From Thermoproteota archaeon (GTDB lineage Archaea; Korarchaeota; Korarchaeia; Korarchaeales; Korarchaeaceae): a DNA stretch of 64,000 nt. Below, in pieces: positions 1 to 64,000 of the stretch. Every line of letters starts with the position of its first letter. The stretch's first letter is position 1. The DNA lies in the NCBI GenBank assembly GCA_026986575.1, contig JALSOH010000011.1, positions 1-64,000 on the forward strand, read 5' to 3'. The position numbers and the translations under genes are program-made. The notes under the pieces were generated by a model. It worked only from the letters and a program-made list of their open reading frames with translations, was not told the origin of the DNA and made no database searches.

Positions 1-2
1 AG

Positions 3-526
3 GAGGCCCAAGGAAAACTCTACGCTAGCGTCATTCCAGCTAACTTAGCGGCCCTCGATTTCTTCCTGAGGGAGGGCTACTCCTTCCTCAACTCCCTGGA
101 GCTGACTAGGGCTGATGGAGAGGTGGAGACCGTCGTCTTGGGGAGGGTCGTGGAGGCCATCACGCCAGCTGGCTTCAAACTTGGGAGGTTGAGCTACGAG
201 GTCTTGGAGGGGGAGTACTGCATATCGGTCTGCGATGAGGTTCCATCCGACTTCCTAGCTGTGATTAGGGACTCGGAGGAGCTGACAGTCGTAAGCGGAA
301 CCAGCTGCGGTGAGAAGGCGGAGTGCGGATACAGGGTTATAAGGTTTCCGGACCTGCCCCTGGAGCTAGTGGGCCTGATGGCCGTGATATCCAACTCATT
401 GGCCTCGGAAGGGATTCCCATACTGACGATCTCCTCCTACAGCTCCGACCTCATCCCGTGAAGGAGAGGGATTTTGAGAGGGCCCTCAACTCCCTCAAGA
501 GGATCCCCTCCCCAAGGAGGAGCTAG
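3..526 (+). CDS. GNAT-like acetyltransferase with C-terminal ACT domain (5' truncated, one frameshift)
   Basis: The frame is open from the window edge, so the N-terminus is missing. The visible start (LYASVIPANLAALDFFLREG) matches the C-terminal half of a GNAT fold, where an Asn/Ala-rich helix is followed by a Phe-x-x-x-Gly strand. It is followed by an ACT/CASTOR-like domain (LVGLMAVISNSLASEGIPIL, then an SSYSSD turn). The reading frame stops at 461, but the expected ACT ending (VKERDFERALNSLKR) continues in the next frame to a TAG at 524-526. One extra C in the CCC run at 455-457 would restore one protein. ACT domains usually sense amino acids, so an amino-acid-responsive acetyltransferase is inferred. 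Substrate unknown. Confidence 0.6.
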
Positions 527-788
527 GGAAGGGCGGGCTGGACAAACCCCTACTCCAAGCCTCGCATCGGGGAATGAAGGCAACGTTCTTCTAAGGGGTC
601 GCGTCTATTGAGAGTGAGTTGAGGTGAGGGCGGGGATCCCGTGACAGTCTCGATTTCAGCGTGCGATATCTCCGACACCCTTACTCGCCTCGCGCCAAGG
701 ATAGGAGGGATCTAAGTTTTCTACAAGATGGTGGGAAGTGGGGTAGAACAACCTCATTAGACTCATGTGCGGGACCCATCCCCAGTCC

Positions 789-1097
789 CTATCTAACTTC
801 CACCATCTCGTTACCTGAGAACCTCTTATACCACAAGAAGCCCTTTGGAGTAACTACGTGCAGCTCTATCGGTGCCTCAGTGGCTTTATACACTCTGACC
901 ATAATCTCATACTTCTTTTCTATCTTCTCGGTTACGACTAGCACGTCAATATCGCTTGAGGCCGTAAACCTCCCTCTCACAACGGATCCGAAAACGTATA
1001 CTCTTGCATCTGGATCTATCTCCCTCACGATATCTCTTATCCTTCGTGCCACCTCCATGTAGTTCCTCAAGTAATAGAGCGGATCATCGGTCGACAT
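789..1097 (-). CDS. MNT-type nucleotidyltransferase (antitoxin half of a HEPN/MNT pair)
   Basis: 102 aa. It shows the minimal nucleotidyltransferase signature GSVVRG followed by SSDIDVLVV, with the two metal-binding Asp residues, and a later Glu-Leu-His strand at the position of the third acid. In characterised HEPN/MNT systems the MNT protein inactivates the HEPN RNase by adding AMP. The start codon lies inside the 3' end of the HEPN gene (14-base overlap), so the two are translationally coupled. Sequence is intact and family placement is firm; which RNA the partner cuts is not visible. Confidence 0.85.
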   Translation of the reverse strand: MSTDDPLYYLRNYMEVARRIRDIVREIDPDARVYVFGSVVRGRFTASSDIDVLVVTEKIEKKYEIMVRVYKATEAPIELHVVTPKGFLWYKRFSGNEMVEVR

Positions 1098-1461
1098 ACC
1101 GCTTGAACACCTCAGTTACGAATCTGTAGAGGTCCAGCACCTCTTTCTCCTCATAGGAGTAGGGGATATACCTAGAGACTATGTAAGCCTCCTCTAATCT
1201 CGCTATATAGTGGAGGTGTTCCTCATCCTCTATGAGCTTCAACATCTCGGGCTGACCCAATGAACGAATGAGGGACCTCAGAGAATGAGTTCTGGGGTAG
1301 CTCCCCTTCTTAACCAGTAGCTTATACTTCAGGATCAGTTGACAGTACTGCTCTAAATTGAAAACAGCCAGATCCCACTCTCCCTCCTCAATCAATCTCT
1401 TGGCGTTTCTAAGGAAGGCCTCAGCCCTCCTCTTCATCAGCTCGGCTTCCTCATAGGACAC
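1084..1461 (-). CDS. HEPN domain protein (toxin half of a HEPN/MNT pair)
   Basis: 125 aa, all-helical. The N-terminus (residues 1-35) has the usual HEPN pattern of a helix rich in A/E/L followed by W-D-x-A, and the C-terminal helix carries LEEAYIVSRYIPYSYEEKE, the arginine/tyrosine helix typical of HEPN proteins paired with MNT enzymes. The canonical R-x4-6-H is not obvious here, so RNase activity is inferred from pairing rather than seen. It is the first gene of a two-gene operon with the MNT gene. No clear TATA box was identified in front of it. Confidence 0.8.
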   Translation of the reverse strand: MSYEEAELMKRRAEAFLRNAKRLIEEGEWDLAVFNLEQYCQLILKYKLLVKKGSYPRTHSLRSLIRSLGQPEMLKLIEDEEHLHYIARLEEAYIVSRYIPYSYEEKEVLDLYRFVTEVFKRYVDR

Positions 1462-1659
1462 ATGGTAGGGGAGCCCTTTCGCATATTAAATGTTCCATAA
1501 TCGTCGCATGAAGCGCGGATTCTCGCGCAAGCCTCCACTCCAGCCTAGGCTAGTTTCGTCCTTTACCATAACTAGACGGGCTCTTCTTTGTGGAATTCAA
1601 TGGAATTGGCCTTTCCAGGGAAGCTAACCTGAGGTACCGCTTCTCCTCCAAGTTTACTG

Positions 1660-1925
1660 AGCAGGATATTCATCTCACTTTTCGGAGGTCACGATCAACT
1701 TGGATAGTATCGGCTCCTGCTAATCGGGGGATCCGCAGCCTCATCTCCGCTAACTTCGCAGCCAGTTCGCGGTTCCCAATGGAACGATTGGGTCCTCATT
1801 CTCAAGCTCTTCTAATGGGATCCCTCTCAAGGGACATGCAGTTTGTCTTCACCGCTGAGATCGGGACGAAGCGGAAGAACTTGGGCGCTCTAGCCTCCAA
1901 ATTCTCTCAGGTAGCCGACGGGCGA
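1660..1925 (-). pseudogene. Decayed PIN-domain (vapC-like) remnant
   Basis: On the minus strand, pieces in different frames resemble a PIN toxin: VGYLREFGG ended by a TAG, then RELAAKLAEMRLRI followed by AGADTI, which resembles the PIN segment leading to the third catalytic Asp. Several stops and shifts separate them and no intact ORF exists. The plus-strand ORF over the same interval has no recognisable features. Call rests on short motifs only. Confidence 0.3.
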
Positions 1926-2000
1926 GAGAGATCTGGGCTCCTCTGCTCAAGGTATGGCTGATCACAGGCTGGCCTGTGACTTCGCGCGGGATCGGGTAAG

Positions 2001-2558
2001 CTAGCCACCGAAGACCCCGGACCACATCTCATTGAACTCGGCCTCGTAAGCTCCTGCGACGTCCTCTCCAACCAAGATTAGGAGGTTCTCGTCGTTCCTC
2101 GTGTCCGCCTGCTTGGTGTAGTTGTAGCTGCCGGTCAGCACAACCCTGCCGTCGATGACCATGAACTTGTTGTGCATGTAGGCCGGATTCCCGTCCAGCT
2201 TCACCTTGACCCCCGCATCCCTCAGCCTGCTGTACTCTGACCACCTGTTCAGCTGTTCCCTCTCCATTATGACCCTGACTCTGACTCCCCTGTCGTGGGC
2301 CCTCACCAAGGCATCCCCTATGCTGTCGAGGGTGAAGGAGTAGATCGCCAGATCAATGCTCTCGTTTGCCCTCTCTATCCAGTCGATTACAACGGAGGAG
2401 CAGCGATCCTCTGGACAGAAGAACGGTCCGATGATCCTGTCTCCGATGGAAGGGAATGAACCGTGATCGGATCCGCCCGTCCTTAGGGAGTATCCCAATG
2501 CCACGCCTGCCGCCAGCAGGATGATGGGGAGGACCCAGGATCTCCTACTTTCAGCCAT
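2001..2558 (-). CDS. Membrane-anchored phospholipase D-family (Nuc-like) nuclease
   Basis: 185 aa. Residues 8-25 form a signal-anchor helix, so the enzyme should face the cell exterior. One HKD motif is present (H129, K131, D136 in HNKFMVIDG) followed by TGSYNYT, as in the small single-HKD Nuc/NucT endonucleases that dimerise to build one active site. A Cys pair (FCPEDRC, residues 47-53) could form a disulfide outside the membrane. Length is normal for the family and the frame is intact. Nucleic-acid cleavage outside the membrane, in scavenging or uptake, is inference. Confidence 0.85.
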   Translation of the reverse strand: MAESRRSWVLPIILLAAGVALGYSLRTGGSDHGSFPSIGDRIIGPFFCPEDRCSSVVIDWIERANESIDLAIYSFTLDSIGDALVRAHDRGVRVRVIMEREQLNRWSEYSRLRDAGVKVKLDGNPAYMHNKFMVIDGRVVLTGSYNYTKQADTRNDENLLILVGEDVAGAYEAEFNEMWSGVFGG

Positions 2559-2896
2559 GGGATCACCATCCAGATGAGCCCGATCCCTTTAAGAGAACTT
2601 CGCTGACGGTTATGTCCGGATCCCTATCATCTCCAAGTCGCTCCCTAAAGGGGTGATGGGAATGGGGGAGCAGTGAGTTCATCCATGGGTCAGTCAACAG
2701 GGATCCTCCACCTAAACAGGGTACGGTACCCCAGCGCACCCCTCTCTCCACCGAGCACCAGCCCCTATATCCATCGATTCCCCTCTAACTCTAGGCAGCG
2801 CGGGCCGGCGGAGCCTACCTAAGAGGTCACTGAAGATCCTCGGCGCGCAGGTCCATTGAGGTGCACCACTGGGCTGAAGCGCGGACCTACGGGCTA
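2559..2896. other. Gene-free stretch
   Basis: Between the PLD gene and the VapBC pair. I see no coding pattern, hairpin with T-run, or RNA gene here. Confidence 0.4.
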
Positions 2897-3292
2897 CTAG
2901 AGCTCGGAGGTTGACAGGGCCTCGACCCTCCCCTTAACCCTCTTCGCGAGTTTCGCATCGTCCGTTACCAATACTAGGTCGTTCTCGCTGGCGTAGGTGA
3001 TGTAGGATGAGTCATAGACGGTCAAATAATATCTAATGGCGTTCTCCAACACTTCCCTCTCGAGGTCAGCTACGGTCTTAACATCAATCACCTCGAATAT
3101 CCTGAGAAGTATATCGACGTATTCGGCCAGCAGGTCCCTGCTCAATCTCTTGAGCAGGTGATGTTCCTTCCATAGGGCATTCAGGGATTCATAAAGGGCC
3201 AGATCTAGAGTGCAGCCTTCGCTCAGTACCCTCAGATCCCCCTTCCTGATCAGATTGATGATTGCAGATGAGTCGAATAGGTACTTCAACAA
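2897..3292 (-). CDS. vapC: VapC-type PIN-domain toxin
   Basis: 131 aa PIN ribonuclease. The conserved acids are in place: FDSSAI at the N-terminus, YESLNALW (second acid), VYDSSYITYA (third) and VTDDAKL (fourth). The start is TTG at 3292, directly after the antitoxin TAG stop with no gap, so the two are translated in tandem. PIN toxins of this type cut tRNA or rRNA when the antitoxin is lost. The sequence is intact. Confidence 0.88.
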   Translation of the reverse strand: MLKYLFDSSAIINLIRKGDLRVLSEGCTLDLALYESLNALWKEHHLLKRLSRDLLAEYVDILLRIFEVIDVKTVADLEREVLENAIRYYLTVYDSSYITYASENDLVLVTDDAKLAKRVKGRVEALSTSEL

Positions 3293-3520
3293 CTACCTCT
3301 CCCTGTCCTCTCGTATCAGCTCAGCTATCTCCTCATCGCTGATCTCTGGAAGCCTCTTTCTAAGCCTCTCAGCTCTCCTCTCCAGCTCCTCGAGGATCTT
3401 CCTCCTGACCTCCTCCTTCAGAGCCCTCCTCATCACGGGGCTGGGCTTGATTCCCAGCCTGTCCATGAGCTCCTTGAGTTTGCGGGGGATCTTGGTGGCC
3501 ACCACCACGTAATCTGCCAT
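3293..3520 (-). CDS. vapB: VapB-like antitoxin
   Basis: 75 aa. The N-terminal 30 residues (YVVVATKIPRKLKELMDRL) fit a ribbon-helix-helix DNA-binding domain. The rest is a charged helix ending EEIAELIREDRER, the usual toxin-wrapping tail. First gene of the pair. Two direct repeats just upstream of the ATG are a candidate operator. Confidence 0.82.
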   Translation of the reverse strand: MADYVVVATKIPRKLKELMDRLGIKPSPVMRRALKEEVRRKILEELERRAERLRKRLPEISDEEIAELIREDRER

Positions 3521-3537
3521 CCTTTCTCGTGTAAAAC

Positions 3538-3563
3538 CTTACGGTTTACCTACTTAAGGTTTA
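3538..3563 (-). promoter_or_regulatory. Direct repeat upstream of vapB, candidate operator
   Basis: Plus-strand repeats CTTACGGTTTA (3538-3548) and CTTAAGGTTTA (3553-3563) are 15 bp apart and differ at one base. They sit 18-43 bp upstream of the antitoxin ATG, where an autorepressing ribbon-helix-helix dimer would bind. Confidence 0.4.
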
Positions 3564-3659
3564 CTAATGGGTTTAACGAACTGTTAGATGCTTAGGAGGG
3601 ATCGCAAGAGCCCAGTGGGAGTGAGTCTTTAAACTCTCCATCGCCCACTCCGGGATGGG

Positions 3660-3900
3660 AGCCTATTGTAGCCCTATATGCCGTATGTCGGCTCCTGCCA
3701 CTCTAAAGAGCTTTATCAGGACCTTCATGTCTACTCCATGATCTCTATTTTTTGTGAAAGCGGTATGCATTGTTCTATGCATGTAGACAGGGTCTCCCTA
3801 TCGCCTAAGTCGTTTAATAGATCCCTTATGCCTCTCTAGGACACTGAGCCCCATGGTCACAGCAATCATCAAGGCTATTCTGTCACTCCCTATCTCCTGA
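3660..3900 (-). pseudogene. rbcL: Decayed form III RuBisCO large-subunit fragment
   Basis: In one minus-strand frame the segment YMHRTMHTAFTKNRDHG, then MKVLIKLFRVAGAD, then HIG lines up residue for residue with the RuBisCO active-site stretch (HRAMHxAFTRNPxHGIxMxVLAKLxRLxGxDxLHxG). In other frames immediately upstream, ALMIAVTMGLSVL and GIRDLLNDLG match the strand and helix that precede it. Frameshifts and stops break it and flanking RuBisCO sequence is absent. Archaeal form III enzymes work in AMP salvage; this copy cannot. Confidence 0.6.
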
Positions 3901-3920
3901 TTCCCCTGTCGATAGTCTAA

Positions 3921-4460
3921 TTTACTCGACTGCAAAGGGAGATTGGTCCCTGAGAAGGTGGAGGAGAGTCTTAGAACCGTTCAGAGTGCTTACTGAATTA
4001 CTAATCGTTATGAGCTGAGATAGGAGCCGTGCTAGTCTAGAGAAAAGGCAGTAGACTCGACGCTCTAAAATAAGAGTTATTTTCTTTTGGTACGGCTGGA
4101 TGATCTTTACAACATCCAGCCTAAATTCGCCGAATATAACAAAAATATTGAGATAAATTACAGCCAATACCGGCTTGACGTTTAAAAGGGTGCTCTAACA
4201 GTTGTAGTCATTAAGCGCGCGCCCTCAAGGGATCACCCCTAGCGGTATCGCGCTGCCCCTCCCCATCGCGCAGATAACGCGATACCCATAAGTCCTGTGC
4301 GGCCAGATAGCCTTATCGGAAGGTTTCGTACTGATCACCGCTGGACCGACTTATAAATCGCTCGTGGGAATTGAATTCAACTCCACGGACCTACTAGGGA
4401 TCCTCCCTCGATCACCTCATCTACGGACCCTGGAGCTTCGATTTCGGAGACCCCACCACA
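3921..4460. other. Gene-poor stretch
   Basis: Holds only an 81-codon minus-strand ORF (3922-4167) with no recognisable domain, and a GCGCGC run at 4215-4222. It may be further RuBisCO-locus debris. I cannot support a gene. Confidence 0.35.
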
Positions 4461-4465
4461 GCGAT

Positions 4466-4474
4466 TTTATAAAA
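4466..4474 (+). promoter_or_regulatory. TATA box
   Basis: TTTATAAAA lies 27-35 bp upstream of the TTG at 4501. This spacing puts transcription start at or next to the start codon and supports a leaderless mRNA. Confidence 0.55.
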
Positions 4475-4500
4475 ATGAAGTTAATAAACCGGGTGCTCGC

Positions 4501-5216
4501 TTGTACTTCGTCAGGAAGGAGGTCCTCTTCTTGGTGCTTTTCATCCCCCTCCTCCTGCTCTTCGCATTCCTCCTGAACGGCGCGGAGTTCACCTACGAGG
4601 CTGATGGGGAGAGCGGAGTGATGAGGCTGGATTCCCCGACCTCGCTCCTGCCCTTCTCCGCCCTCTTCGGAGGGGTGGCTGCTCTCACCCTAGAGGCTAT
4701 AGCCTACGCCGTGGGCGCGGTCCAGTCGCCCTCTAGGAGGCTCTACCCGGACATCCAACCCGTCAGCAGGGAGGAGCTGGTCTCTAGACTCATGGCCCTG
4801 AACGACCCGAACAAGCCGTGGGAGATAGTTGAGGAGGACGGGAACCTAGTAGCTAGGTGGAAGGTCGTGGATGCCAGGTGGTGGGAGATCCTGAAGAGGG
4901 CGGGGCTCAGGATCTACTACCTGGGGAGGATGAGGCTGGATGACGATAGGAGGATGGTCCTCTACGCGGAGGAGATGGGGGAGCTGGAGTGGGCCGCTGG
5001 CTTATCGGACGAACCCGTGAAGTTCAGGTACTCCAAGTTCAGGGGGAGGATCCTGTTCAGCAAGAGGAAGGCGGTAGCCTACGCCTTCAAGTCCCTCCTC
5101 CCCCTGACTGGGGTAAGGTTTACGAGTTCGACTTCGATGTGAACCTGATCAGGGGCCCCATAATAGAGACGGTAGAGAGAAGCGGGTGGCTCTTCCAGCC
5201 GGTGACGAGGCTCTGA
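4501..5216 (+). CDS. Conserved membrane protein of unknown function (one frameshift)
   Basis: Starts at a leaderless TTG. Two membrane helices are visible (about residues 7-26 and 51-73), followed by a soluble domain rich in Trp and Arg (WKVVDARWWEILKRAG, then GRMRLDDDRRMVLYAEE). The frame stops at 5142, but the neighbouring frame continues as DWGKVYEFDFDVNLI to a TGA at 5216. One missing C in the run at 5100-5104 explains the break. I do not recognise the family. Topology suggests an anchored cytoplasmic or peripheral domain. Confidence 0.6.
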
Positions 5217-5388
5217 GGTGAGATGCTCCTCTCAACTGGTGAAATCCTCTCCGGTCAAACGCGCGGCACCATATGAAAATTTATTCATCATAAACATCTA
5301 AGTAACCGATAATTCCGGATCTGTAGACCGCCAACTCTTTCCTCACTCAGGGAGAGCTCTCCCTTTGGCAAAAGTCCATACGAGGAAG

Positions 5389-5955
5389 CTACTCGGTAGA
5401 ATCGATACCAGCAGCCTCCATTAGGACCTCCAGCTCCTCAAGGATGCCGAGCCTCTCCGCTAACTCCCTAGCGGATCTCCAGTTCACTTGAACGCGTCTG
5501 AATCTCTCGATAGTCACTGGTCTCACCCCCCTGAACGCCTCCAGAACTGCGTAGGCTTCGACAGTCAGCGACAGGAACGATATCCCCCATCTCTTGACCT
5601 CCACTATGTGACCCTCGAAGGTGGGGAGGGGATCCCCTAGGGGGGTAGTCGTGAATATCTCCACCGGAATGGGTCTCTCATCGGTCGGATAGTACAGTGT
5701 AAACACCCGGCCCCTCTCCGTCTTGAGGAGCTCAAGCCTCATCTTCTCCAGGCCAGTGGCCTCTCTGTAAGCCTCCTCTATGATGGAGAGGGTGATGTTA
5801 GGGGCGAGCAGATCTATGTCCTTGCTGGAGACGTCGATGCCCGCGACCACAGCCAGTATCTGAGATCCGTAGATCAGAGTGGGGGTTTTCTCACTGAGGG
5901 GTGGGTAGATGGAGAGGAGGACAGGCAGCCACTCATCCTCACTCCTGACGGTCAA
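5389..5955 (-). CDS. Nucleotidyltransferase-fold protein
   Basis: 188 aa from a TTG at 5955. It shows YGSQILAVVAG (Gly-Ser turn), SSKDIDLLAP (metal-binding Asp pair) and IPVEIFTTT (third acidic position), the order of a pol-beta-type nucleotidyltransferase of the kind found in AbiEii-like or MNT antitoxins. The TTG overlaps the TGA of the upstream gene (TTGA), so translation is coupled. A longer reading starting at 6138 exists, but its first 60 residues only shadow the upstream gene. Role as antitoxin or toxin is inferred from this arrangement. Confidence 0.65.
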   Translation of the reverse strand: MTVRSEDEWLPVLLSIYPPLSEKTPTLIYGSQILAVVAGIDVSSKDIDLLAPNITLSIIEEAYREATGLEKMRLELLKTERGRVFTLYYPTDERPIPVEIFTTTPLGDPLPTFEGHIVEVKRWGISFLSLTVEAYAVLEAFRGVRPVTIERFRRVQVNWRSARELAERLGILEELEVLMEAAGIDSTE

Positions 5956-6299
5956 GGTGAATCCTCCGCCCACAGGACGGGCACGGCATTGAACATTCTC
6001 CTGAGCAAGATCCTGTCGTCTATTGGTAGGATCCGCCTTCGAGGTTCGACTCCGAATTTGGAGAACTCCTCCCTCAGCTTCCCGCACGATGGTTTGGTTA
6101 TCCAGGACACTAGGTCCTCGCAGTGGTATGCCAGCCACACGAGATGGGAGAGGAAAAGGGTTCCCTCCCTGCCGAGCAGCTTCGGATCCGAGATGACACT
6201 TAGAGATGTTTCAGCCGCTACCTCTAGGGCCCAAACCTCGCCCCTGAGCCCCCTTCGGACGAGGTCCTCCCACTCCCTCTGATCCCTTATCCTGAACAT
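5952..6299 (-). CDS. Unknown helical protein paired with the nucleotidyltransferase
   Basis: 115 aa, no recognised family. Start ATG at 6299 has a GGAGAGATGAG purine stretch just before it. The middle is helical and aromatic (LFLSHLVWLAYHCEDLVSW), vaguely like a small HEPN domain, but the HEPN R-x4-6-H is not visible. Its stop overlaps the nucleotidyltransferase start, so it should be its functional partner. It follows the methyltransferase gene by 34 bases and may share its transcript. Confidence 0.55.
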   Translation of the reverse strand: MFRIRDQREWEDLVRRGLRGEVWALEVAAETSLSVISDPKLLGREGTLFLSHLVWLAYHCEDLVSWITKPSCGKLREEFSKFGVEPRRRILPIDDRILLRRMFNAVPVLWAEDSP

Positions 6300-6333
6300 A
6301 TCTCATCTCTCCTGAGGGTGGGTACTTGAACTC

Positions 6334-7068
6334 TTACTTGATCGCGTGCACATAACGCTTGTGGTTGCCCGTCCTCGGCTTTATAACTTTCCTTTCCTCC
6401 ACACCATGCCGTGTATGATCGGGCTTCCGGAACTTGACCGTGTAATCCCAGAAGCTACCTGCTATGTCCTCTACTAGAAACCGGTCTCTCCTGAGTCTCA
6501 CTGTGGTCGACTTTAGGGCGTAATCTGGGTCTATGAGGAATTCGGTCACAGCTAATATGCCGCCCGGTTTGAGGACCCTGAAGACCTCCCTGAGCGCTCT
6601 CACTCTATCTGGTATCTCTTGCAGGACTGTAACCATGAGGCAGATATCCACAGATCCATCTGCCAGTGGCAGGTCATGAGCTGAGGCTAAAATTACGTCT
6701 ATAGTGTTCCGGACATCCGAATGTTGAGGGCTATCCAGTTTTCTTTTGAGTTCCTCCAAGAAGGCCGGATTTATGTCCATAGCTAGGACTTTACCTTCAC
6801 GACCTACGAATCGGGCTAGGGGGACTGTGAAGGTGCCAGCTCCGCATCCCAAATCCAGAGCGATCATTCCCTCCCTGACGCCTGACCTTATTACCACGTT
6901 CTCAGGAGGTTGAAGGGCTCTCCTGAATCGGCTGTCCAAGACCTTGGAGAAGATGGCCGGATCTATTACTTGCACCCTCCTCCTAAGGACCTTGGACAGG
7001 AACCTAACGATCAGCTGATAGGAGATAAATAGCACGAGAATCATTAACAGCATATGAAAAAGATCCAA
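6334..7068 (-). CDS. Class I SAM-dependent methyltransferase with N-terminal membrane anchor
   Basis: 244 aa. Residues 3-25 are one hydrophobic helix. A Rossmann methyltransferase follows: motif I LDLGCGAGTFTVPLA (about 72-86), the acidic ribose-binding position VLAMDINPAF, motif II/III region ASAHDLPLADGSVD, then LREVFRVLKPGGILAVTEF, as in UbiE/COQ5-type enzymes. The start is TTG at 7068, with ATG six codons later also possible. A membrane-bound substrate such as a lipid or quinone is inferred from the anchor. Confidence 0.8.
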   Translation of the reverse strand: MDLFHMLLMILVLFISYQLIVRFLSKVLRRRVQVIDPAIFSKVLDSRFRRALQPPENVVIRSGVREGMIALDLGCGAGTFTVPLARFVGREGKVLAMDINPAFLEELKRKLDSPQHSDVRNTIDVILASAHDLPLADGSVDICLMVTVLQEIPDRVRALREVFRVLKPGGILAVTEFLIDPDYALKSTTVRLRRDRFLVEDIAGSFWDYTVKFRKPDHTRHGVEERKVIKPRTGNHKRYVHAIK

Positions 7069-7449
7069 TTCATTCCCCCAAAGATTTGAACGGTATGATC
7101 AGTAATTAGCAGCTATCTGGATCTCCCTAGCTATTAAATCTTATTCGAGGCTCCCCCCTCTATTACCTTATAAGAGCTCCTATCCTGCCAAGTAGCGAGG
7201 GATAGCGCCATTGCGCTATAAGTTCCATTGCACCTTGAAGTAATGTCTTCTCCGGCCGAATTAACCATTTTCTTTGCTGCCTTTTAACCAGAGAGATCAC
7301 CGCCGCTTCCGGGGGTAGGTGTAGTTTGTTACCCGCTACTTCTTCCCGGTTACATCTTCCAGATACATCACGCAGCGAGGCAATTTATCCGAAGTAGGGC
7401 TAACTGCTATGCTTGCATCGGGTGCTAGTTAGCTCCCTGCCTAGTGACT
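7069..7449. other. Gene-free stretch
   Basis: No intact gene. A minus-strand frame contains GNKLHLPPEAA, slightly like an AbrB antitoxin strand, but not enough for a call. Confidence 0.3.
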
Positions 7450-7479
7450 GTAATACTTATATTACAGCAGTAGTATTAC
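7450..7479 (+). promoter_or_regulatory. Promoter/operator palindrome of vapBC
   Basis: GTAATA-CTTA-TATTAC (7450-7465) is a perfect inverted repeat that contains the TATA-like core CTTATATTA. A further GTATTAC (7473-7479) pairs with GTAATAC at 7450. The ATG is at 7490, so a bound VapB dimer would cover the TATA box. Confidence 0.5.
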
Positions 7480-7489
7480 ATTACATGAG

Positions 7490-7738
7490 ATGTCCGTGGT
7501 CGTGAGCTTCAGGATAGATAGGGAGCTCAAGAGGAAGATGGACCAGCTTAAACACATAAACTGGAGCGAGGTAGTCAGGAGGGCCATAGCGGAGACTATA
7601 AGGAGGGAAGAGGAGAGAAGACGCAGTAAGGACTTAACGAAGGTGAGGAAGGCTGCCCTCAGGTCGGAGATCATATCAAGAGAGGTGAAGGGCTGGAGCT
7701 CGGTGGAGGAGATAAGGAAGTGGAGAGAGTCGTCGTAG
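7490..7738 (+). CDS. vapB: VapB ribbon-helix-helix antitoxin
   Basis: 82 aa. SVVVSFRIDRELKRKMDQLK is a textbook ribbon-helix-helix strand and first helix, followed by the INWSEVVRRAIAE helix shared by many archaeal VapB proteins. The C-terminal half is charged and should wrap the toxin. It overlaps the toxin start by 19 bases. Expression is probably autoregulated through the palindrome just upstream. Confidence 0.9.
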   Translation: MSVVVSFRIDRELKRKMDQLKHINWSEVVRRAIAETIRREEERRRSKDLTKVRKAALRSEIISREVKGWSSVEEIRKWRESS

Positions 7739-8136
7739 ACGCCTCGGTCGTGGTCAAGTGGTTCGTTGAGGAGGAGTACAGTGAGGAAGCTAGGCTGCTG
7801 AAGGACGCTTACTCCTCGGGGGTTTTCGACATAGCCGCTCCAAGTCTCCTCCACTACGAGGTATTGAACGCCCTGAAGTACTCTGGTGCCTTCGGGGAGG
7901 ACGAGCTGAAGAAAGTCGCATCTATACTGGAGGATTTTCAGATCACCCTGTTCGAGCTCTCAGGGGAGCTGGCCAGCAAGACCGTTGAACTGGCCATGAG
8001 AAAGGGGATAACTGTTTACGACGCCTCATATGCTGCTTTAGCTGAGATGCTAGGCAGTGTAGGCTACACAGCCGACGAAAAGCTCCTGAAGAAGGTAGGC
8101 GGTCGGTTGAGACATGTAAAAGATGTGAAGGTATAG
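7720..8136 (+). CDS. vapC: VapC PIN-domain toxin
   Basis: 138 aa from a GTG inside the antitoxin gene. The four PIN acids are seen in VVDASVVVKWF, LHYEVLNAL, VYDASYAALAE and TADEKLL. The length and spacing are normal, so the protein should be active. It forms an intact pair with the upstream VapB. Confidence 0.9.
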   Translation: MERVVVDASVVVKWFVEEEYSEEARLLKDAYSSGVFDIAAPSLLHYEVLNALKYSGAFGEDELKKVASILEDFQITLFELSGELASKTVELAMRKGITVYDASYAALAEMLGSVGYTADEKLLKKVGGRLRHVKDVKV

Positions 8137-8521
8137 CCTATAGCTTACGGAGGCATTTGACCGATTCTAGCAAAAACATGAAAATCAATTGGGATTGATG
8201 TGACTATAGGACCCTTTAAGCGAACAAGGGTCATCCCATGATACTATAGCTTAATCGCTCACCCCAAACCTAACCTCCCGACCCTCAGCCGGAGGAGTCT
8301 GTGCCATGCGGCTCACTAAGTTGTGGAGGCCATTAGAACCTTTCCAAGGGTTCGGGGAAGGTGAGTCTTCAATTCCATTTACCTTGAATCCACTAACTGA
8401 CGCATCGGCGTTTCCATCATTGGGGTCCAGCCATTTGAATGAAACTGGTTGTACGGTCAGGGGTGTACCCTAACTACCGTTTCCGGGCAACTAAGCTGAC
8501 TCGAGCGATGTCAAGCCGTTC
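8137..8521. other. Gene-free stretch
   Basis: Convergent intergenic region. No coding pattern, RNA gene or strong terminator seen. Confidence 0.35.
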
Positions 8522-9595
8522 TTAAGGGGGAACTAAGCATAAGTTCCCATCCCTATACACCGCCACCCTGTCCTCAACCCAGCCTCCCAAGAGCCCCCTG
8601 ACGGTGATCAGTCCATTTCCAGCAATACCGGTCATCCCTCCCTGAATTGAGAAGGCGAGTCTGCTCGCGTCGGGACTCCACTGCAGGTTGTAGGGTCTCC
8701 CGTCCAGCCGGAAGATCTGCCCGTCCATGTAGATCGACCAGCTGCCGTTGACCTGAATGGCGGCACCGACTCCCCTCTCACAATTCAGCTCGACCACGCT
8801 CCCATTCACCAGCTTCTTCAAGGATCCGTCGTAGACGTAGAGGCCCCCCGCCCCTCCTAGGTACAGCTTTCCCTTCCTCCAGCAGCCCACAGATGCCGCA
8901 GAGGGTATCTCGCTCTCCCTGCCTTGAGCGTCCATAACCACAACCTTATCACCCAAGGAGATCGCCGCTGCCTCCGCAACGTCGAGCACCCTGCCCTCCA
9001 TGGTCCTCTTCAGGACGGGACCGCCCATCCCGATTAGCTCGATCCACGATGAGCTGCCGTTTCCCAGAGCTACGAGCACGAACCTGCCGAGCCAATCCAT
9101 GTAGGTGGCATAGCCCCCCAGCTCGACCTTCCAAGGGAGCTGAAGCGTGGCCACCTCTCCCTTAGGCGTTATGATCCTGGTTACGACCGCTAGCCTTCCG
9201 TCGTCGCTCCATTTGATGAACTGGACCTCTCCATTGAATTTCATCTTATCCAGGACCGAGCCATCCTCCCCCACAACCACTAAAGCCCCGGAATCCGTGC
9301 CTATCGCGACCCTATCCTTCCACCACGAGGAATAGGTGGCCTTGCCGGGGAGTTCCATCTTCCAAGCTATCGAGCCGTCCGGTCGAAGGGCGTACGTGTC
9401 AACTCCAGGGGAATCCGTGTTCACAACCAAGAGGGAGCCTGTAGCAAAGAGTACGGGCTTCCCCTTTAGCTTGAGACACTTCTCCGTCTTGACGGGATTG
9501 GGTATCGGCCCTATTTCCGGTCCGAGCCTAGAGATGACCGCGTAGGCAACCAAGATCAGCAGCACGAAGATCAGGAGCTTGGTCCTCGTAGACAT
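8522..9595 (-). CDS. Membrane-anchored beta-propeller-like protein
   Basis: 357 aa from the ATG at 9595. A longer frame to 9733 exists, but its first 46 residues lie inside the upstream gene. Residues 5-21 are a signal anchor. The rest is short beta-strand repeats (for example LRPDGSIAWKMELPG, GEDGSVLDKMKF, WSDDGRLAVV, WSPDASRLAFS), as in PQQ/WD-type propellers. It should sit outside the membrane as a binding or scaffold domain. The ATG shares one base with the upstream TGA, so the two genes form an operon. Confidence 0.65.
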   Translation of the reverse strand: MSTRTKLLIFVLLILVAYAVISRLGPEIGPIPNPVKTEKCLKLKGKPVLFATGSLLVVNTDSPGVDTYALRPDGSIAWKMELPGKATYSSWWKDRVAIGTDSGALVVVGEDGSVLDKMKFNGEVQFIKWSDDGRLAVVTRIITPKGEVATLQLPWKVELGGYATYMDWLGRFVLVALGNGSSSWIELIGMGGPVLKRTMEGRVLDVAEAAAISLGDKVVVMDAQGRESEIPSAASVGCWRKGKLYLGGAGGLYVYDGSLKKLVNGSVVELNCERGVGAAIQVNGSWSIYMDGQIFRLDGRPYNLQWSPDASRLAFSIQGGMTGIAGNGLITVRGLLGGWVEDRVAVYRDGNLCLVPP

Positions 9596-10110
9596 CACAG
9601 CGCACCCTTGGGAGGTCTCGGTCCCCTTCCCCTCCTGCCCCTGAAGGGCCTGGCTGAGTATATCTTGGTGAGGACCGCCTGATAAACGTGAGGCGCCTCC
9701 CACTCGTACATCAGGCAGTTGCCGTGCTTCCACACCCAGTACTCGGCATCCAGATAGTAGGATCCAGTGGGGAGGAATGGAAGGTCGCTGTACTTCCTGA
9801 AGGGCTCTCCCTCCGAGTCAAGGGACGTGCTCAAACCGCAACCCTCGTCCGGGCACGCACAGCCGCAGACCACCACGAGCCCGGGCACCCAGCTCCCGTA
9901 CCTCCAGCATTCTCTGGGAAGCTCGATCGGGAGCCTCACCCATCCCTCTATATGTATGTCGCAGTTCTCTTCGTCGCTTAACCACTTCCTGCAGCCGCTA
10001 TCCTCCTCGAAGTCGTTGCACAGGTGGGCGAAGTACCTCACCCTTTCCCCGTACCAGAAGACCCTCCCCCTCCCGCTGAGCCTGAAGTTATCGCAGTCCA
10101 TCACAAGCAT
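9595..10110 (-). CDS. Cys-rich protein of unknown function
   Basis: 171 aa without a signal peptide. Several Cys cluster in VVCGCACPDEGCG near the middle, and others are spread through the first half, suggesting metal binding or disulfides. Many Trp/Tyr residues (YYLDAEYWVWKHGNC). The C-terminus is basic (RPFRGRRGRGPRP). The start may be ATG 10110, or ATG 10101, which is better spaced from the GAGGAGGG purine run. Co-transcribed with the downstream beta-propeller gene. Family not recognised. Confidence 0.55.
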   Translation of the reverse strand: MLVMDCDNFRLSGRGRVFWYGERVRYFAHLCNDFEEDSGCRKWLSDEENCDIHIEGWVRLPIELPRECWRYGSWVPGLVVVCGCACPDEGCGLSTSLDSEGEPFRKYSDLPFLPTGSYYLDAEYWVWKHGNCLMYEWEAPHVYQAVLTKIYSARPFRGRRGRGPRPPKGAL

Positions 10111-10441
10111 ACCCTCCTCTCAGATTTAAGTTGTCTGTAGGCTTTTGGATGGTTAAGTTCTAAGTTTAACAATAGCCGTGGAGGAAAAGGTCCAGCGTGG
10201 TGGATGAAATACAGCAGCCCCTTCCATTATGGTAAGACTCTCAAGTGAATAGTGTCAGGAAAGCAGAGAAATAAGGAGCGAAGAGAGAGTGAAGTGAGTC
10301 ACACCAGTTTTATCACTCCAGCCTATTAGAACGACGATTTCTATGATGCGAAATCACTCCATATGCTAGCGTTATTATGATAGACGTCAAAGCTGGCACT
10401 AAAACACTCCTGAACAGGAGATCTGACCAATCCATTTGTTT
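10111..10441. other. Gene-free stretch
   Basis: Only the leader of the Cys-rich gene is evident, with a CTTAAAT TATA-like box near 10127-10133 for the minus strand. Nothing else is supported. Confidence 0.35.
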
Positions 10442-10903
10442 TCACGCCTCAAATTTTGTATCAACTATATATCCTCCTTGGATCCTCTTAACGAATCCCT
10501 TAACCGAGTACTCCCATCCCTCCTGCTCACGGACGCATGCATTGAATCTAACTAACCCCTCCTCCGGAGGATAAAGCACACCCAATAACACTTCTTGGTC
10601 GTTCTCTCCCCCCACCGTTGTATTTTCTGGCGGCTCCACAACTCCTCCAGAAGAGGAGAAACAGTAAGAATAGGGCCCAGTTGGGAAGTACCTCAGTTCC
10701 ACTCTCTAAAGATCAACAACGATTAGAGCTTTTTCAGTCACTGCGAATTCCTCCCCTCCAGAAAGTGCCACGACACGGATTATGGGGTAAGGCTGGGGGA
10801 GTCCTCTTACTGAGTGTATGGGCACAATCGCTAATACAAAAACAACGGCGAATATTCCCTTAGAGTTCCAGTTAACCTCATGTCTCAAGTGTCTCATATA
10901 CAA
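10442..10903 (-). pseudogene. Secreted protein with an in-frame TAG stop
   Basis: Two open segments in the same frame are separated only by TAG at 10708-10706. The first carries a signal peptide (GIFAVVFVLAIVPIHSVRG) and ends EKALIVVDL. The second begins RVELRYFPTGPYSY and continues as a beta-rich domain. They read as one protein of about 153 codons. CAG to TAG is the simplest lesion. Alternatively the second segment is re-initiated at the GTG at 10702. Family unknown. Confidence 0.5.
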
Positions 10904-11187
10904 GTTGTCTTTCTATCTTGCTTTTTTATCGTTTTTCCTAGTCCATTACCCATATCATCATACCTAGAAAGATCAAAGATCAGTGTCATTAAGAGTAAAT
11001 CCTTCCCCTTAGCCCCTCCCTTCCAGATATTCAAAGTAGCTGTTGCCAGCGTAATTGCAGAGACCAGAAGGTTCCAGCCCTCGGTATAACCCAGGGAACA
11101 TTTGAGTATCTCCATTCTCGCATGGAAGCTCTTGGCTCCTATCAGGTGACTAGCCTCAACACAAGTCTCTCCCACATAGTCGTTCAT
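10894..11187 (-). CDS. Small hypothetical protein upstream of the secreted protein
   Basis: 97 aa from ATG at 11187. One moderately hydrophobic stretch (GWNLLVSAITLATATLNIW) could be a membrane helix. The 3' end overlaps the next start by 10 bases on the same strand, which supports a real gene. No family recognised, and codon quality is unconvincing. Confidence 0.35.
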   Translation of the reverse strand: MNDYVGETCVEASHLIGAKSFHARMEILKCSLGYTEGWNLLVSAITLATATLNIWKGGAKGKDLLLMTLIFDLSRYDDMGNGLGKTIKKQDRKTTCI

Positions 11188-11562
11188 GTTAAGATCAGGA
11201 GCCAGATGGGGTCGACACCGGAAAGCAATTACGACCTCCTTCTGCTATAAGAAGACCCTGAAGAGCTGAAGAGACTTCCAAAGGAGTTCAGGAAGGCTCA
11301 CTTGCCCGTGGATGTCCACCCTTTCACGCTAGAAGCTGCTCTGGATGCCATGCACTCGTCCATCGTAATCTTGGACGCCTTGGAGGAGGATGTGGTACTC
11401 AAGGAGAGCATTTCCTTGCCCCCTCTCAAGGAGTTTATCATCGCGGTCTCGCTACCTGAGGGATGGGAAGCTAGGTCTTCGGGTTCAAAAATTCATCCAG
11501 AGGTCATAAGTATTATGGGCCTACTCTGCCTTGGGAGAGCTCGATTCCGCTCAAGTCCTTGA
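11185..11562 (+). pseudogene. Decayed MNT-type nucleotidyltransferase
   Basis: One frame reads a degenerate Gly-Ser region followed by SNYDLLLL, a TAA stop (11248-11250), then EDPEELKRLPKEFRKAHLPV, DVHPFTLEAALDA and ILDALEEDVVL. This is the layout of archaeal MNT domain proteins (metal Asp pair, third acid in PVDVH, C-terminal helix). The in-frame stop and the eroded glycine loop make it inactive. No HEPN partner is next to it. Confidence 0.5.
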
Positions 11563-11716
11563 GAGGGACAAGTGAAGATCTAAGCGGGCTTAAGTACTGA
11601 GGATAGTTCCTGATTAACTAGGTGATTCTCATGGACCCGAAGCGGACTGGGTCAGGAGGCGATAGGGATCCGAATCACCAAAAGTTTATCAATGGTGAAT
11701 TCCAGTAAGTGGTAAA

Positions 11717-11953
11717 ATGGAAGAGATGGTAATAATAAAGAAGGTAGACAGGCAGGGAAGAGTGGTCCTCCCCAAGGAGTGGAGGGAGAGGCTAAAATCA
11801 GGCAGGGTCCTCGTTATCATGAGGGGTGATACAATAATTCTGAGGCCGTATCGGGTCGATCTAACGAAGTTCTTTGACAGGATAGAAGTGGAACTCAAGG
11901 CCGATCTCTCCGATTGGAAATCGGTGAGGAGGGAACTTCTTGAGGCTGATTGA
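11717..11953 (+). CDS. vapB: AbrB/SpoVT-type antitoxin
   Basis: 78 aa. VDRQGRVVLPKEWRERL is the swapped-hairpin AbrB DNA-binding signature (K-x-D-x-x-G-R-V-x-L-P), followed by a strand ending TIILRPY and an acidic tail. It overlaps the toxin gene start by 14 bases. Confidence 0.88.
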   Translation: MEEMVIIKKVDRQGRVVLPKEWRERLKSGRVLVIMRGDTIILRPYRVDLTKFFDRIEVELKADLSDWKSVRRELLEAD

Positions 11954-12359
11954 CGCCAATGTCTTCATCTATGCCTTCCTCAGACCTAAGAGGAAGATCA
12001 AGCCTCATGAAAGAGAGCTCAAGGAGAAGGCTAAGGGCATCATAGAGAGGGTTAACGGAGGGGAGGAGGTGGCGATCACCGTGGTACAACTGTCCGAGGT
12101 TGCCAACATACTTGAATCCTACCTCCCCTTAGATGAGGCGAGGGAGGTGGAGGAGTTCCTCGTGACCGTGCCAAACGTTAGGATAATCGAAGTAACCAAG
12201 TCAGACTGCCTCAAGGCCATAGAGCTGTCCAGAGAGGCGGGAATAGGGTTCAGCGATGCGATAGCCTGCGCTGTGATGAGGAGGCTGGGAATACATGAGA
12301 TCTACTCCTTCGACGGGGATTTCGATAGGGTAGGGGGGATCATCAGGGTTACCGATTGA
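11940..12359 (+). CDS. vapC: PIN-domain toxin of an AbrB/PIN pair
   Basis: 139 aa from a TTG. The acids are visible in LIDANVFIYAF, VVQLSEVANIL, GFSDAIACAVM and YSFDGDFDRV, typical of PIN toxins with AbrB-type antitoxins. Intact; pairs with the AbrB gene upstream. Confidence 0.88.
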   Translation: MRLIDANVFIYAFLRPKRKIKPHERELKEKAKGIIERVNGGEEVAITVVQLSEVANILESYLPLDEAREVEEFLVTVPNVRIIEVTKSDCLKAIELSREAGIGFSDAIACAVMRRLGIHEIYSFDGDFDRVGGIIRVTD

Positions 12360-12678
12360 TCCCAGAGGTGCATCCACAGCCAGTGTCTCCCCTCACTTCT
12401 CTTTCGCTTACCTCATTGCCTCCATACGATGTACCCTCCTGTTTTAGAACGTACGTGGACACAGGAAGCGTAGACAACGAATTCGTTGACGTTATAGTGG
12501 GTGGCTCGGGAATTCTGACGAGAAATTGATGTTCTTTCATAAACCGTTTAAATCTTAAATTCCTCATGGAAATTTAGCTGTTGGTGAAAAGAAAAATCGA
12601 AGGATCCGAGAATGCTTTATAGAGGCTTGTGGTGGTTCTCGATGTGTAGAACTTAAAGGAGTAGTACTTATCATAGTA

Positions 12679-12913
12679 GTGATGATAGTGAAGGTTACTA
12701 GGAAGAGGCAGATCACGATCCTCAAGGAGGTGAGCGACGAACTGGGGATAGAGGAAGGAGATCTCCTCTCGGTGAGAGTGGAGGAGAGGAAAATAATCTT
12801 GGAGAAGACTGGTGGCTTGGATGAGCTGGATGGAACGCTCAATCCTGGGAGGGGGATCAGTAAGCTGGCTGACCGAGGAACTGGATAGGGAGAGGAAGGA
12901 GGGTGGCAGGTAG
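12679..12913 (+). CDS. AbrB-type antitoxin (frameshifted)
   Basis: MIVKVTRKRQITILKEVSDE is an AbrB hairpin and the middle reads LDELDGTLNPGR, usual for this family. The frame then runs to a premature end at 12888. Removing one G from the run at 12851-12855 restores a tail of WLTEELDRERKEGGR ending at TAG 12911-12913, overlapping the toxin start. Confidence 0.65.
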
Positions 12914-13318
12914 CTTCTACGACACCAACGTGCTCGCAGCGTACCTCTCCAGAGGGAGAAGGACAGGTTCGAGGTAGCTAGAGAGGTACTGGGCCTTAAA
13001 GGTGCCAAGGAGATCTCCGTGATCACGATCCACGAGCTCTATCACCTCTCCCTCAATTACGGAGTCGGAGGAAGGTTCATCCATGTTAAGAGGGACTTGG
13101 ACTCGCTCTTCAGGGTCATCCCTCTCGACCAAAATACCTGCCTGAAGGCCTCGGAGTTGAGGAAAATGGATCTTCCCGAGGCAGATGCCCTGATACTCGC
13201 TACAGCCGTGGTCAGGAGGTTCAGTGAGTTTTACACGTTCGACGGGGATTTCGAAGGGTTTGATGGGAGGAAGATAGGCGGAACCCTTGTGAGGTACCTG
13301 ACCCGGGCCGGGACGTAG
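12903..13318 (+). CDS. PIN-domain toxin (frameshifted)
   Basis: A GTG at 12903 gives SFYDTNVLAAYLS, the PIN start with the first Asp. The frame must then shift near 12950 (one extra C in TCC) to continue as REKDRFEVAREVLGLKGAK, then ITIHELYHLSL (second acid), PEADALILATA (third) and YTFDGDFEGF. The pair would be intact apart from one indel in each gene. Confidence 0.65.
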
Positions 13319-13600
13319 GTCGAGTTCCCGTAATCTCCCTTTGGGATTCGGCGAGGGGTTGTGGCGTAGGTGACCCGAACCGGGCGGATTTGCGCGGATT
13401 GAAGGTAACTACGTATTCGTGGAGCTCTAGGGGCGTGGAATGGTGATAAGAGGGATTCGGCATCAGGGAATTGAGGGTTCGGACGATTTGGACCGATGGA
13501 GATCTAGAAAAATCGGAGATTCTAGCGGTAGTTAGGGGGATCTGGATCAGGAGCTCACCATTGGGTCCAAGCTTAAGTATTAAGGGGGGAAATAAGATGG
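13319..13600. other. Gene-free stretch upstream of the CPBP protease
   Basis: No coding pattern. A CTTAAGTATT element at 13572-13581 is a likely TATA box for the downstream gene. Confidence 0.4.
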
Positions 13601-13623
13601 TGAAAGCCCGGAGGTGCCTCGGC

Positions 13624-14502
13624 ATGAACTCAGGGCACGAGGTTCGGGAGGATGAGCGGGTCGGCGGTAAGGTCCCGGCTATCTTGGAAACGGCAATCCT
13701 TGAGGCTGCCTTCTTCCTCATAGCTTGGTACCTCTCAGCCCTCAATCTGGGTCACCTGCTGCCCAAGGTTGCGATGATAGTCCTGGCCCTTCTGGGCGTG
13801 GCTATTCACGGTTCACCCAAAAGCTACGGGTTCTCCGTGAGGAACCCTTGGAAGGAGCTGAAGTGGAGCCTCTACGTGCTGCTGATCATGCTCGGACTAG
13901 GGGGAGCCGTCGCCTACCTCTGCCTAGCCCTCGGATTGGGAGCTCCGGGGAGGGTCAGCCTCTCAAAGGTGGTGACCGATGCCCTCCATTACCTAGTGAT
14001 GGTGGGGTTCGCCGAGGAGCTGTTCTTCAGGGGTTATGTTCAGTCGAGGCTCAACGAAGTGTTCACGAGGGAGTATGAAAGCTTGCTAGGATTCAGGTGT
14101 ACCAGACTCAGGCTGAGTCTGAGAGGCTTCCTGAGGCTGTATGAAAGCTTGCTAGGATTCAGGTGTACGTGGCATCAGGGAACCCTGATAACTGCCATCC
14201 TCTACTTCGGCCTGCCCCATGTACTGACGGGCATCAACCCCCTCACTGGGAAATACGGAGTGAGCGCCCAGACCCTCATGATAGCAGCTTCCGCGTGCTT
14301 CCTAGGGCTGATCTTCGGGGTAATGCGGGAGAAAACGGGGAACATCATCCTGCCCACTATCACCCACTTCAGCATCATCTACTCCACGTTCTCCCTCTTT
14401 CCCTCCATAGCTGGCGGCTTCGCCTCCATCATCGCACCAGTGGTTGCTCTATTCGTCTTCTTCCTGAAGCCCTTCCAGGACTTCCTAAACGATGAGTTTT
14501 GA
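13624..14502 (+). CDS. CPBP-family intramembrane metalloprotease with a duplicated insert
   Basis: 292 aa from ATG 13624, which has GGAGGTG seven bases upstream and a TATA-like box near 13572; ATG 13597 is an alternative. About seven membrane helices. Motif 1 is EELFFRGYVQSRL, motif 2 the FGLPHVLTG helix, and motif 3 the NIILPTITHF helix, as in Rce1/CPBP (Abi) proteases. An extra block containing YESLLGFRCT twice lies between motifs 1 and 2, produced by a 66-bp in-frame duplication or insertion. The substrate is unknown. Confidence 0.82.
   Translation: MNSGHEVREDERVGGKVPAILETAILEAAFFLIAWYLSALNLGHLLPKVAMIVLALLGVAIHGSPKSYGFSVRNPWKELKWSLYVLLIMLGLGGAVAYLCLALGLGAPGRVSLSKVVTDALHYLVMVGFAEELFFRGYVQSRLNEVFTREYESLLGFRCTRLRLSLRGFLRLYESLLGFRCTWHQGTLITAILYFGLPHVLTGINPLTGKYGVSAQTLMIAASACFLGLIFGVMREKTGNIILPTITHFSIIYSTFSLFPSIAGGFASIIAPVVALFVFFLKPFQDFLNDEF
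14074..14168 (+). repeat. 29-bp direct repeat flanking a palindrome inside the CPBP gene
   Basis: The same 29 bases occur at 14074-14102 and 14140-14168. The 37 bases between them include CAGACTCAG-G-CTGAGTCTG, a perfect 19-base palindrome. The unit is 66 bp, a multiple of three, so the frame is kept and 22 residues are added. Confidence 0.85.
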
Positions 14503-14797
14503 CCCGGCACAAGGAATGGCCAATTCCATGTTCTCCGCATATCACCGAACGCCCTAATCTTCCACCAGATTTTGAATCGCGCTCAGATGCCCCGCTAGTG
14601 AACGAGGGTAGGGTTAACAGTTACTTTCCCGACGAACGAATGCTCAAACGTAAGCTTTGAAGGTGCTCCGCGACTAGGAATTGAATCTCGCCGAATTTCA
14701 AGCTGTGGCTGGACCTTCCTACGAGCGCGCTACTAGGTTCGTACATCAGGCACTAAGTGGCTTAAGGATGGGAGGTCGCCTGTGATCTGGATGCATC
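14503..14797. other. Gene-free stretch
   Basis: Intergenic region before the next AbrB/PIN pair; nothing recognised. Confidence 0.35.
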
Positions 14798-15109
14798 ATG
14801 CCCACCCCTGTTATAAGGCTCAAGGTGGATCTGGAGGGGAGATTAGTCCTCCCGGGTGATCTCAGGGAAGAATACGGGATCAAAAAGGGCGACTATGTTT
14901 CCGTGAGACTCGAAAGTAATGTAATGATGATATGGGGAAACTCTAGTATCGGAGAATTGATGGACTGGATTAGAAAGTACAGGAGGAGAATGAGGGAGAA
15001 GGGATTGCATTTGAGAGAAATAAGGCTCAAAGATTTGGTCGAGGTGGATCTGGAGGATGTGTCTGGAAGGGGAGTGGTTAATTACAGGATGTCCGATCCT
15101 TGGGAATGA
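14798..15109 (+). CDS. AbrB-type antitoxin
   Basis: 103 aa. IRLKVDLEGRLVLPGDLREE followed by YGIKKGDYVSVRLE is an AbrB domain. An unusually long basic tail (KYRRRMREKGLHLREIRLK) follows. Stop is 10 bases before the toxin GTG. Intact. Confidence 0.82.
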   Translation: MPTPVIRLKVDLEGRLVLPGDLREEYGIKKGDYVSVRLESNVMMIWGNSSIGELMDWIRKYRRRMREKGLHLREIRLKDLVEVDLEDVSGRGVVNYRMSDPWE

Positions 15110-15118
15110 GGTGATAGC

Positions 15119-15538
15119 GTGAATATTTTCATTGATTCCAATCTTCTCGTCTATCTCCTAGTTGGACTCTCAGATGAAAGCGAGGAAAAAGCCCTAGATG
15201 ACTTTTGGCTGAGTCTCCTGAGGGATCATAGCCTGTATGTTAACACATTGGTTTGGGAAGAACTGGGCTGCATGGCGTCCCGTTACATCCGGCTGTTATC
15301 TCTGAGCGACCTTCGCAGATTCCGGGAGAGGATGATGCCATTCGTTGAGGAGATTTACATGACTAGCGAGCTTTACTCCGCTGGTCGCTATTATGAGAGG
15401 ACTTACGGGCTGAAGTACTCAGACGCCATACATGCTGCTACAGTAAAACTCCACGAACTGGATGCGATCGCCAGCGATGATACTGATTTCGACAGGACTG
15501 GAATAAGGAGGATATGGTTCCAAGACTCCGAGTACTGA
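15119..15538 (+). CDS. PIN-domain toxin
   Basis: 139 aa from GTG. PIN acids are seen in NIFIDSNLLVYLL, LVWEELGCMA, KYSDAIHAATV and ASDDTDFDRT. Intact partner of the upstream AbrB protein. The closing IRRIWF fits this PIN group. Confidence 0.85.
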   Translation: MNIFIDSNLLVYLLVGLSDESEEKALDDFWLSLLRDHSLYVNTLVWEELGCMASRYIRLLSLSDLRRFRERMMPFVEEIYMTSELYSAGRYYERTYGLKYSDAIHAATVKLHELDAIASDDTDFDRTGIRRIWFQDSEY

Positions 15539-15625
15539 CGGAATTTTTTACGACTCCACTTCTCGGAAGCTGGTCCTCAGGGTTTTTATCGTCTAATGGC
15601 GGCGAGGAACCTCTCCTATACATGT

Positions 15626-15870
15626 TCACGATATCCTCATGTGGTAGTTCAAGCCAACATCCAGCTCCTTAATCCTCTCGATGGCCTCGGGATGGGTCTC
15701 CTGCAGGGCCCTTAGCACAGGCCCCGTGAAGTAGAAGTCCACCCTAACCCCATACTCCTCTTTGAATATCTAGGAGCCTGTTTAAGGTCTCGGCGCACAT
15801 GTCGGGGTCGTAATAATCGTTCACATTCACCGCGAAGTAAAAGTAGTACTGGGGCTCGTCGGGATCCGCT
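15626..15870 (-). pseudogene. Fragment of a polysaccharide-deacetylase-like protein (second copy)
   Basis: Across two frames the minus strand reads QYYFYFAVNVNDYYDPD, LNRLLDI, then FKEEYGVRVDFYFTGPVLRA and ELDVGLNYHMR before a stop. This looks like the N-terminal strand and helix of a deacetylase-type barrel, yet it lies after a segment that looks like the C-terminus of the same kind of protein. It may be the start of a second, truncated domain. Confidence 0.4.
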
Positions 15871-16745
15871 TTGCTCCTACTCCTCCCCTGATCCTCTCGT
15901 ACCTCTGCCTCGCCTTCTCCCACTTCAGGTAAACCTCGGCCATCTCGTCGAAGGTCATCCAAATAACCTTCCCTTGCCTGACAAGGGGATCTACCACATC
16001 GGTGAACCACTTCTCGTAAGCTTGAAGGACCCTCCCGAGCTCCTCGCCCGTTCCCGTCTGGTACAGGTGGGAGCTTGCCCACCAAACGTTGATGTGCTCG
16101 GCATCCATTTCAGCTAGGGCTTTCATGAGGCTCTCCGTAGCTGAATTGAAGCACCTAGGGTTCCTCCTGCAATCCACCTCGAACTCCTGACTGAGGTACC
16201 ACCTTGGGAGGTAGACAATGGAGCCCAATGGATCGTGCCTCAACCACTCATCATTGCGGAGGTCGAGCATGGACACGGGAGGGAGGATCCAAGGATGCAG
16301 CCACTCTGGCGATCGGTGGGTGGTCTTGTAGTAAGGCTTTTCCACTGAGGTCATGCTCGTGAACCCTAGGCACCCCTCGCAAACGCCAAGTAGGTTCACG
16401 TTCTCCAAGTCGAATCCAGCGCCTAGATTCGTCGGTTCCTCCCCTAACGCCTCTGTGACGGACTCCTTTACCTCCCTGTTGTATTGAAGCCTTGCTTCAT
16501 CCGTGTTCAATTCTAGCCCCCTCATGTGATGACCTAGATGGCTCTGCACCCCTATCCCATGGCCTCTGTCCTTCAGCTCCCTCAGGATGTATCTCTTGAA
16601 CTTCACATCTCCTCAGGCGAAGTTCTTCTCCGGCTGTATGGAGAGCTTGGCCCCATGCTCCTCGAACTTCCTGGCTAGCGCGTCTAGGGAATCGGCGTAA
16701 AGGTTGAAGATCCCCTCATCTTGGTCGTAGTAGAGCCTCTTCATC
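15871..16745 (-). pseudogene. Polysaccharide-deacetylase-like domain, interrupted by an in-frame TGA
   Basis: The main open part (16606 down) reads LKDRGHGIGVQSHLGHHM, a deacetylase-type His motif with the NodB-like RGHxIGxHSH look, and ends TFDEMAEVYLKWEK. In the same frame upstream, past a TGA at 16615-16613, sequence continues: YYDQDEGIFNLYADSLDALA and FEEHGAKLSIQPEKNFA. So the gene has a nonsense codon. It joins the hydrolase piece upstream through a frameshift near 16740. The role would be carbohydrate or cell-surface processing. Confidence 0.5.
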
Positions 16746-17566
16746 ACCCCCATCAATCTCTACCTTCACTATCTCCTCTAGGTGGAGTTGGAAGCCCACG
16801 AGGAGGACCTCTCTCCTGCAGTCGAAGGGGCAGGACTCCCAAGACTCAGAAGCGTCGCAAACCCCGTTACCGCACGTCTCGGGGATTTCCACAATGTCCA
16901 AGAGCGAGCTGGGCGCGACTCCTCGGCCACCTCCTGACGTGAAGAAATCTAGAGCTTCCTCAAAGTACTCCTCTAGGGGCATCCTGTGACCTGTGTCGTG
17001 CCAGAAGATCTCCCTCTCCTTAGCTGATGTCGCGGCCTCATAGGCGAATTCACAGGCCTCTGGAGTGAGCAGATCATCGTGCTTCCCGCAGTGGAAGTGC
17101 ACAGCTCCCTCGTACTTAGGCAGAAAGTACAGGGGGTCTATTTGCCTGAGTTCCCCTTCGTCTTGGGGAAGAGACGCCCTTCCCACCTTTCCATGCTCCT
17201 TGACGTAGCTCAGATTGGCCGCCGCTAGGAGTAGCTCGGCCTTATCCACCGAAACCCTTCCTTTTCGAAGGCCTCCATATCTTTAGACCACTTCTCTTTA
17301 CTACCTCCCAGTCCGTGGACGAAGACTATGCACCTCCCGTTCCAGTTGGAGGGCTTGTGGTAGATGTGGGGGATCTTCGATACGGCCTCCGTTATGTCTT
17401 CTCGACTACGGGTCCGCGTTCCGGAAACGGTCCCAGCCAATCTGGATGTAGGACTGGTCACAGCCGAACTGGTACTGATGTGTTTTTGATGGTGGTATTC
17501 GATGAGAATTAGGAAAGCTAGTCCAAAGGCAAAGAGGATCAGAAGGATAAGCGCTAGCCTGCTCAA
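16716..17566 (-). pseudogene. Broken alpha/beta-hydrolase with signal anchor and CGNGVC-type Cys motif
   Basis: The 5' part (17566-17225) has a signal anchor (residues 3-22), a Ser/Thr-rich linker and CIVFVHGLGGSKEKW, the HG loop of an alpha/beta-hydrolase. It stops early. The next frame (17249-16716) carries the C-terminal half: DLLTPEACEFAYE and IFWHDTGHRMPLEEY (Asp/His end of the fold). The roughly 100 residues that should hold the nucleophile elbow are missing. CGNGVCDASESWESCPFDC follows, a common extracellular Cys module. The deacetylase region comes next, so this was probably one large surface enzyme. Confidence 0.55.
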
Positions 17567-17892
17567 TCTCCCACTTCCCCGCCAGCGCTAGGGTTGCAGA
17601 GCTGCCCTCGGATTAATGATCAGACATACATAAATATATTTAGCTCAATAGTTCGCATGCGCGCCTCATCTCCATTCCACGAGAGAAGGTAAGTGTATAC
17701 TTCTGATGATCGCGCGGTAAGCTAATGCGACCTTGGGGGATACTCGAGAGTCGAGCGAACAGGGATCCACCCGCGGCTCCTCCATTTAATGAACTCCAGC
17801 GACGCTGCAGTGCTAGGGTTCCGAAGCATATGGCGGAACTATAGATTGGGATTCTAGGTCAAGGAGTTCACCAATATCCGCTACCCGCCGCT
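17567..17892. other. Gene-free stretch
   Basis: Contains GCGCGC at 17659-17664 and AT-rich CATAAATATATTTAG near 17630-17643, a likely TATA region for the minus-strand hydrolase gene. Confidence 0.35.
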
Positions 17893-18389
17893 TCACGGAC
17901 CTATCCACCGGCCGACTGGGTTGACCACCTCTATGCCGTACCTTTCCCCTATGACCCTGAAGTGGGGATCCGATGAGTACGCGATGTCCACAAATTTCCT
18001 GACCGGCAAGAAGCAGAGGAAATCCCACACGTGGATTCGGGTCTCAGGACTCTCCTTTAGAGCTTCTCTGATCACATCAGCAGTTATGGACACCTTGACA
18101 ATGGATTTATCCTCCAGTATTCGCTCTACGATGGCTAAAGCCTCCCATAATGGTACTCTAAGCCCCCGAAACGCCATTACGTGGAATATCTCAATCAGCT
18201 GATGGTGGGAGATGTAAACGTGGAGGGATGGGAATATCTCCTGAAGAACTCCACTGCCCTCCTATGGATCTCCATGGCTAAATTAAACTCCTCATCTGAT
18301 TTGAATCTATGTCTCACAGGTCTCTTCTTGGCGAAACTCCAGAGTTCAGTGTCCACGAAAGCCCTCAATTCAATCACCGAGATCCTCAT
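17893..18389 (-). CDS. PIN-domain toxin (one frameshift)
   Basis: The start reads MRISVIELRAFVDTELWSFA, giving the first PIN Asp. The frame breaks after YSHPS near 18220, where a C-rich CCCATCCCTCC lies. The other frame continues as LHVYISHHQLIEIFHVMA and ends VDIAYSSDPHFRVIGERYG and VVNPVGRWI, the C-terminus of a common archaeal PIN group. One missing base would restore the protein. It overlaps the antitoxin by 20 bases. Confidence 0.6.
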
Positions 18390-18609
18390 ACCCGTATTCC
18401 ATCAGATCATCGGGGCCCGCGCCTTCCACGGGTCTCAGGATTAGATCCACTAGTTCTTTCCTCTTCCTGTCACCAGAAGTGCCCGAGCTCAGATAGTTCA
18501 GGAGAGCATCTATAAGTACGTCCTTCATGCTCCTACCCTCCTCCAGGGCCCGCCTCTTCAACTCCTTGTAGAGGTCCTCTGGAATGACGAAGCTAGTCTT
18601 GACCCCCAT
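18370..18609 (-). CDS. VapB-type ribbon-helix-helix antitoxin
   Basis: 79 aa. VKTSFVIPEDLYKELKRRAL and EEGRSMKDVLIDALLNYL form a ribbon-helix-helix domain with a long second helix, followed by an acidic C-terminal tail. Intact and overlapping the frameshifted PIN gene. Confidence 0.8.
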   Translation of the reverse strand: MGVKTSFVIPEDLYKELKRRALEEGRSMKDVLIDALLNYLSSGTSGDRKRKELVDLILRPVEGAGPDDLMEYGYEDLGD

Positions 18610-19119
18610 CGATCCTTCTTACATAAAACCGCGCGCGATCTATATACCTCTCGCAGGGTATCCCAAGGCCGGGACCAAGTTGTGGGTGGAAACTCCGACT
18701 GCCTGTCCAGTCGTTATTAACCACAGCGTGATGAGGAAACCCACACATTGTCTTCCCGATTGATTGGTTGTGCGATTCATGACAGGGAGGGCTTAGAGCG
18801 CCTCTGACTCCATATCCCAACGCTCTCAATAAAGATCATCTCAACCACTATAGGGGGTTTAACAGGCCTCGCTAGCTCGCAGACTATCGGTAGATGAACA
18901 AGTTGAGGAAACAGGAGAAGGATACGGTCATCAACCGCGCATTACCGACAGCACCCTACACATACGCCTGCTATCTCTACGGCCCATTCCAAGAAATCTC
19001 GAGAGGTTTCGAAGAGGCCACGAACACATCCCCCCCTGGGGGGGGGGGGGAACCGACTTTAACCAGCTGTTATGGTCGTGGCACCCACCAAGATATCGTT
19101 CCTGATCTCCTTCACACGC
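18610..19119. other. Gene-free stretch with a 13-G run
   Basis: No gene recognised. It holds GCGCGC at 18631-18636 and a C-run, T, then 13 consecutive G at 19038-19050, the longest homopolymer in the window. Confidence 0.45.
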
Positions 19120-20792
19120 TCACGTCGATTGGTTGCCGGATCTCCTGTACTTCACCAGTAAGAGCATCCCCAGCAGCAGTATCAGAACCCCCGCTAGGGC
19201 AAGCCCCCATAGGTAGGTCCTATCCATCACCACCCCTCTGCCCGTCGTTCCTTCCTGAGTCGTGATCTTAGGACTGACGGCGGGGCTTATCCCTCTTCCT
19301 TGAGTGGTGCTGACAGGGATCTTTGGAGTTTCCTCACCGCGAACCGATTCTTGGGTAGCGATACTTCGGGTTGTCTTCGATCGCTCGCTCCCTTCTTTCT
19401 TGATGACGACGGATACCTCGTCTCCTACGGTGATCTCCCCGCTCCTCCCCACCACCTTCACAACTAATAGACCGGGCCTCGCTTCCTCGGGCACCTTGAA
19501 CCTGACGATTGACTCGAACGGTGGGACCCCTGCAGGTGGATCGATGCTCGCCACCTTGGGCTTCACCTCCAACCTCACAATATCCCTGAACCCGCCCAAC
19601 CGGATGACATTGACTTTGAGGATCACGTCATCTCCCGGTTCGACTTCCACGAGGGATGGAGAAACCTCTAGGGTGAAGTAGGGGCTCGAAGCGCTGACCA
19701 CCTTCACCCTCACAGTTCTCTCCCTCCTTTCTGTTGACGACTCTCCGATAATTCTTATCTCGTAGCTCCCCTCCCCGGCCCCCTTGCTGCCTATCGTGAG
19801 GTTTGATGAGAACGGAGCTGTACCGCCAGTCATGGAGAGTGAGCACTGAATTACGGGCGGACATATCGCCCTAGGATTCACCCTCATTGGCGAGGTGGAG
19901 ACCACATCAACGAGCACCCTTCCCTCGGATCCCCTCACCAGCTGCAGGTAGGTCGGACGGACCCTGAGATGGAATTCCGTCGAAGCGGTGGGCGGACCGG
20001 AGGTCGTCGGGGTGGAGGTTGTGAGGGGTGAGGTGGGCGATGTGGCCGTAGTGGTCGATGGCGAGGAGGTCACGATAGTGGTTGAACCCGTTGCACTGGT
20101 CGTGATTGGAAGGGGAGCTCTAGGCACAGAGAGGGAGGTGCAAGTCACTTCTATCCTAGGCGGGTAAGTGGATTCCTTGCTGTAGAAGCGGGCGTAACCA
20201 CTCGATCCTCCAGAGTCGAGTATGAGGCCGTTAGGTATGCTCATCCAATTGGATCTGACCCATTCGGTGACATCGAGCCTCACCTCTTCCCCATCCCTCA
20301 ATTCGGAGTAGTACTTGTGATCTAGCTGGTCAGAGGTATCATACTCGCCTCCTCTCCAAGGGTCACCCTTCCTAGCCCTCTCCCAAGTGACTTCCGCCTC
20401 AACAAACCCCTTCTTCAGGGGATAAACCCTCACCATGATATTCCTGCCCTCCTTTGCCCTTAGAACGAGCTCAGCCCTACCAACGGGGCAGGTACCGAGG
20501 TGAGGAGGAAGTTCAAAACAACCCTCCCGACGTAGAGCAAGTTCATGCTGCTCGAACTCCCCAAGTTCAGCTCCCACGTTTTCCCTAGGAACAAGGTGGA
20601 GTCGCTCCCGCAGTTCCTCCCGTCTAGCACATTTCCTCGGTTATCCCTTCCGTGAATTATGCTCGAATCGGCCACTGGAGCTATGGTGAGGGATCCAGCA
20701 GCCATTGCGTTGCACGTAATTAGTAGCAGGGGGAGGAACAGCACGATCAAGCAGCAAGAGGCAAGTCTAGAGCGGAGAGGGCCTACAGGCAC
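19120..20792 (-). CDS. Secreted DNRLRE/Ig-like surface protein with C-terminal membrane helix (one frameshift)
   Basis: GTG start at 20792, eight bases after the upstream gene. It begins with a signal sequence (LIVLFLPLLLITCNAMAAG), then a DNRLRE-type beta-sandwich: APVADSSI, WELNLGSSSSMNLLYVGRVV, AELVLRAKEGR, DVTEWVRSNW and GLILDSGGSSGYARFYSKE. A frameshift in AAAA at 20515-20518 (T4 on the coding strand) splits this domain. A Thr/Ser/Pro linker, two or three Ig-like strand sets, another Thr-rich linker and a C-terminal helix (LWGLALAGVLILLLGMLLLV) with a basic tail follow. It should be displayed outside the cell. Confidence 0.7.
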
Positions 20793-20799
20793 AGTGAGA

Positions 20800-21549
20800 T
20801 CACCCGTATCCGATAAGGACGCCCTCAGATTCACCGGAAATCCACTTAACCAGTAGCCCCTCCTTAGAGATCCAAGCCTTGTAATTCGATCCTTGGAATA
20901 CCCAACAGTCGAAGGTGCCCGCAGGTACGGAGACCCTCTCCTCTCCGATGTATCTCATTCCCTCCCCACTCACCGGTATCTGGGAAGCTTGAGAGCATGG
21001 AAAATCTCTCTTTCCCATTCCAGGTATTTCTATTGCGGCCTTAACGCACTTTCCTGTGCTCTTATCATACCAGATCTCCATTTTACTGGTCTGGGGCCCT
21101 TCTACTGATATACTTTGATGGTAGCATTCCTTACCATCCACCCGATCTTCACCTAGGTTCTCTAGGGTGTACTTGATCCGGTTCCCCCTCACAACTACTT
21201 CGTACTTCAACCAAGCGTAGCGAAATATCCCGGTCTCATATGAAGGGGTTTCTCTCTTGGGAGTAATTGAAGTAGAAGTACTTGAGGATCTAACCGAAGT
21301 TCTAGGCCTCTTAGTCACTTGCGTGGTCGTTGATTTGGTTTCCGTGCCACTAGGTCCTCTAGCCTTCTTTCCCGGTTTCTGCTTCTGCTTAGGTTTCGGC
21401 CTCGCTTTAGTCCCAGTTACCTGAGTGGTTGATGTAGGCCCTTGGCCTCCCTCCTGAGAACTCTGAAGGTAGAGATACCCGGCGTAAATCAGTATCAGGA
21501 CACCAACAGCGATCATGATGAAGGCGACCTTACCGCTCATCATGATCAC
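20800..21549 (-). CDS. Anchored protein with DUF3108-like extracellular domain
   Basis: 249 aa. N-terminal anchor (AFIMIAVGVLILIYAGYLYL), then a Lys/Pro- and Ser/Thr-rich linker (residues 35-105). The beta-rich domain begins FRYAWLKYEVVVRGNRIKYT and ends VPAGTFDCWVF, YKAWISKEGLLVKW, the strand pattern of DUF3108-like domains. It shares an operon with the DNRLRE surface protein downstream. Start may be any of the clustered Met codons at 21549-21540. Confidence 0.6.
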   Translation of the reverse strand: MIMMSGKVAFIMIAVGVLILIYAGYLYLQSSQEGGQGPTSTTQVTGTKARPKPKQKQKPGKKARGPSGTETKSTTTQVTKRPRTSVRSSSTSTSITPKRETPSYETGIFRYAWLKYEVVVRGNRIKYTLENLGEDRVDGKECYHQSISVEGPQTSKMEIWYDKSTGKCVKAAIEIPGMGKRDFPCSQASQIPVSGEGMRYIGEERVSVPAGTFDCWVFQGSNYKAWISKEGLLVKWISGESEGVLIGYG

Positions 21550-21720
21550 TTAGTCTTCCTACTGAACAAATTAATAAGCTTCCAAATAATAAAATTTTCA
21601 GATAATAGAGTTGACATGGGAGCTATCGGCCGGGTTCCTAGGGTGATATTCAAGGAGTAGTGAAGGTACGCGCGATATCGTGATTAGGAGCTGGCTCCTC
21701 CTTAAAACGCACAGGAAGCA

Positions 21721-22029
21721 TCAACCCTCGTAGAATATGCGGTATATCTGGACATGCTCCTCCTTCTCGAGCAGAAACTCGTCATCTTCCGGATAGTACT
21801 TGGCAACTTTGGGATCGTCTCCGGCGAACTTCCTCATGGAATCCATCGAATCCCATATAGTCACGAGCAGGAAGTGGGCCACATCACCTTCATCTCTCCT
21901 GGTGAAGTACAGCTTGAGCAGGCCCTCAACGGAAGAGTAATCGGGGACTGCCCTCTCCACTAGGAACCTCTCGTAGTTGTCCGCCTTGTCGATGGGGACC
22001 CTCCCATGCCAGATTCTCATCACTGGCAT
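21721..22029 (-). CDS. Antibiotic biosynthesis monooxygenase (ABM)-like ferredoxin-fold protein
   Basis: 102 aa from ATG 22029, chosen because a TATA box (AAGTTATATT on the coding strand) lies about 35 bp upstream; a longer frame to 22128 would include the promoter. RIWHGRVPIDKADNYERFLV, VEGLLKLYFTRRDEGDVAHF and FLLVTIWDSMDSMRKFAGDD match the ABM/dimeric alpha-beta barrel pattern. Substrate unknown; such proteins include heme- or quinol-using monooxygenases and non-enzymatic stress proteins. Confidence 0.7.
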   Translation of the reverse strand: MPVMRIWHGRVPIDKADNYERFLVERAVPDYSSVEGLLKLYFTRRDEGDVAHFLLVTIWDSMDSMRKFAGDDPKVAKYYPEDDEFLLEKEEHVQIYRIFYEG

Positions 22030-22060
22030 AGCAATCACCACGGTGCCAGCAAAAGGGTCA

Positions 22061-22070
22061 ATATAACTTT
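22061..22070 (-). promoter_or_regulatory. TATA box of the ABM-like gene
   Basis: Coding-strand AAAGTTATAT ends 32 bp upstream of ATG 22029, leaving a leader of only a few bases. Confidence 0.5.
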
Positions 22071-22181
22071 GAAGGATCGACATCCGCAAAGCGTCGAGGC
22101 GTGACAGTACTCTCACTACTGTAGTCAAACCGGACCACGGGAAAGTTTTAGGAGCGCCTGGGGAGCCTCCAGATAGATGAT

Positions 22182-23128
22182 ATGAGTCATAACCATCGGA
22201 AACGCAAACTGATCACGCTCCTTCTACTCTCCCCCACGACTCCGGAGTTGTTAACTGGGAGCACTCCCCTCTGAGAGCTTGCGAATCCTCTCAACCTGCT
22301 CGTTCTAGTGATCCTGTACGGCTTCCCTGCCCTCATTCTGAGGGAGTATGTTCGCAGGAAGGGGTTGGGTTACCACTCACTCATGTTTCTGGGAATGCTC
22401 GAGGGAGTTCTCATGGAGGGCTTGGCCGTGAACACCTTCTACAGCGACAGTCAGGCGAAATTGGATCTGTTCTCCTCATACGGAAGGATAATGGGAGTGA
22501 ACTGGAACTGGGCCCTATACCTGACTTTCTTCCACAGTATTTACAGCGTGCTAGTGCCAGTGATGTTGGTCGACTCCATATATCCCGACGGGTCCCTGAC
22601 GGGGGAGATGCCCCTGAGCTACATGATGGCCGCCGTCGCTGGAGTCACATTGTTGTTCAATCTATCGGAGGACACTTACAGACCGCTCTTTTTCCTTATT
22701 ACATACTCTCCCTAGTTATGTCCCTGATGGTCATCCTGCTGTTCAGGTTGCAGGACGACAGACCCATGATCTGGGAGGGGCTGCGATTTCCCACGGGGAG
22801 GCTATACCTATTCGCGCCCCTCTTCCTAATAGTAGCCTTCTTCGGCCTTGCTGGTCACATCCATCCCCTCCTCCATGCGACTGTAGGGGTGCTGCTGTAC
22901 GCCTCTCTATACAACGCTCTGAGATCGATTTACGCTAACTGGAGGGAATCTAGGGATCTACTTGTGAGCCTTGCCATCACCGGACTGGTCGTGGCCTTGC
23001 TGAGTGGAAGGTACTACATCCTACCGCCTGCCATCGCCTTCCTGATTATAGCCGCTTATTGGGAAAGGAATAGGAGGAATGCTGTCTTACCGACCAGTTC
23101 CCGCCTCACCCATTCCACAGACACTTAA
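22182..23128 (+). pseudogene. Polytopic membrane protein with an in-frame TGA and a frameshift
   Basis: ATG 22182 opens a frame reading SPTTPELLTGSTPL, then TGA (22272-22274), then ELANPLNLLVLVILYGFPAL, IREYVRRKGLGYHSLMFLG and GVNWNWALYLTFFHS. This is the pattern of a conserved polytopic family with E-L-L-T-G-S-T-P-L near the N-terminus. A second break lies in the T-run 22689-22693; the other frame continues with four or five membrane helices to 23128. Function is not known. CGA to TGA plus one indel would account for both lesions. Confidence 0.55.
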
Positions 23129-23173
23129 GTTAATTTAGATTGCTTTAGGAGGTCAGAATGGCTCTGAGCCATA

Positions 23174-23193
23174 GCCCCCGCCCGATCGGGGGC
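23174..23193. terminator. Strong GC hairpin between convergent genes
   Basis: GCCCCCG, six-base loop, CGGGGGC: a perfect 7-bp stem between the convergent membrane-protein and transporter genes. No T-run follows, so a terminator role on either strand is inferred from position. Confidence 0.4.
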
Positions 23194-23318
23194 GTACCTT
23201 ACCTCCTTTACAAGCTCAAAGCTATAACCGTGACTAGCATTGCGACCGTCTCCTCACCACAGCAGTCAGCGGGGGGCCTTCCACCTCCATCGCGCGTGAA
23301 CCCTTGAATATCCTTTAT

Positions 23319-24489
23319 CTAAGCGAAAAACCGCTCTTCGACCCAATCACCTCCCTTGAGGCTCGAAAGGAGCCCCAAGGTTGACACGATTACCATGAGG
23401 GTGAATGGTCCAAGGAAGACTATGAGTGGAGAGGTCCACTACAAACCCGGAGGAGGAAGGAGGTCCATGCCAGCACCGATCATAAGGAGGCCGATGACCG
23501 TTCCGATGTTTCCTAGGGAGTTCAACTTCCCCACCACCGATGCCGGATCGGGGAAGGCATATGCGAGGGCCCTAGATACGGGTATGAACGCTCCAACGAC
23601 AACGGAGATGACGGCTAGGCCGGCGAGGAAGAGAGGTAAACTCCTCACCCCTGAAAGAAGCGTCCCAATTACCAGGAGGGCGATAAGGGACTTCAGAGTC
23701 ATGTCAGCTCCGACCTCGTCCAAGGCATAGCCGGAGATCAGCTTGGATCCCACCGGCAGGCCCCCTATCAGGCTCAGCAGAAGAGCCACGGTTCCCTTAC
23801 CGAGAGAACCGCTCCCTAAGGAGAACGTAGATTATTGAGGAGCCCACGACGCTGGCCATGCCACCCATCCCGAACCCTAGGATTAGTAGCCAGCGAACAT
23901 CTCCCCTGTCACTCACCTCCTCCTTCCCCAATTCCTTCACTCGAACTTTTAGGGATCCCAGATAGGCCAGAAGAGAGGAGAGAATGTAGAGCGAGAGGGA
24001 AGCTAGTACTACGCTGGTCACGGGGGAGGTGCTGAAAAGGGCCCCGTAGACCGCATCGCCGGCGGGACCAGCGATGGATCCGACGAAGAAGTAGACGGAT
24101 ACAGCCATTCCAGTCCTCCCCTCGCTGGCTGAGGCCATCACCAAGTACTGGATGAAGGGCCAGGTGAGGCCCATCAGACTGCCCTGAAGGAAGCTCAGTC
24201 CCGCGACCTCATACCACCTTCTGGCTAGGGGATAGAGTAGGATCAAAAGGGCGTTGAGGATCAGGCATAGAGAGGGGAGGTGCCTCCACCTCCTTCCCAT
24301 CCTCCCGCTGAAGTAGGCCGTCAGGGATCGACCTAGCATGTAACCGGCGGTGAGCGTCGACACTCCCAAGAAGGAAGACCTCAACCCTTCCCTAAGGAAG
24401 AAGGATAGGGCTGGAGTCAGCATCCTCGTAGCGAGGGAGCCGGTGAAGGCCAACACCGTGAAGGCGACCAGAGCTAGCGAGTTCACCAA
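23319..24489 (-). CDS. Major facilitator superfamily transporter (two frameshifts)
   Basis: The first segment (24489-23797) has seven helices and the MFS loop GRSLTAYFSGRMGRRWRHLP after helix 2. It stops at RERFSR. One frame over, GTVALLLSLIGGLPVGSKLI and four more helices follow to 23439. A last helix pair (FLGPFTLMVIVSTLGLLSSL) is in a third frame, ending at 23319. Restoring single bases near 23797 and 23400 gives about twelve helices, normal for MFS. Start TTG 24489 or GTG 24486 is leaderless. Substrate unknown. Confidence 0.65.
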
Positions 24490-24506
24490 ATTCCCCAGCG
24501 GGGGTT

Positions 24507-24521
24507 CGATATATATACAAC
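24507..24521 (-). promoter_or_regulatory. TATA box of the MFS gene
   Basis: Coding-strand GTTGTATATATATCG lies 18-32 bp before the TTG/GTG start, consistent with a leaderless transcript. Confidence 0.55.
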
Positions 24522-24528
24522 TGAGCCT

Positions 24529-25266
24529 TCACCTGACGAACGAGTTGAGGAAGTGTGAGAAGGATCGGGCAACCAGCCTCACGTTCTGGATCGTGTCCTT
24601 ACCCAACTTCTCAGCCATTTTAATGGCCCATTCCAAGAACTCCTCCGGAGCACCCGAGAGGTCGCGAACGGGGTCCTCGCTTAGGAGCGGAAGGGAAAAG
24701 AAAATCGGTTTCAGCTGGGCCGCGAGCGCCAAGGCGCTGGCCAACTTATTCCGTCTGAGTTCCTCCCACGGAAGGGGGTCTAAGGGAAGCATCTCCTTCA
24801 CTAGGGGCCACTGAGTATGGGCTAGGCCCCTCTTAGCCAGGTAGCTCGAGACCTCGTAGTCCTTCACCGCTATCGACAGCAGGTAAAGCACCTTTGGGGC
24901 CGCGTTCCTCAAGGGAAGATCGTCTCTCGGCACGGATATCTCGTAGTATCTCCTATGACCGTGCAATTTCGCATGACCCAGCTCGTGGTATACGGAGGCG
25001 GTTAGCAGATCCTTCGGCACATCCAACCTGACCACGATGGTGGGGCTCTCCAAGGCTATGTGTAGAGCGTAGAAATCAGACGATTCCGGAGTCCAGTAAT
25101 CACCGAGCACCTCCCTGAGGTTCTCCCCTCCCCTTACCACGACGAGATTGAATCTTTCCACTGTAACCTCCCGGCTGGTCCTCTCGACTAATTCGATTAC
25201 AGGAAGGGCCTCGCGAGGAGAGACTCCCACGAGCCTTATCACAGGGAGTAAGTGCTTTGAGGTCAT
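24529..25266 (-). CDS. Zincin-type metalloprotease-like protein
   Basis: 245 aa without signal peptide. VYHELGHAKLHGHRRYYE carries H-E-L-G-H, the zinc-binding and catalytic motif of zincins, and the following helices (SIAVKDYEVSSYLAKRGL) supply acidic residues for a third ligand. It resembles a conserved archaeal cytosolic metallopeptidase family often annotated only as DUF. Intact. Divergent from the SixA gene across a 68-bp gap. Confidence 0.7.
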   Translation of the reverse strand: MTSKHLLPVIRLVGVSPREALPVIELVERTSREVTVERFNLVVVRGGENLREVLGDYWTPESSDFYALHIALESPTIVVRLDVPKDLLTASVYHELGHAKLHGHRRYYEISVPRDDLPLRNAAPKVLYLLSIAVKDYEVSSYLAKRGLAHTQWPLVKEMLPLDPLPWEELRRNKLASALALAAQLKPIFFSLPLLSEDPVRDLSGAPEEFLEWAIKMAEKLGKDTIQNVRLVARSFSHFLNSFVR

Positions 25267-25309
25267 ATAAGTAGAGAGGGTGAGTGAGGACGGGATGGAG
25301 GGAAGGAAG

Positions 25310-25317
25310 GTATATCA
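25310..25317. promoter_or_regulatory. Near-symmetric TATA element between divergent genes
   Basis: GGTATATCACC here reads as GGTGATATACC on the other strand. It is 32 bp from ATG 25349 on the plus strand and 44 bp from ATG 25266 on the minus strand, so it could serve the first directly and the second with a short leader. Confidence 0.35.
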
Positions 25318-25348
25318 CCTGTAAATTCCGATCATGAAGGGAGTGCAG

Positions 25349-25804
25349 ATGAGGGTGTATCTGGTGAGGCACGGTGAGGCCAAAAAGAAGGAGGAGGATC
25401 CTGAGAGGCATCTCACCGAGAAGGGAGCAGAGGAGGCTAGAAAGATCGCCGGATTCCTATCAGAGATAGGGGTTCGTGTGGAGGAGGTGCTCCACAGCGG
25501 TAAGACGAGGGCAAAAGAAACCGCTGAAATAATAGCCTCCGAGCTGGGAGTCCGGGTCAGGGAGGTAGGCGGACTTGATCCACTGGCTGATCCTTCCAAA
25601 TGGGCGGAGCGTTTGAAGGGAATGAAGGAGGATGTTATGCTGGTGGGCCATCTACCCCACTTGAGCAGGCTTGCTGGTCTGCTGCTCACCGGAGGTCAGC
25701 TCGAATTCGTGAAACTATCCTCTGGAGGTGCTCTCTGTCTAGAGAAGGAGGAGGAAGGCGGCTGGTCGCTGATCTGGCTAGTATCCCCGGGAATCCTTAG
25801 GTGA
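25349..25804 (+). CDS. sixA: SixA-like phosphohistidine phosphatase
   Basis: 151 aa from ATG 25349; ATG 25334 is in frame, but the TATA box at 25310 puts transcription start near 25337. MRVYLVRHGEA is the RHG catalytic motif of the histidine phosphatase family, HLTEKGAEEARKIAGFL the SixA helix, LHSGKTRAKETAEIIA the arginine loop, and MLVGHLPHLSRLAG the second catalytic His. Members remove phosphate from phosphohistidine on proteins. Intact and of normal length. Confidence 0.88.
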   Translation: MRVYLVRHGEAKKKEEDPERHLTEKGAEEARKIAGFLSEIGVRVEEVLHSGKTRAKETAEIIASELGVRVREVGGLDPLADPSKWAERLKGMKEDVMLVGHLPHLSRLAGLLLTGGQLEFVKLSSGGALCLEKEEEGGWSLIWLVSPGILR

Positions 25805-25978
25805 GGTAGTACAGCTACGCGTCCGATCTCCTAGATGACTTCGCAGGCACCCCCAGGACTAACTCCGGGCTCGTGCGGGGGCAGCCAAGCTGATCGAACC
25901 CCAGCCGGGACCTGTTGATCACGGGAACCGGTTACTTGACTTACAATACTTTTTATCCCTAATCTATGTATTTTCCAT

Positions 25979-26218
25979 ATGCCACATATTACACTCAGTA
26001 TCCCTGAGGATCTGCTGGAGAGGATGAGGAGACACCCCGAGATCAAGTGGAGCGAGGTGGCCAGGAGAGCCATAAGGAGGTACCTGATGGAACTGGAGGA
26101 TGAGGTTTCGGGAGAGGAGATATTGGAAGAGCTCTCAGAGGAGGTGAGGGAGAAAATCGAGAAGTTAGAGTGGAAGAAGTTCTCGGAGAAGGTCGTATCG
26201 CTCAGAAATTACAGGTGA
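25979..26218 (+). CDS. vapB: VapB ribbon-helix-helix antitoxin
   Basis: 79 aa. HITLSIPEDLLERMRRHPE plus IKWSEVARRAIRRYLMELED is a canonical ribbon-helix-helix. TATA-like CTTTTTATCC lies at 25949-25958, 21-30 bp from the ATG, so the mRNA is probably leaderless. Toxin gene starts seven bases after the stop. Confidence 0.88.
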   Translation: MPHITLSIPEDLLERMRRHPEIKWSEVARRAIRRYLMELEDEVSGEEILEELSEEVREKIEKLEWKKFSEKVVSLRNYR

Positions 26219-26224
26219 GGGGGC

Positions 26225-26527
26225 ATGGAGGTCTTGGACACAAGTCTACTCATAGAGGGAAAGAGGGGGCTTACGACAATATTCAGCATAATAGAGTACC
26301 CCCTAGCTTCCAAAGGAAGCAGGATCCTCTTTCCTAAGAGAGAGGGCTTCTTGAAGTCTATAGAGATAATGGTGAAACTGAGGGAGATCGGTAAACCAGT
26401 TCCGGCCATAGATGTGCTCATCGCAGCGATATGCATAAGGAGGGATCTGAAGCTCCTCACTAGGGATAAGCACTTCCTCCTCATAAAGGAGGTGGAGCCT
26501 GAGTTCAAGGTGGAGGTAGTGGGATAA
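26225..26527 (+). CDS. vapC: PIN-domain toxin, short variant
   Basis: 100 aa. EVLDTSLLIEG has the first Asp, ATTIFSIIEY-type segment (TIFSIIEYPL) the second acid, PAIDVLIAAICIRRDL the third, and LTRDKHFLLI the last. It is shorter than usual for VapC (130-140 aa); the helices between acids two and three are reduced. Intact frame, coupled with the upstream VapB. Confidence 0.82.
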   Translation: MEVLDTSLLIEGKRGLTTIFSIIEYPLASKGSRILFPKREGFLKSIEIMVKLREIGKPVPAIDVLIAAICIRRDLKLLTRDKHFLLIKEVEPEFKVEVVG

Positions 26528-26696
26528 ATAAGGATCCCGCGGTCTTTCCCTCTCGCCGATCTCATTCTTCAGCTCGCGGGGCTTCGGTCGATAATCGAAA
26601 GATCTGAACGCTCCCAAGGTGGATCCTCCCAGTTACAAGGGACCGCGCGATGTCCGCGCATCACTAAAAAGGCAGGCGATTCTAAAATCACGGATC

Positions 26697-27128
26697 ATGC
26701 CTTCGAAGGGACTAGCCGTTGAGAAGTTGAGGAAGGAGCTATCCAGGCTCAGGGGTGTTAGATTCATTTCCCTATTTGGCTCCATAGCTGAGGGTAAGAC
26801 CACGCCCCTCAGCGATGTGGATGTGGCGGTCCTCCCAGAGGAGGGAGCGGATGAGCTGTTACTCGTGGCCGACATCTTGGAGATCGTGACCCGCTCCCTA
26901 GGTGTAACTGAGGATCGGGTTGACGTGCTGCTCCTGAATCACGCGAACTCCCTCCCCCTCCTGTACAACGCTGTGGTCAGGGGGATCCTCCTCTACTGCT
27001 CGGATCCCCAGTTCTGCAGCGAGTATAAGAGAAGGATACTCTCCCAATACTTGGACTATCTCGTCTTCAGGGAGAAATTAGACCTTAGGAGGAAGTTCTT
27101 AGAGGCCGTGGGGAGGAGTCTGAGGTGA
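26697..27128 (+). CDS. mntA: MntA-type nucleotidyltransferase antitoxin
   Basis: 143 aa from ATG 26697; an upstream extension to 26619 has no start support. SLFGSIAEGKTTPLSDVDVA is the GS-x10-D-x-D motif of MNT antitoxins, with RVDVLLLN giving the third Asp. In studied pairs MntA transfers AMP to a tyrosine of HepT and so silences it. ATGA overlap with the HEPN gene. Intact. Confidence 0.9.
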   Translation: MPSKGLAVEKLRKELSRLRGVRFISLFGSIAEGKTTPLSDVDVAVLPEEGADELLLVADILEIVTRSLGVTEDRVDVLLLNHANSLPLLYNAVVRGILLYCSDPQFCSEYKRRILSQYLDYLVFREKLDLRRKFLEAVGRSLR

Positions 27129-27550
27129 GAAACGAGGGACTCTTGAGAATCATCAAGGAGAGCACGGAATTACTGGATGAGGGGATTCAGAGACACGGAA
27201 CCGCTATTTTAGAGGATAAGTTTCTCCTGTTAGCGGCTCTACACGCACTTCAAGTAGCGTCTCAGGCCCTCATAGATCTGGCGGCTCATATAACCTCGGA
27301 GGCAGGGGCTGCCGTCCCCTCGAGTTACTCAGAGATCCCCCAGATCCTCAAGCGGGAGGGCTGCCTGAGTGATCCTGAAGCTGAACTGTTCAGGAGGATC
27401 ATAGGATTCAGGAATGTCGTGGTCCACCAATACTCATTTGTGGACCTCGAAATCGTGAGAAGAATCTTGGAGGGTAAGCTCTACAAGGACATAGAAAAGC
27501 TCGCATTATCGCTGATCAAATGGGCTGAGGAGAAGGGAATAGACCCCTAA
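27125..27550 (+). CDS. hepT: HepT-type HEPN ribonuclease toxin
   Basis: 141 aa, helical. FRNVVVHQYSFVDL contains R-x4-H-x-Y, the catalytic and AMP-accepting motif of HepT (DUF86). ILEDKFLLLAALHALQVASQ is the preceding conserved helix. All key residues are present and the pair looks functional. Confidence 0.92.
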   Translation: MRNEGLLRIIKESTELLDEGIQRHGTAILEDKFLLLAALHALQVASQALIDLAAHITSEAGAAVPSSYSEIPQILKREGCLSDPEAELFRRIIGFRNVVVHQYSFVDLEIVRRILEGKLYKDIEKLALSLIKWAEEKGIDP

Positions 27551-27711
27551 CCTGTGGGATACTCCCACTTCCCATGAACCTCCCTGCCAGCATCACATTC
27601 AGGAACTAGGCACAGCATTCACAGGACGGTCCAGTACAATAGATGAACTTCCTCCGAAATTCTGGCTCCAAGTGAGAAGGATCGTTTTAAAGAAGCGATA
27701 CGAGGTTACAT

Positions 27712-28441
27712 ATGCCTTGGACCTCTCCTCTCACTCCTTCGGGTAGATCCGCTCTGGTCCCTGACGGCCCTTGGTACTATGTCTTCGATGCAATTGGGGT
27801 CCACGCCAAGGGAAATCCTGTCAAGCTAAGGGATATGGTTCCAGAAGGGGCGAAACCTAGGGATGATCTGTGGTTCTACGTAGCCGACATAGTCTCCTTC
27901 AGCCCCAATGCTCAGGAGCTTAACTACGAAGCTCCGGGCCTGCTTCAATATAGAGAGGCAGCGATCTTCGTCAGGGTGGACTGGAAGGGGAGGAGTTACG
28001 CATACTGCCCTTTCATGTACGTGGACAGCGACGTTTCCCTGGTCAGGGGGTTGGTAGCGGGCTTTCCCAAGAAGATAGCCCACATAGAGATGACTAGATT
28101 CCACGACCTGTTCAAGCCAGAGAAGTACGGGGGTCTAGCTTATAGGGCCGGGTACGGGCTCATGAAGCTCGTGGTGGAACCTGAGAAGGAGGTGAGCGAG
28201 CTTCCCCTAGACGATTTCGGTAATTGGCTCCTCAGGAGGTATATAAAACCGCTGAATGTGGATGACATGGTCGAATTCGTGCCCGAAGTCCAGTATGGGA
28301 GGATTGTCGAGGGAAGGGGGGACGGTGAAGCTGGGAGGAGGGATCAACGACGAACTGGAAGCCTTCGAACCCGTCGAGGTGCTCAAGGGATACCTGTACA
28401 GCGTGAAGATAGGGGTAAGGGACCTGAGGGTGCTTTACTGA
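27712..28441 (+). CDS. Acetoacetate decarboxylase-family protein (one frameshift)
   Basis: The fold is recognisable from LKLRDMVPEGAKP-like start (KLRDMVPEGAKPRDDLWFYV), YREAAIFVRVDWKGRSYAY, and GLVAGFPKKIAHIEM, where the Lys pair corresponds to the Schiff-base lysine region of acetoacetate decarboxylase. Near 28316-28321 (six G) the frame breaks; the next frame gives GTVKLGGGINDELEAF and GVRDLRVLY before the stop at 28441. ATG is leaderless behind TTTTAAAG at 27684. Decarboxylase or a related aldolase/hydratase activity is possible. Confidence 0.7.
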
Positions 28442-28481
28442 GCTTATATATGTTTCTGAGGCTCCGCTGCCCTTATCCAAA

Positions 28482-29274
28482 TCAACCGTTCTCTTCACTC
28501 CTCTTAAGCCACACCACCCTCTGCGGGAAGGGTATCTCCACTCCCGCTTCCTCAAGCGCCTCCTTGACCTTAGAAAGCAGCCAGACCTTGGTCGACCACC
28601 ACTGACTCGTGGGTGCCCAACATCTGAAATTCAGCACCACCGCACTATCCCCATACTCCTGAACGAGCACCTCCGGCGCTGGCTCAGCCAGCACGAACGG
28701 GTGCTGATCAAATAACCTGATCAAAGCCTCTTTGGCTACCTCCAGATCCGAGGAGTATGAAATGCCGATGGGTATGCTTATCCTCCTGACGGGCATGGCG
28801 GAGAAGTTCACTATGGGGCTGGAGAAGAGCTTCTCGTTGGGTATCCTCACCAAGTGGCCGTCCCACGACATGATCTTAGTGGAGAAGATCCCTATCTCCT
28901 TCACGATTCCCTCCACCACTCCCTCGACCCTTATCGCATCTCCAAGTCTGAGCGGCCTGTCCAAGTATATGAAGACCCCGCTCAGGAAGTTCGCGAACAC
29001 GGTCCTGCTGGCAAAGGCCACGGCAATCCCTAACGTACCCCCCAGCTATCAGAAGTCCTGATAGGTCTATGTTGAGGGGTGCGAGTGACGAGACAACCCC
29101 GAAGAAGATTACTGTATAGAATATCAGACTGGTGAGGGGCTTATAGACCGTGGCGGTCATATACTTGGGCAGGACCCTGTTAAGGAACCTCCTAAGCAGG
29201 AACGCCACAATTAGCGTGCCAATCACACCCAAGAGGACTCCCATGTAGGGCAGCAGGGAATCGAGAGATTGCAT
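28482..29274 (-). CDS. mscS: MscS-family mechanosensitive channel (one frameshift)
   Basis: The first part has two or three membrane helices (GVLLGVIGTLIVAFLLRRFL, LTSLIFYTVIFFGVVSSLA). The pore helix and beta domain are in the next frame: AFASRTVFANFLSGVFIYLD, RPLRLGDAIRVEGVVEGIV, WDGHLVRIPNEKLFSSPIVN. Removing one base from the C-run at 29038-29043 joins them. ATG 29274 is one base after the DUF432 stop. It would act as an osmotic release valve in the membrane. Confidence 0.8.
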
Positions 29275-29275
29275 G

Positions 29276-29929
29276 TCACCACACCATCCTGTAACCGCTG
29301 GCTATCCTCCTGATCAGGTCAACGGACTTGACGGGAGGGTACACCAGGTCAGCATCCACTGGAGGCTCATTCTTCATCTCAACGTAGAGGTCGTCGCCGA
29401 CGGTAACCTCCACCACCTCGTAGTAGAGGATCCCATCCTTGAAGAATATGTCCAACTCATTCACAGGTATTACGATCCTGTCCACCTCTCTCGGGTTCCT
29501 CACTTTGAAGACAACCTTTACCTTGGCATCTATTCCCCTCAGAGGGGCTTCTGAGGTGGGGCTCTCGTGGTACCTGCAGACTATTCCCTCCGTCGTGGGG
29601 CCATAGAGGGAGTACTTCACCCTGAAGGGAGAAAGAAAGCCGATTATCTTTCCATTTAAAGAGATATCAAGATCGTACGGGGCTGAAATCCATAGTTCTT
29701 GTCCGTCTAGTGGGATTAGACTCTCCTCCATCCTTATCATGAGGTAGTCCGTCACCTTGGAGGGAACGTTCACCGGTGGATTAGGCCGGACCTCCACCTC
29801 TTCGGCGTGAGTGTGGATGTTTCTCGTCACATAATCGTCCTGTAGGGTCAATCTATCATCTTCTAGCGATATCTTGGTTCTGCCGAGTTTGAGGGTATCA
29901 CCTCTCCCCACGGTCCACAACGGATCCAC
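29276..29929 (-). CDS. DUF432-family protein
   Basis: 217 aa, beta-rich, no signal. LYGPTTEGIVCRYHESPTSE and NPREVDRIVIPVNELDIFF are the family hallmarks. DUF432 genes are commonly found next to mscS in archaea, as here, with the stop one base before the MscS ATG. GTG start is leaderless, with ACTAAAAAGC about 16-25 bp upstream. A role with the channel is inferred from this linkage only. Confidence 0.75.
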   Translation of the reverse strand: MDPLWTVGRGDTLKLGRTKISLEDDRLTLQDDYVTRNIHTHAEEVEVRPNPPVNVPSKVTDYLMIRMEESLIPLDGQELWISAPYDLDISLNGKIIGFLSPFRVKYSLYGPTTEGIVCRYHESPTSEAPLRGIDAKVKVVFKVRNPREVDRIVIPVNELDIFFKDGILYYEVVEVTVGDDLYVEMKNEPPVDADLVYPPVKSVDLIRRIASGYRMVW

Positions 29930-30067
29930 CCCCTTTATTGGATCCTTAGCTTTTTAGTCATTCGTAAGAGGGATCGCAATCCCTGGTGATTGATATCGCG
30001 CCGATGAACCCCATGATTCCAAGGCCTGACCGATGGAGTACAGACCCTGCGAGGCTAGATGGAGCTT

Positions 30068-30077
30068 CTTTTAAATC
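30068..30077 (+). promoter_or_regulatory. TATA box of the emfourin-like gene
   Basis: CTTTTAAATC ends 23 bp before ATG 30100. It supports this start over the in-frame codon at 29986. Confidence 0.5.
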
Positions 30078-30099
30078 ACCCTTGGAATCATCGAGATGG

Positions 30100-30912
30100 A
30101 TGGAGATTGGAACGATCGCCCCAGCGGTGCTGGCGGTGAGCCTTACTGCTCTCCCTACCTCGTTGAGACAGCCCCCTCTCTTGGTCTACTACAGGAGAGG
30201 AGGTATCTCCGGATTAATCGAGAACTTGATCGTTTACTCGGATAGTACTGGGATCTACAGGAGGGATGGTGAGGAGATCAGAGGCAGGGTGGATGGGGAC
30301 ACGGTATCCGCCTTGGAAATGATCCTTAACTTGGTCTCCAAGCGGGGCTTCTCCGAGGTGAGCCCAAGGCTGGGAGCTGTGGATTTCCTCCACCACGAGG
30401 TGATATATCCGAGAAGGGGTGAGAGGTTCGCTTGGGTGGATGAATGGGCCTCTGAGGTGGAGCTGCCTAGTGAGATAAGGGCTCTTACCAAGCTCCTGGA
30501 CCATATCATCTCCATAGTTAGAGGAGTTGAGTGGGTGAACTGGGAGGAGAGCTCCACCGCCTATCTGAGGATGAGGGCCTCTTTGGACGGGCTGGTGGTG
30601 AGGGATGGTGCTACCCTACTGCTGAAGGTGTCGATAGCGTGCTTAGGAGAGGTTGAGATCTCCTACACCCTCCCGACACCTGACTCACCCGATGTGAAGG
30701 TCGGATCCGACGCAAGGATATTGGTGAACTTCTTGAAGGTTGAGGGACGTGTTATCGATGGAGGGAGGAGGAAACTGATCCCAAGGAGGAAACTCGAGAT
30801 CGAAGCATCTGTGAAGCTGAATGATGTGGGAAAAGGTCTCTACTGGTTGAGCGTTCACTTCCCTCCGAGGACCCCGAGCATCGAGGTATCTCTACCACTC
30901 GTGGTCGTGTGA
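30100..30912 (+). CDS. Secreted protein with emfourin-like domain
   Basis: 270 aa from ATG 30100. A signal sequence (IAPAVLAVSLTALPTS) is followed by LVYYRRGGISGLIENLIVYS, IRGRVDGDTVSALEMILNLV, FLHHEVIYPRRGERFAW and LPSEIRALTKLLDHI. This order (R-x-G-G-x-x-G start, beta strands, C-terminal helix) resembles emfourin, a protein inhibitor of M4 metalloproteases. A second beta domain follows. No M4 protease is in the window. The domain call is moderate and the function inferred. Confidence 0.5.
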   Translation: MEIGTIAPAVLAVSLTALPTSLRQPPLLVYYRRGGISGLIENLIVYSDSTGIYRRDGEEIRGRVDGDTVSALEMILNLVSKRGFSEVSPRLGAVDFLHHEVIYPRRGERFAWVDEWASEVELPSEIRALTKLLDHIISIVRGVEWVNWEESSTAYLRMRASLDGLVVRDGATLLLKVSIACLGEVEISYTLPTPDSPDVKVGSDARILVNFLKVEGRVIDGGRRKLIPRRKLEIEASVKLNDVGKGLYWLSVHFPPRTPSIEVSLPLVVV

Positions 30913-31365
30913 GCCAATGTTCCCATCCAGCTCGCATCTAATTACTCTTCCCTAGTAGGGATCGGATCAGAGAAAACCCTACAGAGTGAATGGGAACTAT
31001 AAGAAATAAAGGTTGTGGGAACCCCGACCAGACCTGTGGATCTTATCAAAGATCCCCACGATTCAGCTGATCAGGAACACTAGGGTCAGGAGGATCAAGT
31101 AATATACAAAGTAGAGCTCAAAGGAGACCTCATTCTCAGCTATGCTCCCAAGCAGCTCCAAAGATGGGCAGTGGAACGAACTGATCAGGAGGAAGAGCAT
31201 GCAGGACAGATCTTCCATTTATATTGGAAGGGATCTTCAGGGAAAGAAATGTTCTTGCATAAATCCTTGATATAGCTTCTTCGTAATGAGTAATTTTAGA
31301 AAATAATTATAGAAAAAAAGTTCATAAATTTAAAAATAATTACATATACGCGAAAATGGATACCT
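30913..31365. other. Intergenic region with hairpin and AT-rich promoter
   Basis: Apart from the small minus-strand ORF, it has a hairpin (GGATCTT, loop ATCA, AAGATCC; 31038-31055) after the emfourin-like gene, and a very AT-rich block (31280-31350) with TATA-like TTTAAAAATAATT ahead of the protease gene. Confidence 0.5.
31063..31218 (-). CDS. Possible 51-residue membrane peptide
   Basis: ATG 31218 to TGA 31063. CMLFLLISSFHCPSLELLGS and YFVYYLILLTLVFLIS form two hydrophobic segments around a charged turn. The codons look host-like although the surrounding DNA is AT-rich. No ribosome site or well-spaced TATA box is clear. It lies opposite the peptide cluster upstream of the protease gene. Confidence 0.35.
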   Translation of the reverse strand: MEDLSCMLFLLISSFHCPSLELLGSIAENEVSFELYFVYYLILLTLVFLIS

Positions 31366-32076
31366 ATGAGGCCATTCAATCGAGGATGGATTTTGATATA
31401 TGGAATATCCAATGTAGTGGTAGTTGCTTTATTTTTCCTACATTTCATCCTATTCCTGTTGGAAGGACTCCCATCTATTGAGCCTAGAACGGTGCTACCG
31501 CTGCTGATCTTCTCGGTATTGACTTCCTACATACTCCATGAACTCTCTCATTATGTGGCAGGCAGAGCCTTGAATCTCCAGCCTAAGATAGGGGTAGGGG
31601 GAGGAAGGGGAATTTTCAAGAGGTTTCTATACGTGAAGATATGTGATAGTGCTGCATCGAGGACTAGAGCCTCGATTGCCGCCTTGATGGGCCCATCCGC
31701 GAATGCTCTCGCCGTGATAGTAAGCGGATACCTATCCCGATACAACAGTACCGCTCTAATCTTCGGCATTGCTAACTTCCTAGTGCTCACCTCCACGGTT
31801 CTAGTCAGAGGACCTACTTCCGACTACAATGCCGCATTTCTGCCTACCCTGGTTAAGAAGACCTCAGGGAAGATCAGAGCCATCACCATGAATAAGGTGA
31901 AGATCGATACAGTACTGAGCAATGCGATATTCCTATTAGTTGCGATCTCTCCACTCACCAGAGGACTCGAGTACGTTTGGGTGTCCCTAGTACTGTTTCT
32001 GGCGATTATACTATCTACACCTCTCTATGGTCTGACGGCGAGCGTGATAGGTAAGTTGTTGCTCCCTAGGCGGTGA
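31366..32076 (+). CDS. M50/S2P-like membrane metalloprotease
   Basis: 236 aa with about six membrane helices. SYILHELSHYVAGRALNL gives H-E-x-x-H inside a membrane helix and VRGPTSDYNAAF supplies the downstream Asp, as in site-2-protease-like enzymes. ALMGPSANALAVI is a further family-like helix. Intact. It heads the gene cluster. Processing or maturation of the small peptide encoded downstream is inferred from position. Confidence 0.7.
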   Translation: MRPFNRGWILIYGISNVVVVALFFLHFILFLLEGLPSIEPRTVLPLLIFSVLTSYILHELSHYVAGRALNLQPKIGVGGGRGIFKRFLYVKICDSAASRTRASIAALMGPSANALAVIVSGYLSRYNSTALIFGIANFLVLTSTVLVRGPTSDYNAAFLPTLVKKTSGKIRAITMNKVKIDTVLSNAIFLLVAISPLTRGLEYVWVSLVLFLAIILSTPLYGLTASVIGKLLLPRR

Positions 32077-32188
32077 GGTGAAGAACGCCCCATCTATGCA
32101 TAGATTATTCGTGGATCAAGGGTGGGGTCGTCAATGTCTAGTCACTTTTTATATTTTTGGTCTGTGTTCAGCACTTCGGGTAGTTGAA

Positions 32189-32662
32189 GTGTTCGAGAGG
32201 AAAAGAAGAAGCGAATTAGACATTATAGCAGATATACTAGGCATTCTATCAGAAAAAACGCAGTCCATAACAAAAATAATGTACAAAGCGAACCTTTCAT
32301 ATAATCTCACCAAGTACTATGTGGATAGATTATTATCTTTAGGCTTAATAGAAAAAATAGAAAGAGAATATTGTATTACAGATAAGGGTATCAAATTTTT
32401 AATAATATACTCATTTATAAAATCTGTAATTGGAGAGAAGGTAGAATTTAATTCTAGAATTATACACAGTAACAATATTTCTGAAATTTTAAAGCTTAAA
32501 GAATACCTTGAGTTGCTAAGTGGCAGAGGTCTTGGGGAGGTGAGTCCGTTGGTGGAAAAGGGAACTAGTAAAAGGATAGAGGAGCTGAAGGAGTTAAAAG
32601 AAGTTATCCCCGAGGAGCTCCCTGGATGTGGGCTCTGGGCCTGCGGGACAAGTGAGAGATGA
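32189..32662 (+). CDS. Winged-helix regulator with C-terminal peptide-precursor-like tail
   Basis: 157 aa from GTG 32189, behind CTTTTTATATTTTTGG (32144-32160); the frame opens earlier at 32078. KRRSELDIIADILGILSEKT, ITKIMYKANLSYNLTKYYVD, RLLSLGLIEKIEREYCITDK is an archaeal winged helix with its wing. After residue 110 the composition changes from AT-rich to host-like and the last 37 residues are a Glu/Lys helix ending PGCGLWACGTSER. The tail may be a fused or separately started peptide precursor. Confidence 0.65.
   Translation: MFERKRRSELDIIADILGILSEKTQSITKIMYKANLSYNLTKYYVDRLLSLGLIEKIEREYCITDKGIKFLIIYSFIKSVIGEKVEFNSRIIHSNNISEILKLKEYLELLSGRGLGEVSPLVEKGTSKRIEELKELKEVIPEELPGCGLWACGTSER
32549..32662 (+). 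CDS. Candidate RiPP precursor peptide (internal start)
   Basis: 37 aa if initiated at TTG 32549, which has GGGGAGG (32534-32540) eight bases upstream; GTG 32552 is also possible. KRIEELKELKEVIPEE looks like a leader helix. The C-terminal segment LPGCGLWACGTSER has two Cys and a Pro-Gly before the first, as a modified core would. It is in frame with the winged-helix gene, so it may be made as part of that protein, separately, or both. The gene next to it encodes a radical SAM/SPASM enzyme. Confidence 0.45.
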   Translation: MVEKGTSKRIEELKELKEVIPEELPGCGLWACGTSER

Positions 32663-32783
32663 GTGAGGGATGTCTCCCTACGATCTCTACCTCAATCTAT
32701 TATCTTTCTTCCATTTAGATTATGCTTTCATAATTAAATTTTATGTATTGAATTATTAAGGTAGTTGAGATAGGGGTGAATTT
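32663..32783 (+). promoter_or_regulatory. AT-rich spacer with probable promoter of the radical SAM operon
   Basis: A pyrimidine run (TCTTTCTTCC, about 32703-32712) follows the precursor, then AATTAAATTTTATG near 32732-32745, about 40 bp before ATG 32784. AGGGGTGA just before the ATG is a ribosome site, so this transcript has a leader. Confidence 0.4.
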
Positions 32784-34019
32784 ATGATAGAGAGCGAGAG
32801 ATCTCTGACCGCTTTTGAGCGGACAAGTAGTACCGTCTTAATAAAGAAAGTAGTGTTTGTAATTACTTACTTGTGTAACATGAGGTGTACATATTGTTAT
32901 TATGGGAATGAAAATCTAAATATATTATCAAATAAGGCGATATTAGGAAAAACAGTTATGAGCTGTGAAGTAGTTGAAAAAAGTTTACACCTCTTCGAGA
33001 ACATGGGACTGCTCGCTAGGGATGTGCTGTATTTCCATATCTTCGGTGGAGAGCCCTCCATGTTCCCCGAAATAATCTACTGCATACACAAGAAAGTCAA
33101 TCAATTAACAAAATCTAGGAAAATTGCTCTTTCTATTTCTACAAACGGGTATTATTTCAGTAAAAAATTCCTAGAGGTTCTGGGTAAAATAGAGAATGTG
33201 GAAGTAACTGTGAGCATAGATGGACCTCAGGTGGTACACGACAACCAAAGAAAGGATATTCTTGGCAATCCTACCTTTGACAGAATCGTTAGTAATGTAA
33301 AAAAACTAGTCAAAATGAGGGTTAATAATAAAATTAGAAGGATAGTGGCTGAAGTAACAGTAACCAAGCATACCCTCGAGTCCGGCCTCCTTCGTACCGT
33401 AGAATTCCTCAGAAATCTCGGCTTCGATGACGTGGTACTCCATGTTGTTGAAGGAGTTAATGAATTGAAACCAGATGTCTCGATGTACTTTAGGAACAAG
33501 ATAGAACTACTGAAAGTTGAGCTGGAGAGGTTACTTTCAAGTGAACCGCCACTCTATTCAGGGACGGTGTCTCTCATCAGAGCGGTCCTCAATCCCAGCA
33601 TCAGACAGTGCGACGCTGGGAGGAGCTTAGTGGCTGTTACACCCGAGGGTGATATATACCCTTGTCAAGGCTTCGTCGGACTAGAGGAGTTCAGGATAGG
33701 TAACCTGGAAGATTTGAATAGTCGCGAAGAGTTCTTGAGAAATGTCCAGAGAGTTTTGAGGAGGATGGGTAACAAACTCATGGATCCTCGGTGCGCCGGC
33801 TGCGCTTTCGTGAGAGAATGCCCAAAGATATGCTTGGCATCAAACGTTTTAGATGGGAGGGATCCCTACCAGTTTAGCGATGAGTATTGCGATGTGATAC
33901 GAAAAGAGGTAGAAATAATTCATGGATTTTTAAAGAGACTTTCTAATAATGTTGGGGAACGGAGGAAGGTCGTGGAAGGCATGAGGAGGTGGGCCTCTGG
34001 TGGTGGCAGTAGTCTGTAG
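32784..34019 (+). CDS. Radical SAM/SPASM peptide-modifying enzyme
   Basis: 411 aa. Radical SAM motif CNMRCTYC (C31, C35, C38) binds the first Fe-S cluster. FHIFGGEPSMFPE is the GGE motif and SISTNGYYF and VEVTVSIDGPQ follow in barrel order. The SPASM C-terminus has QCDAGRSLVAVTPEGDIYPC, then FRIGN, CAGCAFVRECPKIC and a late DEYC. Such enzymes crosslink or epimerise ribosomal peptides or activate enzymes. It is directly downstream of the candidate precursor and its stop overlaps the ABC ATPase start by 20 bases. Confidence 0.9.
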   Translation: MIESERSLTAFERTSSTVLIKKVVFVITYLCNMRCTYCYYGNENLNILSNKAILGKTVMSCEVVEKSLHLFENMGLLARDVLYFHIFGGEPSMFPEIIYCIHKKVNQLTKSRKIALSISTNGYYFSKKFLEVLGKIENVEVTVSIDGPQVVHDNQRKDILGNPTFDRIVSNVKKLVKMRVNNKIRRIVAEVTVTKHTLESGLLRTVEFLRNLGFDDVVLHVVEGVNELKPDVSMYFRNKIELLKVELERLLSSEPPLYSGTVSLIRAVLNPSIRQCDAGRSLVAVTPEGDIYPCQGFVGLEEFRIGNLEDLNSREEFLRNVQRVLRRMGNKLMDPRCAGCAFVRECPKICLASNVLDGRDPYQFSDEYCDVIRKEVEIIHGFLKRLSNNVGERRKVVEGMRRWASGGGSSL

Positions 34020-34911
34020 AAATTTAACCAAGATCTACAGTAATGGAGTTGTGGCGAACGATTCAATCAATCTAACAGTAAGAAAGGGGATAATCTTCAC
34101 TATTCTAGGACCGAACGGAGCTGGTAAAACAACCTTACTCCGCCAGATCTACACCGAACTCCTACCGACGAGCGGAGAGATCGAGGTCTTCTCGATAAAT
34201 GTCGTTGAGAATCCTATGGAAGTGAGGAAGCTCATAGGGGTCGTGCCTCAGGCTGGTCTCCCCATACCAGAGCTCAGGGTAGAAGAGCACATTAGGTACT
34301 TCTCCCAACTCAGAGGGGTGGAGGATGTAAATTCGGCGGTCTCTTACGCCCTAGAGACTATGGATCTAGAAGATTACAGGGACAGACTGGTTATGGAGCT
34401 CTCCGGAGGATTAAAGCAAAGAGTGCTAGTGGCCACTGCCATAGCCACGAAGCCCAAACTACTGATACTCGATGAACCCACTGTAGGCATGGATCCAATC
34501 ACCAGAAGGAGGTTTTGGAGGAAGATGGAGGAGCTTAGGGGGGAAGGAAGAACGATCCTGCTCACTACCCATTACGTGGATGAGGCAGAGACCGTGTCTG
34601 ATGAAGTAGCTATTCTCAATAAAGGAAAGATAGTCCACAAAGGCAGACCGGCGGATTTCAAGTCGCTCCTGAAGCTCAAAGCTTATGTCATCGTGAAGGG
34701 GAGGAACATAGATCCTTCCATCTTCGTGAATTACGGGAAGATCGTTTACTTCGATGACTACACTCTCAAGCTCGGACTGGAGGAGATAGACTTCGACCTC
34801 CTTAAGGAAATCAGGGATTCCATTCTCAAAAGAGGATTCGTCTTCACGTTCAAGGAGGCTTCACTCGAAGATGCTTATGTCCAGCTGGTGGGAGGTGACC
34901 TGATTGGTTAA
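34000..34911 (+). CDS. ABC transporter ATP-binding protein
   Basis: 303 aa from GTG 34000, with AGGAGGTG upstream inside the radical SAM gene. Walker A ILGPNGAGKTTLLRQ, Q-loop VVPQAG, signature MELSGGLKQRV, Walker B LLILDEPTVGMDP and H-loop TTHYVDEAE are all present. The C-terminal 80 residues form the extra domain of ABC-2-type exporters. It overlaps the permease gene by 8 bases. Export of the modified peptide or immunity to it is inferred. Confidence 0.93.
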   Translation: MVAVVCRNLTKIYSNGVVANDSINLTVRKGIIFTILGPNGAGKTTLLRQIYTELLPTSGEIEVFSINVVENPMEVRKLIGVVPQAGLPIPELRVEEHIRYFSQLRGVEDVNSAVSYALETMDLEDYRDRLVMELSGGLKQRVLVATAIATKPKLLILDEPTVGMDPITRRRFWRKMEELRGEGRTILLTTHYVDEAETVSDEVAILNKGKIVHKGRPADFKSLLKLKAYVIVKGRNIDPSIFVNYGKIVYFDDYTLKLGLEEIDFDLLKEIRDSILKRGFVFTFKEASLEDAYVQLVGGDLIG

Positions 34912-35641
34912 GCTCCTCAGGGACACCTTAGTGATTGTAAAGATAAGGTCAAGCTGGATAAGAAATCAGCCCACCCTCTACTTGGGAACTTCATTTTTCA
35001 TACCGATCGTCCTGTCGCTTCTGTTCTGGATGATGGGCATGGAGATGACTGAGAGAATACTCTTGGGATCCATGGTCTACTCGCTAGTGTATCCCGCTGT
35101 AGCAACTGTTGGCAAAAGTGTTGCTTATGATAAGATAAAGGGTTCCTTCACCCTCTTTTCTACCTCTCCCATCTCCCCCTATGCCTATATATTGGGTACC
35201 GCCCTGTCAACTTTGCCCTCAAGCCTCATACCTTTCCTCATGTTCATGCTTGCATCGACCCTGATCTTCGGACTGAATCTAACGGTGATATCTTTTATAC
35301 TCTCTTTAATGATCCTAGTTTTTGGTGCCCTCTCTCTCAGCTTCCTAGGGTTCTCATTGGGCTTTAGGCTAAGAGATCCCAGGAGCTCAGATGTCATAGT
35401 AGATATGATCTGGGCCTTGATGATATTCCTCTCTCCGGTCTATATACCTTGGTCACGGATACCTGAAATTGTAAGACCTGTCTCCCTCGCGATGCCGACC
35501 ACTTACTTGGCGGAATTACTAAATTTGGTGCTATGGGGTAGAACATTCCTCAGCACTTCAGTCCTAGTTGGAGCCAACGTGGCGTTTTTCTCATTCTTCG
35601 CAATGATCGCCCTCCGTTATGGTAAGATGAGGGAGAGCTGA
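34904..35641 (+). CDS. ABC-2-type transporter permease
   Basis: 245 aa with six membrane helices. FSTSPISPYAYILGTALS-like stretch (TLFSTSPISPYAYILGTALS) and RDPRSSDVIVDMIWALMIF, then LSPVYIPWSRIPEIVRPVS are the ABC-2 permease signature region. It pairs with the overlapping ATPase to form an exporter. Intact. Confidence 0.88.
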   Translation: MVKLLRDTLVIVKIRSSWIRNQPTLYLGTSFFIPIVLSLLFWMMGMEMTERILLGSMVYSLVYPAVATVGKSVAYDKIKGSFTLFSTSPISPYAYILGTALSTLPSSLIPFLMFMLASTLIFGLNLTVISFILSLMILVFGALSLSFLGFSLGFRLRDPRSSDVIVDMIWALMIFLSPVYIPWSRIPEIVRPVSLAMPTTYLAELLNLVLWGRTFLSTSVLVGANVAFFSFFAMIALRYGKMRES

Positions 35642-35643
35642 CT

Positions 35644-36663
35644 ATGATTCGGATTCACGGTACTAAAAGATACGCCAAAGAAACTAGGCGGATTCTAGGG
35701 AGAAGACTAGAGAGAGTAATAGGGAGGTTCACTGGAATAAGTGAGATCCTCATACCTCCGAGTATCGGTAAGATTGGGAGGAGCAGCCTCTTCTCAAGGT
35801 TATCACCATTACTATCGCGCTCAAACTTAAAATCCCGAGCGTTGAACACATCTAGGCTTTTTTACTGTATAGGTGAAGCTTTCTCCAAGTTACTTGGCAT
35901 GGATGAATCTCTGGTTAGGTTAAGTGGTGAAATCTCCGCTAGCTTAGCAGCTAAGAATCTGCTAGTGGACTGGATTGCGGATGAATCAGGTAAGAGTGAG
36001 GTTTTAGACATATTGGTAGAGGGCATGGAGTGGGAGGAGAGCCTGAGGATCATCTCAAACGATATGCTAGGGAACATATTAGGGACTATAATAACTATTA
36101 GGAGGTTAATTAAATCAAGAAATGAATTTTACGCTCGAATATTTACAAACAAAGCTATTAAATCTATCAAATATTTCAAAATATCTAGCAGGTGCTCCCC
36201 CTCAAGTGAGCACCTCTCGCCTGAATGGATATTAGACAAAGCCCGGCTTCCCATTGAAGAGATATTTGCGGCGATAGCTGGTCTATCCGCGGATCTGGGA
36301 TACAGAAACTACTTATCGATAAATGATAAGTTAAGGTATGGTTTCTCTATCTTCGCCGTCATAGATGATTTGGCCGATCTCCCTAAAGACATCCTTAGAG
36401 GTCAATGTAACTATGTCATCTATTACCTCTATGATAACGGTGTATTGAGGTTTTACAAAGGAAGAGGAAGAGGTCCTAGCGATGAGGAACTGGAGATCGC
36501 CTTCAATAAGGAGTTCGTTGAAATAATTTCCTGGCTATTGGATTACTATCTAGATATTTACACCGATATGGTCCGTAAACTATTCGAATTTGATAGATCG
36601 ATCAGAAACTACTTCAACTATATACTCTATTTGGAGATGATTAACTCCTTGGGGAAGCTATGA
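35644..36663 (+). CDS. Class I isoprenoid-synthase-like protein
   Basis: 339 aa, helical. GFSIFAVIDDLADLPKDILR (DD at 241-242, D245, D249) followed by GQCNYVI matches the second Asp-rich motif of trans-prenyl synthases and their relatives. The first motif is not DDxxD; LLVDWIADE (D109, D113) is the only candidate. The basic N-terminus (first 60 residues) is atypical. It starts three bases after the permease stop, so it belongs to the operon. Either a divergent prenyl or terpene enzyme or a non-catalytic homologue; link to peptide lipidation is speculation. Confidence 0.6.
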   Translation: MIRIHGTKRYAKETRRILGRRLERVIGRFTGISEILIPPSIGKIGRSSLFSRLSPLLSRSNLKSRALNTSRLFYCIGEAFSKLLGMDESLVRLSGEISASLAAKNLLVDWIADESGKSEVLDILVEGMEWEESLRIISNDMLGNILGTIITIRRLIKSRNEFYARIFTNKAIKSIKYFKISSRCSPSSEHLSPEWILDKARLPIEEIFAAIAGLSADLGYRNYLSINDKLRYGFSIFAVIDDLADLPKDILRGQCNYVIYYLYDNGVLRFYKGRGRGPSDEELEIAFNKEFVEIISWLLDYYLDIYTDMVRKLFEFDRSIRNYFNYILYLEMINSLGKL

Positions 36664-36684
36664 TACTGGTTTCTCAGAAATCCG

Positions 36685-36831
36685 ATGAGTGATGACAGGA
36701 GGAAGAGGATGCTAGAGGACCTGAGGAAGCTGAGGAGGGAGGAGGAGAGGATGAAGAGGTTGGAGGGAAGATAGGTGAACGGAAGGAGTTACGCGGTTGA
36801 TGCGAGCGTTCTCTGTGCACGACTCCTCTAG
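36685..36831 (+). pseudogene. VapBC remnant
   Basis: ATG 36685 gives a 29-residue charged helix (RRKRMLEDLRKLRREEERMK), like an antitoxin tail without its DNA-binding half. The GTG right after its stop opens MNGRSYAVDASVLCARLL, the start of a PIN toxin with its first Asp, then TAG at 36829. Nothing of the remaining PIN domain is visible downstream. Confidence 0.5.
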
Positions 36832-36943
36832 CTAAATTCCCCACAATCTCCCTCTCTCTATTGTCGTCGAGGGCTATGCTCTCCTCTTTATCGACTCAAT
36901 CGATTGGAAGACTCACATATCGCGCAATGCAGATCCAGCCCCA

Positions 36944-38806
36944 ATGTTTTTTATGATGCTCTCAGAAGGAAATGGTAAAGTAGGGCTGTTGATTTGGATG
37001 TTTTATAAATCTCTCCTTCTGGCTTTCATAGTTCTCGCCATGTTTATTCAGCCCCTCGCCATTAAGGCGGACCCTCAGAACTCGACCTTTACAGGCCCAC
37101 CCCCACTGCCTGAAAACCCTGGCACATTGACGGGCGTACCTCCAGACAAGTGTAGTTCCCAGAACCTTGATAACATCTACGACTCATATCAGAAGGCTGA
37201 AGAGATGTCCTCACAGTACCCCTGTTACAAGTACTTGGCGGAGCACTATCACTACAAGTATCTCCGGCTCAAGTGCCTGTGCCAAGGGGGTTGCGATAAG
37301 GAGGCCGTAGCCTCATACTACCAAAAGGAAAACGCTTATTATGAGAAGTTTCACACGCTCTTCGAAAATGGCAAGTGCGGACAGATTACGGCTCCGCCCA
37401 CAGACGTAGTAACCACAACAGAGGGGGCTTCCACTCCTGGAAATAACTCCGATCCTCAGCTCATCTCAACTTGGGTTTTCCCTAGGGAGGGAACGGGAAA
37501 CCAGGTCTATAATTATTCTGTAAGCCTCACCGACCCAGATAATGATCCTGTGATGGTTCAGCTCTGCATACACGTCCTAGACGCTGGATGGCAGTGCTTC
37601 GACGCCCTTCAGGTAATGGGAGAGGGAACTGCCAGCTGGAACATGACATTCGTGAACGCCACTCCTGGGACTTATGAGTACAGGATTTACTATGACGATG
37701 GGAATAACAGGGGGGCTTGGGGTCCCTACGGTGGGCCTGTAGTGAAGGCCAGTTTGGTAAACCCAAATGGGAGTAAGTTTGGAGCAGATGAAAGTAATCC
37801 TGCTACAGAGGGAAATGAATCCAGTACGAATAACTCCGATGATGTCACTGGAGCGGTTATAGTCGGGGTATCCGCGGCAGCAGGTGTTGCAATTGCCAAG
37901 AAGGCTAAGGGAAGGAGGAAAAACAAGGAGGAGAGGGGAGATGAGAAATCCTCCCTTGACCAGTTCACGCAATCCGTGGAGGATGCCAACAAGTGGGCCG
38001 GAAAGACGAAGCCCGTGACGGACGTAGTGAGCCAGGCTGGCGCCTATTCCTCAGAGAAGGGGCTGGATAAGGGAATTAGAATGGGTGCAGATAGTTGGAA
38101 GAACGCTGAGAGGAAGAGAATAGTGAAAAAGTTCAGGGAATTCAGGAATGGAAAGAGCGTGAGGCAAAGCGTGTTAAGGGGAGGGGGTAAGGACGGAGGA
38201 GGTTTCTGGGACCCAAAGAAGTATAAGAAGCTCAAGAGACTAGGTAGAAGGGCAGTTAACCTTCCCAAGAAATACAAGACTATTAAGAACTTAGCTAATA
38301 AGGTCAGAAGTGCCTCAAAATTCGCCTCGAAGTACATCGGGGCGGCCTCCATAGGCCTTTCCACATATGACGGGGTGAAGAGCTACAACAAATACATCGA
38401 TGAGAATAAGGACTTCGTGAAGGACCATCCGATCATGGGAAGGGCCCTAGGAGCCATGAAGGCCTTTGGCGAACAGGTCATAATATACACCGTGACCAAG
38501 AACCCGGTCATAGGTCTCCCAGATGCCGTGATAGGGTACGCGACCAACGGCAGGGTGTCCGTGGCCAGGGCGATTCAGGATACGGAGGACTTCGTTAGCA
38601 AGGGGATAAGATCCATGGCAGATGCCTACTACGGCAACCAGTACTCGGACTGGAGCGAGGGATATGCCAATCACTCCTCGATAAAGAAGCACCTTTCCAT
38701 GCTGAACGATCCCGACTATGTAAGAAAGCTGAAGGCTAGGGGTTGGACCGACGAGAGGATAGCGAGGGTGAGGAAGAGCATGGAGGAGGCCCTAGGGATG
38801 AGGTGA
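36944..38806 (+). CDS. Large exported membrane-spanning protein with Ig-like domain and basic C-terminal region
   Basis: 620 aa. Signal sequence near residues 20-41 (SLLLAFIVLAMFIQPLAIKA). Residues 70-145 hold six Cys in a helical Tyr-rich segment (YKYLAEHYHYKYLRLKCLCQ). Residues 172-268 form an Ig/cadherin-like domain with LTDPDNDPVMVQLCIHVLDA. A second helix spans 301-318 (VTGAVIVGVSAAAGVAIA), followed by about 300 residues, first strongly basic and Gly-rich, then a small hydrophobic domain (GAASIGLSTYDGVKSYNKYI). Family not recognised. Start among the first Met codons is uncertain. Confidence 0.6.
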   Translation: MFFMMLSEGNGKVGLLIWMFYKSLLLAFIVLAMFIQPLAIKADPQNSTFTGPPPLPENPGTLTGVPPDKCSSQNLDNIYDSYQKAEEMSSQYPCYKYLAEHYHYKYLRLKCLCQGGCDKEAVASYYQKENAYYEKFHTLFENGKCGQITAPPTDVVTTTEGASTPGNNSDPQLISTWVFPREGTGNQVYNYSVSLTDPDNDPVMVQLCIHVLDAGWQCFDALQVMGEGTASWNMTFVNATPGTYEYRIYYDDGNNRGAWGPYGGPVVKASLVNPNGSKFGADESNPATEGNESSTNNSDDVTGAVIVGVSAAAGVAIAKKAKGRRKNKEERGDEKSSLDQFTQSVEDANKWAGKTKPVTDVVSQAGAYSSEKGLDKGIRMGADSWKNAERKRIVKKFREFRNGKSVRQSVLRGGGKDGGGFWDPKKYKKLKRLGRRAVNLPKKYKTIKNLANKVRSASKFASKYIGAASIGLSTYDGVKSYNKYIDENKDFVKDHPIMGRALGAMKAFGEQVIIYTVTKNPVIGLPDAVIGYATNGRVSVARAIQDTEDFVSKGIRSMADAYYGNQYSDWSEGYANHSSIKKHLSMLNDPDYVRKLKARGWTDERIARVRKSMEEALGMR

Positions 38807-38810
38807 TCCG

Positions 38811-39740
38811 ATGAGACTCACGAATGAAGAGTTGGCGGCTGCCTTCGCCGCTTTGAATGAGAGCCCTTGGCTCCTCCTCTCCGTGTGGGGGTCCTTCCGG
38901 AGGGCGAGGGAGGGGGTCGAGGGCCTCTCCAGCAGAGGGCTGATCAGTGAAGGAAGGCTCGAGGAGGTTGCAAGCCTCATAAGGACCTTATCAAAACCGA
39001 AGCTGATGGCTGATGTCTTCACCGTAGACTTCGAGGGTGGAACCATGAGCAGGGAGTCCTATGTAGCAGGAGAGGGGACTTTCCTTCTCAGGATAGGGAA
39101 CGAGTTCATCTGGGCTGAAAGATCGGAGCTCAACCTCCTTGACCGCCCCACCTCCGTCATGAGGCCAATCCTCTTGGATGGAAGGGAGCTAATGGTCCTC
39201 TTCCTCATACTTACCATGGACATATACAGCTACGATGTTCCCGGTCTGGCGCCATTCACCGCAGACGATGTGCAGAAAAGGGTTGAGGTGGGATCTCACA
39301 TCCCCCTGAACGCCCAGATAATCCTGATAGGTGGTAAGAGAGCCCCGAAACTCAAGGTGAAGGACGTGAAAAAGGTGCTCAGATCCCTCGTCGAGAAGGG
39401 AGTGCTCATATCCCACGGGAATTCCCTCTCCATATCTGAGGAGTTCCTCCCGGCGGCCCTTGCCCTAGGCTCCCCCGACAGGATCAGGATAATATCGATC
39501 ACAGCGGACCCCGAGTCAGATGACCCCGACCTGAGGACGATCGCCATATACGAGCTGGGAAGCTCCTCGGTGGCCATGGACATCTTGGACGGGGGGAAGG
39601 GAATCGTGGTGATAGGAGGCCCCCTAAGCGATATCCCTGGCTATGCAGGGGAGGTTCACGGGAAGATCTGCCCGAATTGCGGTCATGTGAACAGGGGAGA
39701 TGCCAAATTCTGCATAAAATGCGGAACGAGACTGGCGTGA
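38811..39740 (+). CDS. Zinc-ribbon protein co-transcribed with the exported protein
   Basis: 309 aa starting four bases after the previous stop. The C-terminus CPNCGHVNRGDAKFCIKCGT is a zinc ribbon. The N-terminal 250 residues are mixed alpha/beta (LLLSVWGSFRRAREGVEGLS, KPKLMADVFTVDFEGGTMSR, TFLLRIGNEFIWAERSELNL), with a fold rhythm that reminds me of EspG-type chaperones of ESX secretion, though the resemblance is weak. It has no signal peptide, so it is a cytoplasmic partner of the 620-aa protein. Confidence 0.55.
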   Translation: MRLTNEELAAAFAALNESPWLLLSVWGSFRRAREGVEGLSSRGLISEGRLEEVASLIRTLSKPKLMADVFTVDFEGGTMSRESYVAGEGTFLLRIGNEFIWAERSELNLLDRPTSVMRPILLDGRELMVLFLILTMDIYSYDVPGLAPFTADDVQKRVEVGSHIPLNAQIILIGGKRAPKLKVKDVKKVLRSLVEKGVLISHGNSLSISEEFLPAALALGSPDRIRIISITADPESDDPDLRTIAIYELGSSSVAMDILDGGKGIVVIGGPLSDIPGYAGEVHGKICPNCGHVNRGDAKFCIKCGTRLA

Positions 39741-39962
39741 ATGGATCTAGAAGGGGAAACTGCCTAATAATGAACTCCAATATGGCTTTCCCATCGCCTA
39801 TGAGGGGAAAGCAACATGGGAAGAGCAGGATCTTGAGAAATGCTGTAGGGACGGGAGTGGCTGGCTTACGAACGAGTGGAGATTAGCGGGCTGAGAGATG
39901 TAAAGCAGTCGATCTTGAAAGATCTCTTGGATAGTCAATAGGGGCCTTGGGTTAATCCATAA

Positions 39963-40280
39963 TGGCCAAGGGATATATGCGCGATTCAGAGTCCTGGGGT
40001 CTTCGAGGAAGGAGGGAATGTCTTCCTTAAGCCTCCGGCAGTCTATAGGAACCTCGAGAAGGGCTCCAAGCTCCTGTTCCATGCTTCCGGTAACATAAGA
40101 AAGAGAGTGGGGGAAGGGACTGCCGAGAAAGTCGAGTTGCTGGAGCAGGAGGAGGCGGTAAGGAAGTACGGGGATAATCTGTTTCTGGATCTGGGTGAGG
40201 TAAGTGAGTACCTGAGGGGAAAGAAGAGGGCCTCCGAGGTACTGGTGATAGTGCTAAGAGATGAAGTGAACGGCTCGCTT
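39963..40280 (+). pseudogene. Truncated DUF365-family protein
   Basis: The frame opens after a TAA at 39960 and reads VFLKPPAVYRNLEKGSKLLF, HASGNIRKRVGEGTAEKVEL, KYGDNLFLDLGEVSEYL and ASEVLVIVLRD, the C-terminal half of a DUF365 (ASCH/PUA-like) protein. The first 60 or so residues are gone and the end runs into unrelated sequence. Confidence 0.5.
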
Positions 40281-40323
40281 CCATGGCACCCGCACGATAC
40301 GGTCATTATAAGATGCTCCCGAG

Positions 40324-40758
40324 TTAGGCCTTCCATCCATCATAATCCCTCAGGTGAAGCACCCTCACCGTGGTCTTGGCTTTCTCCTCCAACCTATCGT
40401 CGGCAGTGAGCAGTACAGCTCCTTCAGAACCTGCCATTACCACGTAAGCCGAATCGTAGTAGGTTGAATCGTTCCTCGATCCCCACCTCAGCGCCTCAAG
40501 CTCCTCCCCCACCTCGAGCTCCCTCCACAATCCCAGCTTGAGGAACTCCGCAAAGGACTCCAGAGCTTCCTTCTCGCTCACCAAACCCCTCCTTACAGCC
40601 TTCCAGAGCGTATTCCCCACTTCATAGACTACCAAGCTGGGAGCCAAGAGCTCTACCTTCCCCGACAGGAAGTCCTCCAGTACCTTGGCGGCCTTATCCG
40701 ACAGCTCCTCGTTGAGGATGAAGCGCGCCGCGACGGAAGCGTCCACCACGTACCTCAA
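40324..40758 (-). CDS. vapC: VapC PIN-domain toxin
   Basis: 144 aa from a TTG that overlaps the antitoxin stop (TTGA). PIN acids are present in RYVVDASVAARFI, LVVYEVGNTLW, YYDSAYVVMAG and LTADDRLEEK. Intact. Confidence 0.88.
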   Translation of the reverse strand: MRYVVDASVAARFILNEELSDKAAKVLEDFLSGKVELLAPSLVVYEVGNTLWKAVRRGLVSEKEALESFAEFLKLGLWRELEVGEELEALRWGSRNDSTYYDSAYVVMAGSEGAVLLTADDRLEEKAKTTVRVLHLRDYDGWKA

Positions 40759-40973
40759 CGCTCCCTTCCCTCCCTTATCGCCTCGTTCACGAACCCAGAT
40801 GGTACCCTCCTCTTCCCCTCTTTCAGATCGTTTAGCAGCTTTTCAGCTGCCTTCTTCCTCTCCTCAAGCTCTATTCTCCTCCTTATGGCCTCTCTAATGT
40901 ATTCAGACCAGTTTATCTTGATTTCCTTCATCTTCCTCCTCAGCTCGTCGTCCACCCTTATCGTGATGCTCAT
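40755..40973 (-). CDS. vapB: VapB ribbon-helix-helix antitoxin
   Basis: 72 aa. SITIRVDDELRRKMKEIK plus INWSEYIREAIRRRIELEER is a ribbon-helix-helix nearly identical in plan to other VapB proteins in this window. The tail EAIREGRER is charged. Overlaps the toxin start by four bases. Confidence 0.88.
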   Translation of the reverse strand: MSITIRVDDELRRKMKEIKINWSEYIREAIRRRIELEERKKAAEKLLNDLKEGKRRVPSGFVNEAIREGRER

Positions 40974-41744
40974 ACTCCTCGTACTTACTCTTTGTATGGA
41001 TTGTTATAAACACGAGGTGATAGTACACCATCACGAGAAGTTTCAGTTGGGCTCTCAATCGCGCGTGCGGCGCGAACGTGGATAACTTAGATGATACCTC
41101 CGTCAGGATAAGGCTTGAACTCATAAATGGCTAATCTAAACTCTAACAGACCACAGCTATCCTCACTATCTCAAACTCCAAAATCGCTCGATGAATGGCC
41201 GCTTGACTAGGACATGAAGGTGCGATTAAGAGCAGTCTATGACGCACAACAATCCCTTATGAGTCTCAAGGGCCACCTTCCTCAGACCATAGGGTTGTCA
41301 CGGACCCCTGGGTCTCCGAGATCGGGGATGAGGCTCTCTCCTCACGACTTGAACTCCCAGCTATTCACATGATTCAGGGCAAGTTGAATGGACGCTTCCT
41401 CTGCAAGACAGCCCTCACCGATCCATATCCATACCCACAGTCTTCAGGACTATCCTCAGGGAGTCCGAGGGGAGGAACTCCCCCGAGCCAACTTGGATCC
41501 CGCGCTTCGCTCAGGACTATGGCATCAACGCATCCATGACTAGATCTGACTTGCGCGATTTGAGGGGGCGCCTATGAAGTCGGAGAAAGCCCCTCCCCAA
41601 AAGATGTAGGAAGCATCCATTGCTTCTAAGCGGTAGGAAGGTTAGCATCCTCACCTCTCCTAATACCTTCCAAATCTTAGAGAGGGACGTCGGTTTGAAG
41701 ATCTGGTGAAGACTTTATTATCCCATGCTGACGAGTGAGAATTG
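40974..41744. other. Gene-poor stretch
   Basis: No supportable gene in 770 bases. A minus-strand frame near 41400-41500 has GSGEFLPSDSLRIVLK, which looks coding but is flanked by stops, suggesting a decayed gene I cannot name. TATA-like GACTTTATTATCCC (41711-41724) serves the next pair. Confidence 0.35.
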
Positions 41745-41966
41745 ATGGAAGAATTGAGAGTATCATACGATAGGGTGGCTGACGCTCTATACATAAGGCT
41801 GAGGGAAGGTAAGGTTTCGGATTCCATCGAGTTGAATGAGGGAATAGTCGTGGATCTGGATGAGAGAGGCGAGATAGTCGGATTGGAGATAATCAACTTC
41901 TCTAGGTCAGGAGTGGACCTAGATAAGATAATCAGAGAAGGAGTGGAGAGTGTGGTGAAAATTTGA
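41745..41966 (+). CDS. DUF2283 antitoxin-like protein
   Basis: 73 aa from ATG 41745 (TTG 41742 also possible). ELRVSYDRVADALYIRLREG, then IVVDLDERGEIVGLEIINFS, is the DUF2283 signature. These small proteins are the usual partners of DUF4258 toxins, as here. The 3' end overlaps the next gene by four bases. Confidence 0.88.
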   Translation: MEELRVSYDRVADALYIRLREGKVSDSIELNEGIVVDLDERGEIVGLEIINFSRSGVDLDKIIREGVESVVKI

Positions 41967-42289
41967 GGGAAAGGATAAGATATACGCTTCACGCCTTGGA
42001 GAGGATGGCTCAAAGGGGAATAAGCAGGGAAGAAGTAGAGAAGTGCATAAGATCTCCTGATGGCTTAATCAGGGGGGAAGTAGTTAGAGCATTAAAGGAT
42101 ATGGGAGTTAAGGTACTCGTGGTTGTTTATAGAGTGGAAGATGAGCGCATCTTAGTAATAACAGCATTCAAATCCTCGAAGAGGGAAAGTACTAGGCGGA
42201 TTCTACCAGATGATTACCAAATCCACAGGCACTGGAATTTCCCTAGAAATGACTTCGTGAAGGATTCGCGCAGTACTGTTCGCATCTGA
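41963..42289 (+). CDS. DUF4258 toxin-like protein
   Basis: 108 aa from TTG 41963. RYTLHALERMAQRGISREEV is the H-A-x-x-R-M-x-x-R-G-I motif of DUF4258 proteins (RelE/BrnT-like fold), ending LVVVYRVEDERILVITAFKS. About 30 residues beyond the usual end are of unclear origin. Forms an intact toxin-antitoxin pair with the DUF2283 protein. Confidence 0.85.
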   Translation: MRERIRYTLHALERMAQRGISREEVEKCIRSPDGLIRGEVVRALKDMGVKVLVVVYRVEDERILVITAFKSSKRESTRRILPDDYQIHRHWNFPRNDFVKDSRSTVRI

Positions 42290-42399
42290 GGGTAAATAGA
42301 GGAGACAGGGGAGAATATGAGAGGGAAGATGGAAATCGCGCTCGCGCGCATCAACGAGATCCTCAAGTAAGGAAACGAGTCTCCTGTTGCGTGCCCTCT

Positions 42400-42691
42400 C
42401 TACGCGAATGAAGCCGCTTTCACAATCTTCTCGCTTCCGGGTTTGCCCTTTATGCTAATTTCATTTCATACAGCTTCCGGAACTAGAACTTCGCGAAATA
42501 TTCTCTCGAGGAGATCCAATCGTCATGCCCTAGCGAGGGCTATGATCACGCTGGAATTCGAGATCACGATCAGCCCATCGTTAGCGCTCCTAGACCCTCC
42601 TTCCTGCGAGCCTCTTGGCAACCTTCAGGTCCTCCCGGAGGATCTCCGGGACTTCAATCACGATGCGCCTAACATTATCGGCCCCCGTCAT
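42400..42691 (-). pseudogene. Decayed antitoxin plus DUF3368-type PIN toxin
   Basis: ATG 42691 opens VRRIVIEVPEILREDLKVAK ending at TAG 42590, an antitoxin-like N-terminus. Downstream on the same strand LIVISNSSVIIALARA, a TGA, then RLDLLERIFREVLVPEAV, another TGA, and ISIKGKPGSEKIVKAASFA match the start of DUF3368/PIN toxins. Multiple nonsense codons make it a relic. Confidence 0.5.
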
Positions 42692-42811
42692 TCGAACCTC
42701 CACTTAGGGCCCAAGTAATGCGATATTAACTCTATGTGGGAATTTTCTGTCTGCTCAATCGTAAATCATCCGATGATTTGGACGCTTAACGACGCATGAC
42801 GGTCTGAAGGT

Positions 42812-43356
42812 CTATTCCAAGGCCCCGATCTCCATGAAGATGTCAGCTCCCTCAGCAATGAGTTCCCTGATCTCCGAAGCTCTCACACTCCTGAACTCGC
42901 TCACGCCGCCCTCATTTCTGACCACGTAGATGGCGAGATCCTCGTCAGGTACCTTATCCACGATCGTCTCCAAGAAGTAGGGGTTATCGCGCGCGGTGGT
43001 GATCATATAAGAGTTGGACTCCTCCATGGCCAGCCTCTCCGCCAAGAACTTGGTGTAGAAGGGGAATTCGTGGGCCTCCGGTTCCTCCATCAGCACTAGC
43101 GATTTCCTGTTAGTCTCGATCGCCGCAAGGAAGAATATCAATCTCCCCATGGTATCCGAAAGCATATATTCCTTTATCTCGAGTATCTCACCTGTGCGGA
43201 GTAATTTGAGGAACCTGACCCTTTTGCTAGGCATTTCAAGGCTTCAACCAGAGAGCAGAGTCAGTGCGGTTCCACCGATGGCATAAACCGCACTTCCTCT
43301 ACGGCGAACCTCGATACTACCTCCTTCAAGAGGTTCATCAGGGAGCTCCTATCCAT
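42812..43356 (-). pseudogene. Truncated AAA/ABC-type ATPase
   Basis: The open part (43234 down) contains YMLSDTMGRLIFFLAAIETN and SLVLMEEPEAHEFPFY, the Walker B/D-loop region of OLD/RecF-like AAA_21 ATPases, then YMITTARDNPYFLETIVDKV. Upstream in another frame MDRSSLMNLLKEVVSRFAVE and VRFMPSVEP fit the preceding part. There is no Walker A segment, so the gene has lost its N-terminus. Confidence 0.55.
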
Positions 43357-43703
43357 CAGGACCTACCTCCTGCCTTTTAGCGCGCGATTGGATATCCCTA
43401 GGGGCTCACTGCATAGCAGGAGTTGCTAGCACCATTCGAGGGATCAGTGAGGAGTAACCTCCGGTAGAGTGTGCTTCAGCCAATTCAGGAAGATCATCAA
43501 GGCGGATTCGTAGCTCCAAGCGTACTGAAGGGAAGAAAGAGGGGTATTTCACTTCGCTGGAGCGAACCTTCATTATCAGGCCTCTTACTTTCACTCTCAG
43601 GCTGGGTTGAGAGATCCAGCCGTATTTAACTAGAACTGGGCCGAGGTGGGAGGGAAGGAACGTATCAACAGTTCCACGTGAGCTACGAACTCGCGCGCGA
43701 AAA
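43357..43703. other. Gene-free stretch
   Basis: Contains GCGCGC at 43380-43385 and 43693-43698. No supportable gene. Confidence 0.35.
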
Positions 43704-44111
43704 CTAGAAAACCCTCCTCAATGGACCCCTATCGAAGTCCCTGTCGTTGCTGACTATCTCATCAACTTTCATCCTCAGAGCAACTGCCAAGTGGAGGGCG
43801 TCCTCCAGATCGTAGCTGTCGACGAATCTGGCCGCTTTAACATAATCATTCCAAGTTAGGGAGACTATTCTCAACCCTCTAATCGATCCAATTGCTTCCA
43901 GGACCTCTCTTACGAATGAAGTATCCTTTATCGTCTTATCGGCTATACTAGCAAGCACGACAGCAACCTCGTAGGGGGTTAGGGACGATATGTATACCTT
44001 ACCACCTTCAGCTTCCCTGATCCATTTCTTGGCCCTTTCACCATGCTCTGGATGGCCCCCTAACCAATACACGAAGACGTTCACGTCATAATAACGTCTC
44101 AATCGCTCCAT
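43704..44111 (-). CDS. vapC: PIN-domain toxin of an AbrB/PIN pair
   Basis: 135 aa. RYYDVNVFVYWLGG, LTPYEVAVVLA, YDLEDALHLAVAL and SNDRDFDRG supply the PIN acids. Overlaps the antitoxin by 13 bases. Intact. Confidence 0.88.
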   Translation of the reverse strand: MERLRRYYDVNVFVYWLGGHPEHGERAKKWIREAEGGKVYISSLTPYEVAVVLASIADKTIKDTSFVREVLEAIGSIRGLRIVSLTWNDYVKAARFVDSYDLEDALHLAVALRMKVDEIVSNDRDFDRGPLRRVF

Positions 44112-44329
44112 CTAACCACTTCCTTCTTTAGCACTTCATCCAAGTCTTCAGGCCACCTCTTAACCTTGAACCTCCCGTAGTACCTGTCAGCAGCAGATTC
44201 CGCCTTCCTTATGATGATAGCGTTTCCCTCAACGCTTATGGAAACCAGAGTACCCTCTGAAAGGTTTACGGAGTCCCTGACTTTCTTAGGTATGAGGATC
44301 CTGCCCTTCTCATCCACCTTAGAGATCAT
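44099..44329 (-). CDS. vapB: AbrB-type antitoxin
   Basis: 76 aa. ISKVDEKGRILIPKKVRDSV is the AbrB hairpin, followed by GTLVSISVEGNAIIIRKAES and an acidic tail. Coding-strand ATTTATATATTAAG (about 44349-44362) lies 20-33 bp upstream, so the transcript is probably leaderless. Confidence 0.88.
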   Translation of the reverse strand: MISKVDEKGRILIPKKVRDSVNLSEGTLVSISVEGNAIIIRKAESAADRYYGRFKVKRWPEDLDEVLKKEVVRWSD

Positions 44330-44702
44330 CGTTCATTAAATACCCACTTAATATATAAATCCCACTATGAAGCTGGTGGGAATAATGCACTGGGGATCTT
44401 GCCGTCTAATTGCAGGATCAGTCCAAGAGATACATAAAGGGACGGATAATAAGAATTTATGTTAATGTATTGAGCCTCTAACCGTTGAGATATATGATTA
44501 ATGGTAATAATGGAGGTTTTTAGGAAGCAGGGTATGTTTCATCTAGAGCTAGCGGGATGTCTGAGGATGTCTGCATGGTCTCGGAACTAAATCCGCTGCA
44601 GTTCCGCCCATTTTTGTGGTAAAGCTGTTCCCTCTTCAGTTTCAACGAAAATAAGCTACTTCTCTCGTAGCCACAGCTTTGAGTTGACAGCGCCGGTCCC
44701 CG
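44330..44702. other. Gene-free stretch
   Basis: Promoter of the AbrB/PIN pair at one end; the remainder is AT-rich with no supportable gene. Confidence 0.35.
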
Positions 44703-44870
44703 TTAAAAGCATTGTTCAATGCTATCCTCTGACTTCGGAAGGAGCTCCAGTATGTCCTCTTCTAGTACCACTACTCCCCTTGGATACCTTCTGTGGGCCT
44801 CACAAGCTTTCACCCTCACCCTACCAGCAGCAGATCCCTGAAGAAGAACCTCGCCCTTAATGTGATTCAT
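44703..44870 (-). CDS. Small ORF sharing a repeated 5' end
   Basis: 55 aa: MNHIKGEVLLQGSAAGRVRV, then RGVVVLEEDILELLP. The start region and first nine codons lie in a 51-bp repeat that recurs at 48534-48584. Codon use looks coding. No family recognised; the plan faintly resembles a small swapped-hairpin or swivel domain. It could also be a relic. Confidence 0.35.
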   Translation of the reverse strand: MNHIKGEVLLQGSAAGRVRVKACEAHRRYPRGVVVLEEDILELLPKSEDSIEQCF

Positions 44871-44897
44871 TCCGGGTCCCTCGAAGCGGCTACTGCT
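44847..44897. repeat. 51-bp dispersed repeat, copy A
   Basis: 50 of 51 bases match copy B at 48534-48584. It spans the leader, ATG and first codons of a small ORF (MNHIKGEV). Confidence 0.85.
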
Positions 44898-45090
44898 CGC
44901 GCGCGAGCGCGTGAGAAAAGCTAGAGCATCTCCCTCCCGATATTATGAGTTCCAAGACTGATCGGATGATCGTCAAGGCCAAGAGTTCTCCTGTCTTTAT
45001 GTGATAGTTCCTTGGAATTTTTCCATACGGAGAGTCAACCGCTAAAAAGCCCCTTTCACCTAATGTAGCCACATACTTGGTGCATATCAC
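44890..45090 (-). CDS. Small AbrB-like ORF downstream of vapBC
   Basis: 66 aa from GTG 45090, 26 bases after the VapC stop on the same strand. TKYVATLGERGFLAVDSPYG and YHIKTGELLALTIIRSVLEL resemble an AbrB-like hairpin domain. It ends inside the repeat region (copy A) and its last 15 residues look random, so the 3' end may be lost. Confidence 0.35.
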   Translation of the reverse strand: MICTKYVATLGERGFLAVDSPYGKIPRNYHIKTGELLALTIIRSVLELIISGGRCSSFSHALAREQ

Positions 45091-45116
45091 CGGAAGATTT
45101 AATCCTTCACAACGGT

Positions 45117-45521
45117 CTAAGGCCTCAGCATCACCAGCTCCAAGTCCGGTTCCACCTCTCTTATCCTCTGAAAGTCCTCATCTAGCGAAACCAGAACTTC
45201 CCCGAGCCTCAGTGAGATAGATGCTATTAAGATGTCCGCATCGTTCACCAAGGCCCCCTTCTCCCTGAGTTTCGACCACAGGAGGGAGGCGATCCTAGCA
45301 TCCTCGTAGGTGAAAGGTACTACGGGTAGCTCGGACAGCATGCGAATGATGACCCTCAGCTCCCTCTCACTTCCCCTCCTGGCCAGGTAGGCTGCCCCTC
45401 TGAGCAATTCGTAGGCAGTTATCGACGTGACAGCTATCTCCGCGACCCCCATCTCCTCCAGCTTGCTGACGAATCCCTCGTCCTTCAGGACCTGCAGGAT
45501 AGTGGAGGTGTCAAAGATCAA
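45117..45521 (-). CDS. vapC: PIN-domain toxin
   Basis: 134 aa. MIFDTSTILQVL (first Asp), TSITAYELLRGA (second acid), LVNDADILIASIS (third) and VSLDEDFQRI (fourth). Intact; overlaps the antitoxin by 11 bases. Confidence 0.88.
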   Translation of the reverse strand: MIFDTSTILQVLKDEGFVSKLEEMGVAEIAVTSITAYELLRGAAYLARRGSERELRVIIRMLSELPVVPFTYEDARIASLLWSKLREKGALVNDADILIASISLRLGEVLVSLDEDFQRIREVEPDLELVMLRP

Positions 45522-45732
45522 ACTCCCTCACCCTGAACCTCCTCCTCTCTTCCATGATTATCTCCTCGATATCTGAGCTTTTCAACTTCCCAGCATATCT
45601 CTTCAGGATTTCAAGTGATCTTTCCCTGTTCCTCCTGAGAAGCCTGAGTATCACGTCAGAAAAGGACTCCCCCTCCCTCTTCAATCTCGATAGCTCCTCG
45701 TAAACCTCATCCCTCAAGGATATGTTCTTCAT
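45511..45732 (-). CDS. vapB: VapB-type antitoxin
   Basis: 73 aa from ATG 45732, preferred to 45780 because coding-strand TTTATATATTCACAC sits about 15-30 bp upstream. MKNISLRDEVYEELSRLKRE and SFSDVILRLLRRNRE are a ribbon-helix-helix-like domain found with many archaeal PIN toxins. Confidence 0.85.
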   Translation of the reverse strand: MKNISLRDEVYEELSRLKREGESFSDVILRLLRRNRERSLEILKRYAGKLKSSDIEEIIMEERRRFRVREFDL

Positions 45733-46002
45733 ATGTGTGTATGTAATGTGTGAATATATAAAGATGAGAAAGCGGGCCACTTACCGGTCACGCGCCAAGG
45801 TATCGCTCTGACCCTTATCTTACGACGTTAAGAAGATATATCCGACTATGGGCCAGGCCAAGTTCCCTTGGCGGTGGCAGGAGGGGCTGGTGATGCCTCG
45901 CTGATCAAGCAGGTCTACAGATTGTCCCAGAGGATTTTGGTCAGGATGATCGAGGGGAAGTGGAAGGGTAGGACCCTCTTTCCTTGGAGAGACGCTCGGA
46001 AA

Positions 46003-46012
46003 GGTTTTATAC
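46003..46012 (+). promoter_or_regulatory. TATA box of the DUF433/DUF5615 pair
   Basis: GGTTTTATAC lies 28-37 bp upstream of ATG 46040. Confidence 0.5.
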
Positions 46013-46039
46013 CTTCAGACTCAATCAGGAAAGGCGAAT

Positions 46040-46276
46040 ATGTTGGAAGAGCTTCTCAGCAGGATCGTGGTCGACCTAAAGGTGATGACCGGCAAGCCCG
46101 TGATAAAAGGCACTAGGATCACAGTAGATGCTGTTTTAGAGTTACTAGCAGCTGGAATGAGTCCCGAAGAAGTAGCGGAGGATAACAAAATAAGTGTAGA
46201 GGACGTGAAGGCCGCCCTGCTGTACGCAGCAAGGGTCTTGGGGAGAGAGGGGGTGCTGATTGACACGGAGCCTTAA
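46040..46276 (+). CDS. DUF433 antitoxin
   Basis: 78 aa. LSRIVVDLKVMTGKPVIKGT and RITVDAVLELLAAGMSPEEV, then ISVEDVKAALLYAARVL, is the full DUF433 helix-turn-helix signature. It is normally paired with a DUF5615 PIN-like toxin, as here. Confidence 0.92.
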   Translation: MLEELLSRIVVDLKVMTGKPVIKGTRITVDAVLELLAAGMSPEEVAEDNKISVEDVKAALLYAARVLGREGVLIDTEP

Positions 46277-46287
46277 GCCCCTACTGG

Positions 46288-46617
46288 GTGAGAGTGGGTC
46301 TAAGGGTCTATGAGCTGCTCAGGAAGGAGGGCCTCAACGTGCAAAGCGTCTTACTGGAATTCAGGGGATGCGGGGCTGCTAAAATCATTGAGATGACAAA
46401 GCATCACGGTAAGGTAATCGTCACCATGGATAAGGACTTCGGACACTTGGCGATCTCCCAAAACCCTCCTAGGATCATCCTCTTACGGCACAAGGATCCC
46501 AAAATACCGAACAGGGTGATTGCGACTTTGAGGGCGGTGAGACTTAGAGAGGGGCTGTGCGGCCACATCACGGTCGTAACGGAAACCATAATAAGGAGAA
46601 GGCCACTAGCCCCTTAG
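46288..46617 (+). CDS. DUF5615 (Mut7-C-like) PIN-type toxin, possibly N-terminally truncated
   Basis: 109 aa from GTG 46288. VGLRVYELLRKEGLNVQSVL, KVIVTMDKDFGHLAI and HITVVTETIIRRR match DUF5615. The family normally opens with a strand containing Leu-x-D-E-N/C, which supplies a catalytic acid. Here the sequence before RVGLRVYEL reads LSPYW with no acid, so the toxin may be inactive. Confidence 0.75.
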   Translation: MRVGLRVYELLRKEGLNVQSVLLEFRGCGAAKIIEMTKHHGKVIVTMDKDFGHLAISQNPPRIILLRHKDPKIPNRVIATLRAVRLREGLCGHITVVTETIIRRRPLAP

Positions 46618-47112
46618 CGTAGAGATTTACGGCTATCTCCTCTTTCTTCTTCTCTAGCTCGTCCTTTATGGCTGAGTTCACGGTGAACTCGGGGGGGAAG
46701 TCCTGTATATGAGAAGCAGGAACTCTTCTTCGCTGAGGGCCTTCCTCAGTTCTTTCAGATCCTTTACCTCCCTCATAATGTCGCTTATCGAAAATCCTAG
46801 AATCTCCGAGAACTTGTCATCGTCCTTTATGAGCTTTTGCCTGACCCTCAATCCTTCATCGGTCGGGGAAATCTTATCGTCCCCTCTCACCAAACCCAGC
46901 TGGGAGAACTCCTCAAGACCGTAGTCAAGGACCTTGCTGTACTGTCCCATGTAGAAGCTCAAATTTCAGCTCTTTCCACAGGGACTCCCTATGTCTGGAC
47001 AGGAGGAAGCCCACCTTCTTCCACAGGTTCCCCGTATGCTTTCTTCGTATCCTCGGGAGCCACAATCTGATTTGGTTCACCTTCTCGTTTTGGTGATGTG
47101 GGGGATGCTCAT
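46568..47112 (-). pseudogene. Winged-helix protein broken by frameshifts
   Basis: Starting at ATG 47112 and crossing frames, it reads NLWKKVGFLLSRHRESLWKE, LKFELLHG, YSKVLDYGLEEFSQLGLVRG, KDLKELRKALSEEEFLLLIY and then PPEFTVNSAIKDELEKKKEE. The winged-helix-like regulator is otherwise complete. At least two indels are needed, one in the seven-G run at 46691-46697. Its end overlaps the convergent DUF5615 gene. Confidence 0.5.
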
Positions 47113-47534
47113 AGGACAAGGTCCTTGTACCTATAGACCCTGATGCCATACTCCCTTTCAATTAAAGGAGCGCTCTCGTGTATCAAAGAGTCCTCTGTCG
47201 CTAGATCCTCCCCTACCGAGGTGGCCGTGGCCACTATCACCGCATCCAAGTAGTCTGGGAGCAAGCTCCTAAGGGAATGGGCACCCCTGACCACGTCCTC
47301 ATTATAAAAGGGGAAGACCCTGAAGCTCCCGAGTATGGCTCGAACCGCCCTGACAACCCTTTCAGGGGGAATATCTAGCTTTCTAGCCTTGGCTTGAAGC
47401 TCAAGTATTGATATCGAGCTCAGCCCCACTTCCTCCAGTCCGATTTTAGCCCTGTTCTCCACTACTGCCACCAGTAAATCCGTGCTCACATCAATACCGG
47501 CTAGGGGGAGGAAATACGTGGTGTCCAAGATCAT
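47109..47534 (-). CDS. vapC: PIN-domain toxin
   Basis: 141 aa. MILDTTYFLPLAG, ISILELQAKA, LLPDYLDAVIVATATSV and ATEDSLI give the PIN acids. ATGA overlap with the antitoxin. Intact. Confidence 0.85.
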   Translation of the reverse strand: MILDTTYFLPLAGIDVSTDLLVAVVENRAKIGLEEVGLSSISILELQAKARKLDIPPERVVRAVRAILGSFRVFPFYNEDVVRGAHSLRSLLPDYLDAVIVATATSVGEDLATEDSLIHESAPLIEREYGIRVYRYKDLVL

Positions 47535-47773
47535 CTCTCCTCAAGCTCCTCACTCAGTTCCCTCCTTAACTCCTCCACCTCCTTTAGATCCACTTTCGCG
47601 TACCTCTCTGAGTAAAGCAGTTCGATCACTTCATCAGTATGGCTGAGGGCCTTCCTCAAGATGGCGTTTATCACTTTCGAAACCGCTCTAGGGGTCCCAT
47701 ATCTCCTCATGCTCTCCTTTACCAGCTTCTCGTACACATCGTCCTCCAGCACGACCGTTGTGCGCTTAGGCAT
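47531..47773 (-). CDS. vapB: VapB-type antitoxin
   Basis: 80 aa. KRTTVVLEDDVYEKLVKESM and TPRAVSKVINAILRKAL form a ribbon-helix-helix. TATA GCTTATATCTC lies 22-32 bp upstream of ATG 47773. Tandem ATGCATAG repeats between TATA and start are a probable operator. Confidence 0.85.
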   Translation of the reverse strand: MPKRTTVVLEDDVYEKLVKESMRRYGTPRAVSKVINAILRKALSHTDEVIELLYSERYAKVDLKEVEELRRELSEELEER

Positions 47774-47790
47774 CTATGCATCTATGCATA
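47771..47790 (-). promoter_or_regulatory. Tandem ATGCATAG repeat, candidate VapB operator
   Basis: Coding-strand ATGCATAGATGCATAGATGC overlaps the start codon and transcription start. Two 8-base direct repeats, each containing the palindrome ATGCAT, suit a bound ribbon-helix-helix dimer of dimers. Confidence 0.45.
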
Positions 47791-47935
47791 ATAATGAGAT
47801 ATAAGCGTTGAGGTCCATGATGGCATGCTGGATCTTTGAATAGTTTATCCGAAGTGGCTTGTAGAGATCCAGATCCCAGTAAAAGTAGTGGATTTCCAGT
47901 TCTCCCCTACGCTCGACGATGACCTTCTTTGTTTT

Positions 47936-48355
47936 TTATCTATCATGACTATCTCCCTTTTCTCGCTTGATGGAGTAGACGGGCCTCCCATCCACCTCAC
48001 CCACTACGATCAAATCGTTAAGGGAGATGACCTGAACTCCTTCCTCTCTTAGATCCCCAATTTTCTCGAGAATAGACGCTATCTCCCTGATCTTATCTAT
48101 GAGGGAAGCTCTGGGAAGTCCCCTGAGCTCAAGAATTGTAGCTTCCTTTAGATACTCCCTTGTCAGGATAAAACCCCGTCTCTCAAGTTCGGTTAAATCC
48201 TCGGAATCTAGAGCGCTCTCAACATCCTCTAGGAGTGAGAGGAGGTCGGTGATACCTTCCCGCAGTGAAATCCGGACCAAGTTTGAGGGTTTATCGAGAA
48301 GATCGCTCTTTGATGTCCTAGATTTTCCATGGGTTCGCCTCTCTCGGACTGCCAT
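47936..48355 (-). CDS. Hypothetical protein, mostly helical
   Basis: 139 aa from ATG 48355, chosen because AGATTTATTTGCC lies about 25-37 bp upstream. The basic N-terminus (RERRTHGKSRTSKSDLL) is followed by long helices (ITDLLSLLEDVESALDSEDL, IREIASILEKIGDLREEG) and a small C-terminal hairpin (VISLNDLIVVGEVDGRPVYS). Intact but unrecognised; it could be a DNA- or RNA-binding regulator. Confidence 0.55.
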   Translation of the reverse strand: MAVRERRTHGKSRTSKSDLLDKPSNLVRISLREGITDLLSLLEDVESALDSEDLTELERRGFILTREYLKEATILELRGLPRASLIDKIREIASILEKIGDLREEGVQVISLNDLIVVGEVDGRPVYSIKREKGDSHDR

Positions 48356-48479
48356 AACGCTACGAGAGATTAGAGGCAAATAAATCTATTCGCTAGAGCC
48401 TCGACGGATATAGTATCACATGAAAGGAGATCTAAGCAGGAACTGAACCTAGCTTATTTACCGACCCCTATCATTCTAG

Positions 48480-48557
48480 TTAGCGTGCGATCATCTTCAG
48501 GAAGTCGTGGAGGTCGTGATGAGGCAGGTCCAAAACCTCGCCCTTAATGTGATTCAT
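48480..48557 (-). CDS. Very short ORF behind repeat copy B
   Basis: 25 aa: MNHIKGEV then LDLPHHDLHDFLKMIAR. Its first nine codons are identical to the ORF at 44703-44870, after which the two diverge. It could be a degraded gene that acquired the repeat, or a leader peptide. Confidence 0.25.
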   Translation of the reverse strand: MNHIKGEVLDLPHHDLHDFLKMIAR

Positions 48558-48584
48558 TCCGGGTCCCTTGAAGCGGCTACTGCT
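48534..48584. repeat. 51-bp dispersed repeat, copy B
   Basis: Matches copy A (44847-44897) at 50 of 51 positions; the flanks are unrelated. Same orientation. Confidence 0.85.
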
Positions 48585-48687
48585 GTAAGGTGGTGAAATT
48601 AGGTCGCTTCATCATCTAGAAATCGCCCAATGATAGAAGTGAGGGTAAGGGTTAAGACTCCATCGGCATCGTACTAGGGGATGATGC

Positions 48688-48885
48688 ATGTCTAAGATCA
48701 TACGAGTCCGCTACGAGAAGGGCGTCCTGAAACCCCTCGAGAGGTTGGAGCTGGAGGAAGGTAGAGAGTATGAGATCATCTTAGGGGAGGATATAGACGC
48801 TCTCATCAGGAGGTACAGGGGTGTACTGGGGAAGTCCTCGGTAAAGGAATTCGAAGAACTCGAGGAGGAGGCCCAGCTGCAGTGA
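48688..48885 (+). CDS. DUF104-type antitoxin
   Basis: 65 aa. KIIRVRYEKGVLKPLERLEL and EEGREYEIILGEDIDALIRR match DUF104 (AF2212-like), the small beta-barrel antitoxins of PIN toxins in archaea. Overlaps the toxin start by four bases. Confidence 0.88.
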   Translation: MSKIIRVRYEKGVLKPLERLELEEGREYEIILGEDIDALIRRYRGVLGKSSVKEFEELEEEAQLQ

Positions 48886-49328
48886 TGTGCTTGGACACCA
48901 ACGTGATTTACCACTTCCTATTCGAGACCGAGTTGACCGAAAGAGCCGAGAGGATCGTTCGTCTGGGGGCCGTGACCGGCACGGCCATGCCAATGATCGT
49001 GTACAATGAATCACTCTACGTTGTGGGTGCCAAGATCGCCCGCTCGGAACATGGGGTAAAGGGAAAGTACTCGTTTCGAAAGCTAATAGCCAAGCGGGGC
49101 TTTCCTCAAAAGGCTATAAGGATGGTGAACGACTTCACGAAGGATTTCCATATAGTCATCCTGAGAGATCATCAAGATCCGGACGAGCTCGTTCATGCGA
49201 TCAAGTCCTACAGGCTCGCTCCCAGCGATGCTCAGGTAGCCATCACGTGCAAGCAGCATGGGATAGGAACACTTGCATAATTTGATACCGATTTCAACCG
49301 CGTACCTTGGCTGAAGTTGCTCCCTTAA
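48882..49328 (+). pseudogene. PIN-domain toxin with a late in-frame TAA
   Basis: MCLDTNVIYHFLFE, IVYNESLYVVG and YRLAPSDAQVAITCKQHGIG are PIN segments with acids one to three. TAA at 49278-49280 ends the open frame at GTLA, but the same frame continues FDTDFNRVPWLKLLP to TAA 49328. That tail holds the last acidic motif, so the shortened toxin should be weak or dead. Confidence 0.65.
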
Positions 49329-49339
49329 GGGAACTCACG

Positions 49340-49766
49340 TAACTGATTCATGATTCTCATAGATGTACAGCTCTCCCTTGACTCAGGCATCAGCATTCTC
49401 CTTCTCGGATCGAAAATTGACTGAAAAACCTCTAAACAGATCTCGAATTCGTCGAGCGCGATCCTAATCTCAGTTACGGTCCCACTCACCCTCCCGCGAT
49501 CCTCCTCACAGATGAAGCCACCCCTAGACATGAGGGATATCTGAAAGGCAGCCTTATTCTCAGTATCTGAGGTGACGAGAGCTATTGAGCAACCCCTTAT
49601 CTAGATCTACGCTTGCCCAACAAGATAAGACGGATAACGTGAGAAGGGAGAACACCTTGAGCTTGTACTGGAGATAGCTGGCTGCTTGGGTGACTGGGTG
49701 ATGATCTGGATCGTCTACACCAGCCCTCCTTAGCTCGTCGTTAACCCTAATCGAAATTACCCGCAC
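49340..49766 (-). pseudogene. Decayed partial copy of the nuclease-like gene at 54070-55266
   Basis: DPDHHPVTQAASYLQYKLKV at 49631-49722 is about 86 of 92 bases identical to 54501-54592. Further on, GGFICEEDRGR, DEFEICLEVFQSIFDPRRR match GGFIWEEERER, DEFEACLEAFQSIFGPRR in the intact gene. It carries stops and deletions. Its 5' end is not the nuclease N-terminus but VRVISIRVNDELRRA, a VapB-like ribbon. Confidence 0.75.
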
Positions 49767-49834
49767 CGACTTCTCTCATACGGGATCAGCTGATGTAAAT
49801 ACGAGGCGACTGCACTACATCGCAATCCGCTTAA

Positions 49835-50200
49835 CTAGAAACCCTCCAGAGACCTCACCCTTACAATCCTGTCAGTGACAACTACGAGCTTCCCGGAAGG
49901 ATCTGTTCGATTAAGGACCCGCTTGAGTAGGGTAAGTCTCCTCTCGGGGTCGACACTCGAAGTCCTGAAGATGGTCAATCCGTAAGGCCTAAGGGATCTC
50001 CTGACAACGAGCTCTCCGAAATCCTTGTCTTCAGTTAATATGATTGATTGATCAGAGATCGACTTTTCCACGACCTCCTCATCCGATGCTCCAGCCTTTC
50101 AATCCCCCACGTAAACTGACTCGAAGCCCTCAGCGACGAGTGATTCGTGAAGCCTCCTACCGACACACTCGTCAACTAAGAACCTCGTCCTCGATCTCAA
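49835..50200 (-). pseudogene. DUF5615 PIN-like toxin with an in-frame TGA
   Basis: TTG 50200 opens RTRFLVDECVGRRLHESLVA, EGFESVYVGD, then TGA (50101-50099), then KAGASDEEVVEKSI, IILTEDKDFGELVV and LVVVTDRIVRVR. All DUF5615 landmarks are in one frame, including the N-terminal VDE acids. One nonsense codon splits it; the part from 50071 could be separately started. Confidence 0.65.
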
Positions 50201-50402
50201 TTCCCTCCTCCTCAAGCATCCGAGCTGCATACTCCAGAGCGGCCCTAACATCCTCCTCGGTGAGCTGCGGGTACTCCTTCAGCAGGTCCTCCACACTCAG
50301 ACCAGAGGCCAGCCTCCTGAGGATGGTTTCCATCGTCACCCTCGTCCCCTTCACGACGGGTTTCCCGCCCATTACCTTCGGATCTCTAATTATCCTGTCC
50401 AT
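50172..50402 (-). CDS. DUF433 antitoxin
   Basis: 76 aa from ATG 50402; TCTTTTTAAGGC (50424-50435) is a well-placed TATA, so the longer frame to 50477 is rejected. MDRIIRDPKVMGGKPVVKGT and LASGLSVEDLLKEYPQLTEE are classic DUF433. Its partner is the interrupted DUF5615 gene. Confidence 0.9.
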   Translation of the reverse strand: MDRIIRDPKVMGGKPVVKGTRVTMETILRRLASGLSVEDLLKEYPQLTEEDVRAALEYAARMLEEEGIEIEDEVLS

Positions 50403-50439
50403 CAGCGTATTAGAGGGCACGAGCCTTAAAAAGAATAGA

Positions 50440-50800
50440 CTCGTCGATACGAGCTCCCTTACAAGCAGATCTATCAACTGTGGATCCTCAAGGAGATCTG
50501 TGAGGCATTAGAGGTAGGGGAGTTCAAGGCGTGGGATGGGAAGGAACCCGTTTGGTGGATTGAACAGGGATCCGAGATATCCACGTTCACAGCGGAGGCT
50601 TCCCTCGGGGATATGACCTTCTGGTTCGAATTTCAGCTTGGTAAGATGGGCCCACATGGTGGCATATCGACTAGGGAGAGGCTACCAGTGAGGCCAGACG
50701 TCGTGGCGTGAGGGGGAGCTACAGGTACGTAAGGGAAGTGCCGGATGCAGGAAAGAGGATAGACCTCATAGTGGAGTGTAAGGAAGACCCTCTAGTATCC
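50440..50800 (+). pseudogene. Nuclease-like relic
   Basis: The frame reads YKQIYQLWILKEICEALEVG, WDGKEPVWWIEQGSEISTFT, MTFWFEFQLGKMG and RLPVRPDVVA, then a TGA; the adjacent frame continues YRYVREVPDAGKRIDLIVEC with ECK. P-D and E-x-K spacing suggests a PD-(D/E)XK nuclease, perhaps from a modification-dependent restriction system. N-terminus missing. Confidence 0.4.
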
Positions 50801-50833
50801 TAAGCCAAGGAGCTTCTTACTCGTGCGGGAAGC

Positions 50834-51217
50834 CTAATAGTTCCTCCTTAATCCTCTGATCTTCTCCTCGACGAAGACCATAACCCTATCCACCAACTCC
50901 TCTAGGGAGGTAAACTCGCTGGGCCTGACGTTCTCATCGCTACCATCGTGGAAGTGGTGGGGGAAGGTGCTCACCCGCCTGTGGGCGTTGTGAGGCGTGT
51001 TGTCCCACCTGTAGATGGTTCCGTCCACGTGCCTCCTCTCCCAGTGAACCGCGTACCTACCCCTAAGCTTCCTGGAGATCCACACGTCCACGTAGCTCCC
51101 ATCTTCTAGGTATATCCTAAGCTTTCCCTCCCTGATCTCGGCATCGACCACTGACGGGTGCCCCAGCACCCTCGTCCTAAGCCTCTCGAGCTCTTTATCC
51201 ACATCGGAAGGATTCAT
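50834..51217 (-). CDS. TumE/DUF6516-family toxin
   Basis: 127 aa. YLEDGSYVDVWISRKLRGRY, AVHWERRHVDGTIYRWDNTP and FPHHFHDG are the DUF6516/TumE signature. Overlaps the upstream gene by four bases. Family members are stand-alone toxins next to a helix-turn-helix antitoxin. Intact. Confidence 0.85.
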   Translation of the reverse strand: MNPSDVDKELERLRTRVLGHPSVVDAEIREGKLRIYLEDGSYVDVWISRKLRGRYAVHWERRHVDGTIYRWDNTPHNAHRRVSTFPHHFHDGSDENVRPSEFTSLEELVDRVMVFVEEKIRGLRRNY

Positions 51218-51495
51218 CTTTCTATCTCCTTCAAGAGTCCCTTCAACCTCTCCTCCCTGTCCAGCAGGTAGTCCAGCCTCATCAGGTCCTCCAGCACATC
51301 GGTCTCCTTCAGCTCTCCCCCTCTTATCTTCCCGTCCAGCTCCTCTATGCTCCTCACCCCGTACCTCGACATTATCGCTTCCGCTTCGGCCCTCACCTTT
51401 CTCAGCTCCTTCAGCAGGAAGGATCGCAATGCTTCCCTCTCCAGCTCCTCCGGATTCATGCCTAGGATCTCGCTGACCCTCGCTATGGACATCAT
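51214..51495 (-). CDS. Antitoxin partner of the TumE-like toxin
   Basis: 93 aa from ATG 51495; the frame opens to 51606 but lacks start support there. ISKI-like segment SIARVSEILGMNPEELEREA and FLLKELRKVRAEAEAIMSRY, GVRSIEELDGKIRGGELKET match the helical antitoxins that precede DUF6516 genes. Intact pair. Confidence 0.75.
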   Translation of the reverse strand: MMSIARVSEILGMNPEELEREALRSFLLKELRKVRAEAEAIMSRYGVRSIEELDGKIRGGELKETDVLEDLMRLDYLLDREERLKGLLKEIER

Positions 51496-51737
51496 GCCTC
51501 CATGGATGAAGTCCTTCTTAATGTTAGCTGACTTTCCCAGTTTGTTACCTGATCTAATCAATCTAGCTAGAGGGTCAAGAAGATGTCTCCACTTATAGGT
51601 AAGCATCTCCTTTTACCATGGATCCGCCCCTTCTTGGGCTCTTCGCGCGGACTTAGAGAGCCAGATAGCGCCCCCATCTCGTAGGGACTCTCCTCTCTTA
51701 AAACTGTAGGCGCGCTAGTATCCTGATCCTCCTGACT

Positions 51738-51830
51738 CACCTGTCAACCGGCTGGAAGTATACTCATAATCCTCTAGGCTTCGTATCAATCCCTCAGTTC
51801 ATTCTTGAAGTAAAGGTCCCTCATGAGCTT
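51738..51830 (-). pseudogene. Relic of the HhH-GPD-like gene at 55509-56294
   Basis: MRDLYFKNELRD followed by a stop and EDYE fits LRDLYLHFEEELRGS ... VRDYEYLQPVD of the intact gene, and the DNA that follows (CCAGCCGG) resembles its CAGCCAG. Same strand and same relative order as the decayed nuclease copy at 49340-49766. Confidence 0.5.
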
Positions 51831-51881
51831 CACGCGTTATTGTGAGAGGAAATTTTGGGTAACAGATTGGAGGGTTCTTAA

Positions 51882-52549
51882 ATGAATAAATCGAGTGAGA
51901 AGGCTTCTAGCTCTATAATTGACTATTATATCGAAGTTTTGCGCGAAAATAAGCGCTTTCTACGAGATAACGCAGAGGACATATGCAGAGAGGTTGTAGG
52001 ATTGGTTAACGATACGATCGATTATGTCTTATCTGCTTTGAAAAGGAAAAGTGAAACACTCATAGAACCTTTTCGATTTTTCTTATATCACGTTCTCATG
52101 CCTCAGAGCTATGCCATTTTGGCGGATCTTCTGATGGCGAACCTGCCAGCATGCTTCATGGAGCTCAGGTTGATGCTGGAGACTATGGCAGAGTCCTATC
52201 TAGCAAATCTATATCCAAATAACGAGCCGTTCTTTGAAGGGGAAACTGAGTCGCTTTTCGGTAAGAAAGCAAATCTAAGTTGCTAGAGGAATTCGGAGAG
52301 AAGATTGGATCGGGAAGGAGACCCACTGCTCTATGGGGTAAACTCTCCAGGGAATTGGTTCACACGGAGGGGATAGTCACTAGAATAGTTCAAAAAGTAG
52401 CTCAGAAAGGAGATATACATGCTTGGGCCTTGTGATACCCGTAAATTATACAAGGGAAGATCTAGATACTCTCAATGAATTAGGCAAAATGATTAGGGAG
52501 TTCAGAGAGGTATTGAGAAAAACTGCGGGGAAGTATGGCCTCTTCTGAT
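51882..52549 (+). pseudogene. Helical protein of unknown function, frameshifted
   Basis: ATG 51882 opens a 134-codon frame (IIDYYIEVLRENKRFLRDNA, FFLYHVLMPQSYAILADLLM). It shifts near 52275 to LLEEFGEKIGSGRRPTALWG and KLSRELVHTEGIVTRIVQKV, and again near 52425 to VIPVNYTREDLDTLNELGKM, ending at TGA 52549. Total about 222 residues. AT-richer than its neighbours. I do not recognise it. Confidence 0.5.
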
Positions 52550-52570
52550 TAGATGAGGATAACCTACCGC

Positions 52571-52870
52571 TTAGACGCAGAAAGCATATACCGGGCATAG
52601 GGGTCTGCTATCCTGTATGTAACTCGGAACCCTCGTGACGGGCAGGATGCACTCCAATCGAATGAGAAGAGGGTATCCGTTGGGCGGTTCCCAGTACCTT
52701 ACTGATTTCTCAGCCAGTTCTTCATCAAGAAGCCTGCAGAGGACCCAGATTCCTTTAACACCACAGTTTTCACCGTAAAGGAACACGTAGCCGCCCGAGT
52801 TCTAGTGCTTCCCATCTTTCCCTGTTCCTCTTATTGTCAAGGAAACCCCATAAGCCCTCCGAATATATCG
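52571..52870 (-). pseudogene. EVE/ASCH-like domain fragment
   Basis: Across two frames: LWGFLDNKRNRERWEALE, GYVFLYGENCGVKGIWVLCR, SVRYWEPPNGYPLLIRLECI. This is the beginning of an EVE-like (PUA-fold) domain as found at the N-terminus of modification-dependent restriction proteins. It ends abruptly; no nuclease domain follows. Confidence 0.4.
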
Positions 52871-53369
52871 AGGATAGGTGGGGATGTGAGAAGCTCCTGA
52901 CATTTACTATGGCGCGCGCCGGGTCAGGGACCTTCGCAGAATGAAATCAAAACTTTTACGGTATGGTATATTAGATATCCGCAATTCGCGCGCGAATGCA
53001 CGCCTTTTTGGGTCATGTGAAGCTAGGAAAAAAAATGGATCCGTCGCCATAGAGGGAGACTTACTACTAAATGGTTCTAAGCGCGCGCTACTAGATCGCC
53101 TAATTTCACCACTCTAGCCTGGATCCGTGGTGAAATAGACAACCAGATTGTCCTGAATGGCCTTAACCTCGCTGGCACTCATGATATCCCCCTCAGCCAG
53201 GTAGCTAATAGGAAACAGGTTATCCATACGACTATCGTGGCCGCAATGGCCGGTTCCTGAGACTCAAACCCTGTACATCAAGGTCTCGAACTCGTCGAAG
53301 GGGCATCCCTCAGTTTCCCCTCAGAAACAGGAGAAGCGATGAACCCCCACTGAGGAGGTCGATCAAATA
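52871..53369. other. Gene-poor stretch with three GCGCGC sites
   Basis: GCGCGC occurs near 52912, 52988 and 53081. A minus-strand fragment DNLFPISYLAEGD near 53190-53230 looks coding but is isolated. Confidence 0.35.
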
Positions 53370-53918
53370 ATGAGGCTGATAGAGGAGAGGTTGATGTCTA
53401 GATATAGCAAACTGAGGAGTTTTGGAATAAGATTAGGGGCGGAGCTAGTCTTGGCAACGGTTTCGCTGGAAGGTAAGCCACTCCTCTATCACTTTGATTC
53501 AGTGGGCTTGGCAGATCCCGTTCACTTGGGTTCAAAATACGTGATCCTAGGGCATGGGAGAGTTACCGGTGCACAACTCTTGTTGGAGCTATTGGGCTAC
53601 AAACCGGAGATTGCTGAGTATTATGACATGTCGGTATTCCCAGCATTCATTATAGATCTCGTATCTAGAGTCGATCCAACGGTTTCGCCGTTTCTAGACC
53701 CAGAGAGCTCGATATACATTAGATATAGCGAGGAGGAGAAGAGGGTACTTATGGGACCTCTAAAGATGGAAGAATTCGGGAAGATAAAGAGCACGATAAA
53801 GGACAGGCTAGAGGTCATTAGGAAGGTGTGGCAGTTGGCTGATAATCGCGGTGATAGGTACGTACTCCAATTGCTTGAGAAGGAACTTGAAGAAGATGAT
53901 GAGCAGCCTGAAGGATGA
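53370..53918 (+). CDS. Proteasome-subunit-like (Ntn-fold) protein, N-terminally truncated
   Basis: 182 aa. LGAELVLATVSLEGKPLLYH, FDSVGLADPVHLG, YVILGHGRVTGAQLLLELLG and FIIDLVSRVDPTVSPFLD resemble the second half of 20S-proteasome-like Ntn-fold proteins. The catalytic N-terminal half, with its Thr, is not upstream: a TGA closes the frame a few codons before the ATG. It may be a relic or a non-catalytic protein. Confidence 0.5.
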   Translation: MRLIEERLMSRYSKLRSFGIRLGAELVLATVSLEGKPLLYHFDSVGLADPVHLGSKYVILGHGRVTGAQLLLELLGYKPEIAEYYDMSVFPAFIIDLVSRVDPTVSPFLDPESSIYIRYSEEEKRVLMGPLKMEEFGKIKSTIKDRLEVIRKVWQLADNRGDRYVLQLLEKELEEDDEQPEG

Positions 53919-54069
53919 GGTACCTCAGTTACTCGCTCTGCGGCCTTATCTCCGCTCCTCCTAAGGACTGGATGCTTGATTCCAAAATGTTCGATCCTAT
54001 CCTAGAGCCTTTCACGAACTAATGGAGCAATTTTTGAGTAAAGAGAGCAAGCTCTCCTGATGGAAGGAG

Positions 54070-55266
54070 CTATCGAATGCGACTACTTATGAAACGCTCA
54101 TTATCTTTCTTCCAAGAGCTCCACGCCTCGGGAAAGCTCGTTGAGTTACCATAGAGGTGCTCCCTTCTGAGCACCCCGAGCCCCCTCATAATCCTCGGGT
54201 AGAGGAACATCATGGAAGTGCTTCCCCCAGCAACCGTCTGTAGCCAACTGAAATTACTCCTTCTTGGACCGAAAATTGACTGAAAGGCCTCTAGACAGGC
54301 CTCGAATTCGTCCGGTTTGATTCCGATCTCCTCGGCTATGACTCTAATCTCCCTCTCTCGCTCCTCCTCCCAGATGAAGCCTCCCCAAGACATGAGGAAT
54401 ACTTGGAAGGCCCTAGGCATTATTCTCAGTATCTGATGAGACGGGAGCCTCTTGAGCAGCCATTCATCTAAGTATATACTCACTCTACCAGATACGATCT
54501 CGGATAACGTAAGAAGGGAGAACACCTTGAGCTTGTACTGGAGATAGCTGGCTGCCTGAGTGACTGGATGATGATCTGGATCGCTTACACCAAAATTCCT
54601 CAGCTCCTTGGCGACATTATTCCTCAATGTCCTAATTTCTTCCCTCATCGAGACATCCAGGATAGTCCTTAGACGATCTCTCGGGTCGTACCAGAGGAGT
54701 CTTCCGATGAGCATCCTATGGAGGGTCTTGGTAATCCTCCTATACTTGACCGGGCATTCTCTATCGCAGTTTAGGCAGTCGGGCTTAATACCCTCATCTC
54801 GGCAGGCCATAAGCTCCTTCACTTCATCTCTAAGGGAATCAAGTTCCCTTAACAGATAATGCTCGGTTAGGAACGCCCTCCACCAATGCTCATACAGGAA
54901 GTTCCCCCGCTTAAAGATGTTTGGATTGAGGAAGAATATACGCCTGTTATCGAATTTTTCCGGTGCATTCTTGTGAACTAATAATCCTCTCACTGCGACG
55001 AGATTTTTCTCTCTGAACTTGTCAGACACATACACGACCGTACCGAGTAGATGAAGCGCAGCCTTGTATACCCCATCATTCCCTGCTTTACTACTGACAA
55101 GGAGCCATTTTTCAGGCGCTTCTGACATTTTTATCGCTAATACATCTATATCCGTGTAAAGGGCACCTTCCTCTCGCAATTCAATCCTATTCAAGACAAA
55201 CCATCCTTTATCGGCTAGTTTGCTGGCGATCTTCAACTCTAAATCCAATCCCTTCTCAACTTTCAT
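54070..55266 (-). CDS. Putative PD-(D/E)XK-like nuclease paired with an HhH-GPD-like protein
   Basis: 398 aa. The N-terminal 80 residues look like a restriction-endonuclease fold: GLDLELKIASKLADKGWFVL (helix with Glu), LYTDIDVLAIKM (Asp), WLLVSSKAGND (S-x-K in place of E-x-K). A Cys cluster CRDEGIKPDCLNCDREC (about residues 155-171) could bind zinc. The rest is helical and contains the block duplicated at 49631-49722. No known family. It follows the HhH-GPD-like gene on the same strand. Confidence 0.55.
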   Translation of the reverse strand: MKVEKGLDLELKIASKLADKGWFVLNRIELREEGALYTDIDVLAIKMSEAPEKWLLVSSKAGNDGVYKAALHLLGTVVYVSDKFREKNLVAVRGLLVHKNAPEKFDNRRIFFLNPNIFKRGNFLYEHWWRAFLTEHYLLRELDSLRDEVKELMACRDEGIKPDCLNCDRECPVKYRRITKTLHRMLIGRLLWYDPRDRLRTILDVSMREEIRTLRNNVAKELRNFGVSDPDHHPVTQAASYLQYKLKVFSLLTLSEIVSGRVSIYLDEWLLKRLPSHQILRIMPRAFQVFLMSWGGFIWEEEREREIRVIAEEIGIKPDEFEACLEAFQSIFGPRRSNFSWLQTVAGGSTSMMFLYPRIMRGLGVLRREHLYGNSTSFPEAWSSWKKDNERFISSRIR

Positions 55267-55414
55267 CTCGGGGAAGTAGATACAAACTCGAAATAAGAGA
55301 ATCCTCTCTTACTTTTCTACTCCGGTGTGTTTCTCCCGGATAGATTCTCCAATCTGCCACTAATCGTCCGTCTTTATGGAATAAGAAGGTCTTTAGCGAA
55401 CTTTGAACCTTCAT
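55256..55414 (-). CDS. Possible small protein coupled to the nuclease-like gene
   Basis: 52 aa from ATG 55414 (frame opens to 55453). LKTFLFHKDGRLVADWRIYP is its most coding-like part. Its TGA overlaps the ATG of the 398-aa gene, which would couple translation. Short, no family; real status uncertain. Confidence 0.35.
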   Translation of the reverse strand: MKVQSSLKTFLFHKDGRLVADWRIYPGETHRSRKVREDSLISSLYLLPRDES

Positions 55415-55508
55415 AATGGATATAATCAAGGAAATAGATGTAAGAGAACTCATCCATTATTCGCAGAACTCAAGCTGAGACATTCCTCTGAGATACGATT
55501 CCCAGTAG

Positions 55509-56294
55509 TCAAGTGTATTGGCGTCTTCCTCCCAGCATCACGTAACCTGTAAACCAAGCCCCCGCATTGAAGAGTGGGGATTTATCCCCGAACTCCCTGA
55601 CTATCGCACTTCTTATCTCCCAATCCCACTTTCCCCTTTTTACCTCCCCCTCCGGATGTTCTACCATCCCTAACATCTGGGCCACCTTTCTGACCCATGT
55701 GTCCACTGGCTGGAGATACTCGTAATCCCTCACACTTAGCATTGAGCCCCTCAGTTCCTCTTCGAAGTGGAGGTAGAGATCTCTGAGGAACAGCATCGAA
55801 GTCTTGGGACCAACCCCCTTTATCCCGTCTGTCAAACGGCGGCAGACGCAGTCGGTAAGTCCCGACTTGATCATTCGGATGGAGTAATTTACTATGTTCC
55901 AGTCTCCCTGAACCTCCTCCGCCAGGAAAACGAGCGAATCCAAGACGAGGTCGATATCTCTTCTCTTACCCACCTTCCTTCTCTCATCATCTCCTTTTCC
56001 GATATTCTCTTCCAGCTTGGGTCTTAGTGGATCCATCAGATCCATGGGGGTAGCGACTCGTCCTAGCTCCCTGAAAGTATCTTTAAGCAGCTTATTAACA
56101 ACCGAGATTACTCCGAAAGACATCTCGTCCGATCTCCCCTGAAGCAAGACCCTGCTGTAGAAGAACTCCAAGGCTTTCAGCCAATCACTTCGAGCTTCCT
56201 CAATGAAAGCGGCCTCCGGTTTGAGAAGGCACTCCACGTATTTTTCGCCGTTTTCAAGCACCACCTTACGCGATATATTTGGTTCTCCGGCCAT
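55509..56294 (-). CDS. HhH-GPD-type DNA glycosylase-like protein
   Basis: 261 aa. RLTDGIKGVGPKTSMLFLRD is a helix-hairpin-helix, with Lys in the position used by bifunctional glycosylase/lyases, and QPVDTWVRKVAQML carries the Asp of the HhH-GPD family (V-D-T-W/H-V). The N-terminal 120 residues are helical and specific to this protein. Base excision on DNA is the family activity. The neighbouring nuclease-like gene and a decayed copy of both suggest a two-gene system. Confidence 0.65.
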   Translation of the reverse strand: MAGEPNISRKVVLENGEKYVECLLKPEAAFIEEARSDWLKALEFFYSRVLLQGRSDEMSFGVISVVNKLLKDTFRELGRVATPMDLMDPLRPKLEENIGKGDDERRKVGKRRDIDLVLDSLVFLAEEVQGDWNIVNYSIRMIKSGLTDCVCRRLTDGIKGVGPKTSMLFLRDLYLHFEEELRGSMLSVRDYEYLQPVDTWVRKVAQMLGMVEHPEGEVKRGKWDWEIRSAIVREFGDKSPLFNAGAWFTGYVMLGGRRQYT

Positions 56295-56442
56295 GAGATC
56301 CCCCGCGACGTCATCCCCAGAAGAGTAAAAGTATTTCTAACACACGGTTACCTCTATCGAGATTCTAACCATATGTGATCTTTCGTGAGATAGCAGAGCA
56401 ACATCAAGTTATATTCCCACTATACACCTTCAATATACATGT

Positions 56443-56838
56443 ATGGATAGCGGATTTGTCGAGATTACAGAGAGGAGAGGTAAGGGAACTCGAGGGGGCT
56501 CGTACGTCTACGTAGCTGAGGAGAGCGACAGAAGAGGGACTCTAGTGCATATCGGAGTGTACGCCTTCATGAGAAGAGAATCGGATTTTGAGGATATAAC
56601 CTACTCGGTGCCCGCTAGCTCTCTAAGCGATAAGACTCTCCTTAGATTCTCCTTCTCAGGTAGTATTCTACCTTCCGTTGAGATTGGCAGGATCAAAGGC
56701 ACAGAGTCATTAGAAATAGAATGGGAGCGCTTAACTCCTAGAAAACTGGTTGAGAGGTTTAGAGGGTATAGGTACGAGTTTCACAACGAGGAGCTCAAGA
56801 GGATTATTGAAGAGTTCGAGGAAGAGATGGTCCCATGA
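56443..56838 (+). CDS. Hypothetical protein
   Basis: 131 aa. Beta-rich first half (GGSYVYVAEESDRRGTLVHI, ITYSVPASSLSDKTLLRFSF) and a helical C-terminus (KRIIEEFEEEMVP). Intact with good codon use. Overlaps a short downstream ORF in ATGA fashion. Family not recognised. Confidence 0.5.
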   Translation: MDSGFVEITERRGKGTRGGSYVYVAEESDRRGTLVHIGVYAFMRRESDFEDITYSVPASSLSDKTLLRFSFSGSILPSVEIGRIKGTESLEIEWERLTPRKLVERFRGYRYEFHNEELKRIIEEFEEEMVP

Positions 56839-56948
56839 TAAAGGATCTCAAAAAGTACGAGGCGAGACTCGGCTTCAGGATCTCCTTCATGGGTCGAAGT
56901 AGAAGGCTGTTATCTCTGACGCTGATTGTGTTGAATTTTTCCGAATAA
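56835..56948 (+). CDS. Possible small ORF coupled to the upstream hypothetical gene
   Basis: 37 aa from ATG 56835, overlapping the stop of the previous gene: IKDLKKYEARLGFRISFMGR then a hydrophobic LLSLTLIVLNF. It could be the start of a truncated gene. Support is mainly the ATGA overlap. Confidence 0.3.
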   Translation: MIKDLKKYEARLGFRISFMGRSRRLLSLTLIVLNFSE

Positions 56949-57081
56949 AGTTGTGACTAGGCATTTCTTTTAAGCTAAAAGCTAAAGCCTTTAAATAGTA
57001 GCTTAAGCTCACCCGGATTCCTTTTTTGTATCCGGATAGATGTTTTAATTTCCTTTCTAAATAATTTTGTGTAGATGGAAT

Positions 57082-57681
57082 ATGGGCTATGGAAGGGAGA
57101 GTAACACAGAGCGTGTCCTTTTAAGTTTAATACTCTTAGCAGTAGGAATACCCCTAGGTATAGGATTAGGGAGGAATTACTTTCCAACTGTAATGACGGA
57201 GACAGTCACCGAGACAGTTACCACACCAACGACCGTGAGCGTTATTGAAAAGCAGCCCATCACGGTAACAGTAACGGAAACCCGGACGGTAACCATCACC
57301 CTGCCTCAGACCAGTCCCTCCTACCTTGGAATGAACAAGTTCACCGTTCTCGATGAAGTGATAAAGGTGAAGGCCCATCACTTCAGTGCATACTCCATTG
57401 AGCCTTTCGATACCGACGTGAGGCTGCGGATTTACATTTCAGTGATCGAGGGAGGCCCCGTAAACTTCTTCGTTGTAGATGAGGAGAACCTCAAACTTCT
57501 GCAGGAAGGTTTCAGCTTTATGTACTACGTGAAGCCCTCTCAGAAATCAATAAGCTCTATTTACACAGTTGAGTGGATTGCTCCAGCCTCTAAGAACCTC
57601 GCGTTCGTTATTGATAATAGCGACAGTAATAGAGATGCTAAAGTGCTTGTCAAGATAGTGGGCTTTCCTTTGGGAGGATAG
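57082..57681 (+). CDS. Anchored extracellular protein with Thr-rich stalk
   Basis: 199 aa from ATG 57082, with TCTAAATAATT about 20-30 bp upstream. Residues 13-30 (VLLSLILLAVGIPLGIGLG) are a signal anchor. A Thr/Val stalk (TVTETVTTPTTVSV, TVTVTETRTVTITL) is followed by a beta-sandwich (RLRIYISVIEGGPVNFFVVD). The stalk is typical of archaeal surface proteins. Confidence 0.65.
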   Translation: MGYGRESNTERVLLSLILLAVGIPLGIGLGRNYFPTVMTETVTETVTTPTTVSVIEKQPITVTVTETRTVTITLPQTSPSYLGMNKFTVLDEVIKVKAHHFSAYSIEPFDTDVRLRIYISVIEGGPVNFFVVDEENLKLLQEGFSFMYYVKPSQKSISSIYTVEWIAPASKNLAFVIDNSDSNRDAKVLVKIVGFPLGG

Positions 57682-57876
57682 TGTTTTACCGAACACTCTC
57701 ATATGTGGAATCCATTCTTTACTGAGCAGCATCAACCCAAGCGACCCCAATTCCTAATGCCAAAGCTATCCACATAACACAATGTCTGTGAAGGGCACGA
57801 TGAGTTATTAAGAGACCCTCAACCTCATAGATGCCCTCTTAACAAGTAAGCCCGCTTTGATGCCAGTTGAACATGA

Positions 57877-60800
57877 TCAAAGAGGAAGAACGTTTGGTTG
57901 ACTTGAGTTCATTCCTCTATGGCGTATAACTTCTACGTAGTGAACTTTTTCGGGCGCGAGTGCAAACGAACATCTCATCCTAAAACTAGCCATAGTTCTG
58001 TTAGTCACTAATAGTAATACCTCCTCACCACCAGAAAGCACATCCTCCACCCTATATTGACTCTTAGCAATTTCCTTAGTGATGGGCACGATTCTAGGAG
58101 ATACTGGTGGAAGTCCAAGTTCTTCTAAGAGATCGAATACGCTATCTTCTAGAGAACCCTTGAAACCGTAGGGCACTCCCACAACGAGCTTGCTAGGAAG
58201 CCTCCCTTCCTTAATCATGCGGAGGACGACCAAGGATGAGAACAGTTGAACGATTTCCTCCTTTTCCGAGATCGTAATGGTAATGCCCCCATCTTTCATC
58301 CTATCGTAAATAGAGAGGACATCACGTCCAATGACCTTTAAGAGGAGTTCCTCTCTTCTTGAGATCATCTCCCGGTAAAGTTCCTCTAGGGAACCTGACA
58401 GATACCTCTCCACAATCCGCCTGGCCAGCTCGTTCCTTTTCTCACTTGGTGTCTTGGAAACCTCGTTGCAGAACCTGTCCATGAGGCTCAACGAGATAAC
58501 CTGCCTGTCCCACTCTTCGAGCACCACGCTCTTGACTAACCCGGGGTCGACATTTTCGCTCAGGTAGTTCACTTGTATGCATTTCACCCTCCTGTCCCCG
58601 AACAATCCATTGTCCCTCACCACGGAGAACTCCCCATCATGTCCCAGTGTCAGGTCAAAGGCCTGTCCATTAACAGCTTCTCGAGGTAAAAGTACGTATC
58701 CATCTCCTAGCTTGAACGCTGGGCGAGGGTCATTTGGAGACATTGCAGCAGCAACTTTTTTGTAGAGTATCTCGTAGTCTAAAACCCCGATTGCGTTCAG
58801 CACTGCTACTGCCCTCTCCACGGAGCTCTCGAGGTCTTCTGGGAAGAGCCCCTCCTTGATCCCTCGTAAGATCTCTTCATGCTTGGATTCTAAGACTTTG
58901 CGTGGAAGAAGAAGCAGTACAGGGACTATTGAACCTTCATCCGCATCCCTCAGCCTATCGTATACTCTAAGGACAAATTCGGGACGAATGAACCCCATTC
59001 GGAGGAGCCACATCCTCCTCTTGAAGTCGTAGTTCTTTGAATACAGCAAGACCGTTCTAGCGTCTGAACCATCTCTGCCAGCTCTCCCAATCTCCTGATA
59101 GTAATCCTCCACACTCTCAGGCATCATGTGATGAATAACCCACCTTATGTTGGGGATATCGACACCCATCCCGAAGGCCTTCGTCGAGACAACTATCCTT
59201 GGAACCATAATGTCTCCCTTACTCACGCTCTCAATGAGATGCAGGATCTCTTTCTTTCTCTCGGCATCCAACTGACCGTGGAAATAAACGACAGGCTCAC
59301 CTAGCTCCCTTTCTAAATATGCTGCTATGGTAGGGGCGTTCTCGTCCCACCTCTTGGATCGAACGAAACTCACGAAGATGAGGCCTATCCACGGTTCACC
59401 CTTGAAAGTGTTATCGGCCCATTCTACAAGCTCTGCTACGACGCTAGCGAGCTTCTTCAGCCTGTATCTGCTAGTTAACCGGATATCGAGGAAGAGGTTA
59501 TCCCTCAGCACGGGCCCTTTGATGACCTCAACCTCGTAGAAGTCCAACCGACCGGTGAAGTCAGCGTCGAATCCTATATCGTCCAACTTGAATGTGGAGG
59601 ATCCGGAGAGCATGTCGATGACATCTTGAAGGCCTTCCCCTGTTATCGTAGCGGTGAATCCTGCCAAGGGGAACCAGAAACCCTTTTCCCTGCGCTTCCT
59701 GAGGTAGCTAGCCAGGAAGGAATAGCTCGGCCGGAAGTTCTTCCACTTGTGCATGGTGTGGATCTCATCTATCACGATGTAGTTGATCTCAGCTCTTTCC
59801 AGCACTTTCCTCACATCGTCCTTCCTCAGCTGCTCCGGCGTTACGTACACCATCTCGAAGGTTCCCAGCTGGAGTCCATGCAAGCATCCACTTCTATCAG
59901 GGGACAAGCTGGATATCTCACAGACCCTGAAGCCCCTCTTTCTCAAGGAGGTGACCTGATCCTTCATTAATGCCAACAGGGGAGATATGACGATGGTGGT
60001 TCCACCTATTCTGTTCTTGAGGAGCCGAGCGACCGTTTGAAATATCAGGGATTTCCCCGATCCCGTCGGGAGAATGATTATCGATAAAGGCTTACTCATT
60101 CGATGGCTAGGGCAGTACGGGGAGAGCAGCCGGGAGATGCACCTCCTCTGATAGGGTCTGATCGTAAACCCCCAATTCCTCTTGACCACTTCTTCCGCTG
60201 CCTTAATGGCTTCGTCGATGGAATCAAATGCGACCAACGGAATTTTGGGGTGAAATTCGTCGTCAGGTTCGACCTCTACGATCTGAGCCCATTTTGAGAG
60301 ATACTCGTCCTCTAACATCTCTGACCAAGAGCTCACCACTGTTAAGTCGGAGCCCGCCAACCAACAGGTTTCCATCAGTCCCTTGAGAAGGTATTCCTGA
60401 TCTGACCCCAGCTTGGCCGAAAGGCCAGCTGAAGAGAAGATAATAACCTCGTAGCCCGTACTGGAGAGCTTATAGGACCCACGAACGAGCTGAGAAACGC
60501 TGGCAGGAGATAGCACGGCCACTGTCATCCTTCTGTGCGAAGAAGCCTTCTCCGCTGCAAGTTTCTCCCTGGAATTCGATACGAATATGGCTTTTCTCCT
60601 CCGGGAAGCCAGCAAGGAGAAGAGGAGGCTCGCGAGATAGTCAACATGCCTGTTCCCCACGTCTAAGCCTTTCTCAACGAAAAAGACCCCTTTACCACCC
60701 CTGCTCGGGCGTACATACTTCACGCCACTGGTAGGGGGCGGAAATGGAGATTCAACAACCACCTCATCAGCGAGCTTCTCGAGCTCCTCGATCACTTCAA

Positions 60801-62067
60801 GGGGGCTGGAACCGTAAGCCCCGAATATCATCCAACCCTTTAGGTATATTCTCTTGAACCTCCTTTGGAGTTCAGGAAGGATGTCGAGGAGGTATTTATG
60901 TTCTACAGCGAACCCATCGCGTGGTATGGGACACTCCTGAGTTCTGGACTTGATCTCCTCGTACAGCGCTCGGCCATACTCGCTGTACGGGCCACCCTTT
61001 CCCGTCAACAAATTGGCGAGCTCTTCCAGCGCTGAGGGATCTCTGCCTCCTCCAGCGGAATAGGAGTATATGGTGACCGCAGCCAGTCCTCTCGCCTGTC
61101 CCTCTGGCCCGACATCATCTGACTCCGGAGCATTGACGACGAAGGGATACCAGCTGATCTCGTACCGACTGGCGTCGGGAACCACGACAAGGCCGTCAGG
61201 TTCGACAGGCTCCCTCTCAAGCGGGTAATTAATCTCCGTGACCGGGACGTCCAGACCCTTCAAACCCATTACCGGTTCGAATGCGCTGGCAATAGCATCC
61301 AGATCCAGCTGCTTCACGGATGCTATCGACAGCAAGTACTGGAGGAGGCGAGCTGAAGCGAAAGCATCCTCTTCCGGTTCATGGGGATCGTATTCTATCC
61401 CGAAAATATTGCACAAGAACTCCAATGAGTGACTAGGCATCTCTGGGAGCACGACGTAGGATAGGGCGAGCGTGTCGATCACGAGCTTCCCAGAGAGGTC
61501 GACACCCCAGTTTGTGAGGATCGAGGTGTCGAATTCGTAAAGATTGTGTCCCACGACACGGTCGAACTTGTCCAGCAACCTAGTGATGAAGTAGTTGGGA
61601 TCGACCCCATATCTCTCCCTGAAGGCGTACAGATCGCCAACCTTAATCCTGAAGATCTCTGACCAGTCGTGCACGGAGAAGACGGACAGTCCTATCTCTC
61701 TAGGTCTCACCTCAACATCTATCTCGGTTTCGATGTCCAACGACAGTATCAGCTGTTCATCCGATTCCAACAGAGCTCTCGAATCGTCCAAACCGAGGGT
61801 CTCCACCACTGCCGCGAACTCCTTAAACTTGGCGAAGAAGAAAAGGACATCAAGGGCCTCCGCTACTAGCTCTTTCCTAAGCAGCGCCAGCGTCCTGCCA
61901 AGAAATCTGTTAGTCAGTATCCGGTAGATTCTGCCAGAATCCCTCTCATCTATGGCATATAGCAGCGATGCTAATGTCCTCTTGAACGCGAAATACGCCA
62001 GCGCTATGCCGACGAAGACCAGCAGGACGAACTCAAGCAACGCGACCACCCACCAACCTAATTCCAT
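57877..62067 (-). CDS. Membrane-anchored DEDDh exonuclease/RecQ-like helicase fusion
   Basis: 1396 aa. Residues 6-28 are a membrane helix. Residues about 105-250 are a DEDDh exonuclease: DIETE (111-115), VGHNLYEFD (172-180), HEPEEDAFASA (229-239). Residues 640-1005 are a superfamily 2 helicase: LPTGSGKS (666-673), VIDEIH (765-770), FTATITG, STKAFGMGVD and QEIGRAGRDG (991-1000), RecQ-like. Residues 1005-1396 include a late VGVPYGFKGSLEDS block. The order exonuclease then RecQ recalls the human WRN protein. Intact over 4.2 kb. DNA repair or defence are both possible. Confidence 0.85.
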   Translation of the reverse strand: MELGWWVVALLEFVLLVFVGIALAYFAFKRTLASLLYAIDERDSGRIYRILTNRFLGRTLALLRKELVAEALDVLFFFAKFKEFAAVVETLGLDDSRALLESDEQLILSLDIETEIDVEVRPREIGLSVFSVHDWSEIFRIKVGDLYAFRERYGVDPNYFITRLLDKFDRVVGHNLYEFDTSILTNWGVDLSGKLVIDTLALSYVVLPEMPSHSLEFLCNIFGIEYDPHEPEEDAFASARLLQYLLSIASVKQLDLDAIASAFEPVMGLKGLDVPVTEINYPLEREPVEPDGLVVVPDASRYEISWYPFVVNAPESDDVGPEGQARGLAAVTIYSYSAGGGRDPSALEELANLLTGKGGPYSEYGRALYEEIKSRTQECPIPRDGFAVEHKYLLDILPELQRRFKRIYLKGWMIFGAYGSSPLEVIEELEKLADEVVVESPFPPPTSGVKYVRPSRGGKGVFFVEKGLDVGNRHVDYLASLLFSLLASRRRKAIFVSNSREKLAAEKASSHRRMTVAVLSPASVSQLVRGSYKLSSTGYEVIIFSSAGLSAKLGSDQEYLLKGLMETCWLAGSDLTVVSSWSEMLEDEYLSKWAQIVEVEPDDEFHPKIPLVAFDSIDEAIKAAEEVVKRNWGFTIRPYQRRCISRLLSPYCPSHRMSKPLSIIILPTGSGKSLIFQTVARLLKNRIGGTTIVISPLLALMKDQVTSLRKRGFRVCEISSLSPDRSGCLHGLQLGTFEMVYVTPEQLRKDDVRKVLERAEINYIVIDEIHTMHKWKNFRPSYSFLASYLRKRREKGFWFPLAGFTATITGEGLQDVIDMLSGSSTFKLDDIGFDADFTGRLDFYEVEVIKGPVLRDNLFLDIRLTSRYRLKKLASVVAELVEWADNTFKGEPWIGLIFVSFVRSKRWDENAPTIAAYLERELGEPVVYFHGQLDAERKKEILHLIESVSKGDIMVPRIVVSTKAFGMGVDIPNIRWVIHHMMPESVEDYYQEIGRAGRDGSDARTVLLYSKNYDFKRRMWLLRMGFIRPEFVLRVYDRLRDADEGSIVPVLLLLPRKVLESKHEEILRGIKEGLFPEDLESSVERAVAVLNAIGVLDYEILYKKVAAAMSPNDPRPAFKLGDGYVLLPREAVNGQAFDLTLGHDGEFSVVRDNGLFGDRRVKCIQVNYLSENVDPGLVKSVVLEEWDRQVISLSLMDRFCNEVSKTPSEKRNELARRIVERYLSGSLEELYREMISRREELLLKVIGRDVLSIYDRMKDGGITITISEKEEIVQLFSSLVVLRMIKEGRLPSKLVVGVPYGFKGSLEDSVFDLLEELGLPPVSPRIVPITKEIAKSQYRVEDVLSGGEEVLLLVTNRTMASFRMRCSFALAPEKVHYVEVIRHRGMNSSQPNVLPL

Positions 62068-62257
62068 ACTTAAGCGCTAGGACTCTACCGACCGGAAATC
62101 GGGAGAAGCGAGCACTCAGAACATAGAACGAAATTTTTCTGCGAGAATCTCGAACCTTTGGTTGAAACGAGAACTCCATCACGAAGATTGAGCTATCCTC
62201 GGTGATCAACCTCCTCAATAAAACCCCGCCCACCTCTAACAGACGAGCGACTTCCAT
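62033..62257 (-). CDS. Possible small protein upstream of the helicase
   Basis: 74 aa from ATG 62257 (open to 62338). EVARLLEVGGVLLRRLITED and ISFYVLSARFSRFPVGRVLA look coding, but the 35-base overlap with the helicase start is large. No family. Either a partner gene or a spurious frame. Confidence 0.3.
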   Translation of the reverse strand: MEVARLLEVGGVLLRRLITEDSSIFVMEFSFQPKVRDSRRKISFYVLSARFSRFPVGRVLALKYGIRLVGGRVA

Positions 62258-62466
62258 CTTGGAGACGGATAATGCGCAGGTGAAGGAGAACACATTGCCA
62301 ATCCCCGAGAGATCACCCCGCGCTGTAGGACAGGACACCCTTATTATCCTGTTATCCCGAAATTTCTCAGGAGTGCTTCACTTTGAAAGGAGCGTACAGT
62401 AAAATCTCTTCCAGCAACCATCCTGATTGAAGTATTCCTTAGCAGAGTGGAAAACTTCCACCCTTC

Positions 62467-62475
62467 ACTTATAAA
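62467..62475 (+). promoter_or_regulatory. TATA box of the OLD-family gene
   Basis: CACTTATAAAC ends about 30 bp before ATG 62504, giving a near-leaderless transcript. Confidence 0.5.
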
Positions 62476-62503
62476 CAAAAAGTTTTCGATCGAACAGATC
62501 AGC

Positions 62504-64000
62504 ATGAGAATATCCTCACTTAGCATCGAGAATTACAGATGTTACTTGGATCTCCATCTGGAAATACACTCTGATTTCGGTGTGATAGTGGGACCAAACG
62601 ATTCAGGGAAGTCGACCATACTTAGAGCTCTGAATGTATTCTTTGAGAGCGAAAAGCCCAGTGAGGACGACATAAATGAGGTAGGCAAAAAAGAAGGGAT
62701 TAAGAAGATTGCGATCGGAGTTGGATTTGAAGTAGATCCGAACACCCCTATTGAGATAGAGGAGGGGGTGACAACCACCTTAAGAGAGGAGAACCTGCTG
62801 ATCGAGAAGCCCTCACCTGATGGTGGAACCGTGTATGAATTGAAGGTTTGGAAAACCTTTTTTCCGGGGACTAAGAAGAATCCCGAGATAAAACTAGGTG
62901 TCTACGACTACATCGATGGGGATTTTTCCAATCTTGCATCCAAGAAAGAATCGGAACTGAACGATCTGCTCGAAAAATACGGAATTCCCTACAAGAAATC
63001 CGGCAGATCCATAACTAACAGGGAAAAGAGAAGGGCCTTAAGGAATAAAGCTGATCAGCTGGGAATCCAGAAAATTGTGAGGATTATATCGCCAAGTAAC
63101 AATGTCAAGAATGCGATCATGAGCTTGCTGAGCCCTATAAGGTTCATTTTCTACCCGGCGGAGCAGCACATAGATAGGGCGGAGGTACCCCTTCAAAACG
63201 AGCTCATGCCCTTAATTTCGGAATCCATCCAAAAAGTGGGATCTGAGCTGAAATCAGAGTTCGAGAGCGCAGTTGAAAGTCAGATAGAGAAGAGCATAGA
63301 ACAGATAAACAGGATGTTGGATGACCTACATTCGGCCTTCGGTTACTCCTTTGAACTGACTCACCAGCTGAACTTCAGGTGGGAAAAATCCGTCTCCCTC
63401 GAGATAAGGGTTAAAGATCCCCAAGTCTCCGTCCCACCTAATTTCAGGGGAGCAGGAACCAGAAGGCTTATTCTTGCCACGGTGTTCCGATGGCTGGCTG
63501 AGAGATCGCTCGATAACAGATCTGATGAAGATTCCGATCATTACAAGTACATTTTCGCCATAGAAGAGCCAGAGGCTTTCCTACACCCCAAGGCAGTAAG
63601 TAGCCTCCTTGATTCACTAGAGGAGCTAACAGAGAAGGGAGTTCAGGTTTTCTGCACGACTCACTCCGATCGGGTGGTGGCAAGAGCGGATGACGAGTCC
63701 ATAATTTTCGTCCACAGATCTCCCGAGGGAGAGGTTCAGGTGGACGCCTTTCCGAACGTGGATGTGGTGGAGATAGCTAGAGAGCTGGGCGTATCTCCAC
63801 GTTCTGACCTACTCGCGCCTAAGGTGATCGTGTTCGTGGAAGGGGAGCACGACGTTTCCGTTTTCAGCTCTTTACTTAAGAAAGCAAGAGAGTTGGGTTG
63901 GACGGACATCTCGGAGAGGGACGTGTTGCTGTTGCCGTCGGGAGGGAATAACGTACAGACCCTCGTCGAAATCGAGGAGCTCATTAGATTTGGGAAAAAC
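62504..64000 (+). CDS. OLD-family ATPase with TOPRIM domain (3' truncated by window)
   Basis: At least 499 aa, no stop before the window end. ISSLSIENYRCYLDLHLEIH and GVIVGPNDSGKSTILRALNV form the Walker A head; LNFRWEKSVSLEIRV and PNFRGAGTRRLILATVFRWL the signature side; YIFAIEEPEAFLHPKAVSSL the Walker B/D-loop; FCTTHSDRVV the H-motif. VIVFVEGEHDVSVFSSLLKK begins the TOPRIM nuclease domain. OLD nucleases act alone or with a helicase (as GajA does in Gabija). The partner, if any, would lie beyond the window. A superfamily 2 helicase lies divergently upstream. Confidence 0.88.
   Translation, partial: MRISSLSIENYRCYLDLHLEIHSDFGVIVGPNDSGKSTILRALNVFFESEKPSEDDINEVGKKEGIKKIAIGVGFEVDPNTPIEIEEGVTTTLREENLLIEKPSPDGGTVYELKVWKTFFPGTKKNPEIKLGVYDYIDGDFSNLASKKESELNDLLEKYGIPYKKSGRSITNREKRRALRNKADQLGIQKIVRIISPSNNVKNAIMSLLSPIRFIFYPAEQHIDRAEVPLQNELMPLISESIQKVGSELKSEFESAVESQIEKSIEQINRMLDDLHSAFGYSFELTHQLNFRWEKSVSLEIRVKDPQVSVPPNFRGAGTRRLILATVFRWLAERSLDNRSDEDSDHYKYIFAIEEPEAFLHPKAVSSLLDSLEELTEKGVQVFCTTHSDRVVARADDESIIFVHRSPEGEVQVDAFPNVDVVEIARELGVSPRSDLLAPKVIVFVEGEHDVSVFSSLLKKARELGWTDISERDVLLLPSGGNNVQTLVEIEELIRFGKN

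Follow-up and report, generated by a model that had tools for sequence, protein, structure and literature searches.

Gene content and accessory nature of the cassette

The window, i.e., the entire 64-kb stretch of DNA that was analysed, comes from a Korarchaeum-type archaeon with a genome of 1.91 Mb in 11 contigs. Six ORFs on the + strand of this window (Table 1) encode a membrane metalloprotease-like protein, a winged-helix (HTH) protein, a radical SAM/SPASM enzyme, the ATPase and permease of an ABC exporter, and an orphan protein. The coordinates of these ORFs, their shared strand and the close packing of the last four, whose junctions are a 20-nt overlap, an 8-nt overlap and a 2-nt gap, agree with the first-pass annotation of this DNA.

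Table 1. Features of the cassette and the evidence on which their description is based.
Feature	Position	Strand	Evidence or remark
Accessory cassette	30913–36922	.	Limits are the synteny breaks relative to congeners
Membrane metalloprotease-like protein (M50/DUF3267-like)	31366–32076	+	HELSH, hydropathy, weak Pfam matches
HTH ORF as first called	32078–32662	+	
Sso10a-type winged-helix protein, candidate precursor	32189–32662	+	PF14947, NF053610, PDB, codon test
Candidate core peptide EELPGCGLWACGTSER	32612–32659	+	C-terminal end of the HTH ORF
Alternative small ORF (29 aa, hydrophobic, without Cys)	32670–32759	+	Rival precursor or chance
Radical SAM/SPASM peptide maturase-like enzyme	32784–34019	+	Pfam, NCBIfam, motifs, AF2, Foldseek
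ABC-2 exporter ATPase, DrrA-like	34000–34911	+	PF00005, E=2e-30
ABC-2 type permease	34904–35641	+	PF01061, E=3.9e-16; five hydrophobic segments
Orphan, probable distant isoprenoid-synthase-fold enzyme	35644–36663	+	FARM-like DWIAD, SARM-like DDLADLPKD

The genes of the cassette come and go together as one accessory block. In the congener G015 (contig 57, locus L203), the left flank (30068–30912) is present at 73% identity and the right flank (36923–39806) at 90% identity, and the 4.27 kb between them contain genes unrelated to the cassette, viz. an NAD-binding/epimerase-family protein (identified by Pfam), a membrane protein and AbrB/PIN-type genes. In two other congeners (G017 and G011), the similarity stops at the same left point, 30912. 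The GC content is 0.35–0.49 inside the cassette and about 0.50–0.56 in the flanks, and neither a tRNA nor any Rfam family marks the position of the insertion. Many PIN-domain genes are present in the rest of the window, and their abundance indicates that this is a variable region. The first-pass annotation proposed a check on whether the six-gene order, with a short Cys-containing peptide, is conserved elsewhere; no second cassette was detected in 394 archaeal genomes, including 29 from the same phylum. The cassette is real and discrete, and the set of genes is known from a single genome.

The radical SAM enzyme and its relatives

The radical SAM enzyme contains the CX3CX2C motif (C31/C35/C38) and seven SPASM cysteines (C276, C294, C337, C340, C346, C350, and C369), which bears out its initial description as a SPASM protein with complete cluster ligands. 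Of the NCBIfam models, that for PapB (NF047865) ranked first with a score of 150.7 bits over residues 22–361, followed by the ScfB-related, nif11 and SCIFF models (116–119 bits), a QhpD-type model (101.5 bits) and the sulfatase maturase model TIGR03942 (100.2 bits). The equivalog cutoff for PapB is 340 bits and the cutoff for TIGR03942 is 349 bits, and the enzyme from the window reaches neither of them. When enzymes of known type were used for calibration, a plasmid-encoded PapB-type enzyme scored 411.8 on the PapB model and SCIFF and nif11 enzymes scored 273–282; the PapB, SCIFF and nif11 enzymes each placed their own model at the top, followed by the same group of models. These scores place the enzyme in the neighbourhood of the peptide maturases, as a candidate rather than a proven member.

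Structural comparisons point in the same direction. In a profile search against the PDB, CteB was the first match (2e-70) and a sulfatase maturase the next (2e-42). The AF2 model of the enzyme (pLDDT 80, pTM 0.83) similarly retrieved CteB first in Foldseek (6e-20), with sulfatase maturases forming the second cluster. The N-terminal region of about 75–90 aa that is found in CteB, in the archaeal relative L236 (see below) and in similar enzymes is absent from the enzyme in the window. As the PapB model gave the top score and CteB was the best structural match, the alternative that the enzyme is a sulfatase maturase, a grouping which the first-pass annotation had named as evidence against its own proposal, is disfavoured.

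The same comparisons bear upon the possibility that the enzyme epimerises residues in the manner of YydG/EpeE, with the ABC pair serving for self-protection. Although the combination of a radical SAM enzyme, a membrane protease and an ABC pair is the same set of parts as in yydFGHIJ (PMC7026026), EpeE was a far weaker match than CteB both in the profile search (about 1e-7) and in Foldseek (2.9e-5), and the enzyme from the window has the full set of SPASM ligands. An epipeptide-like pathway is hence very improbable.

Relatives of the enzyme elsewhere in the phylum share only about 24–36% identity with it over the matched part, and the nearest enzymes among the 394 archaeal genomes are 25–30% identical to it. 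Scans of viral and genome collections with sequence patterns, which rely upon short exact peptides and miss distant relatives, revealed no relative of either the radical SAM enzyme or the orphan protein. Broader radical SAM patterns matched only generic enzymes of 20–29% identity; the alignments behind two of these scans (A2 and A3) included altered copies of the query, which served only to steer the choice of pattern.

The two loci containing the best archaeal relatives, L236 and L237, appear to be Thermococcales-like, and in both of them the radical SAM gene is adjoined by ABC genes and by small Cys/Asp-rich ORFs, several of which are CX3D-spaced. In the more distant locus L255, a 72-aa ORF ending in QELPFICKGGCVVCAAGSILSPF is followed by a radical SAM gene, an overlapping ATPase gene and a permease gene, and the overlapping order of radical SAM and ATPase genes is that seen in the window. 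All three loci resemble the window in having a SPASM enzyme, ABC genes and a short Cys-bearing ORF, but their putative precursors are separate small proteins, in contrast to the HTH tail of the window, and counterparts of the HTH protein, the M50-like protein and the orphan were found in none of them. These loci are consistent with, and lend support to, a general peptide-maturation reading of the cassette.

The winged-helix protein and the candidate precursor

The winged-helix domain reported in the first-pass annotation is well supported, as the ORF initially called from 32078 matches PF14947 (E=5.4e-22), scores 81.4 bits on the Sso10a family model NF053610 (cutoff 60) and matches Sso10a in the PDB (E=2.6e-7). 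Its C-terminal end is likewise as given there, but its start probably needs correction. Based upon codon statistics, which were trained mainly on korarchaeal genes, the 111-nt N-terminal extension gave a z of −0.3, whereas the domain gave 3.4 and the tail 2.9. Because the extension is without coding signal and a TATA-like stretch is present at about 32147, the gene probably starts at the GTG codon at 32189 and encodes a product of 157 aa. This start leaves about 112 nt, containing the TATA-like stretch, between the protease and HTH genes. The tail itself reads as coding.

The candidate core peptide, EELPGCGLWACGTSER, contains one CX3E motif (CGTSE), and its Trp is the 8th residue from the C-terminus. 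At least two Cys and a Trp are present in 8 of 1122 ORF C-termini, and the HTH tail is the only one of the 1122 which additionally has CX3[DE], a rarity that overstates the case since the criterion was chosen after the tail sequence had been seen. No homologue carrying such a tail was found, and the alignments with homologues of the HTH protein in the phylum were confined to the winged-helix part. In view of its position, its composition and its one CX3E, the suggestion that this tail is the substrate of the radical SAM enzyme is evenly balanced. The 121 nt between the HTH and radical SAM genes contain a TATA-like stretch of their own, and the two genes are perhaps not part of one transcript.

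A different reading of these observations is that the cassette is of the RiPP type but the HTH protein is a regulator only, the precursor being a missed short peptide or one encoded elsewhere. The Sso10a domain belongs to a genuine DNA-binding family, as seen from its score above the cutoff and its PDB matches, and at the other archaeal loci it is separate small precursors that adjoin the radical SAM gene. The 29-aa ORF located between the HTH and radical SAM genes has an in-frame codon signal (z=3.2) and could be such a precursor, but it lacks Cys and overlaps the likely promoter of the radical SAM gene, and no Cys-bearing small ORF with a good coding signal was found within the cassette outside of the genes. 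As the rare Cys/Trp C-terminus also resides on the HTH tail, we consider this reading to be unlikely, and the tail is retained below as the candidate precursor.

The protease-like protein, the exporter and the orphan protein

The first gene of the cassette had been described as encoding an M50-like membrane protease. The HExxH motif (present as HELSH) and about four hydrophobic segments, seen by hydropathy, are in keeping with this, but the Pfam matches are weak and below threshold (DUF3267, E=8e-4; M50, E=0.04, with a profile score of 13.7 versus a gathering threshold of 27.2). Assignment of the fourth and fifth genes to an ABC ATPase and permease was confirmed by their Pfam matches; on the drrA subfamily model the ATPase scored 205 bits, which is below the cutoff. 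The relatives of the permease in congeners are located in unrelated loci.

For the orphan protein, the Asp-rich motif noted earlier as DDxxD-type is present, its actual form being DDLADLPKD (residues 241–249), but no family match accompanies it: at the limits used, neither Pfam nor NCBIfam recognised the protein, PADLOC did not match it either, and none of the PHROG matches was credible. Its assignment to the isoprenoid synthases consequently rests upon weak profile evidence. No homologue was found in the 394 archaeal genomes, and tblastn against phages and plasmids gave nothing; weak matches in G001 (to a pilus-assembly-like protein, as read from its sequence and neighbours) and in G199 (PurE-like) were attributed to chance. 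The AF2 model of the protein alone had a pLDDT of 34. When aligned by hhalign with 31 korarchaeal polyprenyl synthases, residues 189–266 fell on their second Asp-rich region, with DDLAD placed on DDIL, and the score of 26.2 compares with a maximum of 25.5 (mean 15.8, sd 2.8) for 131 control proteins. The segment LLVDWIADES (106–115), which includes the FARM-like DWIAD (109–113), resembles the first motif of these enzymes, e.g., LIHDDIMDES, with the first and fifth Asp residues (D109 and D113) kept. The two motifs are spaced by 132 residues, as compared with 127–153 in the korarchaeal synthases, and their joint score was matched by 74 of 2000 shuffles (3.7%) and 19 of 645 control proteins (2.9%). 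The profile and motif spacing are suggestive, and it is somewhat probable that the protein has the isoprenoid-synthase fold.

Whether such an enzyme would act on the candidate peptide is a separate question. In trans-IDS-like prenyltransferases of the ComQ/PalQ kind, a Gln immediately upstream of the second motif has been tied to Trp recognition (PMC10853753, PMC13290415), and the corresponding position in the orphan is Ala238 (F237-A238-V-I-D241). Due to this replacement, Trp prenylation is possible but is not favoured over other acceptors. Prenyl transfer of any kind by this enzyme is doubtful, and the possible lipid linkage of the peptide proposed in the first-pass annotation would be based upon the remote likeness of the orphan to isoprenoid synthases.

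The cassette could alternatively be unrelated to RiPPs, with the radical SAM enzyme maturing a protein or making a small molecule, and with the orphan and ABC proteins functioning in lipid or membrane metabolism. The sulfatase maturases in the second Foldseek cluster, the tight operon formed by the radical SAM, ATPase, permease and orphan genes, and the prospect that the last enzyme acts on membrane isoprenoids would all fit such a function. However, the ranking of models favours peptide maturases, the genome already has two canonical polyprenyl synthases, and the Pfam searches revealed no gene for a sulfatase or other protein target in the cassette. We therefore regard a function of this kind as improbable.

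Proposed pathway

We prefer to read the cassette as an acquired RiPP pathway of a ranthipeptide-like type, in which a ribosomal peptide is modified by the radical SAM enzyme; we infer all of the chemistry. The Sso10a-type protein would be made with its C-terminal tail, the winged helix acting as leader and perhaps also as a regulator. The SPASM enzyme would then abstract a hydrogen from the tail, leading to a thioether, likeliest within CGTSE from Cys to Glu, as its similarity to PapB and the motif suggest. More speculatively, the orphan may add a further modification from a diphosphate substrate, prenyl or other, with the Trp or the free Cys as possible sites. Lastly, as suggested by the gene content, the modified C-terminus would be cut free by the membrane metalloprotease, with the ABC-2 transporter serving either to export the peptide or to protect the producer.

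That this is a peptide-modifying cassette of some kind is likely. The modified and exported peptide of the first-pass annotation gains from the peptide-maturase ranking and from the exporter and protease companions, but the precursor tail depends upon position, composition and a single CX3E. Leaving aside the exact bond, we judge the precursor, radical SAM, and release and export steps taken jointly to be about as credible as not. Several observations count against this reading: no second copy of the cassette was found by which conservation of the tail or of the gene order could be judged, the PapB score is far under its cutoff, the N-terminal region seen in CteB and L236 is missing, the HTH and radical SAM genes may not share a transcript, and the tail has a single CX3E versus six motifs in PapA. 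A thioether as the modification is less likely than not. A winged-helix DNA-binding protein serving whole as the leader, so that a regulator would bear its own product at the C-terminus, of a peptide that is both cross-linked and isoprenylated by a new isoprenoid-synthase-like enzyme, which would be the first such archaeal lipopeptide, is improbable.

Comparison with known systems

One genome-mining study reports predicted ranthipeptide and sactipeptide clusters across archaeal superphyla, with few RiPP products known, and the products which it obtained were lanthipeptides (PMC12144867). Radical SAM peptide clusters are thus already reported in archaea, and the unusual parts here are the possible DNA-binding leader and the orphan enzyme. 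A limited literature search found no paper in which radical SAM peptide maturation occurs together with an isoprenoid-synthase-like enzyme. The cassette, which is self-contained and of recent exchange, provides a small testable unit within a deep lineage of archaea.

The linkage made by PapB is between the Cys and the Asp or Glu of a CX3D/E motif, and other spacings are tolerated as well (PMC9413430). The cassette resembles PapA/PapB (freyrasin) and CteB/SCIFF in having a SPASM enzyme, for which PapB is the top family and CteB the top solved relative, and in its CX3E; it differs from them in a score under the equivalog cutoff, the lack of a CteB-type N-terminal extension, the presence of one motif only and its winged-helix leader. 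With yydFGHIJ of Bacillus, whose ABC pair is YydIJ and whose putative membrane protease is YydH (PMC7026026), it shares a radical SAM enzyme, a membrane protease and an ABC ATPase and permease, but the type of radical SAM enzyme (that of the window being closer to CteB than to YydG/EpeE) and the gene order are different, and the HTH-linked candidate precursor and the additional isoprenoid-synthase-like gene set the window apart.

The comparison with ComQ, PalQ and the ChrP domain is based upon their described features. Like them, the cassette has an isoprenoid-synthase-like protein adjoining a Trp-containing candidate peptide, with D109 and D113 kept. ComQ has an intact first motif and a degenerate second one (PMC5331326), the opposite of what is seen in the orphan, whose SARM is intact; the Gln is replaced by Ala238, and the Trp is 8th from the end. 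If the last enzyme does transfer a prenyl group, trans-IDS-like prenylation of peptides would be extended to archaea. Finally, residues 44–108 of the HTH ORF match the Sso10a proteins, from which it differs by an extra tail of about 80 residues with the Cys/Trp motif at its end. If this tail is the substrate, a DNA-binding protein would constitute a new type of leader, and its product would be linked to regulation.

Insertion site and edges of the cassette

The site following the anchor gene is an integration hot spot; the DNA beyond this gene differs among the four congeners compared. The six-gene cassette is bracketed by a direct repeat of 17 nt (16/17 identical), and when the window was shuffled 100 times, two such matches turned up just once. 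This repeat could be the trace of an insertion, or it could reflect chance in purine-rich DNA. At the right end of the cassette, a highly charged ORF of 29 aa (MSDDRRKRMLEDLRKLRREEERMKRLEGR), whose codon use is coding-like (z = 4.4), is perhaps a gene remnant. The gene just beyond the cassette, encoding a family-less 620-aa protein with two hydrophobic segments, falls in a stretch with 90% DNA identity to the congener genome G015. The window also contains at least seven PIN-domain (VapC-type) genes within 7720-49280.

Locations of the features discussed
Feature	Location	Strand	Context
Anchor gene, unknown family	window 29986-30912		counterparts in G015, G017, G011
Direct repeat	window 31186-31202, 36696-36712		
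29-aa ORF	window 36685-36774		
620-aa protein	window 36944-38806		
Small Cys/Asp-rich ORF	L236:5730-5915	-	adjoins 483-aa SPASM enzyme and ABC genes
Small Cys/Asp-rich ORF	L237:5970-6125	-	adjoins 483-aa SPASM enzyme and ABC genes
ORF with C-terminal QELPFICKGGCVVCAAGSILSPF	L255:5543-5761	+	immediately 5' of radical SAM gene

Small ORFs at related radical SAM loci

At L236 and L237, the archaeal loci with the best relatives of the cassette radical SAM enzyme, both from Thermococcales-like genomes, the small ORFs with repeated CX3D, which none of the NCBIfam models matches, are likely archaeal ranthipeptide precursors. At the more distant locus L255, the radical SAM and ABC ATPase genes overlap, and the layout of ORF, radical SAM gene and ATPase gene resembles the sactipeptide arrangement.
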